Below, piece by piece: positions 1 to 39,635 of a stretch of DNA of 39,635 bases (positions are counted from its first letter, which is position 1; each line of letters opens with the position of its first letter). Origin of the DNA: Desulfobulbaceae bacterium (GTDB taxonomy: Bacteria; Desulfobacterota; Desulfobulbia; Desulfobulbales; Desulfocapsaceae). The translations under genes were made by a program, and so were the position numbers. The stretch lies in assembly GCA_019163335.1 (NCBI GenBank), contig JAFLKM010000069.1, forward strand, positions 1 through 39,635, written 5' to 3'. The notes under the pieces were generated by a model. It ran no database searches, had not been told where the DNA came from, and saw only the letters and a list, made by a program, of their open reading frames with translations.

Positions 1-51
1 GTGAACCATTCATTTTTACCTACTGGAAGATGGGGTTCCTTGAGCGCTTAC
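1..51 (-). mobile_element. Probable terminus of an IS66-type insertion sequence (runs off the window)
   Basis: On the minus strand the bases from 51 downward begin GTAAGCGCTCAAGG. IS66-family elements typically begin with GTAAGCG (family knowledge). The upstream sensor gene stops exactly here: the first G of the motif completes its last sense codon and the following TAA is its stop. Only 51 bp are present, with no transposase sequence and no second end, so the family assignment rests on the terminal motif and on the interruption of the gene. Confidence 0.45.
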
Positions 52-2882
52 GATTCCATTTTCTGCGACTGAAACAATTGCTCCTGCAAACGCTGCCGTT
101 CTTCCTCGGCGCGTTTACGCTCAGTCAAGTCACGACAGAAACTGATCAACTGTCCCCCATTTTCCTTCAGCCAGGTGACGGAGATCTCAACGGGGAAAAA
201 ACTGCCGTCTTTGCGGTGATGGCGTCTTTCAAAAAACGCCGAACCTTTGGAGATGATATCCTTGACGCGGGCATCGAAACCGTCACTTCCCTCATCCGGG
301 TCAAGCTCGGCAACACTCATGCCGAGAATTTCATCCCGGGTATAGCCCGACATACGGCAGTAGGCGTCATTGACATCAATGACCTTCCCCTTTGGGTCAA
401 CGACCAGGAAACCATCCCCCGCCGTCTGCAAAATAGTGTCCAGGTAGTGCTCGTGTGTCCGCATTACGTTTTCTGCACGCTTGCGCTCAGTGACGTCCAC
501 ACCCAGGCAGGTAACATCGACGGCGAACCCGGCCGCATTTTTAGTAAGGACGTTGGACCAGACCACATTGCGCAGATCCCCGCTTCTGGTAACAATCTCG
601 TTTTCACCAGTGGAATAGCCGGCAGTTTCCTGCAAATGCATGACCTTGTCAAATATAGTCCGGACTTCTTCTCTTACCTTTTCGGGGATAAAGAGATCGA
701 ACCAGTTCTGTCCGAGAATTTCCTCTTCCTTCCAGCCGGTCAACTCCAGGAAATAGGCGTTGGCAAAAACAATGCGTGCCTCCGGATCCAGGGCAATACC
801 AACCTGCGGGGTATTCACCAGGATGTTTCGCCATTTCTGTTCAGACCTCCGCAGCGCCTCCTCGACTTCCAGCCGTTCCAGTTCGCCGGCCGCTCGCACC
901 GAAACCATCCGCAGTGAAGCCTCGGCCAGCAATCGATTGGTCATCGGCTTGCGACCAATCACCACAATCAGACCAATCACCTTGCCGGTATGACTTAAAA
1001 GCGTCGTGCAGATATAACTCTGCGCCTGCAAATCAAGAAGCCTCGGGTCATGTGGAAAGTGTTGACGGACGTCAGCAGGAAAGCAGCACATCGTCTTCCC
1101 CGCCACATCGCCCCAAGGGGTGTCTTTCAGGGCATAGGTTCCATTTTCCTTAAAATGACCATCACACCAGGTGGCTACTGTCCGGGCAGTCAAGCCGTCT
1201 CCTTCCAGGCGGTCAATACGAGCAAAATCCATATTGAGACTTTGAGCCAGATATCGAGCCAATACCTTGAAAAATGGCTGATCGGCAGTGCTGCTGCCTG
1301 TTTGCGCCAGGAAGGCCTGAAGATCCTCCATCTGCTTGCGTTCTGTGATATCGGCGATATTGCCAATCACCTTGACAATCTTCCCGTCCTTGATGACCGG
1401 CTGACCCGTCGTAGAAATCCATTTATGTTGACCGCCGACGGCGGTGATGAGACACTCCAGTTCGTAGGGTTCTCCAGCTTCCACGCAATGCTGAAAAGCC
1501 GCTTCGATGACCGGGCTGAACTCGGGATCATAACAGGCGATGCTTCTTTGAATGGGCTCGGATGAACCGGCTTCAAAGTCCTCAGGAGTCAGACCGTGAA
1601 TTCGGAAGGTCTCGTCGGTCCAGCTCATTTTCTGATTGACGATATCCCATTCCCAACCGCCAACCTTGGTGAGTTGCTGAGTGATATTCAGGAGATCGTA
1701 GTTGTCGCGCAGCCTCTCTTCGGCCTGTTTACGGTCAGTGACATCCTGCAGTGACCCCGCAAGATGGCGGATCAGACCGTCCTGATCACGCTCGGCCTTC
1801 CCGCGAGCGACGCAATAGCGTATCGTCCCATCAGGCCGGATAGCACGGAGCTCCAGCTCATAGGGCGTTCCGTCTGCCAGGCAGCGTTGAACAGCCTGTT
1901 GCAGGCACTGCATGTCTTCAGGAACATAGAGATTGGCATGCTCAGCAAAGGATGGCGCCCCAGCAGCAGGGTCACGCCCAAAGAGTCGGAACAGCTCATC
2001 CGACCAGCGAACATGGTCAGGGGCGATATCCCATTCCCAACTGCCCACATTGGCAATCTTTTCGGTACGCGCCAGCATTATCTGGTTCTTCCGCAACGCC
2101 TCTTCGACCTGCTTGCGTTCAGTGATATCCAGGGAGGTTGACAGTACTGAAGGAATCTTCTCCGTTCCATACTCAAAGGGAATCAGACGGTTAAAAAACC
2201 AGAACGTCCTGTCTTGCAGGGTTATCTGCACTTCTTCGGAAAAGGGTGTATGCGTGGTAAAGGTGCTGCGGTAGCGAGCAATGAGCTCCTGGGCCTTCTC
2301 GGGGGATGTCACAAAATCACCAATATTCTTGCCGACAACATCCTCCGGCAACCCGCCGCCCAGATTTTTGGCGGCATGATGATTGGCGAAGAGGATATTG
2401 CCATCCATATCGATCACCGAAAGGGTGTCGGTAATCTGCTCGACCACGGTCTCAAAGCGCTCTTTACTTTCGAGGAGAGCCTCTTCAATCCTCTTGCTCT
2501 CAGCGGTCTCAACAAAAAGAATGCACAGGCCATCGGGACCGGGGGTGAAAGTGAGGAAAAACCAGTCTTGCCTACCGTCCGGGAAGTTCAACGGAGCATT
2601 TATCCGGGAGGACTTTCGATCCTGCAGGCACTGCTGAAGGGCGCTGAACATCTGCGTCTTCTCAACACCCGGCCAGATCTCGGGCAGTAGCGGCTGGCAG
2701 GCCACCTGCTGCTGCGAACACTGAAGGCGGAGGGCCAATGCCTCGTTGACGTACAAGACACGCCCATCAGAATGAACGATCAGACAGCCGGCAATCAGGC
2801 TGTTCATAACATCCTGGAAAAATTCCGGGGATGGCGCCCAGGCCATCTCCACATCTTGTCTCGGTTCTTGTTTCTTCTTCAT
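48..2882 (-). CDS. Multi-PAS/GAF sensor protein, truncated before its histidine kinase domain
   Basis: This is a 944-residue soluble sensory protein with no visible membrane segment. I read about four PAS/PAC units in the first 520 residues, a GAF domain at about 525-675 (after a PAC-type ITERKQ end), and two more PAS/PAC units to about residue 925. Several end in the typical D(V/I/L)TERK linker. The last residues, EEERQRLQEQLFQSQKMES, are the linker that in this family leads straight into the H-box (usually K-M-E-[AS]-[VI]-G-x-L-A-G-G-x-A-H-D-F-N). Here a TAA supplied by the adjoining IS-like end stops translation, so HisKA and HATPase domains are absent. The complete protein was probably a hybrid or orphan sensor kinase; the remaining product could bind signals but not autophosphorylate. 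The start at 2882 has a G-rich stretch (GGGG) about 8 nt upstream. Confidence 0.85.
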   Translation of the reverse strand: MKKKQEPRQDVEMAWAPSPEFFQDVMNSLIAGCLIVHSDGRVLYVNEALALRLQCSQQQVACQPLLPEIWPGVEKTQMFSALQQCLQDRKSSRINAPLNFPDGRQDWFFLTFTPGPDGLCILFVETAESKRIEEALLESKERFETVVEQITDTLSVIDMDGNILFANHHAAKNLGGGLPEDVVGKNIGDFVTSPEKAQELIARYRSTFTTHTPFSEEVQITLQDRTFWFFNRLIPFEYGTEKIPSVLSTSLDITERKQVEEALRKNQIMLARTEKIANVGSWEWDIAPDHVRWSDELFRLFGRDPAAGAPSFAEHANLYVPEDMQCLQQAVQRCLADGTPYELELRAIRPDGTIRYCVARGKAERDQDGLIRHLAGSLQDVTDRKQAEERLRDNYDLLNITQQLTKVGGWEWDIVNQKMSWTDETFRIHGLTPEDFEAGSSEPIQRSIACYDPEFSPVIEAAFQHCVEAGEPYELECLITAVGGQHKWISTTGQPVIKDGKIVKVIGNIADITERKQMEDLQAFLAQTGSSTADQPFFKVLARYLAQSLNMDFARIDRLEGDGLTARTVATWCDGHFKENGTYALKDTPWGDVAGKTMCCFPADVRQHFPHDPRLLDLQAQSYICTTLLSHTGKVIGLIVVIGRKPMTNRLLAEASLRMVSVRAAGELERLEVEEALRRSEQKWRNILVNTPQVGIALDPEARIVFANAYFLELTGWKEEEILGQNWFDLFIPEKVREEVRTIFDKVMHLQETAGYSTGENEIVTRSGDLRNVVWSNVLTKNAAGFAVDVTCLGVDVTERKRAENVMRTHEHYLDTILQTAGDGFLVVDPKGKVIDVNDAYCRMSGYTRDEILGMSVAELDPDEGSDGFDARVKDIISKGSAFFERRHHRKDGSFFPVEISVTWLKENGGQLISFCRDLTERKRAEEERQRLQEQLFQSQKMES

Positions 2883-2957
2883 AGAATTGACCCCATCATT
2901 TTACGATGGCAATGATATCAGAGGAAAGGACCACTGCTCCTGCAAGGCTTACCGGGA

Positions 2958-4511
2958 TCAGCCTTGAGCTATGCGAAGGGCCGCCTTGATACCGCTCGTG
3001 CCGCTGGAGATTATGCCGCCGGCATAGCCGCTGCCCTCGCCTGCCAGATACAGGTTTTCAAAGCCGCAGCAGCGGCCGTCATCTTCACGCAACACCTGAA
3101 TGGGGGCGGAGGTCTTGCTCTCAAGCCCCATGATCAGGCCGGTCTCAAAACCCTTGACCTTGCGGCAGAACTCTTTCAACCCTTCCCTGATGGTATTGCT
3201 CACCGCAGTCGGCAGCAACTCCCACAGGGGCGCGGGGTTCAAGCCTAATGGATAACTGGTTTGGACGGATGTAGTGGAACCTTGAAGCCCTTTGCCATGG
3301 ATAAAGTCGGCAATGCGGCAGAACGGGGCCCGATAGTCACCACCATAGGCATAAAAACTCTGCTCGAGAGCGCCCAGCCAGTCCAGGGATTCAAGGGCAC
3401 TGACCTCCCGACCGAGCAGCTGGCCGAGATTCACGCCCGCAACGCAGGCGGCGTTGGCAAACCCGCCATCACGCTTGTAGAGGCTCATCCCATTGACGAT
3501 ATTGCTGTGCCCATAGGCCGTGGCCGGCACCACCATTCCGCCGGGACACATGCAGAAGGTGTACACCGGCAGACGGCCGTCGCCTTTAGAGGTCAGCCGA
3601 TACTCCGCCGCCTTAACCCCGGGCAATGTTTCACGGCCCCACTGGGCCAGATTAATGATGGCCTGGCGGTGTTCCACCCGGCAGCCGATGGCAAAATTCT
3701 TGGGCCGGAAGACCACCCCGCGAGCCATCAGCATCCGATAGGTTTCATGGGCGGAATGGCCGGGCGCAATCACATACTGATCGGCCTCGATAAGCTCCTG
3801 CCGACCGCCCCGCTCAATAAGCGCCGCGACAACCCTGCCCTTTTCCACCTGCAGGTCCGTGAGCATGGTCTCAAACACCATGGTGCCGCCAATCTTGATA
3901 AACTCGGCGCGTAGATTGGCCACAATCTTTTTGAGATTATCACTGCCGAGATGGGGGTGGGCCAGATAATGAATTTCCGGCGGCGCGCCCGCCTGGACAT
4001 AGCTCTCCAGGATAAAGGCCTTTTCCTGGGAGATATTTTTGGTACGCGAGGTCAGCTTGCCATCGGAGAAGGTGCCGGCCCCTCCCTCACCAAAGGCATA
4101 ATTTCCTAAAGGGTCAAAGATACCACTCTGCTCGAAGGCCTGAATCCCCGCCTCCCGTTTGCGGACCTCGGCCCCCCGTTCGATAAGGGTGGTTGCAAAA
4201 CCTGCCTTCTGCAAAACCAGGGCAGCAAAGAAACCTGCCGGCCCACTGCCGACAACCAGGGCCTTTTCCCTTCTCGGACAAGAAGGAATCTGCAGGGGGA
4301 CGACGGAGGATGGCGCTTCTCCGACAAGCTCTGGTGAGAGGACAGCAACCTGCACCAGCCAGTGAATGTTGCTTTTCTTACGGGCATCCAGGCTTTGATG
4401 GCCAATCTGCACGGAAAAATCACGCAAGCCTTCGGCCTTGGCCACCTGGGCCAGTAACTCTTCCTGAGAGTAATCAGGAGGCAGTTTGACGGTAATTGTT
4501 TTATATCCCAT
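2958..4511 (-). CDS. FAD-dependent oxidoreductase (COG2509 family)
   Basis: 517 residues, the usual length for COG2509 'uncharacterised FAD-dependent dehydrogenases'. The first 75 residues form the short N-terminal domain typical of the family. A Rossmann dinucleotide-binding motif follows (GSGPAGFF, residues 88-95) with an acidic end of the second strand (LIERG). The C-terminal part contains LYLAGEGSGYAGGI, the second FAD-contacting motif of this fold. The substrate is not known for the family, and nothing here defines it. A putative Rho-independent hairpin lies just upstream of the start (4541-4563), so the gene is probably transcribed separately or by read-through. A GGAAG ribosome-binding site precedes the ATG. 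Confidence 0.85.
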   Translation of the reverse strand: MGYKTITVKLPPDYSQEELLAQVAKAEGLRDFSVQIGHQSLDARKKSNIHWLVQVAVLSPELVGEAPSSVVPLQIPSCPRREKALVVGSGPAGFFAALVLQKAGFATTLIERGAEVRKREAGIQAFEQSGIFDPLGNYAFGEGGAGTFSDGKLTSRTKNISQEKAFILESYVQAGAPPEIHYLAHPHLGSDNLKKIVANLRAEFIKIGGTMVFETMLTDLQVEKGRVVAALIERGGRQELIEADQYVIAPGHSAHETYRMLMARGVVFRPKNFAIGCRVEHRQAIINLAQWGRETLPGVKAAEYRLTSKGDGRLPVYTFCMCPGGMVVPATAYGHSNIVNGMSLYKRDGGFANAACVAGVNLGQLLGREVSALESLDWLGALEQSFYAYGGDYRAPFCRIADFIHGKGLQGSTTSVQTSYPLGLNPAPLWELLPTAVSNTIREGLKEFCRKVKGFETGLIMGLESKTSAPIQVLREDDGRCCGFENLYLAGEGSGYAGGIISSGTSGIKAALRIAQG

Positions 4512-4534
4512 TTTTGCTTCCGGTCAGCGGACAG

Positions 4535-4563
4535 AAAAAAGGGCCGCCCATGCGGCACGGCCC
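4535..4563 (-). terminator. Rho-independent terminator (or attenuator) ahead of the FAD gene
   Basis: On the minus strand, GGGCCG pairs with CGGCCC across an 11-nt loop and is followed by six T residues (A-run at 4535-4540 on the plus strand). It lies downstream of the small coiled-coil gene and only 23 bp before the FAD gene start, leaving no room for a separate promoter between hairpin and gene. Confidence 0.6.
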
Positions 4564-4596
4564 CTAGTATCAGCCCAATCCCGGCGCCACCATTTT

Positions 4597-4675
4597 TTAG
4601 TGCCTTACAGATTATTTTCTTGTTTTTTTTACACGGAAATAATCTGCGAAAGGCTCTTATCCCGGTTATCGGGGG
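4597..4675 (+). repeat. Two-hairpin repeat element, copy 1
   Basis: Begins TTAGTGCCTTACAG and ends with CTGCGAAAGGCTCTTATC followed by CCGGTTATCGGGG. The outer arms pair (GTGCCTT with AAAGGC), an asymmetric internal loop (A opposite CGA) follows, then an inner stem CAGATTATTT / AAATAATCTG. The 3' part is a second small hairpin (CCCG-gttat-CGGG). It shares both ends with the copy at 7236-7313 but has a different inner stem. It sits in the 3' untranslated region of the coiled-coil gene. Confidence 0.7.
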
Positions 4676-4685
4676 CAGAACAGCA

Positions 4686-4961
4686 TTACTTCTCGATGGT
4701 CTTCTTGATCCGTTCGTAACTGCGCATCAGCTCTTCACCCACCAATCTTACTGCTGCCCCCAGATCCTTCAGACTCTCACCACTCTCCTTGGCCACCGCC
4801 GGGGTCTTAGCCTTCAGATGATCCCATTTCTTTTCTGCCGAATCCCATTCTTCCTTGGCTTCGGCCTTGGCCAAGTGAATCTGGAGCAACAGCTCATCGC
4901 GTTGCCGTTCCAGTTTCTGCATAAAGGTCTCAATTTCTTTCTTCTCGTTCTGCTCTTCCAT
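4686..4961 (-). CDS. Small coiled-coil protein of unknown function
   Basis: 91 residues, highly charged (Lys/Glu-rich), with no signal peptide or membrane segment. Heptad-like spacing runs through residues 5-75 (METFMQKLERQRDELL-type pattern), so it should be an extended alpha-helical protein. I do not recognise a named family. AAGGAG lies 8 nt before the ATG, and the codon use matches the neighbours, so it is likely a real gene. It is followed by repeat copy 1 and then a terminator, and so is probably monocistronic. A general structural or envelope-stress role would be guesswork. Confidence 0.7.
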   Translation of the reverse strand: MEEQNEKKEIETFMQKLERQRDELLLQIHLAKAEAKEEWDSAEKKWDHLKAKTPAVAKESGESLKDLGAAVRLVGEELMRSYERIKKTIEK

Positions 4962-5188
4962 GGTGACTCTCCTTATGGTTACGGTTGCAAAATGCTCATT
5001 CCAAACCCCCTGTGACTCGGGAATACAGATCCTGTATCAAGAGTTTATAAGACTTAGCAGGGACAAGTCAAGAAGTTCTCCCGTTCAATCCGCCCCTTCC
5101 GCTCTTGCTGTCTCTTTCGCTGAAGAGTTCCCATTGAAAAAAAACGGGAAAGGGAATAGTGTGACGTCAATTCGTTCTTCTCAGCTCC

Positions 5189-6010
5189 ATGACTCTTTTC
5201 CTTCTCCCTGATGCCCCCTTGAAATCAATACAACTGCCACTTCCTTCCGCAATTCCGGTTATCCAGTGTGACCAGCTCTGTTTTTCCTACGGCGAGATCC
5301 CCATTCTCACGGATGTCTCCTTTACCGTTCAGAGACTTGATGCCATCGCCTTGGTCGGCCCCAATGGCGGCGGGAAATCAACCCTGCTCAAACTGATCCT
5401 GGGACTGCTCACTCCCCAGAGCGGTACCATCCGGGTGCTGGGGACCAGCCCGCACCTGGCGCGGCCCAAGATCGGCTATATGCCCCAGTATCTTCAGTAC
5501 GATCCCTCCTTTCCGGTATCGGTCATGGATGTCGTCCTTATGGGCCGGGCCGGCTCCATGGGGCTATGGCGGTATGGCGCCGAAGACCGGCGCATCGTCC
5601 ACAAGATCATGGCCGAACTGGCGGTGGATGATCTGGCAGATCGCTCCTTCAACAGCCTGTCCGGTGGCCAGCGTCAGCGCATTCTCATTGCCCGGGCCCT
5701 GGTCTGTGAACCGGAGATCCTGCTCCTTGATGAGCCCACCGCCAATGTCGATCCGGCCGCCCATCTCCAGTTTTACGAGATCCTCAAAGAGCTGGCAAAC
5801 AGGGTCACCGTGCTCACCGTCTCCCATGACCTCGGCTTTGTCTCGCAGGTGGTGGGACGGGTCTTCTGTGTCAACCGCCAGGTCAGAATCCATCCCACCT
5901 CCGAGCTCACCGGCGAGGTGATCCAGGAAATGTATGGCGGCGCTGTCCGTATGGTTCTTCATGATCAATGCTGTTCTGAACGGGGGCACTCCCATGCTGG
6001 CCTACTTTAA
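5189..6010 (+). CDS. Metal-type ABC transporter ATP-binding protein (ZnuC/MntB-like)
   Basis: 273 residues. A Walker A motif GPNGGGKST starts at about residue 57, the signature LSGGQRQRI at about 157, and a Walker B/D-loop ILLLDEPTANVD follows, with the switch His in LTVSHDL. The overall pattern (FSYGEIPILTDVSF at the N-terminus, IGYMPQ in the Q-loop) is that of the zinc/manganese/iron uptake subfamily. It would energise the permease encoded by the next gene, whose start it overlaps by 17 bp. No substrate-binding protein gene lies beside the pair. The start is the first ATG after an in-frame stop; no good ribosome-binding site is seen in front of it. Confidence 0.85.
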   Translation: MTLFLLPDAPLKSIQLPLPSAIPVIQCDQLCFSYGEIPILTDVSFTVQRLDAIALVGPNGGGKSTLLKLILGLLTPQSGTIRVLGTSPHLARPKIGYMPQYLQYDPSFPVSVMDVVLMGRAGSMGLWRYGAEDRRIVHKIMAELAVDDLADRSFNSLSGGQRQRILIARALVCEPEILLLDEPTANVDPAAHLQFYEILKELANRVTVLTVSHDLGFVSQVVGRVFCVNRQVRIHPTSELTGEVIQEMYGGAVRMVLHDQCCSERGHSHAGLL

Positions 6011-6842
6011 CGCCCTCATTGACCCCAACATGGTCTTTCTCCGCTACGCCCTTTTCGCGGGGCTCCTTGCCGCCCCGGCCTTCGGCATTATCGGCACCTA
6101 TGTGGTGGCAAAACGGATGACCTACCTGGCCGGTGCCATTGCCCACTGCGTTCTCGGCGGGATCGGCGCCGCTCTCTACTGTCAGGTTCACTTCGGGCTG
6201 CTCTGGCTGACCCCGATGCTGGGCGCCATTGTCACCGCCATTGCCGCCGCCCTGATCATCGGCCTGATCAGCCAGCATTCACGCGAGCGGGTGGATTCGG
6301 TGATCGGCGCCATCTGGGTCCTGGGCATGGCAGCAGGCATCATCTTCATCGCCAAAACCCCCGGCTATATTGACCCCATGAGTTATCTCTTCGGCAATAT
6401 CCTGATGATCACCGGCCAGGATCTGATCACCATTGCCCTGCTCGACGTGATCGTCATCGGTCTTGGAGTCCTCAGCTATAACCGGATGATCGCCGCCTGC
6501 TTTGATGAGGAATTCGCCCGTCTGCGCGGTATCAAAACCGAGCTGTACACCCTGCTCCTGCTCTGCCTCACCGCCCTGACCATTGTCCTTATGGTGCGGG
6601 TCGTGGGCATTGTCATGGTGATTGCCCTCTTTACCCTGCCGGCCGCCACGGCCTCCCATTTCAGCGCCCGGCTATGGCAGATGATGCTTATCGCCACCCT
6701 CCTCGGCATGCTTTCAGTGGCTGGCGGGCTGTCCCTGAGCTATGTCCTCGACCTGCCCAGCGGCCCCACCATCGTCATGCTGGCCGGCTTCTTTTACCTA
6801 CTCGTGATTATCGGCAAAGGGCTGAAGAGCAGGCTGGCCTAG
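5994..6842 (+). CDS. Metal-type ABC transporter permease (ZnuB/MntC-like)
   Basis: A highly hydrophobic protein with about eight membrane segments, of the ABC-3 family. The N-terminus MLAYFNALIDPNMVFLRYAL matches the family start, so I place the start at 5994 (282 residues), with GGGGG 7 nt upstream, rather than at the earlier in-frame ATGs at 5934 or 5961. The conserved KRMTYLAGAIAHCVLGGIG is the loop with the conserved His that characterises ZnuB-like permeases, and the late segment VGIVMVIALFTLPAATA is also typical. It is translated with the upstream ATPase. Metal specificity cannot be read from the permease alone; zinc or manganese is most likely. Confidence 0.85.
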   Translation: MLAYFNALIDPNMVFLRYALFAGLLAAPAFGIIGTYVVAKRMTYLAGAIAHCVLGGIGAALYCQVHFGLLWLTPMLGAIVTAIAAALIIGLISQHSRERVDSVIGAIWVLGMAAGIIFIAKTPGYIDPMSYLFGNILMITGQDLITIALLDVIVIGLGVLSYNRMIAACFDEEFARLRGIKTELYTLLLLCLTALTIVLMVRVVGIVMVIALFTLPAATASHFSARLWQMMLIATLLGMLSVAGGLSLSYVLDLPSGPTIVMLAGFFYLLVIIGKGLKSRLA

Positions 6843-6911
6843 ACAGATTGATAGAGGCAAGGGTTCCCTTGGGAACGCGAACGGCAGGGAGAAAAGACCA
6901 CCCTGTCGTCA

Positions 6912-7751
6912 TCACTCCCCCTGTTGAATCAGATACTCAAGCAGCCCCTCCATCCAGACATTGATTTCTGAAAAGACGGCGCCACCGGCCAGTAGCTCTT
7001 CCTCGCTCTGGATCCAGGGGGCCGCAATCAACTCCGAGCGGCAATTTTCAACCAAAGCGGCAACCCCTGCCGGGGTGGTCTCGAGATGAAACTGCAGGCC
7101 GATAACCCGGCCAAGGGAAAAGGCCTGATTCAGACAGGCGGCACTGGAATAGAGCCGCACCGCCTTTTCCGGCAGAGTAAAGGTGTCTCCATGCCAGTGA
7201 AACACCGTCTGCCTGGTGGGCAGGATCTGGGCGAGCCCCGATGAACGGGATAAGTGCCTTTCGCAGCTCAACTTCTTGTCAAGAGAACAAGAAGTTGAGC
7301 TGTAAGGCACTAACGACTCCGGAACACCCGGCTCCGCCTCCTCCGCCCGCACCACCGGGAACCAGCCGATCTCTTTTTCCGCATTGGCCATCACCCGGGC
7401 CCCCAGAACATCGGCCAGAAGCTGAGCCCCCAGACAGATTCCAAGCACCGGTATCCCCGCCCCAATCACCTCCCGCAAAAAATCCTTCTCTTGGGCAAGC
7501 CAGGGGTATTGCTCCTCATCATGTACCCCCATGGGACCGCCCATGACGATGAGCAGGTCAACACTATCCACGTCCGGCAAGGGATCGCCGGCAAAAAGAC
7601 GGGTCCGGCTCAGATCATGGCCGCGCTTTCGTGCCCACGTTTCGATGCTGCCCAGCCCCTCAAACTCAACATGCTGGAGCCAGTGAATGGATTTTTTGGC
7701 CATCTTTACCGAGTTTGGACAGCATTCCACACCCTCCTCAACTGATTTCAT
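6912..7751 (-). CDS. Class-I glutamine amidotransferase (GMP synthase-like GATase1) with an in-frame repeat insertion
   Basis: 279 residues from the ATG at 7751, which is preceded by AGGAGG at 4-5 nt; a longer frame to 7823 lacks this support. Class-I GATase features are present: [11 protein letters not shown], the nucleophile elbow GICLGAQ with Cys106, and the His222-x-Glu224 pair in LQFHLE, so the triad is intact. FHWHGDTF is typical of the stand-alone GuaA-like amidotransferases, whose acceptor is usually unknown. Residues 147-172 are encoded entirely by a 78-bp palindromic repeat (26 codons, in frame), lying in the variable region before FHWHGDTF where relatives are normally shorter. The gene is convergent with the ABC permease gene and divergent from the hybrid kinase gene. 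Confidence 0.8.
7236..7313 (-). repeat. Two-hairpin repeat element, copy 2, inside a coding sequence
   Basis: Read on the minus strand it begins TTAGTGCCTTACAG and ends CTGCGAAAGGCACTTATC, then CCGTTCATCGGGG. The inner stem, 13 bp between CAG and CTG (CTCAACTTCTTGT with its complement), is unrelated to that of copy 1. Outer stem, internal loop and 3' mini-hairpin are the same. Its length of 78 bp is a multiple of three and it contains no stop in the reading frame of the amidotransferase. Confidence 0.8.
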
Positions 7752-7886
7752 ACGTCCTCCTTTATCATTGACTGCGTTCAGCGCTATCAGGCTGCACGGA
7801 AAGATTTCATTCTCTCCATGCATATGGTAGGTTTATACAATATCATCGAAAGAATAACCATTCACCATCACCCCTTTGTTCTTGCC

Positions 7887-9818
7887 ATGGCGACTCCCGT
7901 CCACACCATTCTCCTTATTGACGACAACAATGTCACCCGGACAATGCTTGTTTTCATTCTCGAAAAGGCTGAATATAAGGTCGTGCTCAGCAGTAGCGCG
8001 GAAGAGACGATCAAACTGCTCCGCACCCTGACCCCGGATATCATTCTTCTCGATGTCATGATGCCCGGCATGAACGGCTTCTCCTTCTGCCGCAAGCTGA
8101 AAAAAAACGCGAAATATCAGGACATCCCGGTCATCTTTCTCACTTCCCTGTCCCAGCAGACCGACATTGTCAAAGGCTTTGACGCCGGTGGTCAGGATTA
8201 CATCATCAAACCCTTCAATCAGCAGGAACTGCTGGCCAGGGTCAGAACCCATATCCACCTGCACGATACCCTCCTTGAAAACAAGCGGCTGAGTCGTCTG
8301 GCCCTCGATGCCAGCCGTTCCAAGAGTGAGTTCCTGGCCTCCATGAGCCATGAGATCCGCACCCCGCTCAACTCCATCATCGGCATGGCAGAGGTTCTCG
8401 CTGAAACCCCGCTCTCGGTGGATCAACGGGAATATGTCCGCATCTTCCGCACGGCCGGGGAGAGCCTCCTCGAGATCATCAACGATATCCTCGACCTTTC
8501 AAAGATTGAGGCCGGCCAGACCGAACTGGAGACCATCGATTTCGACCTCCCCACCATCCTGGAGTCCGTGATCACCATGGTCTCCCTGCGCGCCCATGAG
8601 CAGGATACGACGATCAAGACCCATCTTGACGAGGATGTACCCCTTTACCTCAACGGCGATCCCACCAGGCTGCGGCAGATCCTCCTCAACCTGGTGGGCA
8701 ATGCGGTAAAATTCACCCGCAACGGGCAGGTTGAGATCACCATCTCGACCATCGGCGAGGGCCAGCCGAAAAAAGAACTGCTTTTTGCCATCAAGGATAG
8801 CGGCATCGGCATCCCGGTCGAGAAACAGCAGCTGATCTTCGACAGCTTTACCCAGGCAGATTCCCTCACCACCCGTCAATATGGCGGCACCGGACTGGGC
8901 CTGACCATCTGTCAAAAACTCCTGGGCATCATGCAGGGCCGGATCTGGCTGAACAGCCAGCCGGGGAGCGGCTCCACCTTCTTCTTCTCCATTCCCTTCC
9001 GCAAGGCCCTGTCGGCACGGCCTGTAATCAGTGCAATCCAGCCGCCCAGCTGCGAACTCCTCCACAGTGCCGACATCCTCCTCGTTGATGACAACAAGGA
9101 TAACTGTAACCTGATTCGCCTCTACCTGCAAAACACCCCATTTAGCCTGACAACGGCCGGCAATGGCCAGGAGGCGCTCAAGACATTCTGTGCCAAGCCC
9201 TGTGACCTGATCCTTATGGATATTGAGATGCCGGTGATGGACGGCTATGAAGCCACCCAGAAAATCCGGCAATGGGAGCTGACGCGGCATCGCCAACCGG
9301 TGCCGATCATCGCTCTCACCGCGCACGCCTTTATCCGTTTCAAGAAAAAGTGTCTGGATGCAGGATGCAGTGATTTCCTCACCAAGCCGATAAAAAAATC
9401 GAAACTGATCGAAACCATCGCCACCCATCTCAAGCTCAGCGAGCAGATCCAGAACAAGCCTGATGCCAAGGCACCGGACTTAGGCACCGCTTCGGAGCAC
9501 AATGACGGCAGCGTCGTCCTTGACCAGAAGATTGCAAAACTCATCCCCAGATTCATGAACAATAAAAAGCAGGACGCAAGAAAAATGCTCGAGACCCTGG
9601 CCACAGGCGATATGGAGGCCTTAAAAAAACAAGCCCATGGGATCAAGGGGACCTCCTGGATGTATGGCTTCAGCCATCTCGGCAACCTCTGCCAGGCCCT
9701 TGAAAAGGAGGCGGAAAGAGACGACCGGAACCAGGCGAAACAGCTTATTGAAGAGATCATCGCCTATCTTGACACCGTCCGGATTCACTACCAGCCGATG
9801 GATGACGAAGGGAAGTGA
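7887..9818 (+). CDS. Hybrid sensor histidine kinase: REC-HisKA-HATPase-REC-HPt
   Basis: 643 residues from the ATG at 7887 (the frame stays open to 7818, but the extra residues do not resemble coding sequence; neither start has a clear ribosome-binding site). Order: receiver domain with phospho-acceptor Asp56 in LLDVMMPG; H-box SHEIRTPLN with His155; an ATPase with NAVKFT (N box), DSGIGIP (G1) and GGTGLGLTI (G2); a second receiver with Asp445 in [11 protein letters not shown]; and an HPt domain with His584 in AHGIKGTS. There is no membrane segment or PAS domain, so the input comes through phosphorylation of the first receiver. The protein contains a complete internal phosphorelay. A response-regulator gene follows 246 bp downstream and is a candidate partner. 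Confidence 0.9.
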
Positions 9819-10014
9819 GTGCAGCATTGCTGTGCCCGTTTCTTGTGCTTAATGCTCGAAAAGAACCCGAAGCACCGAAAAAATGTTGCATCTTCACCAC
9901 TTCTTGTGGCAAATATGGTACGTTATCGCTCCTGTACAGGTTGTTTTTGAAGAGTAATCAGGAAAATTAAGGTCTTTTTTGCGCTTACCACTACGGTTGA
10001 GCCGGATGATGATG

Positions 10015-10045
10015 CTGCAAAAGGGAATTATCCCGTTTATCGGGG
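10015..10045 (+). repeat. Partial third copy of the two-hairpin repeat (3' half)
   Basis: CTGCAAAAGGGAATTATC followed by CCGTTTATCGGGG matches the 3' part of the copies at 4597-4675 and 7236-7313, including the CCCG/CGGG mini-hairpin. I could not find the matching 5' arm (TTAGTGCCTTACAG) upstream, so it is a remnant or a diverged copy. It lies just before the ribosome-binding site of the response-regulator gene. Confidence 0.5.
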
Positions 10046-10064
10046 TTAGAAAAGGGAAGAAACC

Positions 10065-10445
10065 ATGTCAAAAACCAAAAAAATTGTCCTCATTGATGAC
10101 GACCAGGATCTCTGCGATCTGCTCAAGATGAAGCTTGAAGCCTCCGGTCGATTCCGGGTTGTCACCAGCACCCGAAGTGAAACTGCGTTGTCCATGATCA
10201 AGGAGCAACAGCCGGCCCTGGCGATTCTCGATATCAATATGCCCCGCTTTCACGGGGTTGAGCTGGCAGCCACATTAGCGCTGGACGAACAGACCGCCAA
10301 AATCCCCATCCTCTATCTCACCGGCATGGTCAGCCCGGAAGAGGTCAGCCAGCTCGCCGGTGGCCAGACCCTTGGCACCCTTATCTCCAAGCAATCAACA
10401 ATAGCGGAGCTTCTTGCCGCCATTGACGGCTTGCTCCAGCCCTGA
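10065..10445 (+). CDS. Single-domain response regulator (CheY-like)
   Basis: 126 residues, one receiver domain and no output domain. The acidic pocket is IDDDQ near residues 10-14, the phospho-acceptor is Asp56 in AILDINMP, the switch Thr is in LYLTG, and the usual Lys is near the end (ISKQS, with a slightly irregular context). It would act by binding a partner or as a phosphate carrier. AGGGAAG precedes the ATG. It is followed after 15 bp by rsmB, so the two are probably co-transcribed, although their functions are not obviously linked; the hybrid kinase upstream is the natural candidate phosphodonor. Confidence 0.85.
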   Translation: MSKTKKIVLIDDDQDLCDLLKMKLEASGRFRVVTSTRSETALSMIKEQQPALAILDINMPRFHGVELAATLALDEQTAKIPILYLTGMVSPEEVSQLAGGQTLGTLISKQSTIAELLAAIDGLLQP

Positions 10446-10460
10446 CGGAGCCTCTCTCAG

Positions 10461-11888
10461 ATGGCAGCACAGGCCCGCAAAGGCATAAAACGTCCAAAGA
10501 CTGCCAGGTCTGCGGCCCCCGCCAAACAACAGAAAACCGCCCAGACCGCACGCTTTGCGGCCATCGAAACCCTCTGTCAACTGGAACGCACCTGCTTGCC
10601 GGCCGATGTCCTTTTTGACTCCGTCGCCGGGCAATGCATGCTCATTGAGAGTGACCGCCATCTGGCCATGAACATCCTCTACGGGGTTCTCAGACAGCGT
10701 CAGGCCCTTGAATCCGTCCTCCAGACCCTCTGCAACCAGCCCCTTGCCAAGATCAAACCCTTTGTCCACCAGGCTTTGCTGACCGGACTGTACCAGATCT
10801 TTTTTCTCGACCGCATCCCGGAATCGGCTGCGGTCAATGAATCGGTCAAGGCCGTGCAGGCCGCACACCTCCCAAAAAATCTCCATGGATTCGTCAATGC
10901 CGTGCTCAGGGAGAGCATCCGCCGCAAAGAACTGCTCATGCCCATGACCTACCACGACAGGGAGGGAGCCCCTTTCCTCAATCATCCGGACTGGATGGTT
11001 AATCGATGGACGGAACGATTCGGCAAGGAGGAGGCGCGACGGATCTGCATGGGCAATAACCAGCAGTCACCGCTGATTTTAAATGTTAACACTTGTATCA
11101 CCACTCAAGCATCGGTCAAAGCCGCCATTGAGCAGGAAGGCATTCAAGTTCACGCAGGGAATTACAGTCCGGACGCCTTGATTCTGCCCGACTTTCATGG
11201 AGCCATCAATCGTTTGCCGGGCTTTGCCGCCGGCCATTTTCAGGTCCAGGACGAGGCTGCCCAACTGCTGCCGCAGCTTTTGAGCAAGGTTCGCCAAGAC
11301 GGCCTGTACCTCGATGCCTGCGCCGGACTGGGCGGCAAGACCAGCAACCTGATCCAGCTCGGGCATGGCTCCAATATCACCATCATCGCCGTCGAACCAG
11401 ACGCACAGCGCCGGCAAAAATTCCGAGAAAACATGCAGCGCCTCCACCCGGATACCTCTGTGACCCTGGTGGAAAAAGATCTCCAGCACTTTGCCACAGA
11501 CTGCGAGCTCCGTTTTGACGGCGTCCTCGTGGACGCCCCCTGCTCCGGCACCGGGGTGACCGGCAGACACCCGGACATCCGCTGGAACCGGAAGCAAAGC
11601 GATCTTATTCGCTACCAGCAGATCCAGCGTATGCTGCTGAGCCAGACAGCCGGTCTGGTCGCCGCAGACGGCATCCTGGTCTATGCCACCTGTTCTCTCG
11701 AACCCGAAGAAAACGAGGAGGTCATCAAGCTCTTTCTCGCTGACCACCCGGACTATACCCTCGAAGACTGCACCCCCTTCCTGCCGATTCCGGCGCAGGA
11801 TCTGGTCAGAGAGAGCTGCTTTGCCCCGAACCCCGGACCTTCCATTGATGGTTTCTTCGGGGCCAGGCTGAGAAGAAAAGGGGAGTAA
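10461..11888 (+). CDS. rsmB: 16S rRNA (cytosine-967-C5)-methyltransferase RsmB
   Basis: 475 residues, slightly longer than typical RsmB because of a Lys/Ala/Gln-rich N-terminal extension of about 30 residues. A NusB-like domain spans about 30-165, followed by a Rossmann methyltransferase domain. DACAGLGGKTSNL is the SAM-binding motif I. The two catalytic cysteines are visible: Cys361 in VDAPCSGTG (motif IV) and Cys411 in YATCSLEPEEN (motif VI, the nucleophile). It methylates C5 of cytosine 967 in 16S rRNA using S-adenosylmethionine. It is the second gene in a tight run: 15 bp after the response regulator and 2 bp before the membrane-fusion protein. Confidence 0.92.
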   Translation: MAAQARKGIKRPKTARSAAPAKQQKTAQTARFAAIETLCQLERTCLPADVLFDSVAGQCMLIESDRHLAMNILYGVLRQRQALESVLQTLCNQPLAKIKPFVHQALLTGLYQIFFLDRIPESAAVNESVKAVQAAHLPKNLHGFVNAVLRESIRRKELLMPMTYHDREGAPFLNHPDWMVNRWTERFGKEEARRICMGNNQQSPLILNVNTCITTQASVKAAIEQEGIQVHAGNYSPDALILPDFHGAINRLPGFAAGHFQVQDEAAQLLPQLLSKVRQDGLYLDACAGLGGKTSNLIQLGHGSNITIIAVEPDAQRRQKFRENMQRLHPDTSVTLVEKDLQHFATDCELRFDGVLVDAPCSGTGVTGRHPDIRWNRKQSDLIRYQQIQRMLLSQTAGLVAADGILVYATCSLEPEENEEVIKLFLADHPDYTLEDCTPFLPIPAQDLVRESCFAPNPGPSIDGFFGARLRRKGE

Positions 11889-11890
11889 GC

Positions 11891-13063
11891 ATGACCAGGC
11901 AACGCCTTCTCTGGATCATTCTGCTCGTTGTCCTGATCATCGGGGCCTTGCTCTGGCGCCGCTTTTCTGCGGACACCATCGAGGTTATGGTCACGCCGGT
12001 GGAAAAGGGGCTGGTTGAAAGAGTGGTGGCCAATACTCGCGCCGGTACCCTCAAGGCCTGCCGTCAGGCCCATCTCTCTCCGGCCATCGGTGGCCAGCTC
12101 AGCGTCCTTGCGGTGCAGGAAGGCGATCTGGTGGAACAGGGACAGCTCCTGCTGGAATTGTGGAACAAAGACCTGATCGCCGAAAAACAGCTGGCAGCAA
12201 GTGAAGTCCGCTCAGCCCGGGCCCAGGCGGAATCGGCACGTGTCCAGATGGAGACCTTCAGCCGGGAGGCCAAGCGCCTCCGGAACCTGTTCAAGATTGA
12301 CGCCATCTCCGAAGAAACCCTGGACAAGGCCAACAGCCTGGCTGAGACCCAGGCCTTTACCTATCAGGCAGCCCTCGCTGCCGCCGAGACAAAGAACGCC
12401 CGCCTTGATGTCCTCGGCGCCGAGCTTGAACGCACCCGCCTGCTCGCGCCATTTCCCGGCATTGTCGCCGAGATCCATGGCGAGCTGAACGAATATATCA
12501 CTCCCTCCCCGCCCGGAATCGCCACCCTGCCCGCCATCGAACTCCTCGACATTTCCTGTTTTTACGTGACCGCCCCCATTGACGAAGTGGACGCCGCCAA
12601 GGTCGTGCTGGGAGCTTCGGGCAGGGTCACCCTGGACGCCTTTGGTGACAAGCATTTTGACGCCCGCGTCCGCCGCATCGCCCCGTATGTCCTTGATCTT
12701 GAGAAGCAGGCCCGCACCGTCGAAGTCGAGCTGGAATTCACCGGCAAAATCGATACCAAGACCCTTCTTTCCGGCTACAGCGCTGATGTTGAGATCATCC
12801 TCGAAGAGCGCAGCAGCACCGTCCGCATCCCCACCCAGGCCCTGCTGCCGGGGAACCGGGTCTATGTGTACGATCCGCAAAAGGGAAAACTGGAGGCACG
12901 CACCATCCAGCCGGGTCTGAGCAACTGGGATCGAACCGAGGTTGTGCAGGGGTTGCAGCCAGGCGAACTGGTGGTGCTGTCCATCGACCAGCCGGGCTTG
13001 AAAGACGGCATAGCGGTAAAGCTCTCCGGAAAAGAATCCGGACTGGACAGTCGCGGGCAATGA
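11891..13063 (+). CDS. Periplasmic adaptor (HlyD/MacA-type membrane fusion protein)
   Basis: 390 residues with an N-terminal anchor at about 6-22. The first lipoyl-like half (LSVLAVQEGDLVEQGQLLLEL) is followed by an alpha-hairpin (about 95-170), the second lipoyl half (TRLLAPFPGIVAEI), and a beta-barrel/membrane-proximal domain ending in VVQGLQPGELVVLS. This is the RND/MacA adaptor plan. It should bridge the inner-membrane ABC transporter encoded next to an outer-membrane channel of TolC type, which is not in this window. Its stop overlaps the start of the ATPase gene by 4 bp (ATGA), so the two are translationally coupled. Confidence 0.88.
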   Translation: MTRQRLLWIILLVVLIIGALLWRRFSADTIEVMVTPVEKGLVERVVANTRAGTLKACRQAHLSPAIGGQLSVLAVQEGDLVEQGQLLLELWNKDLIAEKQLAASEVRSARAQAESARVQMETFSREAKRLRNLFKIDAISEETLDKANSLAETQAFTYQAALAAAETKNARLDVLGAELERTRLLAPFPGIVAEIHGELNEYITPSPPGIATLPAIELLDISCFYVTAPIDEVDAAKVVLGASGRVTLDAFGDKHFDARVRRIAPYVLDLEKQARTVEVELEFTGKIDTKTLLSGYSADVEIILEERSSTVRIPTQALLPGNRVYVYDPQKGKLEARTIQPGLSNWDRTEVVQGLQPGELVVLSIDQPGLKDGIAVKLSGKESGLDSRGQ

Positions 13064-13719
13064 TCCATCTCCAGCATATAGAGCGGATGTTCATGGTGGG
13101 TGAGGAAGAGGTGCATGCCCTGCGCGATGTCTCCATGCGCGCTGAAGCCGGCGAGTATATCGCCATCATGGGGCCATCGGGTTCCGGCAAGTCCTCCCTG
13201 CTCAACATCCTGGGCCTCCTGGACCGCCCCGACAGCGGTTCGTACGAACTTGACGGCACCCTGGTCTCGGGCCTGGATGAAAAACAGCAGGCCGCCATTC
13301 GCATGCACAAGATCGGCTTTGTCTTCCAGTTTTTTCATCTGGTACCGCGCCTCAGTGCCTTTGAGAATGTCGCCCTGCCCCTGATCCTCTCCGGCGTCAA
13401 ACCGGATGAACGGCAAACACGAGTAACCGCAGCCCTCGCCTCCTTCGGCCTCGGCAACCGCGCCCGGCACCGGCCCGATCAGCTCTCCGGCGGGCAGCGG
13501 CAACGGGTGGCCATCGCCAGGGCCACGATCATGCAGCCCTCAGTGATCCTTGCCGATGAACCCACCGGCAACCTCGATCGCAGTTCCGGCATCGAAGTCG
13601 CAGAGATCCTTGAGGAGCTGAACCGGCAGGGGATGACCCTGATCATGGTCACCCACGATCCGGAGATGGGCAAACGGTCCCGGCGGCAGATCCTGATGGT
13701 TGACGGCAGGATTCAGTAA
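13060..13719 (+). CDS. MacB-type ABC transporter ATP-binding protein
   Basis: 219 residues, ATPase domain only. Walker A GPSGSGKSS starts at about residue 38, the Q-loop is in GFVFQFFHLVPRLSAFENV, the signature is LSGGQRQRVAIARA, and Walker B is VILADEPTGNLDR. The sequence type (LNILGLLDRPDSG, EPTGNLD) is that of the LolD/MacB/FtsE group, in which the ATPase powers mechanotransmission rather than classical import. It works with the two permease genes that follow and the adaptor gene before it. Possible substrates are antimicrobials, lipoproteins or peptides; none can be chosen from sequence. Confidence 0.9.
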   Translation: MIHLQHIERMFMVGEEEVHALRDVSMRAEAGEYIAIMGPSGSGKSSLLNILGLLDRPDSGSYELDGTLVSGLDEKQQAAIRMHKIGFVFQFFHLVPRLSAFENVALPLILSGVKPDERQTRVTAALASFGLGNRARHRPDQLSGGQRQRVAIARATIMQPSVILADEPTGNLDRSSGIEVAEILEELNRQGMTLIMVTHDPEMGKRSRRQILMVDGRIQ

Positions 13720-13837
13720 TCAGGAACCAGGAACGTTTCTTCTCTCTTCCGGCTTCTGATCCTAAATTGCCTTCAAAACACGAGCGAGAAGACAAGCGAG
13801 CAGCGACGAAGGGTTTGCTTTGAAGGTGACTGATAGG

Positions 13838-15100
13838 ATGCGTTCTCTCAACGGACACCTGCGCCTGAAGTCTGATTTTACCCTCTTTAAAAAAATGCAA
13901 CTCCGCGACATCCTCACCTTCAGTCTCCGTGCCGCCACCGCTAACCGTGGCCGTGTCCTGCTCATGCTCCTGGCCATGGCCATCGGGGTGGGATCGGTGG
14001 TGGTCTTTATCTCCCTTGGCGACAGCGCCAGACGCTACGTCATTAACCAGTTTTCCTCCCTCGGCACCGACCTTCTCATCGTTCTGCCCGGACGTTCGGA
14101 GACCACCGGCGGCCCGCCGCCGCTTCTGGGCGAGACGCCCCGCGACCTGACCCTCGATGATGCGATGGCCCTGTATCGCGCCCGCACCGTGGGACGGATC
14201 GCGCCGATCATTGCCGGTTCCGCGCCCATCTCGGTGCAGGGACTGGAACGGGAGATGCTGGTATTGGGCAGCACCGCCGAACTTTTTGAGATCCGTCATC
14301 TTGCCTTAAGCCAGGGTTCCTTCCTGCCGCCCGGCGATCCGTCCCGGGCCGAGTCCGTCTGCGTCATCGGCCTGAAAGGCAAGAAAGAGCTCTTCGGCAG
14401 CCAGCCTGCCATCGGTAAATGGCTGCGCATCGGTGACCGCCGCTTCCGGGTGATCGGCATTCTTTCTTCTCCCGGAGTTTCTCTGGGAGAGGATCTGGGT
14501 GAAATCGTCATCATTCCGGTGGCCGCAGCCCAATCGCTATTCAATACCTCCTCACTTTTTCGAATCCTGGTGGAGGCCAAGAATACTGCGGTCATCGAAG
14601 CAACCCGGCAATCCATCCTCGAGACAATCCGCCTGCGCCACGAAGGCGAGGACGACATCACAGTGATCACCCAAGATGCGGTCTTGACCACCTTTAACCG
14701 CATATTCAAGGCCCTGACCCTGTCGGTCACCGGGATTGCCGCCATCAGCCTGGTGGTGGCCGGGATCATGATCATGAATGTGATGCTGGTGGCCGTCTCC
14801 AACCGCCGCGCCGAGATCGGACTGCTCAAGGCAGTGGGAGCGTCCCGTGGCCAGATCCTCGGGCTCTTTCTTGCCGAATCTACCATCCTCTCTTCCATCG
14901 GCGCGGTCATTGGCCTGATTCTGGCCCTCGCCGGAATCAGGCTGGCAGGCATTCTGTTCCCCCAGTTTCCCCTTCAGCTTGCCCCCTGGTCGCCAGCCAT
15001 CGCCATCGCCGTGGCCCTGATCAGCGGGATTGCCTTCGGCGTCCTGCCGGCGCACCGGGCTGCCAACCTGGAACCGGCCCTGGCCCTGGCCCGGCGTTAG
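13838..15100 (+). CDS. MacB/FtsX-type ABC transporter permease (first of two)
   Basis: About 420 residues: an N-terminal membrane segment, a large periplasmic MacB_PCD domain, and a C-terminal FtsX domain with three membrane segments (ISLVVAGIMIMNVMLVAVSNR, then two more). NRRAEIGLLKAVGASRGQIL is the cytoplasmic coupling motif of this family. The start is uncertain. ATG 13838 has AAGGTG upstream; ATG 13895 (MQLRDILTFSLRA) fits family N-termini better but lacks a ribosome-binding site; a TTG at 13820 is a third option. It is separated from the ATPase gene by about 100 bp of repeat-like sequence. Confidence 0.85.
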   Translation: MRSLNGHLRLKSDFTLFKKMQLRDILTFSLRAATANRGRVLLMLLAMAIGVGSVVVFISLGDSARRYVINQFSSLGTDLLIVLPGRSETTGGPPPLLGETPRDLTLDDAMALYRARTVGRIAPIIAGSAPISVQGLEREMLVLGSTAELFEIRHLALSQGSFLPPGDPSRAESVCVIGLKGKKELFGSQPAIGKWLRIGDRRFRVIGILSSPGVSLGEDLGEIVIIPVAAAQSLFNTSSLFRILVEAKNTAVIEATRQSILETIRLRHEGEDDITVITQDAVLTTFNRIFKALTLSVTGIAAISLVVAGIMIMNVMLVAVSNRRAEIGLLKAVGASRGQILGLFLAESTILSSIGAVIGLILALAGIRLAGILFPQFPLQLAPWSPAIAIAVALISGIAFGVLPAHRAANLEPALALARR

Positions 15101-15115
15101 GAGCAAGCATCAGCC

Positions 15116-16315
15116 ATGTTAGCCCAGGATTTTCTCCGCTACACCGTCAAGAGTGTTTCCTCCCAGAGACTGCGCAGCTTTCTCACCGCAACCGGCATTG
15201 CTGTCGGCATCGGCGCAGTCGTTCTTCTCACCTCGTTAGGCGAAGGATTGCAGCATTTTGTCCTGGCTGAATTCACCCAGTTCGGCACCAACCTGATCTC
15301 GGTGAATCCCGGCAAAGTGACCACCCATGGCATATCAGGGGCGCTGATCAGCAATGTCCGTCCCCTGACCATCGAGGACGCACAAACTCTCAAGAATATT
15401 CCCCAGATCATCGACACCGTGTCGGTGCTCCAGGGTAATGCCGCCATCGAAAGCAGCGGACGCCAGCGCCGAACCACAATCTACGGAGTGGATGCCTCCG
15501 CCGCCCGGGTCTGGAGATTTGAAATCGCCGCCGGCCGCTTTCTCCCCAACGATCCTCCCCGGGCAGCCCGCTCCTTTGTGGTGCTGGGCAGCAAGGTGCG
15601 GCAGGAACTCTTCGGCAGCAGTCAGGCCTTGGGTGCACGGGTGCGCATCGGCGGCGAGTTGTTCCGGGTGATTGGCTCCATGGAGTCCAAGGGCCAGTTG
15701 CTGGGTTTTGATCTGGACGACAGCGTTTACATCCCCACCAGCAAGGCCATGGCCCTGTTCAACCGGGACAGCCTTATGGAGATCAACCTCCTGCACACCG
15801 CCGGCAGCAGCTCGACAAGCGTCGCGGAACAGGTCAAAAAGGTGCTTATCGCAAGGCACGGCAGCGAGGATTTTTCCATCACCACCCAGGAAAAGATGCT
15901 GGAGGTTCTGGGCGGGGTGCTGGGCACCCTGACCTTTGCGGTGGGCGCGATTGGAGGAATATCTTTGCTGGTGGGCGGGGTCGGCATCCTGACCATCATG
16001 TCCATTGCCGTCAATGAACGAACCGGGGAAATCGGCCTGCTCAGGGCCATGGGGGTAGAGCGGAGTCAGATCCTCGCCCTTTTTCTGGGTGAGGCGGTGG
16101 TCCTCGCCGCCATAGGCGGACTGGCCGGACTGGTGCTCGGGGTGGGTGGTTCGTGGCTGTTCAGCCTTCTCATCCCGGCCCTGCCCGCCCACACCTCGTG
16201 GAGTTACGCAGCCGCTGCCGAGTTGCTGGCGGTGGTTGTCGGCCTCATCGCCGGCGTCCTGCCCGCCCGCCGTGCGGCCGGACAGCACCCGGTTGAGGCA
16301 CTGCGGGCGGAATGA
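15116..16315 (+). CDS. MacB/FtsX-type ABC transporter permease (second of two)
   Basis: 399 residues with the same plan as its upstream neighbour. An N-terminal membrane segment (RSFLTATGIAVGIGAVVLLTS region) is followed by a MacB_PCD periplasmic domain at about 45-250 and a C-terminal FtsX domain with three segments, including the coupling motif NERTGEIGLLRAMGVERSQIL. It ends in the common LPARRAAGQHPVEALRAE. The paired permeases may form a heterodimer driven by a dimer of the single ATPase. It follows the first permease gene after 15 bp and closes the operon. Confidence 0.88.
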   Translation: MLAQDFLRYTVKSVSSQRLRSFLTATGIAVGIGAVVLLTSLGEGLQHFVLAEFTQFGTNLISVNPGKVTTHGISGALISNVRPLTIEDAQTLKNIPQIIDTVSVLQGNAAIESSGRQRRTTIYGVDASAARVWRFEIAAGRFLPNDPPRAARSFVVLGSKVRQELFGSSQALGARVRIGGELFRVIGSMESKGQLLGFDLDDSVYIPTSKAMALFNRDSLMEINLLHTAGSSSTSVAEQVKKVLIARHGSEDFSITTQEKMLEVLGGVLGTLTFAVGAIGGISLLVGGVGILTIMSIAVNERTGEIGLLRAMGVERSQILALFLGEAVVLAAIGGLAGLVLGVGGSWLFSLLIPALPAHTSWSYAAAAELLAVVVGLIAGVLPARRAAGQHPVEALRAE

Positions 16316-16373
16316 ATCAAGTAAACCTAAACTATCCAATTACTCGAGGGGTTTTCTGAGCTCTCTTACCCGA

Positions 16374-17291
16374 TCAAGGGGCAATCTTCAACTGCGCGGG
16401 GTCAAGAAGCAGATAACGGGCAAAGCGTCCTTCTTCCCGGCTTCCATCATCGCTGACGATCATGATTCGTTGCCGGCCATCGATGATTGCGGGGCTCACC
16501 CCTTCAGCATGCTCGAATCCTTGCACTTCAGGAGCGGTGACATGTCGAGCCGGCGTGCCTGACTGACCGCTCCAGAACCAGAGTTGGAAATGAATCTGTT
16601 CACGTGCGACCGGGCCGCTGACGATAAGATATCCGCCGAGCAAGGGAATGTAGGACATGGCACGAATCCCGTTTCCTCCAAGATCCAGCGTTTCGAGTTT
16701 GGCTGCGATTCGTGGTGGCTCGCCTGTTTCGAAGATCGCAGAAGGATTTTCGATGGAGGCGATGATCGCTCGATTCTCGAGCAAAGGACTGCGGAAACCG
16801 ACCAGCAGCGTCTGTTGATCGGGGCTGATCTCCAGCGCCTCGATGTTCAGTCCTCCGTCCTTCTTGACGTCTTCTATCTCGGCGGCATGAGCCAAAATCG
16901 GGTGCGTTGCCACCAAAGCCTTCTTCAGCCCTTTGACTACGGTTGGCGAAACCACACGGTCACCTTCGAGTCGAAAGCGGACCAGCTTGTTACGGGATTT
17001 TTTCTCATCGCCATCACCGTCTCGTGAATGCGATGTCAGGGCGTAGATATACCCGGACCGATCAAGGGCAAGTCCTTCGAGATCATCCAGCTTCCAGAAG
17101 TCTTCCTCTGCTTCTGACGCTCCAGGACTCAGCGGAGTGGCGCTGACGTTTCCATCAGGGTTGATCGTGACCAGACTGAACGGATGCTTCTTTTCATCCT
17201 CAACAACCAGGAAACGCCCATCGGGAAGCTGCTGGATGGCGGAAGGCTCATAGATTCCGGCCAGCAAAATAAAAATGTTGATGAGAGTCAT
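16374..17291 (-). CDS. DUF3616-type beta-propeller-like protein
   Basis: 305 residues from the ATG at 17291; GTG 17300 is an alternative, and the frame runs on to 17489 with sequence that does not look like protein. The stretch DDLEGLALDRSGYIYALTSH, the acidic HSRDGDGDEKKSRNKLVRF and the repeated strand pattern match the DUF3616 family, which resembles esterase-like phytase propellers. The acidic loop is suited to bind metal or phosphate. No catalytic role is established for the family. A weak signal-like hydrophobic stretch (LINIFILLAG) begins the protein, so export is possible but not certain. Confidence 0.7.
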   Translation of the reverse strand: MTLINIFILLAGIYEPSAIQQLPDGRFLVVEDEKKHPFSLVTINPDGNVSATPLSPGASEAEEDFWKLDDLEGLALDRSGYIYALTSHSRDGDGDEKKSRNKLVRFRLEGDRVVSPTVVKGLKKALVATHPILAHAAEIEDVKKDGGLNIEALEISPDQQTLLVGFRSPLLENRAIIASIENPSAIFETGEPPRIAAKLETLDLGGNGIRAMSYIPLLGGYLIVSGPVAREQIHFQLWFWSGQSGTPARHVTAPEVQGFEHAEGVSPAIIDGRQRIMIVSDDGSREEGRFARYLLLDPAQLKIAP

Positions 17292-17396
17292 AGTAGTCAC
17301 TGTATCACTCTTTGAGGTGAGGGGGAAAACTGTTATTTCTTGAAAATCCAGAACAGGATCGACAGTACCACGGAAATAACATGGCCAACCTCCATT

Positions 17397-17423
17397 TGTA
17401 TTACTTGTATTACAAATAATACA
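17397..17423. promoter_or_regulatory. Inverted repeat, possible operator upstream of the DUF3616 gene
   Basis: TGTATTA and TAATACA form perfect arms separated by 13 bp, and the middle itself contains the near-palindrome TTGTATTACAA. It lies about 105 bp upstream of the chosen DUF3616 start. The form suits a dimeric repressor site, but no regulator gene is adjacent. Confidence 0.3.
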
Positions 17424-17531
17424 AAATGGACAGCCCATCAACTGGATGCGGATTATTTCAGAAAAAAATGAAAGAAGTCTGAACGACAAGGGAATAAAGG
17501 CAGGGGTGACGGATAATAAGATATCTGGGCA

Positions 17532-19439
17532 TCAAGCAGCCATCCTGCTGAGGCTCCTGACGTTATGTTTTTTGGCAAATTCCAGAGCCTGATCACATGG
17601 GATGGGCCGCTGGAAAAAGTACCCTTGGGCTAAATCGCAGCCCATATTTTTCAACATAGTCATCTGGTCCAGCGTTTCGATACCTTCGGCGATGAGCTCT
17701 AGGCGCAAATTGTGGGCAAGGGTAACAATAGCATTGATGATGGAGGCGTAGTCTGGATTGTCAACGACGTTGCAAATAAAAGACCTGTCAATTTTCATGC
17801 CGGAGACGGGAAAATTGTGCAGGCAACTGAGTGAAGAATGGCCGGTACCAAAATCATCAATGTGCAGAGCAATGCCAAGGTCACGGATCTGGCCCAGGAT
17901 GGCCACGGCAAGGTCCATATTTTCCATAATGGCGCTTTCGGTTATTTCGAGCTTGACAGCAGTTGGAGGCAGGCCGGCTTCCTGAAGTATGTCACGGATA
18001 CTTTCGACCAGATTTGGGTGACCAATTTGTTTCCGCGACAGGTTGACGCTTACAAAAAGATTGTCAAGATCCGGCAGGCTCCTCCACCGTGCCAGCTCAA
18101 GACAGGCCTCCCGCAAGACCCATTCGCCGAGGGGCACGATAGTACCAATCTCTTCGGCCAAAGGGATAAAGTCCAGTGGCGACACGATGCCTCTGGTTGG
18201 GTGGTGCCAGCGGACGAGGGCTTCGAAACCGAGAACGCAGCCGCTGCCCAAATGGACGATCGGCTGGTAAACCAGACGGAACTGTTTCTCCTCAATGGCC
18301 ACCCGGAGATCGTTCTCCATGGCCAGCCGGAGGAGAGCATCCTCGTGCATGCGGGTGTCAAACATGACAAAACGATTCTTGCCGGCTGCCTTGGCGCGGT
18401 ACATGGCCGTGTCAGCATCGCGAATCATCTCGTCCAGTGTCACATATGGTAGGGCACTGGTGGTGATCCCGATACTCGCTGTGATCTTGATGGAGTGGTC
18501 ATCCACCTTGTAGGGCTCGGCCAAAACACTCAACAGCCGTTCAGCGACACTCATTGCATCGTGGTAATGCTTCATCCCCTCAATCAGCATAAGGAATTCG
18601 TCTCCGCCGACACGAGCGGCTGTGCATTCAGTCTTAGAAGTAATGACATCCTCTTTGCGAAGCGTTTTGCTTAATCGTTCAGCAATGCCAATAAGCAGCC
18701 TGTCACCGACATGATGGCCAAGGCTGTCATTCACGATTTTGAAACGGTCGATATCAAGAAAAAGCACCGCAAACATCCGCTGAGGGTCCCGCCTCTGTAA
18801 AGCAATGGATCGTGAGAGAAGATCATTAAAATAATGACGGTTTGGCAGGCTCGTCAAGGTGTCCCGAAGGGCCACGTCGCGCAACTCGGCGGTGCGCTTT
18901 TCGACCAATACTTCCATATCGTCCATCTTGATCTGCGCCTGCCGTGTTACCAGCCATTTGCCGGTCATTGCCGAGGCAAGCTGACAGACCTCGGCGTCGT
19001 CAAAGGGTTTTTTCAGGATGAGAAGCCGATCGGTGACGCCTAGCTTCTGCACAATCTGATCCCAGGAGTAATCGGAGTAAGCCGTGCAGATGACCACCTG
19101 CAAGGAGGGGTCGGCCTGCCAGAGACGTGAGATGGTTTCCACTCCGTCCCATCCCGGCGGCATTCGCATATCGACGAAGGCCAACTGATACGGACGGCCC
19201 TCACGTATGGCGGCCTCCACCATAGCCAACCCGAGATGGCCCTGGTCAGCCGTGTCGATGTCGAATTCTCGGAATTGCGTCTCGACAACGGGTTGAGAGC
19301 CGAAAAGCAAGGCTTCATCGTCGTCAAGATCAACTCCATAGGATTTACGAGAGAGAGTCTTGCGAAAATCGTCGTGGATGGCGATGTTATCGTCGATGAC
19401 AAGGACACGCCGAACGCATTGGTCTGGGACTTGTTTCAT
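17532..19439 (-). CDS. Response regulator with GGDEF and EAL domains (c-di-GMP turnover)
   Basis: 635 residues. The receiver domain (1-160) has Asp90 in AFVDMRMPPGWDG and carries the extended insert between strand 1 and the acceptor seen in this subclass. The GGDEF domain (about 195-360) has an intact GGDEF motif with its Asp at 280. The EAL domain (about 370-625) has Glu406 in FEALVRW and the downstream IDDFGTGHSS motif, so both cyclase and phosphodiesterase signatures look complete. It therefore makes or degrades c-di-GMP under control of phosphorylation. Its start overlaps the stop of the kinase gene by 4 bp (ATGA), with AAGGAG 8 nt upstream inside the kinase gene, marking the two as partners. 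Confidence 0.9.
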   Translation of the reverse strand: MKQVPDQCVRRVLVIDDNIAIHDDFRKTLSRKSYGVDLDDDEALLFGSQPVVETQFREFDIDTADQGHLGLAMVEAAIREGRPYQLAFVDMRMPPGWDGVETISRLWQADPSLQVVICTAYSDYSWDQIVQKLGVTDRLLILKKPFDDAEVCQLASAMTGKWLVTRQAQIKMDDMEVLVEKRTAELRDVALRDTLTSLPNRHYFNDLLSRSIALQRRDPQRMFAVLFLDIDRFKIVNDSLGHHVGDRLLIGIAERLSKTLRKEDVITSKTECTAARVGGDEFLMLIEGMKHYHDAMSVAERLLSVLAEPYKVDDHSIKITASIGITTSALPYVTLDEMIRDADTAMYRAKAAGKNRFVMFDTRMHEDALLRLAMENDLRVAIEEKQFRLVYQPIVHLGSGCVLGFEALVRWHHPTRGIVSPLDFIPLAEEIGTIVPLGEWVLREACLELARWRSLPDLDNLFVSVNLSRKQIGHPNLVESIRDILQEAGLPPTAVKLEITESAIMENMDLAVAILGQIRDLGIALHIDDFGTGHSSLSCLHNFPVSGMKIDRSFICNVVDNPDYASIINAIVTLAHNLRLELIAEGIETLDQMTMLKNMGCDLAQGYFFQRPIPCDQALEFAKKHNVRSLSRMAA

Positions 19440-20833
19440 GAGCTCTGCTCCTTCTGGTGAGGAATATCGAGGGTAAAAACGGCCCCGAGTCCAGGCCCGT
19501 CGCTGACAACACTGAGGGTACCCCCCATTTCACGGGCGGCATTGGCTGAGCTGTGCAGCCCAAAACCGTGGCCATCTTTGCGCGTTGTGAAGCCGTTTGA
19601 GAATATTTTTGTCAGGTTTTCAGGCTTGATGCCGATACCATTGTCGACAATTTCAAAACGAACCTTGTGGATGCCTTTCACTTCAAAAGACAGTATCCGG
19701 GCAATGATATGTCGTTCGTTCAGCGATTGTAGCTTGCAGGCGTTCTTAGCATTGCTGATGATGTTAATGAGAATCTGCAGCACCTTGTGCTTGTCGAGAT
19801 TGACAGAACCAATCTCCTGAAACTCTCGCTGCACCTGAACGTTGTGCCTGTCGAAGGAAATGAGATTGACGCGCAGGGCATCTTCCATAATATCCGCCGG
19901 TCGAACAGATTCAAAGATGCAGGTAGATCGCGCATACGACTGTTGCATCTGGACAATCTGACGAATATGGTCGATGCTGCGTTCCATCAACCGGAGCTCT
20001 TCGACGACATTCGTCTGCTCGGCAGTCAGGATCTCGCACAGTTTGGCCAGGTATCCCGGCAGCCGTTGTCCCCGTTCATCAGAGGTAAGGAACGTGCCGA
20101 GATCGGCCTCATTTTCGCGAATCATGGCCAGGGCCTTGCCGAGATTACCCAACTTCGATTCCTGCAACGTGCGGCTAATCACGGCGGCCGAGACATTGAC
20201 GCTGTTCAACACATTGCCGACATTGTGGAGCACACCCGTTGCGACCTCCGCTCGACCTGCATCCCGTGATGCGGTAACAAGCTGCTTGTGCAGAAGCTCG
20301 CTTTCTAACTGGGCGGCCAGAATTTTTTGCTGCTGGGAATTGACTTCGTCGATGGAAGCCGACAGAACCTCACATTGCTGAACCAGCAGATCGTGAGTTT
20401 CGAGAAGAAACCAGTCATCTTCACCCTGGACTAAAACAGGTTCATAGCGGTACTGCGCGGGACGGCCCAGGGCTGTGGTTACTGCTCTTTCGATCGTTTC
20501 GGTGGACCTGATCCTCAGAACAGGGTTTTTACACATATTCAGGAATGCTTCCACGGGCCTATGCCTATAAAGATCGCAGGCAAAAGGACGGGTAAGCTCT
20601 TGGGCCAAGATATCTCGGGACACAACCGCCAGCGGCTCTCCAGGTTTGTCCCAGATGACCACGGCAAAACAACGGGAGTCGGCCTCAAAACGTCTCGTCA
20701 GTTCAGCCAATGAATCATGTAAGGCAAAGCTGTCCTGACGACCGAGACAGCGAAGGTCGCCAATCATTCTCTTCACCGGGATGTGATTCTCCGATGCCCT
20801 GTCCAACGGTACAGCTGAAAGCATATAGGTCAT
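19436..20833 (-). CDS. Cytoplasmic sensor histidine kinase with CBS-like N-terminal domain
   Basis: 465 residues, no membrane segment. Residues 20-125 resemble the CBS-like unit found in front of some GGDEF proteins (AVVSRDILAQELTRPFACDLY, then RPVEAFL). A coiled coil spans about 145-195. The phospho-acceptor region is VATGVLHNVGNVLNSV with His203, the 'LHNVGN' subtype of H-box. The ATPase domain has NAKNACK (N box), DNGIGIKPENL (G1), and GHGFGLHSSA (G2). It should phosphorylate the overlapping REC-GGDEF-EAL protein, so that the pair forms one c-di-GMP control module. Confidence 0.85.
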   Translation of the reverse strand: MTYMLSAVPLDRASENHIPVKRMIGDLRCLGRQDSFALHDSLAELTRRFEADSRCFAVVIWDKPGEPLAVVSRDILAQELTRPFACDLYRHRPVEAFLNMCKNPVLRIRSTETIERAVTTALGRPAQYRYEPVLVQGEDDWFLLETHDLLVQQCEVLSASIDEVNSQQQKILAAQLESELLHKQLVTASRDAGRAEVATGVLHNVGNVLNSVNVSAAVISRTLQESKLGNLGKALAMIRENEADLGTFLTSDERGQRLPGYLAKLCEILTAEQTNVVEELRLMERSIDHIRQIVQMQQSYARSTCIFESVRPADIMEDALRVNLISFDRHNVQVQREFQEIGSVNLDKHKVLQILINIISNAKNACKLQSLNERHIIARILSFEVKGIHKVRFEIVDNGIGIKPENLTKIFSNGFTTRKDGHGFGLHSSANAAREMGGTLSVVSDGPGLGAVFTLDIPHQKEQSS

Positions 20834-21212
20834 AAATTATTCTCTTTTCAAGGTACGCGGATGACCTTCGGTACGGCGTTGCAGGGAAGGCATCGACGCC
20901 CGTTCCATTGCCTGTTAACAACTAGAAAACCCGAAGCCATTACGGCGCCATGAGTGAACACGCCGTTCCCGCTGGCTAAAAAACAAACGACTGGCGTAAT
21001 GATGTCTTGATCTTCCAGAAAAAACGCTAGAATTGAACACACAAGACTTAGAGTTTAGCCGACTATTATTAAGGGATGATTTGAAAACGGTTAGTCTTTG
21101 ATAAAAGAACGCAGGAGATGAGAGGGATATGAAAAAATGGGCACTGCTTTAAGAGAGGATTAAAATTTTCTTAGAGGGTGGTCTATGACCAGGAGAGGGA
21201 GGGATTCGTTTG
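20834..21212. other. 379-bp intergenic region without a recognised gene
   Basis: No protein with family character is visible on either strand. It contains the promoter region of the kinase gene on the minus strand. An 8-codon frame (21129-21152, plus strand, MKKWALL and stop) is preceded by AGAGGG, followed by purine-rich sequence with several GGAG/GGGAGG stretches. That short frame could be the start of a lost gene or chance. Confidence 0.4.
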
Positions 21213-21977
21213 TTATGGCTTTCGCGGCTTCAACTTTGTTGCGATATATACCCCGTAACTGTAATAGGTTTTATATTTCTCATACAATTCAATTTCTCGA
21301 TTTTCCGCTTCCACTATTGCCCTTGCTCCTTTGCTATTGTGGTTCCGGTTAAGAAAGTTCTTAAAGCTGTCCTGCATAGGCCGATAATAATTATCCAGCC
21401 AACAATGCTCTGGTAAAACAAAATAGCCCATCGGGGAATAGCCGTTCTTCTCGAGTATATCTATCTTTGCAGATGCCGTATCTATTTCAGGATATTCGCC
21501 TTCCCAATATTTCTGGAGTTCCTGCGGGCGGGAGGCAGTTGTCCAGGTAATTTCCGAGACAATCAGCAGTCCGCCGACTTTCAGATACCGATTCCAGCCC
21601 CTTACCCCCCTTTCAAAGCCAATATTGTAGATCGCACCCTCAGACCAGATAACGTCATATTCCTCATCGCCAAACGGCAGGGTGTCCATTGAGCAGGCAA
21701 GGGGCGTTATTTTTTCAGAAAGTCCCAGATCTTCGGCATTGCCTGTAAGGACTTCAAGGAAGTCAGGTAGAAAGTCCACTGCCGTAATCCGGGCTTGGAG
21801 CAGACGCGCAAGCACTAGGGTGGAAGCTCCCGTGCCGCAGCCAATATCCGCAATCTTTAATGGCGCTGCTCGGTCTATCATCGCCAGGCTGAGAGCCAGT
21901 TCCGTCTCTGCCTCCCCGCCTGGCCCCTGCCGCTTTGCACGTTTATGAAGGTCTATCAGAAGCTGATACTCTTCCAC
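21213..21977 (-). CDS. Class I SAM-dependent methyltransferase
   Basis: 254 residues from a GTG start preceded by AAGGA at 7 nt. Motif I is IADIGCGTGAS (about residues 42-52), the acidic end of strand 2 is AVDFLPDF, and the motif III/IV region is YDVIWSEGAIYNIGFERG, matching the Methyltransf_11/25 type fold. The acceptor substrate is unknown. ISEITWTTASRPQELQKYW suggests the small-molecule methyltransferase group that includes ubiquinone/arsenite-like members, but no arsenic cysteines are present. It lies 97 bp downstream of the stomatin-like gene on the same strand and may share its transcript. Confidence 0.8.
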   Translation of the reverse strand: MEEYQLLIDLHKRAKRQGPGGEAETELALSLAMIDRAAPLKIADIGCGTGASTLVLARLLQARITAVDFLPDFLEVLTGNAEDLGLSEKITPLACSMDTLPFGDEEYDVIWSEGAIYNIGFERGVRGWNRYLKVGGLLIVSEITWTTASRPQELQKYWEGEYPEIDTASAKIDILEKNGYSPMGYFVLPEHCWLDNYYRPMQDSFKNFLNRNHNSKGARAIVEAENREIELYEKYKTYYSYGVYIATKLKPRKP

Positions 21978-22074
21978 CGATCGATCCTTATCTGTTTATA
22001 GCCATGGAGTATTCCAAACGACCTTGCCTTCAGCCTTGGCTTTTCAGTCTTTCACCTACATCCTGAACAACCCT

Positions 22075-22965
22075 TTACTTCATCTTCATGCCAAACATCC
22101 CCTGCAATGCCGCCGGCAGATCCGCCGGCAGGATTACGGTCTTGGCATTGTCGGAGGTTCCCAGTTGCTGCAGAGTGGCGATATATTTTTCTCCCAGCAG
22201 ATACAAGGCCGGCAACTGTTCGGAGCCAAGCCCCTGCTGAACCAGGGCCAGGGCGTCTTTCGTGGCGTTAGCCAAAACTATGCGGGCCTCGGCGTCACGC
22301 CTTGAGGCCTCAAGACTTCCCTCCGCCACCAGGATGGCCTTCTGTTTCTGACCCTCGGCAATCAGGATGGCGGCCTGTTTTTCCCCTTCGGCCTCGGTGA
22401 TGGCGGCCCGCCGGATTCGCTCCGCTGCTGCCTGCCGCTCCATGGAGGCCTGCATGGTGGTCGAGGGCTTGATGTCCTGAATCTCGATACTCTTGACCGT
22501 AAGTCCCCAGTCCTCAAGGTCAGTGGCAATGGCCTGAATCAACTTGACCTTGATCTGCTCGCGTGAACTGAGGGCGTCATCAAGATCCATCTGCCCAACA
22601 ATGGCCCGCAGATTGGTCATGATCAGATTGCTGGTGGCATGCTCATAATTGTCGATGCCGAAGATAGCCTTGTGCGGGGTATGGATATTGATAAAGGCAA
22701 TGGCATTGGTAATGATCACCGCATTGTCCCGGGTGATAACCTCCTGACTGGGAATTTCAAGCGAGATATCCTTTCTTGTGACCTTGGCAGCAATGGTGTC
22801 AATATAGGGAATAATCAGATTCAGCCCGGGGGTAAGGGTCACATGATATTTACCCAGACGCATGATCACAAACTCAAAGCCCTGCGGCACGATTTTCACC
22901 CCGTTGACAATGGTCGCCACCACCAGAGCCAGAAGCGCTACAACCAGTATAAGTCCTACATTCAT
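22075..22965 (-). CDS. SPFH/band-7 membrane protein (stomatin/QmcA-like)
   Basis: 296 residues. An N-terminal membrane anchor (about 4-22) is followed by an SPFH domain at about 25-190 (IVPQGFEFVIMRLGKYHVTLTPGLNLIIPYID), then a charged Ala/Glu-rich coiled coil (AAAERIRRAAITEAEGEKQAAILIAEG) and a hydrophobic C-terminal stretch. This is the bacterial paraslipin/QmcA plan: oligomers at the inner membrane that organise membrane domains or regulate proteases. AGGAG lies 7 nt before the ATG. It follows the NfeD gene by 52 bp, the common NfeD-stomatin operon arrangement. Confidence 0.9.
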   Translation of the reverse strand: MNVGLILVVALLALVVATIVNGVKIVPQGFEFVIMRLGKYHVTLTPGLNLIIPYIDTIAAKVTRKDISLEIPSQEVITRDNAVIITNAIAFINIHTPHKAIFGIDNYEHATSNLIMTNLRAIVGQMDLDDALSSREQIKVKLIQAIATDLEDWGLTVKSIEIQDIKPSTTMQASMERQAAAERIRRAAITEAEGEKQAAILIAEGQKQKAILVAEGSLEASRRDAEARIVLANATKDALALVQQGLGSEQLPALYLLGEKYIATLQQLGTSDNAKTVILPADLPAALQGMFGMKMK

Positions 22966-23017
22966 GTTTTTTCTCCTGTCAAAGATTTAAATAAATTCTG
23001 CGCTGTTCAAATATCGC

Positions 23018-23488
23018 TTATCGTACTTTTTCCACTTTCAGGAACCGCTCCTGCGGATTGGGGGAACACACCTCGATAACCCGCACCCGGTTACCGGTAT
23101 CGATTGGTTCATCGGCAAGATAGGTCCAGGATTCATCCCCCAGTACCGGCACCGAGAAAACGACCCGGCCCCTGTCTCCTGGAATCAGCGCCCGACTCGC
23201 TGCAATCCCGGTCTGACCAATGGCCGCCTGTTCATCCTGGAGAATGGTCTTTATTTTCTTTTGGGGAACAAAAAAGTAAAACCAGCAGAAGGTGAACCCA
23301 ACGCTCGACACCACAAACACCAGCATCTGCCACTTCAGCCCGATCTCGGGCAAGAGGGCCAGCAACAGTCCTGTCAACAGCGCCCCCAGGCCAAACCAGA
23401 AAATGGTAAACGAAGGAACCACCAGTTCCATGAGAACCAGAATCACGCCCAGAACAACCCAGTGCCACCAAAGGATATTTCCCATCAT
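23018..23488 (-). CDS. NfeD family membrane protein
   Basis: 156 residues. Three closely packed hydrophobic segments occur in the first 75 residues (VVLGVILVLMELVVPSFTIF, then two more). They are followed by an OB-fold soluble domain (about 90-155) containing GRVVFSVPVLGDESWTYLAD and ending RVIEVCSPNPQERFLKVEKV. The short NfeD form lacks the ClpP-like protease domain and works with the stomatin-like partner encoded immediately downstream. Two adjacent ATG codons (23488 and 23485) are possible starts; the Shine-Dalgarno signal is weak. Confidence 0.88.
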   Translation of the reverse strand: MMGNILWWHWVVLGVILVLMELVVPSFTIFWFGLGALLTGLLLALLPEIGLKWQMLVFVVSSVGFTFCWFYFFVPQKKIKTILQDEQAAIGQTGIAASRALIPGDRGRVVFSVPVLGDESWTYLADEPIDTGNRVRVIEVCSPNPQERFLKVEKVR

Positions 23489-23763
23489 TTCCGTTCATTT
23501 TTAAGAACAAGACACAGACTCACCATAGCGGGCATGGTGCAACAGCCTCATTCCATCTCCACGATTTTTTGTATAAAAAAGCCGGGATGAGCAGGAGTCA
23601 TTCACGTCTCGCTCACCTCTGGCCTGCTCTATTGACAATCAATAAACACTATCCTATGTTGCTTTTTGAAAAAAGAATGGCTCCGACTAAAAATATCCCA
23701 GAAATTTGTTCTCCGGTCCGGCAATCTGCAGCGACTGAATCTCCTTAATGACAAGAGAAAAAA

Positions 23764-25341
23764 ATGTACCTCGACTATTATCACCTTGCCCAGAAGCCCT
23801 TTCAGATAAATACCGATCCGGCATTTCTCTGGTACGGGGAAAAACACCAGGAAGCCCTCGCCACCTTGAAGTACGGACTGATAGAGAACAAAAGCTTCCT
23901 CCTGCTCACCGGAGATGTTGGTGTCGGCAAGACCACGATTATCAACGCCTTATTACAGGTTCTTGACAAAAATGAAATGGTGGCGGTCATCAATGACCCA
24001 AAGCTTGAGAAACTGGATTTTTTCCTCCATATCGCCAGAGCCTTTGGCATATCCGGAGAATTTACCAGCAAAGGTCAATTTCTCCTCGCCTTCCGTGAGC
24101 TCCTGCTTGAACAGCACTATCGAGGCAAGAGACTTCTACTCATCGTTGATGAATGTCAACTGTTGAGCCATGACCTCCTGGAGGAAATCAGACTTTTTTC
24201 CAACCTCGAACAAAACGGGGTAAAACTGATCAATATCTTCTTTGTCGGCCAACTTGAATTCAATGATATTCTTCTTCTTCCAGAAAACAAGGCCATCCGG
24301 CAGAGAATAACCGTCACCTACAATCTTCCCTCTTTATCCCTGGAGGAAACGGAAGAATACATTGGACATCGTCTAAATGTTGCAGGAGCAACCAGAAAAA
24401 TCTTCGAGAAAAGTGCGATTCGAGAAATCTATGAGTTTTCAAAGGGATACCCGCGCCTGATTAATGTCATTTGCGATCGGGCCCTGTTAACGGGATTTAT
24501 ATCGTCCAACAAACAGATCGACCAGAAAATCATCAAAGAATGTGTTCAGGAACTCGATATCTCTTTAGCCACAAAAGCCCACCAGGAAAGCAATCGAAGA
24601 GAAACAACAGCAAACAAACCGAAAGCACCCCGTACGCCTAAAAGATCAAACTCTTTTACATACGCGGCCATTGGCTTCATCCTGTTACTCCTTCTTTCTG
24701 TCTTTATCGGCTCATCAATGCCGGCCTTTGCCCCTGCCTTTGCAAAAATCCAGACAATCCTGCCAGGACTCTTGGGCAAGGAGCAAAAAGTTCCACTCTC
24801 CACCCCACCTGTAGTCGCTGAACCTGCCGACAAACTTCCTGCGGCGGCAGCTCCAATTTTGCCTGCACTTCCACCGGCTCAGGTCACCACTCAACCTCTC
24901 CCGGAATCTCACCCAGAAACATCGGCGATAACAAAAGACAACCCGGCCCCCGACAGCAATGCTCCGGCCAATATCAGCAAAGCAGTGCCCCCGAGCAAAA
25001 CTCCCGAACCGGAACCTCTTCCTGAAAAATTGACGATTTCTTTTGAGAATGACTCCCTTGACATCGATGCAGCATCACTCATAGAACTGGAAAAGCTGGC
25101 CAAGGCCGCACTGCGTCACAAGACAGGAAAAATTATTGTGCACGGCTACACCGATGCCACCGGCAGCGCCCAATATAACATGAAACTCGCAGGCTTTCGG
25201 GCCACGGCTGTAAAGAATATTTTAGCAGGAAAGGGAATCTCTCTCGACAAAATCAAGAGCGTCAGTCACGTAACGTCACCCCAGGACTCGACACTCAATC
25301 AGGGAAAGAGGCGAGTTGAGATTGAAATCGTCAATGAATAA
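23764..25341 (+). CDS. ExeA-like AAA ATPase fused to an OmpA peptidoglycan-binding domain (XrtA/PEP-CTERM-associated)
   Basis: 525 residues. MYLDYYHLAQKPFQINTDP is the characteristic start of the ExeA/GspA-like ATPases, including the one found in XrtA exopolysaccharide loci. Walker A is GDVGVGKTT starting at residue 50, Walker B is LLLIVDECQ, and the AAA domain runs to about 270. A basic linker and one membrane segment (about 298-321) follow, then a Pro/Ala-rich periplasmic linker. The C-terminus (about 420-525) is an OmpA/MotB-type domain with VHGYTDATGSAQYN. So a cytoplasmic ATPase is tied through the membrane to the cell wall. Relatives in the GspA group carry a different peptidoglycan-binding domain. 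AAGAGA precedes the ATG. Confidence 0.85.
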   Translation: MYLDYYHLAQKPFQINTDPAFLWYGEKHQEALATLKYGLIENKSFLLLTGDVGVGKTTIINALLQVLDKNEMVAVINDPKLEKLDFFLHIARAFGISGEFTSKGQFLLAFRELLLEQHYRGKRLLLIVDECQLLSHDLLEEIRLFSNLEQNGVKLINIFFVGQLEFNDILLLPENKAIRQRITVTYNLPSLSLEETEEYIGHRLNVAGATRKIFEKSAIREIYEFSKGYPRLINVICDRALLTGFISSNKQIDQKIIKECVQELDISLATKAHQESNRRETTANKPKAPRTPKRSNSFTYAAIGFILLLLLSVFIGSSMPAFAPAFAKIQTILPGLLGKEQKVPLSTPPVVAEPADKLPAAAAPILPALPPAQVTTQPLPESHPETSAITKDNPAPDSNAPANISKAVPPSKTPEPEPLPEKLTISFENDSLDIDAASLIELEKLAKAALRHKTGKIIVHGYTDATGSAQYNMKLAGFRATAVKNILAGKGISLDKIKSVSHVTSPQDSTLNQGKRRVEIEIVNE

Positions 25342-25497
25342 TTTTAACGCCCGATAAACGAGGACAATCTGCAAAGCTCTAAAAGGCAGGGAACGAACAA
25401 ACCGAGCAGACAGGCAAGCGAGGGAGCAACGGGGTAAGCCAGACAAGACAGAGGGTGTGTAGTTTAAATGTAGCCAAGGCTCCTGTCAAATTGCTGT

Positions 25498-26163
25498 CTA
25501 CGGCCAGTATGCAGAGGACTCGACCATAACAAATTCCATATCAGGAAGAATCAGACAGACAAGTTGACCGCCATACACCGCTCCACAGTCAATTCCCACC
25601 TTATTGCCCAGGATCAAAGGCTGCTCCTGCACAAAATGCCCAAAAATAACCCCCTTCAGTCCAGGAAAATCCTGCCGTAAAAATCGATCATGGTCAGCCC
25701 AATACAACCACTCCGGGCTCTGCAGAGCAAGATGGCGGCCCTGCTCAAGACCGGCATGGACAAAAACATATTGATCCTCTTCCCAGCAGGGAAGCAGGCT
25801 CATAAGAAATTGACGATGTGATTCCGGTACCGCAAGCAATGCCTGCCGGGCATCCGGGACAATGACCCCATAACTCTGCAAGGTGGCCAACCCGCCGACC
25901 TCCAGGAAGAGAGCATCTTCCTGCCCGTTAAGATACTGTAAAAACATCTCCTCATGATTCCCTTTTAGAAAAATCGTCCGGGGAAAACATTGTTTAAACT
26001 CGATCAGTTCTGAGATAACCTGCTTACTCTGGGGGCCACGATTTACATAATCCCCGAGAAAGACGAGCCGATCCAGTGCAGGATCGGGATTGATCTTTGC
26101 CAGAAGCCGCTTGAGAGGATCGTGACATCCATGGATATCGCCGATAACATAGATTTTTTCCAT
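25498..26163 (-). CDS. Calcineurin-like metallophosphoesterase (serine/threonine phosphatase type)
   Basis: 221 residues. PPP-family motifs are present in order: GDIHG (Asp9, His11), GDYVNRGP (Asp38; the usual is GDxxDRG, so Asn41 replaces the common Asp), and KGNHEE (Asn69, His70). Later metal-ligand histidines lie in VHAG and IFGHF. The protein resembles small bacterial PrpA/PphA phosphatases and symmetrical Ap4A hydrolases. It begins 34 bp after the prsT stop and is probably in its transcript, although no good ribosome-binding site is seen. It may act on phosphotyrosine/serine proteins of the locus, which would fit the tyrosine-kinase-like protein encoded nearby, but this is inference. Confidence 0.82.
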   Translation of the reverse strand: MEKIYVIGDIHGCHDPLKRLLAKINPDPALDRLVFLGDYVNRGPQSKQVISELIEFKQCFPRTIFLKGNHEEMFLQYLNGQEDALFLEVGGLATLQSYGVIVPDARQALLAVPESHRQFLMSLLPCWEEDQYVFVHAGLEQGRHLALQSPEWLYWADHDRFLRQDFPGLKGVIFGHFVQEQPLILGNKVGIDCGAVYGGQLVCLILPDMEFVMVESSAYWP

Positions 26164-26197
26164 GGAAAAAAGAAGCCTTCAACCCTTTTTTATGACG

Positions 26198-28480
26198 TTA
26201 CAGGTTGATTTCCTTCAGGAGCTTTTCCGCTTCAGCCTGCTCAGGAAAATTTTCCTTTGATGCCAGTGCCCTGTTTAACTCGATTTTGGCTTGATCCTTC
26301 TGCCCGTCTGCGACCAGGGCAAGGGCGAGATGATAGCGCAGCGTGGCAAGCTCAGGTGCTTTTTCGGTGGCCATGGCAAACTGGGTGAGAGCCAGTTTAT
26401 GGGAACCTCGTTTATAATGGATCCACCCCAGGGTATCGGCGATAAAAGGGTCTTCGGGAAATGCCTCCTTGGCCATAAGCGATAGACGCAAGGCCTCGCC
26501 GAGGTCCGGTTCCGGACTTTTGGCAATCAGCCATGCGAGATTGTTGGCGGCGGCGGCGAATTTTGGACGAAGTGTAAGAGCTTTTTCATAAGCCGCTTTC
26601 GCACCAACGGCATCGCCACTTTGATCGAGAAGAGTACCCAAAGCCATATAGCCCTTAACATCGGAGGGATTTTTCTCAACAAGCGCCTTGTACTCTTTAA
26701 TAGCCTCTTCATTTTTCCCCATGCGAACCAAAAGAATAGAAATCGCACTATACACGCGGGGAGAATCAGGGGAAATCTCCTGAGCCTGTCGTAAAAGCTT
26801 CAGCGCCTCATCCGGTGATGAATTATATTTCTCAAGAATTCCGGCCAGTAACAGATAATAATCAAGATTTTTTGGCGATTCCTGCAGATGCTTTCTAACC
26901 AGAGCAATTGCCTGGTCAACCTTTTTATCCTGAATCAAGATACCGCTCATGGCGACCAGCGCCGGTGTGAAGTCCGACTTTATAGTCAGAATCTTTTCAA
27001 AGGCAGCGGCTGCCTTTTGCATATCCTTTTGAGCCAGACAGGCGACTGCCTTATTATACAAAATTTCGATATTGTTCGGCGCCTGAGCTTCCATTTCAGT
27101 GAACAATCTCACCGCATCGTCTGTTTTCCCCAGCGCCAGAAGCGATTTCCCAAGAATAATTGCCGCCCGAAAATTACTTGGTGCAACCTGCAATACCATG
27201 ATGGCATCTTTCCTGGCAGCCTCAAAATCTCGTTTCAAGAACAGATGATGAGCCATCAGGGTTCGTGCGTCAGGATCATAGGGCGCAAGCTTCAACGCCT
27301 GATCAACCGCATTAAAGGAAAGCTCCGTTTCCTCCTTATTGAGATGCGCGACCCCTTTCAGATAAAAGGCCTCTCCCCAACGCGGAACATCCCGGACCAA
27401 GCGATCAAGAATAACCAAGGCCTCATTGTTTTTCTGATCCCGAATCAGCAATTTAGCCTGTACAAGACTTGCCATGGGATGCTGTGCATTATTTGTCAAA
27501 ACCGGCGCGACTTCCTGGGCGGCAAGGTCATACTTCCCGGTGTCATAATAAAAATTCGCCAGGATCGCCTTATTATCATCCGGTTTTGCTGATTTGCCAA
27601 TGGCATCCCGGTAGGCCTTCTCCGCCTTTTCAAGATTTCTGGTTTTATAATAAAAATTAGCCAGCATTAAATAAAACTCAGCAGAATCCGGCTTTTTCTC
27701 AATCGCTATGAGGATATTTTTCTCAGCCGCCTCCACATCCCCTTTTTTCATATAAAACATCCCCAGATCTATATATGACTCAGGAGCGTCCGGTTTCTTG
27801 GCCTGTAATTCCAGAAGAATCTGCTCTGCCTCCTTCTCTTTTTTCTGGCCTAGATAAAAGGCAACCAGGGCTTTAAAATTATTGGGAACAGGATCAAGCT
27901 CGATGGCTTTTTTCAAAGCCGTCTCCGCCTCGCTGATCTGATTCAAGACACTCAGGATGCGCCCATGAATAATATAATAGCGCCCCACCTCCGGTTTCAG
28001 CTGGATGGCTCGCACGATGGCCTTCTGTGCCTCCGCGCTATGGCCTTCCGCCAACTCAATCTGGGCAAGCAGGGCGTAAGCATCAGGGAAGTCCTTGTTA
28101 ACATCAAGGATGGCCATGGCCCGTGCCCGGCTTTCCTTCAATTTTTTCCCGAGGAAATTGAGCTCGGCTACTTTAATCAGGGCATCGACATTATTTGGGT
28201 CAAGGCTTGCCGCCCGCTCCAGCTCTTTAAAAGCCTCACCCGCCTGATTCGTTTTCAGGAAGGCAAGTCCCAGCTGATAGCGGGCCTCCGCATATTTAGG
28301 ATCAATCTGAACTGCATTTCGAAATTCAACAATGGCCGCCTTTTCATTATTGGCAGCAATATATTCCATGCCTTTTTTATAATGGCCGGCCTTTTTTTCT
28401 GCGTCAGAAGCACAACCACTCATCGAGAGTAGAAAAAAACAAACACACAGACAGGAGAAAAATCTGCTGAAATAATTCAT
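26198..28480 (-). CDS. prsT: PEP-CTERM/XrtA system TPR-repeat lipoprotein PrsT
   Basis: 760 residues from ATG 28480, which has GGAG 7 nt upstream; a GTG at 28492 extends the frame by four residues. A lipoprotein signal ends in SMSGC with Cys23 as the acylation site. The rest is a continuous array of tetratricopeptide repeats (about 20 helix pairs) from residue 30 to the end, e.g. AAIVEFRNAVQIDPKYAEARYQLG. This length and layout match PrsT, the large TPR lipoprotein conserved near XrtA exosortase genes; its exact role is not established, assembly of exported polymer or protein being likely. It is divergent from the Wza-like export gene across a 160-bp A+T-rich region. Confidence 0.88.
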   Translation of the reverse strand: MNYFSRFFSCLCVCFFLLSMSGCASDAEKKAGHYKKGMEYIAANNEKAAIVEFRNAVQIDPKYAEARYQLGLAFLKTNQAGEAFKELERAASLDPNNVDALIKVAELNFLGKKLKESRARAMAILDVNKDFPDAYALLAQIELAEGHSAEAQKAIVRAIQLKPEVGRYYIIHGRILSVLNQISEAETALKKAIELDPVPNNFKALVAFYLGQKKEKEAEQILLELQAKKPDAPESYIDLGMFYMKKGDVEAAEKNILIAIEKKPDSAEFYLMLANFYYKTRNLEKAEKAYRDAIGKSAKPDDNKAILANFYYDTGKYDLAAQEVAPVLTNNAQHPMASLVQAKLLIRDQKNNEALVILDRLVRDVPRWGEAFYLKGVAHLNKEETELSFNAVDQALKLAPYDPDARTLMAHHLFLKRDFEAARKDAIMVLQVAPSNFRAAIILGKSLLALGKTDDAVRLFTEMEAQAPNNIEILYNKAVACLAQKDMQKAAAAFEKILTIKSDFTPALVAMSGILIQDKKVDQAIALVRKHLQESPKNLDYYLLLAGILEKYNSSPDEALKLLRQAQEISPDSPRVYSAISILLVRMGKNEEAIKEYKALVEKNPSDVKGYMALGTLLDQSGDAVGAKAAYEKALTLRPKFAAAANNLAWLIAKSPEPDLGEALRLSLMAKEAFPEDPFIADTLGWIHYKRGSHKLALTQFAMATEKAPELATLRYHLALALVADGQKDQAKIELNRALASKENFPEQAEAEKLLKEINL

Positions 28481-28642
28481 AATGAACTCCACTCATTAAA
28501 TAAAAAAGAGAAAACACAAAAATAATCTACTTTTAATATACTAATTTTATAAATTATCATATAGTTTGCTTGTTATCCTTTCATAAGACAAGAAAAAAAA
28601 CTCATCTTACTATGATATTATTTTCTAAAACTGAGGTGTCAA

Positions 28643-29278
28643 ATGAGCTCTGCAATGATAGAAAGCAAAAAATATTGGGCAAAAAGTGCAAAACAACCAG
28701 CTTTTTCCTTGTTTCTGTCATTCATTTTGGGGCTTTTTCTGCTTCACGCAGCCTCAGCCCAAGCTGAATCCGCAAAAGGTGAGGAAGGCTCAACCGCAGA
28801 GTATACCTTTGGTGCTGGAGACAAGTTGGAGATCTCCGTTTTTGGCGAGCCCGAGATCTCCAAGGCAGTTTTTGTCCGTATTGACGGAAAGATCTCCCTG
28901 CCCCTCATCGGAGATGTGCAGGCGGCGGACATTACCGCGACTGTCCTTGCCAAAACAATCTCTGAAAAATTGACAAAGTTTGTCGGCAATCCTAATGTGA
29001 CCGTGATACTTGCCGAAAGCAGGAGCAAGGTCTATTACGTACTGGGCCAGATAAAAACACCCGGCGAATATCTTATCACCCAGCCGATTACCATTCTGCA
29101 AGCCATCGGCAGAGCGGGGGGCTTGTCTGAATGGGCCAAAAAATCAAAGATTATGATCGTCAGCAAGCCGGGCGGCTCCAAAAAAATTAACTACTTTGAC
29201 TATGACGCCTTTCTGGCAGGGGAAAACATCGGGCAGAATGTGACGATCAATCCCGGGGACACCATTGTGATCCCCTGA
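28643..29278 (+). CDS. XrtA-associated polysaccharide export protein (Wza/EpsE-like)
   Basis: 211 residues. The N-terminal signal peptide probably ends after ASAQA (residue 41). The polysaccharide export domain starts at YTFGAGDKLEISVFGEPE and continues with VRIDGKISLPLIGDVQA, followed by an SLBB-type segment (YYVLGQIKTPGEYLI ... QAIGRAGGL), ending in NPGDTIVIP. This compact form without the C-terminal outer-membrane helix of E. coli Wza is typical for the XrtA-associated EPS export protein. There is no lipobox, so it would be periplasmic and need an outer-membrane partner, for which the next gene is a candidate. GAGGTG lies 6 nt before the ATG. Confidence 0.88.
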   Translation: MSSAMIESKKYWAKSAKQPAFSLFLSFILGLFLLHAASAQAESAKGEEGSTAEYTFGAGDKLEISVFGEPEISKAVFVRIDGKISLPLIGDVQAADITATVLAKTISEKLTKFVGNPNVTVILAESRSKVYYVLGQIKTPGEYLITQPITILQAIGRAGGLSEWAKKSKIMIVSKPGGSKKINYFDYDAFLAGENIGQNVTINPGDTIVIP

Positions 29279-29411
29279 GCATGATGGATTCGCGAAAAAT
29301 AAAAAGGGCCTGTCGTTTCGAGCGCCCAGCGAGAAATTTTTTTCCCTAACTCTTTGGCACTATTAAGATTTCTTTCGATGGATGAAATAACTACAAGGGA
29401 ACCTGGACTTT

Positions 29412-29438
29412 TCGGAGTCTCGCAGGCTCGCTTACCTG
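29412..29438 (+). repeat. 27-bp dispersed repeat, copy A
   Basis: The unit from TCGGAGTCTCGCA to CTCGCTTACCTG matches, in 25 of 27 positions, the reverse complement of 33780-33806. It lies between the export-protein gene and the beta-barrel gene. Confidence 0.6.
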
Positions 29439-29481
29439 ATAGACTGTTAAGCATACCAGCCCTAAAACAGAGGGATTATTT

Positions 29482-30858
29482 ATGACCAGTATCCTAGAAA
29501 AACAGCACATTGCCTGGCTCGCCCTGGCCTTGCCCCTCTTTTTACCTTTTTCCGCAACAGCAGCCGAGAACACCCTGAACGGCGGAGTCGCCGTGGGCCA
29601 GTCCTATGATTCCAATGTCTACAGGACCTCGACCAGCGAAGAATCGGAGTGGAAGTCCACGGTTACCCCCAGCCTCCTCTATACGCGCTCCGAGCCGACC
29701 AGCAATCTTTCACTCAACTATGCCCCCGGCATCATTTACAATTATCGAACGGAAGACAAATATATGGATCAGTTTGTCACCGGCTCCTATGATCTCCAAC
29801 TGTCGCAACGATTCCGGCTTCATTTTCTCGACACTTATATCTTGACCGATGAACCCTACGACGAATCTGCTGCCGGCAATACAACCAGAGGGAGCAATCA
29901 GATCACCGGCGGCCCCGGTGACCCTGACCGGCCTGAAACAATTCAAATATCGGATCAACGGGGACAAAACCGCTACTGGGCCAATAATTTTTCGACCTTG
30001 GCCAGCTACGAATACGCCCAGGAAAGCTCGGTGAGCCTGGGCTACCAATATTATATCCTCGACAATAAAGATGCCACAGATGCTGACTTCACCAGACACT
30101 CACCGCATATGTCCGTCATGCACCACATCAATCATCAATGGGATACGCAGATCGCCTATCACTTCACCAAGGGTGATTTTGATGAGCTCGACCCTCTCAA
30201 CGGGAGCCCTTCCATCAGTGGCAACTCGGAAGATCTGACCACCAATGCCGCCGACTTCTACCTCTATCATAACCTTACCCCCATGACCCGTGTCTTCGGC
30301 CATTACGGATACTCCACGACCGAGTATGACGGCATCCAGGAAGACTATGATTCCCACACCCTTTCCGCCGGCGCCACCCATCAAGTATCGCCCACGTTCA
30401 CCCTTGGCGGCGAGGTTGGGTCTTCCCTGCTCCAGCGAGAAAGCGACGACACCAACGCCATGTACCTGCGCGTCAGCCTCAACAAGGCCTGGGAACGAAG
30501 CTCCTGGGTCTTATCCGCCGACAGTGGCCTGGATGACCAGCAATTCAGCGGCACTGACAATCAAGGTCTGAGTCGTTACTGGATGATCAGGAATTCGTTC
30601 AACCATACCTTCACCAAGGATATAACCGGCATGGCCAGCCTTTCCTATCGCGATGACACCTACCTCGAACGCATTCCCGAGGAAAAAGAACAACTACTGC
30701 AAGGAGATGCCCTTGTGGCCTATTCCTTCTCTCAATGGTATAAAATATCACTGCGCTACACCTACATCAATCAACTGGCAGACCTGGAAGTCAATGAATA
30801 CGACGATCATCGGATTCTTCTCCAGCTATCGGCCGCCAAAGACCTGCTCAAGTGGTAG
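29482..30858 (+). CDS. PEP-CTERM/EPS-associated outer-membrane beta-barrel protein
   Basis: 458 residues with a signal peptide (cleavage near ATAA-EN, about residue 28). The mature protein has alternating polar/hydrophobic strands rich in Tyr, Ser and Thr (LSLNYAPGIIYNYRTEDKY, LRYTYINQLADLEVNEYDDH) and ends in aromatic Trp (DLLKW), the usual outer-membrane insertion signal. It resembles the uncharacterised barrel proteins found in XrtA/EPS loci and is a candidate channel for polymer release. AGAGGG precedes the ATG. Its position between the export and chain-length genes supports a secretion role. No enzymatic motif is seen. Confidence 0.8.
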   Translation: MTSILEKQHIAWLALALPLFLPFSATAAENTLNGGVAVGQSYDSNVYRTSTSEESEWKSTVTPSLLYTRSEPTSNLSLNYAPGIIYNYRTEDKYMDQFVTGSYDLQLSQRFRLHFLDTYILTDEPYDESAAGNTTRGSNQITGGPGDPDRPETIQISDQRGQNRYWANNFSTLASYEYAQESSVSLGYQYYILDNKDATDADFTRHSPHMSVMHHINHQWDTQIAYHFTKGDFDELDPLNGSPSISGNSEDLTTNAADFYLYHNLTPMTRVFGHYGYSTTEYDGIQEDYDSHTLSAGATHQVSPTFTLGGEVGSSLLQRESDDTNAMYLRVSLNKAWERSSWVLSADSGLDDQQFSGTDNQGLSRYWMIRNSFNHTFTKDITGMASLSYRDDTYLERIPEEKEQLLQGDALVAYSFSQWYKISLRYTYINQLADLEVNEYDDHRILLQLSAAKDLLKW

Positions 30859-30899
30859 CATCACAATAAACTCTCAGATTTCACTACGCATATTTTTTC

Positions 30900-30928
30900 C
30901 TTGTTCCCTCGCAACGCCTTGGAACAAG
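30900..30928. repeat. Hairpin between the barrel and chain-length genes
   Basis: CTTGTTCC and GGAACAAG are perfect arms with a 13-nt loop, located 42 bp after the barrel gene stop. No T-run follows, so it is not a standard terminator; a processing or stability hairpin is possible. Confidence 0.35.
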
Positions 30929-31011
30929 AAAATCTCAAGAGCGTGTACCGGAACGATACTGCTCAATGCAATAAATAACCTACTGAACCTCAAGAAAATT
31001 AACAGGTAACA

Positions 31012-32559
31012 ATGAATAACGAAGAACAACAATCAGACGTTGTAAAAAAATATTTAAATTTATTTTTCAATAAGCATAAACTGATCATCGGCTGTCTGCT
31101 GCTGGCCCTATCCGTAAGCTTTGTCATCTATCTGACCACGCCCAAGGTCTATGAATCTACTGCCTCCATTATCTATCAACAACAGAAGATCAATCCTTCT
31201 AAACTCTCACAGAATGAAGAAAAACGCATCGATGAAATGGTCAACACCGTGACCCAGCAGGTGGTCAGCCGCACCAGCCTGGAAAAAATCATCCAGGAGT
31301 TCAATCTCTATCCCGAGATGCGGGAAAAAGTTCCCATTGAGGATGTCATCGAGCAGATGAGAACCCAGCATATCCGTATCCGTGTAGAGAAAACCAAGGG
31401 CAATGTCTTCACAGTCTCCTATCAGGGGACGGAGCCCCGTGTTGTAATGCGGGTCACCAACGCCCTGGCCTCCAAATTCATCGAGGAGAACCTGCGGGTA
31501 CGGGAAGAGCGGGCCACGGAGACAAGCTCCTACATTCAAGATGAACTCCGCATGTCCAAGGAATCCCTTGATAAAAAAGACGCCCTCATGCGCGACTACA
31601 AGTTGAAGTATTACAACGAGATGCCCGACCAGCGACAGTCGAATATGGAACGGCTCAATGCCCTGCATGAACAGTATCAGGCCACGCAAACCAATATTCA
31701 CACCCTGGAGCAAACACGGCTCCTGGTCTCCGAACAGCTCGCCAGTCAAAGAAACCGGGCAAACAGCACCGGTAGCGCCGCGTCAACAGGTGGAGAAAAT
31801 AATACCCTCGCCGCCGCGCGCCTCAATCTGCAAGGATTAATGGCCCGCTACACCCCTGATCATCCGGCGGTCAAACGGGCCGAAGGTCAAGTTAAACAGC
31901 TTGAGGCGGAACAGCAGAATAATCCGACCGCAAGCAACGCGCTAAGAAGAACAGCCAGCGCGGCTTCTGCCGACAACAGCAGCTTTGCCGTTCAACTGAA
32001 AGAAATTGAACTGAACCTCAAGACCCTGCGTGAGGAAAGCGAGAAGATTCTTGTGCAGACGAAGACCTATCAGGGCTGGATCGACACGACACCAATCCGC
32101 GAAGCCGAATGGGTAGCGCTGACCAGGGATTATAATGAGCTGAGAAAATACTATGACGCCCTCCTTGCCCAGAGCCTTACCGCCGCTGCAGCGGAGAGTA
32201 TTGAAATGCGCCAGAAAGGCAGTCAGTTCAAACTGGTGGACTCGGCCTATCTTCCGGAAAAACCCATGCAGGGCAATTTTCTAAAAATTATTATGATTGC
32301 CATCGGAGCGGGACTAGCCGGTGGATTTGGCATCGCACTTGGCCTTGATATCATGGACACCTCTTTTAAAACCATACAGGAGCTTGAAAGCTTCCTGAAA
32401 ATTCCAGTAACCTGTGCCCTACCGCTCATTGTCCTTGAAGCTGAAAGAAAACAGACAAAGAGAAAAAATATTATCTGGTATTGCATTTTTGCGGCCTGGT
32501 TGCTTCTCCTGGTCACAGGAGCAGTTGCCTTGTGGCTCCGCGGCTCGATTATAATTTAA
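31012..32559 (+). CDS. XrtA-associated polysaccharide chain-length determinant (Wzz/EpsF-like)
   Basis: 515 residues. An N-terminal Wzz segment (TM at about 24-42, then TTPKVYESTASIIYQQQK) is followed by a long periplasmic coiled-coil part (about 150-350) and a GNVR-type stretch (DTTPIREAEWVALTRDYNELRKYYDALL). Two C-terminal hydrophobic segments lie at about 423-447 and 486-509. Typical Wzz proteins have one C-terminal TM; the extra one, before a short cytoplasmic tail, is common in the EpsF/XrtA type. It sets polymer length and docks the cytoplasmic kinase encoded downstream. AGGTAA is just ahead of the ATG. Confidence 0.88.
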   Translation: MNNEEQQSDVVKKYLNLFFNKHKLIIGCLLLALSVSFVIYLTTPKVYESTASIIYQQQKINPSKLSQNEEKRIDEMVNTVTQQVVSRTSLEKIIQEFNLYPEMREKVPIEDVIEQMRTQHIRIRVEKTKGNVFTVSYQGTEPRVVMRVTNALASKFIEENLRVREERATETSSYIQDELRMSKESLDKKDALMRDYKLKYYNEMPDQRQSNMERLNALHEQYQATQTNIHTLEQTRLLVSEQLASQRNRANSTGSAASTGGENNTLAAARLNLQGLMARYTPDHPAVKRAEGQVKQLEAEQQNNPTASNALRRTASAASADNSSFAVQLKEIELNLKTLREESEKILVQTKTYQGWIDTTPIREAEWVALTRDYNELRKYYDALLAQSLTAAAAESIEMRQKGSQFKLVDSAYLPEKPMQGNFLKIIMIAIGAGLAGGFGIALGLDIMDTSFKTIQELESFLKIPVTCALPLIVLEAERKQTKRKNIIWYCIFAAWLLLLVTGAVALWLRGSIII

Positions 32560-32614
32560 AAACCGTCTAACCATCCAGCTTGGGCACATGTTCAGGTAGA
32601 AAATCACAACAAAA

Positions 32615-32692
32615 TAGTGTAGGTCGGGTTTTAACCCGACGCCGGGCTGGCAATGCTACCCCTGCTGTCGGGTTAAAACCCGACCTACACTA
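32615..32692. repeat. Palindromic repeat (REP/MITE-like) with 26-bp perfect arms
   Basis: Arms 32615-32640 and 32667-32692 are exact reverse complements; each contains GTAGGTCGGGTT and AACCCGAC and is itself partly palindromic. A 26-bp spacer separates them. Similar GTAGGTCGGGTT sequences are known as widespread REP-type elements (general knowledge). It lies between the chain-length and kinase genes; no transposase is nearby. Confidence 0.75.
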
Positions 32693-32774
32693 TCATGGTG
32701 AGTAGTTACAAGTTATTTTTGGTATTTATCGACATCGGCTCCCCCCTATAGCACGAAAGGAAATTAAATTAAAA

Positions 32775-33635
32775 ATGGGCAAGTTATCACAAGCATTGGA
32801 AAAGACCTTCACGAAAATATCGCAACCCGCAACGGCTGCTCCACCAGAACCGCAGAAAACGGACAGCCATCCCACTGCTCCCCCTGCGCAGTCCGGCCAA
32901 GAAAAATCCGGCAGCCAGAGCGGCTGGTTTACCCATGACCGGTGGGATCAGCGTCTACAAATCTCGATCAATCCCCAATCCCCTTTTTTTGAAAGCTTTC
33001 GACGGCTACGCACTCCCATTCTCCATCCAGCTTCAGGAAAACGACCTAAAACAATCCTGGTAACCAGCGTAGTTCCCAGTGAGGGAAAGAGTTTTGTCTG
33101 TGCCAATCTTGGCATTGCTTTAGCGCAAGGAATGGAACACCATGCCTTAATGTTGGATTGCGATTTTCGTCGTCCCTCTCTTTCTCAACTCTTTGGCCTG
33201 CCCAATGATACCGGCCTCGTCGATCACCTCCAGGACAATGTCGACCTCTCCCTTCTTATCAGAAAAACCGGGCAGGAGAAACTTTCGCTGATCCCTTGCG
33301 GCAAACCTCCAAAAAATCCGTCGGAACTGCTGGACTCCAACAGAATGATATCGCTTATTGAAGAGCTGTCCCAACGATATCAGGACCGCATTATTCTTTT
33401 TGACAGCCCACCCAATATTGTTGCTTCTGAAACCAGTATTCTCGCTAAACATCTTGACGGAGTCATCCTGGTTGTCCGTTATGGCGCTTCAAGAAAAGAG
33501 CACGTTAAGAAAATTGTCGATACCATCGGAGCTGAAAAAATCTTAGGTATTGTCTTTAATGCCTATCCTGAAAATACCATGGAGTCATTCCTTGATAAAA
33601 AGATGGGTTATGGCTACCATAAATATTATTCCTGA
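32775..33635 (+). CDS. XrtA-associated tyrosine autokinase-like ATPase (BY-kinase, EpsG/CpsD-like)
   Basis: 286 residues: a Pro/Gln-rich N-terminal linker of about 60 residues, then a MinD/BY-kinase fold. Walker A is SVVPSEGKS (Lys105), Walker A' is ALMLDCDFRRPS (Asp128), and Walker B is IILFDSPP (Asp210). The tail GYGYHKYYS carries four tyrosines (279, 281, 284, 285), the probable autophosphorylation cluster. It is a stand-alone cytoplasmic kinase expected to act with the chain-length protein encoded upstream and to cycle phosphorylation to control polymer synthesis. The ribosome-binding site (AAAGGA) is unusually far, about 13 nt, from the ATG. Confidence 0.88.
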   Translation: MGKLSQALEKTFTKISQPATAAPPEPQKTDSHPTAPPAQSGQEKSGSQSGWFTHDRWDQRLQISINPQSPFFESFRRLRTPILHPASGKRPKTILVTSVVPSEGKSFVCANLGIALAQGMEHHALMLDCDFRRPSLSQLFGLPNDTGLVDHLQDNVDLSLLIRKTGQEKLSLIPCGKPPKNPSELLDSNRMISLIEELSQRYQDRIILFDSPPNIVASETSILAKHLDGVILVVRYGASRKEHVKKIVDTIGAEKILGIVFNAYPENTMESFLDKKMGYGYHKYYS

Positions 33636-33683
33636 TGTTTTGTGAATGAGCCTCTTTCAAAATGAGGTATTTATGTCCACGAG

Positions 33684-33766
33684 CCGTCATTCCCGCGCAG
33701 GCGGGAATCCATATCACACTGAATTCACAAAACTGGATTCCCGATAAAAGCACTCGGGAATGACGG
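33684..33766. repeat. dRS3-like inverted repeat (GTCATTCCCGC type)
   Basis: Outer arms CCGTCATTCCCG and CGGGAATGACGG are perfect complements; nested arms GGGAATCCA and TGGATTCCC lie within. CATTCCCGCGCAGGCGGGAATCC is a very common intergenic motif in proteobacteria, akin to neisserial dRS3 repeats (general knowledge). Confidence 0.75.
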
Positions 33767-33779
33767 TGTGGTTATTTTG

Positions 33780-33806
33780 CAGGTAAGCGAGTGTGCGAGA
33801 CTCCGA
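33780..33806 (-). repeat. 27-bp dispersed repeat, copy B
   Basis: Reverse complement of the unit at 29412-29438 with two mismatches, immediately beside the dRS3-like repeat. Confidence 0.6.
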
Positions 33807-33970
33807 GAGCCTCGAAAAATAGTAATTAAAGACCGGGAACAGTGGCACCTTTTCCACCAGACTAGGGAGGAATTCTCTTGAGTACGATTACGACAGGGCA
33901 TCCACCACGAGTTTGATGATTTGTTTTTTTGATTTCGGAACCATTCTTCTTATCCCCCCAATAAGACTCC

Positions 33971-35485
33971 ATGCAGGACATACAATTAACATCCACCCAA
34001 CAAGAAGTTTCCAGGCTGTCGCACAACAGTAAGATGCTGTTCGACCTCTTCCCGGACATGCTTTTGATCATTAAAGATGATTTCGTCATCGAGCAAATGA
34101 ACACGGCTGCCAAAGCTAAACTTGGCGAAGTGCAGGGACGCAAATGTTATCAGGTCATCATGGGCCTTGCAAATCCTTGCGAGACCTCTCTTTGCCCATT
34201 TTCCTGTATGATTGGCGACAAACAATGCGGAAAGGTTTTAGAGAGAAAACTCCATGATAATTTCTATGTGGAGTACACCTATGTTCCCTTTGAGGGATAT
34301 CGTCAGGACAAGCTTATTCTTGTTGTCCTCCGCGACATTACCCAAAAGAAGCTGCACGAGTTGGAACTTGAAAAGTACAGCACTGATATCGAAAAGATCC
34401 TCCGCGAAAAAATTTCCGTTTTAACGGCAACAGAACAAGAACGACAGCAGTTATCCACTGAGATTAATTATCTCAAGAAAGAGACCGAGCGCCTTGGCGA
34501 CCGCGATAAAATGATCGGGGAAAGCAACCACGTCCGAGTCCTTCGCGAAACGATTTACCAGGTCGCCGAATCAAACGCCACCATCCTTATCACCGGTGAA
34601 TCCGGCACAGGCAAGGAACTGATCGCCGACCTGATCTACAAACACAGCAGCAAAAAGAAAAGAAGGTATCTCAAATTCAACTGTGCTGCTGTCTCTGAAA
34701 GTTTGCTTGAAAGCGAACTGTTCGGTTATGAAAAAGGAGCCTTCACCGGGGCCTCATCAGTCAAAAAAGGGAAATTCGAAGAGGCAGATGGCGGCACTAT
34801 CTTCCTTGATGAAATCGGTGACATAAGCCCCAAGATGCAGTCTTCGTTGTTGCGGGTACTTCAGAACGGTGAAATCCTGCGTGTAGGATCCAATCATCCC
34901 ATTGCCATCAATGTCAGAATTATTGCCGCGACAAATATCAACCTTGCCGAGGCCGTGAAGAAAGGTCAGTACCGGGAAGATCTCTACTATCGATTGAACG
35001 TTATCAACCTGCACCAGGTCCCTCTGCGCGAGCGAAAAGAAGATATCATCCTCCTTGCCACCAACTTTCTCATAAAATACCGGGAACGGTTTAACAAAGA
35101 AGTCTCGTTCCTTCCCAACAGTGTGGTAGAGAAATTGCTGGCCTATGATTGGCCCGGCAACGTGCGTGAGCTGGAAAATGTCATTCAACGGGCCGTACTG
35201 CTCTCAAGAAATGGGATGATTACCCCCAAAAGCCTGGATATCACCCTCAAGAAGCCAACCCCGCTTCTGGATAGTGACAATCCAACCTCTCCCATGGACA
35301 AGTTCCTCAACCTTCCCCTCAAAAAGAGCATCTCTCTCTTTGAAGCAGAGCTCATTTCCACAACCCTGAAAAAATGCTCGGGAAAGACAGATAACGTTTC
35401 TGAGCAGCTCGGCGTTGCCAAAACAACGCTTTACGAAAAAATGAAGCGATACGGAATTACGTCTAAGATTTGGATGGACAGATGA
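33971..35485 (+). CDS. Sigma-54-dependent transcriptional activator (PAS-AAA+-Fis)
   Basis: 504 residues. A PAS domain at about 20-130 contains a cysteine-rich loop (RKCYQVIMGLANPCETSLCPFSC). A coiled coil spans about 135-190. The AAA+ domain follows: Walker A GESGTGKE from residue 209, the sigma-54 contact GAFTGA from residue 256, Walker B IFLDEIGD with Asp280, and the arginine-finger region REDLYYRLN. A Fis-type HTH is at the C-terminus (NVSEQLGVAKTTLYEKMKRYGI). Unlike PrsR, the activator often linked to XrtA loci, it has no receiver domain. It is the likely regulator of the -24/-12 promoters of the PilZ and PEP-CTERM genes downstream. No strong ribosome-binding site is seen before this ATG. 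Confidence 0.9.
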   Translation: MQDIQLTSTQQEVSRLSHNSKMLFDLFPDMLLIIKDDFVIEQMNTAAKAKLGEVQGRKCYQVIMGLANPCETSLCPFSCMIGDKQCGKVLERKLHDNFYVEYTYVPFEGYRQDKLILVVLRDITQKKLHELELEKYSTDIEKILREKISVLTATEQERQQLSTEINYLKKETERLGDRDKMIGESNHVRVLRETIYQVAESNATILITGESGTGKELIADLIYKHSSKKKRRYLKFNCAAVSESLLESELFGYEKGAFTGASSVKKGKFEEADGGTIFLDEIGDISPKMQSSLLRVLQNGEILRVGSNHPIAINVRIIAATNINLAEAVKKGQYREDLYYRLNVINLHQVPLRERKEDIILLATNFLIKYRERFNKEVSFLPNSVVEKLLAYDWPGNVRELENVIQRAVLLSRNGMITPKSLDITLKKPTPLLDSDNPTSPMDKFLNLPLKKSISLFEAELISTTLKKCSGKTDNVSEQLGVAKTTLYEKMKRYGITSKIWMDR

Positions 35486-35491
35486 TCTCAT

Positions 35492-35507
35492 TGGTCTATT
35501 TATTGCA
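35492..35507 (+). promoter_or_regulatory. Possible sigma-54 promoter of the PilZ gene
   Basis: TGGTCTATTTATTGCA has GG and GC exactly 12 bp apart and a consensus TTGCA -12 box; the -24 box (TGGTCT) deviates from TGGCAC. Predicted start of transcription is near 35518, giving a leader of about 55 nt. Confidence 0.45.
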
Positions 35508-35572
35508 GTGTATTTTGCATGTTTTAATAACACAGCAATAGCTTTTTTTACTAATGACTCCAAAGGGAATGA

Positions 35573-36118
35573 ATGGGAACATCAACTGACAAAGTGCCAG
35601 AGAAATGCATTTACTTATTAAAAGAAATGCAGGCATGCACCCTTCGACCCGACGGCGTGTACATCCCACCACGGATGCACCTGCTGACATATTGTCAGAT
35701 CGGTAATTATCTTAATTGCCCAACGTACGAAAAATATTGCCCAATGGAAACCCAGACCATGAAAAAAGAGATGCAGGAACATGGAGGAAGGCGGCGTTTT
35801 TTGCGTATCCCCAAGAAGCACAAGGTCTTAATCCAGACCTGTGATTCTATTGGCACGGTGATCGGCTCTTTTTCTGAGCAGGCGTTGACTCTGGATTACA
35901 GCCAAGGAGGAATGCGCATCCAGCTGGATAGCCAAATTCCAGCCGACAGCCTCCTTCGATTCGATTTTGGCAATGATTTTGTCGTGCCCCAACTGCAGGG
36001 AATCGCCAAGCTCTGCTGGCACCGAAAAACCGATACCAGCCCCCAGGGCATGGAGGCCGGCCTGATCTTCAAAGATCATTTCAGCCAGGCCGTGCTCGCT
36101 GTGCAGACGGAGCAATAA
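35573..36118 (+). CDS. PilZ-domain c-di-GMP-binding protein with N-terminal cysteine cluster
   Basis: 181 residues. The PilZ domain (about 73-178) has both ligand motifs: RRFLR (Arg74-x3-Arg78) and DYSQGG (Asp108-x-Ser110-x2-Gly113). The first 60 residues contain five cysteines (12, 22, 41, 49, 56), the last three spaced C-x7-C-x6-C, suggesting a zinc or iron-sulfur binding site. It could sense c-di-GMP and link it to exopolysaccharide output. AGGGA lies 6 nt before the ATG, and a -24/-12-like promoter lies about 65-80 bp upstream. It is followed by several hairpins before the convergent PEP-CTERM gene. Confidence 0.85.
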   Translation: MGTSTDKVPEKCIYLLKEMQACTLRPDGVYIPPRMHLLTYCQIGNYLNCPTYEKYCPMETQTMKKEMQEHGGRRRFLRIPKKHKVLIQTCDSIGTVIGSFSEQALTLDYSQGGMRIQLDSQIPADSLLRFDFGNDFVVPQLQGIAKLCWHRKTDTSPQGMEAGLIFKDHFSQAVLAVQTEQ

Positions 36119-36221
36119 CAGTTTCACCCCGCCTTGTAATACCTCCATCTTTTCCCCGGGTTCCCTTGCAGTGCATGGAATCCCCTGAAAAATCAGGAAA
36201 TCAAGAGACTCTCGCTTTACC

Positions 36222-36262
36222 ATTCCTCTGGTTTACATGTAGCGCATGGGAACCAGAGGAAT
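36222..36262. terminator. Inverted repeat after the PilZ gene
   Basis: ATTCCTCTGGTT and AACCAGAGGAAT are perfect 12-bp arms around a 17-nt loop. On the plus strand it is followed by A rather than T residues, so it is only a possible terminator or transcript-end hairpin for the PilZ gene. Confidence 0.35.
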
Positions 36263-36293
36263 AAAAAAACCTCGATGACAAACGTCAACGAGG
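36263..36293 (-). terminator. Rho-independent terminator of the minus-strand PEP-CTERM gene
   Basis: On the minus strand CCTCGTTGAC pairs with GTCATCGAGG (one mismatch) around a short loop and is followed by seven T residues (A-run 36263-36269 on the plus strand). It is about 60 bp after the stop of the PEP-CTERM gene. Confidence 0.75.
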
Positions 36294-36299
36294 TTAACC

Positions 36300-36332
36300 T
36301 GACCTGATCGGGCTCTTAGCCCGATCAGGTCA
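36300..36332. repeat. Perfect 14-bp inverted repeat downstream of the PEP-CTERM gene
   Basis: TGACCTGATCGGGC (36300-36313) and GCCCGATCAGGTCA (36319-36332) with a 5-nt loop. A very stable hairpin just after the stop codon; without a T-run on either side it may protect the 3' end of the mRNA or act with the adjoining terminator. Confidence 0.7.
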
Positions 36333-36353
36333 GCAAAACAACTTCGAACAACC

Positions 36354-37073
36354 TTATTTCTTTATACGGCGACGCACAGCACCAGCCAAGGCGGTCAAAC
36401 CGGTACCAAACAACAGCATGGTAGCTGGCTCAGGAACGGGGGTAACTTCTGCTTTGATATAAATACGGTCATCAACATTGGCACCAAAATTATTTTCTGA
36501 CCAAATCCACATAGCATCAGCACCTATGCCTGTAATGGCTTGGCTTCCATTACCATCCCACCAGATTGATTTACCATTAACAGTTGGTCCATCCCCAACG
36601 AGAGGATTTACAAGAGATCCATCACCATTCTTGGCATATTCAGTAACCGTTACCCAATCCCAATCTGAAAAATTATCAGTATCTTCGTAAGATTTGTCTT
36701 TAATAGCATATTGCCAAGTTACATTACTGTATAATGGAGCAGCAGCTCCAAAATTAATTTGCCCCAGAAACCCAGCAGGATTTGAGGTTGACCCATCTCC
36801 AGAATTGTCTACATCCCAAACCATCTGAAATGTTTTTCCAACTTCAAGATTTAAAATTGCACTATCAGCTAATTTCCAGTCGTTATAATGAGTAAGAGCC
36901 GCGATATTTACTGTAGTTGCGAGAGCAGCTTCTTTCTGAATGTACCATGTATTCAAAATATTATCCGCCGTGAAAGTAGCGGTTACATTGATTGATGTGG
37001 CCATAGCACTTCCTGCTACCAAACCAACCCCTGCCATTGCCAACAAAGCACCTGTTAAAATTGTCTTTTTCAT
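36354..37073 (-). CDS. PEP-CTERM sorting-domain protein (first substrate)
   Basis: 239 residues. A Sec signal peptide (MKKTILTGALLAMAGVGLVAG, cleavage near SAMA, residue 25) is followed by a secreted domain rich in Asp, Asn, Trp and Thr with no recognised fold. The sorting tail is complete: VPEPATMLLFGTG (PEP at 214-216), a hydrophobic segment, and the basic end RRRIKK. Exosortase is expected to cleave near the PEP motif and pass the protein to the cell surface or polymer. AGGAG lies 9 nt before the ATG. A -24/-12-like sequence lies about 95-110 bp upstream. Confidence 0.92.
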   Translation of the reverse strand: MKKTILTGALLAMAGVGLVAGSAMATSINVTATFTADNILNTWYIQKEAALATTVNIAALTHYNDWKLADSAILNLEVGKTFQMVWDVDNSGDGSTSNPAGFLGQINFGAAAPLYSNVTWQYAIKDKSYEDTDNFSDWDWVTVTEYAKNGDGSLVNPLVGDGPTVNGKSIWWDGNGSQAITGIGADAMWIWSENNFGANVDDRIYIKAEVTPVPEPATMLLFGTGLTALAGAVRRRIKK

Positions 37074-37167
37074 TTTCCACTCCTAATTGAAATTAATATT
37101 TAGCTACTAATCATTATTTCACAACCGGAAGCCTACCGTCATGAATCCCATCCTATATTTAAAACCA

Positions 37168-37183
37168 TACAAATATCATGCCA
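37168..37183 (-). promoter_or_regulatory. Sigma-54-like promoter facing the first PEP-CTERM gene
   Basis: On the minus strand TGGCATGATATTTGTA; it differs from the right-facing promoter TGGCATAATATTTGCA at only two positions. The -12 dinucleotide is GT instead of GC, so activity is uncertain. Predicted leader about 80 nt. Confidence 0.5.
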
Positions 37184-37273
37184 AAAGCGTTTTTCAGCTG
37201 AAATAAAAAACAGACGTGAAAAGATACAACAAAAACAACCTATTAGCGTCATTCCCATATCATTAGATTTATA

Positions 37274-37302
37274 CAGTCTTCAACTAGCTATCCAGTCTTC
37301 AA
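37274..37302 (-). promoter_or_regulatory. Tandem 10-bp repeats, possible activator site
   Basis: On the minus strand TTGAAGACTG occurs twice with starts 19 bp apart, about two helical turns, 90-120 bp upstream of the left-facing -24/-12 sequence. This is a typical position and phasing for an enhancer-binding protein. Confidence 0.35.
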
Positions 37303-37535
37303 AAAATATCCTTCCCTCCTCCCATTCCCTTGAAAAAACCGTTAAACCAACCAGAAATTTCCCGATTTCCGGAAGGATCAACCGCAAAAAAACAGAAAAA
37401 CAAATAACACATTGAAATTACGCTTCTTATTTATTCCTGTTTTCCAGAATAAAATTTCGGAAACCCGTAAAAGCTAAAAAAAACGAGGGAAAAAGGGGCT
37501 GAAAAAACGAAAAATGGAAGCTGATTTATTTATTG

Positions 37536-37578
37536 TTAACCTCAAAAGGGATTTAATCGTCCCAAACTGAATATTTAA
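37536..37578 (+). promoter_or_regulatory. 43-bp element, copy a (possible enhancer of sigma-54 promoter 1)
   Basis: Starts TTAACCTCAAAAGGGA and contains the dyad GGGA-N8-TCCC. It matches the copy at 37700-37742 in 38 of 43 positions by my alignment. It ends 68 bp before promoter 1. Confidence 0.6.
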
Positions 37579-37646
37579 AGTAAAAAAAAGTACGAATTAT
37601 TTTCCCAAGGATTACTTTGAATTTTCCACAACAAGAAACATGGCGC

Positions 37647-37662
37647 TGGCATAATATTTGCA
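37647..37662 (+). promoter_or_regulatory. Sigma-54 promoter 1 of the second PEP-CTERM gene
   Basis: TGGCATAATATTTGCA: GG and GC are 12 bp apart, with TGGCA and TTGCA boxes, close to the sigma-54 consensus TGGCAC-N5-TTGCW. Transcription would begin near 37674 and pass through the second 43-bp element. Confidence 0.7.
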
Positions 37663-37699
37663 TTCAATTCAGCCAAAAAAAAGGACCTAATTTGTTCTA

Positions 37700-37742
37700 T
37701 TAACCTCATAAGGGATTTTATCGTCCCAAACTGGATAGTTAT
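37700..37742 (+). promoter_or_regulatory. 43-bp element, copy b (possible enhancer of sigma-54 promoter 2)
   Basis: Starts TTAACCTCATAAGGGA, with the same GGGA-N8-TCCC dyad followed by AAACTGGATAG. It ends 49 bp before promoter 2, with its centre about 100 bp upstream of the predicted start, a usual enhancer distance. Confidence 0.6.
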
Positions 37743-37791
37743 GCTTTTCGTTTGAATAAAAATCCCGACGCCAACACATCCCATCTCGTAA

Positions 37792-37807
37792 TGGCATGAA
37801 TGTTGCT
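37792..37807 (+). promoter_or_regulatory. Sigma-54 promoter 2 of the second PEP-CTERM gene
   Basis: TGGCATGAATGTTGCT with correct 12-bp GG/GC spacing. Transcription would start near 37819, giving a leader of about 60 nt before the ATG at 37882. Confidence 0.7.
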
Positions 37808-37881
37808 TTGAAGGGAGCAGTCATCGCTTGCATCCCCAAGTTGATTTTTACTTAACAAATAGTTTAACAAGGAGAACATGT

Positions 37882-38724
37882 ATGAAAAATCGTCAGCTGA
37901 AATTCATCCCGGCGGCACTGGCCGTTGCCTCTGTTGGCACTCTTCTCTTGAGTGCAGGCATCGCCTCTGCAACCGCCTACGGCACTAACATTACGCGATT
38001 TGATGGTGTTGTTTCAAATCCTACTGGCATAGCCCCTCTTTATGAAGACAACGAAGTAGAACCGGGGATGGCAACAGGCCAATTCTGGGATCTGGAAGGC
38101 TTTTTCCTTAAAAAAAGTACAAAAACCGAACTGACCATTGTTAGTGGCTATAATTTTTATACCGGATATGACAACATAAAGGCTGGTGATGTCTTTATAG
38201 ACACCAATGGCGATGTTGTCATCTCACCAGATTCCATCGTCGGTCCATACAACGGCTACGACAATGTTTCAAACAAACTCTTTCGTTATGAGTACGTTCT
38301 GGATGTTAACTGGGTAGCAGGGACATTCGACATCATACAACTTAGCAATAGCTCCCTACTTAAAATCGGCAAATATGGTGATGATTATAACTTGCCATCT
38401 AATCCCTGGATATATCTCAATGGTGGGACTGATGTTGGTGGTGGTACCTTCACCCGTTACGATATGGCATCACAAAATCAGGTTGCTGCAGGAACAGGCC
38501 TACAAGGATGGGATGGTAATAACAACCATTTCGTCGCCACCTTTGACATTTCCACTATTGACCTCAGAAATGGTGGCTTGTTTCACAATACGATGGAATG
38601 TGGCAATGACAACCTGATCGGCAAGGTTGCTCCAGTGCCAGAGCCGGCCACCATGCTTCTCTTCGGCACCGGTATTGCCGGGCTTGTAGGCTCAATGCGT
38701 CGGCGGAAGCTGAACAAGAAATAA
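37882..38724 (+). CDS. PEP-CTERM sorting-domain protein (second substrate)
   Basis: 280 residues from ATG 37882, preceded by AAGGAG at 7 nt; the frame stays open to a TTG at 37828 but the signal peptide starts here. The signal peptide runs to about residue 30 (cleavage after GIASA). The secreted domain is rich in Asn, Gly, Tyr and Asp and is of unknown fold. The tail VPEPATMLLFGTG (PEP at 253-255), a hydrophobic segment and RRRKLNKK is nearly the same as in the divergent gene, so the same exosortase should process both. Cysteine is almost absent. Two tandem sigma-54 promoters precede it and a strong terminator follows. Confidence 0.92.
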   Translation: MKNRQLKFIPAALAVASVGTLLLSAGIASATAYGTNITRFDGVVSNPTGIAPLYEDNEVEPGMATGQFWDLEGFFLKKSTKTELTIVSGYNFYTGYDNIKAGDVFIDTNGDVVISPDSIVGPYNGYDNVSNKLFRYEYVLDVNWVAGTFDIIQLSNSSLLKIGKYGDDYNLPSNPWIYLNGGTDVGGGTFTRYDMASQNQVAAGTGLQGWDGNNNHFVATFDISTIDLRNGGLFHNTMECGNDNLIGKVAPVPEPATMLLFGTGIAGLVGSMRRRKLNKK

Positions 38725-38757
38725 GCTCACATCTTCAACATTTCCCCTTTTATCTCC

Positions 38758-38792
38758 GGGCGGAACCATTTTGGTTCCGCCCTTCTTTTTTT
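38758..38792 (+). terminator. Rho-independent terminator after the second PEP-CTERM gene
   Basis: GGGCGGAACC and GGTTCCGCCC form a perfect 10-bp stem with a 5-nt loop, followed by TTCTTTTTTT. It is 33 bp after the stop codon. Confidence 0.9.
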
Positions 38793-38939
38793 CTGGTTGC
38801 AAGAAAACAAACTCACAAAAAGCCAGGATTGCACATCTTTTTGAAATTGGGGACAGACCGGAATACCCATTGTTTTATGACCACTTGGCCGGATTATTTA
38901 TCAATCCGCTTTACCGTCCAAACCTTACCACCGCCGGTT

Positions 38940-39470
38940 TCATGCAAGTACCTTCCCCACATCCCGCCAGGCAAGAAGTCGGGCAGTAGAACGCTGTTGC
39001 GATGTCTCGCCACCGTAAACGACCACATTGTCAATATTCAGAGACAGGCCTGCCTCCTGGACTCTTTCGGCTAACCGTTCAAAACCTTTGAAAAAATCAG
39101 CGGCGGCCGTAGCTCCGGATTTGACTTCAACCGCATGCAGATTGTTACCGCGTTGAGACAGGACATCTATTTCCAGCCCCCAACTTTCGCGGTAATGATG
39201 AAGAATCGGCTGCTCTCCTGCATGGGCCAGCGTTTTATACATTTCCGACACCACCCAGCTTTCAAAAATAGCGCCGCGCAAAGGGTGTTGCCGCAGTTGC
39301 CCGGGCTCCCTGATCTGCAACAGGGCGCAGATCAGGGAGCTGTCCAGAAAATGGAGCCTGGGAGCTTTGACGACCTGCTTCCGGACATTGACAGGCCAGG
39401 CCGGCAACCGATGGACAATATAGCTCGCCTCCAGAATCGACAACCACGATCTGGCGGTATTGTGGAAATC
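38940..39470 (-). pseudogene. C-terminal remnant of a DUF4143-type AAA ATPase
   Basis: The readable part (HNTARSWLSILEASYIVHRL, then LRGAIFESWVVSEMYK, YRESWGLEIDVL, and EVKSGAT) is the DUF4143 domain found at the C-terminus of AAA_14 ATPases. The PD-(D/E)xK-like pattern E-x-D...E-x-K is visible. The N-terminal ATPase half (about 200 residues) is absent. Upstream of residue HNTAR the frame stays open to a stop at about 39592 but no longer resembles the family. The first internal ATG is at 39443, so a 167-residue product could be made, but it would lack the ATPase. Confidence 0.7.
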
Positions 39471-39635
39471 ATGATGAAATCTTCTTTTGATAAATTGACA
39501 ATCAACTTTAACCCGTTGGAAATGGCTGAAAAAAATTGCTTTGAGCTGCTTGATTTTACTGCCCAGGATGCTTTGCCGTTATAACCTGAAAGTCGGATAA
39601 AGCGTACACTATTTGGTGTCCACCCCCAAGTACTT

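Follow-up and report, generated by a model that had tools for sequence, protein, structure and literature searches.

Two short, nearly identical DNA elements each stand before a -24/-12 promoter upstream of a PEP-CTERM gene on contig C28 of a bacterial genome of 3.2 Mb in 103 contigs (G000), which raises the question of what, if anything, these elements contribute to the expression of that gene. The contig was analysed over its whole length of 39.6 kb, here called the window. In many environmental bacteria the extracellular matrix is built with the help of PEP-CTERM proteins and exosortase. A sequence-only reading of this DNA had taken the elements for enhancers, duplicated together with their promoters as one module, through which a nearby sigma-54 activator might define its regulon. 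The account that we put forward, and that we consider reasonably probable as a whole, consists of two sigma-54 promoters (P1 and P2), an enhancer made of dyads, the adjacent activator acting on these dyads, and elements that are remnants of a repeat.

The locus and its two probable promoters

The upstream part of the window is an exopolysaccharide/XrtA-type cluster encoding relatives of chain-length, export, tyrosine-kinase and ATPase proteins, mostly under the curated cut-offs, with PrsT over its own. Past this cluster follow the sigma-54 activator, a PilZ-like gene and two PEP-CTERM genes, the first reading leftward and the second rightward. The features needed below are:

26198-28492, minus strand: PrsT (TIGR02917), 352.4 bits, cut-off 312.2
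33971-35485, plus strand: sigma-54 activator gene (PF00158, HTH_8), its 3' end 2.05 kb before element copy 1
35492-35507, plus strand: possible -24/-12 site TGGTCTATTTATTGCA between the activator and PilZ-like genes, 2 mismatches
35573-36118, plus strand: PilZ-like gene adjoining the activator gene, PilZ 22.1 bits, just below the cut-off of 22.5
36354-37073, minus strand: divergent (leftward) PEP-CTERM gene (PF07589, TIGR02595)
37168-37183, minus strand: near-consensus sigma-54 site TGGCATGATATTTGTA of the divergent gene, weak, with GT for the -12 GC
37536-37577, plus strand: element copy 1, 42 nt, left hairpin arm lost, R2 match (see below) at E 5.8e-6
37647-37662, plus strand: P1, exact -24/-12 site TGGCATAATATTTGCA
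37700-37741, plus strand: element copy 2, 42 nt, R2 match at 37697-37741, E 5.4e-8
37792-37807, plus strand: P2, exact -24/-12 site TGGCATGAATGTTGCT
37882-38724, plus strand: rightward PEP-CTERM gene (PF07589, 29.5 bits, cut-off 20.7; TIGR02595)

The sequence-only reading had rightly placed a sigma-54 activator gene 2 kb from the elements; it did not mention the divergent neighbour as a PEP-CTERM gene. Directly past this leftward gene lies a perfect 15-nt inverted repeat with a 3-nt loop (36300-36332), likely a terminator, and at the contig end two overlapping reading frames occupy the minus strand (38940-39634).

The exact pattern TGGCAYN5TTGCW occurs 20 times in G000, P1 and P2 included, against 3 occurrences of a reversed control pattern, and with only 20 exact sites in 3.2 Mb, two within 145 bp are far beyond chance. 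The ortholog of the rightward gene in genome G088 (59% identical over 282 residues of the product) keeps P2 in all 16 bases and at the same 90-nt distance to the start codon; upstream similarity between the two genomes starts at P2, and the element is absent there. This evidence from conservation concerns P2. Two other genomes, G077 and G076, contain, in this order, the activator gene, the PilZ-like gene, an exact -24/-12 site and a PEP-CTERM gene, and the element is absent from this locus in both. P1 and P2 are probably real promoters, and we infer that they drive the rightward PEP-CTERM gene. The earlier proposal of sigma-54 control of this gene through two promoters is supported. A -24/-12 site with at most one mismatch was also found at the position between the activator and PilZ-like genes in 12 of 29 relatives' loci.

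Origin of the repeated element

The pairing described by the sequence-only reading was recovered, two copies of the element standing with two exact -24/-12 sites before the PEP-CTERM gene. The copies are 42 nt long, 90% identical and 164 nt apart from start to start (direct repeat D1), both carry the GGGA-N8-TCCC dyad that had been reported, and the gap from the end of the element to the promoter is 69 nt for P1 and 50 nt for P2. The proposal that element and promoter were duplicated together fared differently. A global alignment of the spacers that follow copies 1 and 2 scored -12.5 (gapped identity 45.9%) against a shuffled mean of -6.9, and 273 of 300 shuffles aligned at least as well as the real spacers. 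A tandem segmental duplication, or a duplicated enhancer-promoter module, was therefore rejected: the spacers align no better than shuffled DNA, so that no duplicated module is visible, and the promoters did not travel with the element as a recognizable unit.

Across G000, a 24-nt core of the element (up to 3 mismatches) was found only in the two window copies, and the element as a strict regulon marker was discarded. A looser search detected related sequences in G077 and on contig C7; two further loose matches, in G035 and G068, fall within long open frames and seem fortuitous. A model built from four repeat copies, both window copies among them (R1), matched 18 times in G000 and 10 times in G077 at E <= 1 (window copies counted), and in the other 15 genomes of the genus 0 to 5 times, at E 0.2 or more, with none or one match in 10 of these 15. 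Behind the strong R1 matches is a dispersed repeat: its hairpin reads CCCCCTCTT-AACCTC-AAGAGGGGG, and part of the copies continue into the tail CTTTATCGTCCCAAGCTGGATAGTTA. Many copies are paired with a second hairpin, TCCTCCCCTTAGGTTAAGGGGAGG, as inverted or tandem units, two of the tandem units being 78% and 87% identical; position between genes was judged for part of the copies. Short GC-rich hairpins in many copies, arranged as inverted pairs and tandem units, are the anatomy from which we take the family to be REP/BIME-like.

A second model (R2) was built, to escape circularity, from seven tail-bearing copies outside the window. It found both window copies, and on this ground the element would be a degenerate copy of the dispersed hairpin repeat. 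The window copies differ from REP/BIME elements in that a hairpin arm is lost: the family itself is a dispersed multi-copy hairpin, but one full repeat copy folds as a strong hairpin (z -3.74) while window copies 1 and 2 gave no stable fold (z -1.1 and -1.0). A riboswitch or other known RNA was likewise rejected, all Rfam matches being sub-threshold and none lying on the element. Applied to 46 other loci, R2 matched only the 8 that had been fetched for the repeat itself; it found no copy in the 18 other exact sigma-54 loci (0/18) and none in 20 other PEP-CTERM loci scanned, a set that left out L012, L015-L017, L323, L324 and L328-L330. The sequence-only reading had suggested a genome search for elements that co-occur with -24/-12 sites; none of the seven tail-bearing copies outside the window has such a site within 300 bp downstream on the same strand, with up to 3 mismatches allowed and GG and GC required. 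This largely matches the outcome that the same reading had named as telling against its proposal, an element occurring elsewhere without -24/-12 sites. These absences speak against the 43-bp element as an enhancer. It is, as far as its sequence relationships tell, very probably a worn piece of a genome-dispersed repeat, and the two elements are probably bystanders beside the promoters. A worn dispersed repeat beside good promoters can be mistaken for an enhancer.

Some features of the two copies nonetheless favour a function. Each lies 50-69 nt before an exact -24/-12 site, within the 32-92 nt at which PEP-CTERM motif 1 is placed before motif 2 in the original description (PMC1569441); the copies are 90% alike although the intervening DNA has fully diverged, as under selection; and both carry changes that are missing from the other repeat copies, AAGGGATTT in place of GAGGGGGCTTT. 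On this evidence the activator might bind the element itself, and the duplication would have taken in site and promoter alike. We regard this as quite improbable: the scan of other sigma-54 and PEP-CTERM loci found no copy, and the matching loci of G077, G076 and G088 have none either; the repeat to which the element is homologous shows no promoter at its seven other tail-bearing copies; and 42 nt is long for a single activator site. The common AAGGGATTT-for-GAGGGGGCTTT changes suggest that one window copy may derive from the other.

An exaptation, in which former repeat copies now help, for instance by offering an additional site, by bending the DNA or as part of the leader of the P1 transcript, is unlikely, if less so. 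The copies have the same orientation, a similar placement before each promoter and a shared derived form, and copy 2 would fall in the 5' untranslated part of a transcript from P1; they lack a stable RNA fold, however (z about -1), and nothing comparable occurs in the relatives examined. Against our preferred account, that of worn repeat copies which came to lie around P1, stands the fact that two copies of a rare element each lie 50-69 nt before a promoter, a coincidence that it leaves unexplained.

Eight repeat copies lie on one strand of contig C7 (963-10534, L196), 0.7-2.4 kb apart, in a region that resembles a cassette island, where the toxins RelE and BrnT and a GNAT protein are among the products of the small genes. 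This spacing among RelE, BrnT and GNAT genes would suit an integron attC site, with the 164-bp interval of the window as a tiny cassette, and so would the integron integrases that score over the curated cut-off in 9 of the 17 genomes of this genus. Such an origin is highly improbable, as G000 has no integron integrase over the cut-off (best TIGR02249 match 85 bits against 265, in an assembly of 103 contigs where one could be missed), many repeat copies form inverted pairs with the second hairpin in BIME fashion, and attC-like paired boxes were not seen on inspection by eye. G077 contains an integron integrase fragment with an internal stop (C6:237835). Two repeat copies on contig C13 of G000 also have neighbours of note. 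About 1 kb from the copy at C13:58163, on the opposite strand, is a PEP-CTERM-like gene (L013, 19.5 bits, under the cut-off); upstream of the copy at C13:54989, on the other strand, a sequence resembles a -24/-12 site with 3 mismatches.

Candidate enhancer and adjacent activator

A likelier enhancer than the 43-bp element, judged on motif matches, is the dyad TTTYCGGAAAACCGGAAA. A matrix made from seven sites before four other genes of G000, with the window left out, has its three best matches in the whole 39.6-kb window clustered at 37358-37471, between the divergent PEP-CTERM genes:

37358-37375, minus strand: dyad 1, CTTCCGGAAATCGGGAAA, score 20.4, the window's best, reached in 0 of 100 intergenic shuffles
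37433-37450, minus strand: dyad 2, ATTCTGGAAAACAGGAAT, score 18.5
37454-37471, plus strand: dyad 3, ATTTCGGAAACCCGTAAA, score 17.2

In 153.6 kb of background (the first 36 kb of the window, repeat loci and other sigma-54 loci), one match scored at least 17 and five at least 14. The three dyads lie about 320-430 bp from P2, the usual distance being mostly 110-290 bp. Discovery sites came from G000, and the matrix was tested on the window, G077, G076, G080, G088, G073-G075, L046 and a comparison across the bacterial family. All six PEP-CTERM genes examined in G077 have a dyad of at least 14 within 550 bp (5/6 within 450 bp), and the same six also have a -24/-12 site with at most 2 mismatches. 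A dyad of this score also precedes 2/2 PEP-CTERM genes in G080 and 1/3 in G076, with 0/5 in G088 and 0/3 in G073-G075; the scan covered 450 bp in G088 and G073-G075 and also about 530-680 bp in G077, G076 and G080. The gene sets were partial (6 of 9 PEP-CTERM matches in G077, 3 of 6 in G076 and 5 of 7 in G088). Among the other exact sigma-54 loci of G000, 2/18 have a dyad of at least 12.5 within 450 bp, near the background expectation. In one of the two (G000:C23:10516, L027) the dyad scores 16.5 and lies about 119 bp before the exact sigma-54 site; the gene that follows encodes a GGDEF protein (diguanylate cyclase, 148.9 bits) and is a possible further regulon member.

The form with an A4 centre is more specific than the loose one, with 10 sites in G000 at up to 2 mismatches: five lie before PEP-CTERM genes used for discovery, two in coding DNA, two before a gene ending PIPGAV... 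and one before a large autotransporter-like frame. The PIPGAV-ending gene, absent from the PF07589 list, was read as PEP-CTERM-like from its C-terminus. In most other genomes of the genus, counts of the A4-centre dyad were low and near the control. The loose dyad TTTYCGGNNNNCCGRAAA numbered 15 against a control of 2 in G000, 11 against 2 in G078 (without the activator) and 10 against 7 in G076 (with it), so that its counts per genome do not track the activator; many of its matches fall inside predicted reading frames. Two dyads and a weak -24/-12 site also lie before a 2336-residue frame with an autotransporter-like end at G000:C31:6255 (L248, L331).

The activator combines an N-terminal PAS-like region (PAS_9 23.3, under the curated cut-off of 27), an AAA+ domain with GAFTGA (PF00158, 234.4 bits) and a Fis-type HTH (PF02954, 29.4 bits, cut-off 22), with no receiver domain among its Pfam matches. 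Relatives at E <= 1e-120 were found in 38 of 93 genomes of the bacterial family, and the 29 loci compared here are the best-scoring of 39 matches in these 38 genomes, some of them from close relatives and hence not independent. A PilZ-like gene follows the activator gene in 24 of the 29 by eye (two contigs end too early), and 6/6 relatives' neighbours tested by HMM, five of them from other genera, were over the PilZ cut-off. The protein encoded beside the activator is probably c-di-GMP-binding. Identity to the window's activator is 95% in G077, 73% in G076 and 64% in L046, a locus on a contig titled Desulfobacteraceae; there a dyad of 22.2 lies directly past the PilZ-like gene, in the position that the PEP-CTERM gene occupies in G077 and G076.

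A dyad reached by at most 1 of 100 shuffles precedes the activator gene itself in 20 of the 29 loci, at 99-218 bp before the start (125-145 bp in 14 of the 20), an indication that the dyad is the target of the adjacent one-component activator. In an alignment of 13 chosen upstream regions the dyad (TTTTCG...GGAA) is the best-conserved block, followed by TATA, and this block of dyad and TATA is seen upstream of the activator genes in L136-L161. The arrangement suggests that the activator may regulate itself through a non-sigma-54 promoter. The activator genes of the window, G077, G076 and L046 have no upstream dyad, and the evidence for self-regulation thus rests on relatives 44-50% identical.

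Across the family, 26 genomes were compared with one PEP-CTERM gene each, G000, G077, G080 and one contig-end locus of G059 being left out. Dyad scores at PEP-CTERM promoters were higher in the 15 activator-positive than in the 11 activator-negative genomes (one-sided Mann-Whitney p 0.0037), of which three negatives (G088, G074 and G075) had already been seen in the earlier dyad scan; at a fixed cut of 14 the difference (6/15 against 1/11, p 0.09) was not significant. Sites of the -24/-12 type were present in 11/15 against 2/11 (one-sided Fisher p 0.0077). Several start codons in this comparison were guessed, the L303 frame seems wrong and the L295 upstream region is short; shuffles here and for the activator upstream regions were mononucleotide. 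The link between activator and dyad is weakened by G076, which has the activator but few dyads, and by the counts of the loose dyad given above.

The dyads might instead be an enhancer bound by a different sigma-54 activator of G000, a genome in which TIGR02915 finds 20 matches at E <= 1e-60, the window activator included. G080 points the same way: both of its PEP-CTERM genes have dyads, yet no close activator was found there at E <= 1e-120, nor one in the 19-kb stretches around these genes. We think this rather unlikely, given the dyads before the activator's own gene in 20/29 relatives' loci, the synteny in G000, G077, G076 and L046, and the association of activator and dyad across genomes.

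Under the account with the adjacent activator, the rightward PEP-CTERM surface-protein gene would be transcribed from the tandem promoters P1 and P2, with the three TTTYCGGAAAACCGGAAA-type dyads at 37358-37471 as their enhancer. The one-component PAS-like/AAA+/Fis protein (33971-35485), responding to whatever signal it may sense, would bind the dyads, loop to sigma-54 RNA polymerase and open the promoters; its PEP-CTERM regulon may include the PilZ-like neighbour. Of the regulon proposed by the sequence-only reading, a role for the nearby activator is thus retained, with the dyad TTTYCGGAAAACCGGAAA favoured over the element as its site.

Relation to known PEP-CTERM control

Control of PEP-CTERM genes by -24/-12 promoters has precedents. 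Haft et al. (2006) described an enhancer motif that is 'sometimes repeated' together with -24/-12 sites before PEP-CTERM genes (PMC1569441). Motif 1 comprises 17 nt ending TTTACA, followed by a spacer of 62.8 +- 10.6 nt and the -24/-12 motif; the pair was found at 99 of 167 proteobacterial PEP-CTERM genes, and PrsR was proposed as the activator (PMC1569441). The paired element had been called new by the sequence-only reading: motif and activator here do differ from that 2006 description, but a repeated enhancer motif with -24/-12 sites before PEP-CTERM genes was already known from it. The window resembles the PrsK/PrsR/PrsT system of that paper in its two exact -24/-12 sites (motif 2) and in the presence of PrsT. 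No TTTACA occurs on the plus strand of 37531-37800, the criterion being only the 3' end of motif 1 as the text gives it, and motif 1 at P1 and P2 was rejected accordingly. The dyad here is TTTCCGG-N4-CCGGAAA, mostly 110-290 bp before the promoter, whereas motif 1 lies at about 63 nt; and the activator is a one-component protein, whereas PrsR is a response regulator (PMC1569441). Against the PrsR model TIGR02915 the window activator scored 315.8 bits, under the cut-off of 502.6, and is thus not PrsR; no gene of G000 is over this cut-off, the best of the 20 matches reaching 416.7.

Aquincola tertiaricarbonis belongs to the Betaproteobacteria. Its PEP-CTERM gene pepA depends on RpoN; the -24/-12 start has been mapped, and the predicted enhancer sequence stands upstream (PMC9850573). 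The genome of this host has PrsK/PrsR, whereas G000 has no gene over the PrsR cut-off.

The activators of PEP-CTERM genes described in the papers found, PrsR (PMC1569441) and DVUA0057 (PMC3333781), are response regulators. A search of open-licence PubMed Central papers, with subscription journals and supplements outside its scope, returned no description of the present activator family or of the dyad. We lean, with modest confidence and on comparative grounds, towards a PrsK/PrsR-independent control of PEP-CTERM genes, in which a PilZ-tied family of one-component PAS-like activators would read TTTYCGGAAAACCGGAAA, with dyads also before its own gene in many relatives, and would govern a biofilm-matrix regulon across the bacterial family, the diguanylate cyclase of L027 being a possible member. 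If this is true, a second activator family with its own motif would make the PEP-CTERM regulon predictable in genomes without PrsR, and c-di-GMP would be a possible input to PEP-CTERM control.

DVUA0057 of Desulfovibrio vulgaris is a two-component response regulator with a predicted motif (PMC3333781, PMC4641369); DAP-chip located its binding upstream of PEP-CTERM genes, in an exopolysaccharide setting (PMC3333781). The window activator is likewise of the sigma-54 type and stands in an exopolysaccharide/PEP-CTERM context; its one-component make-up sets it apart. As no gene of G000 is over the PrsR cut-off and no TTTACA lies near P1 or P2, the window looks like a variant of the known sigma-54 control of PEP-CTERM genes.
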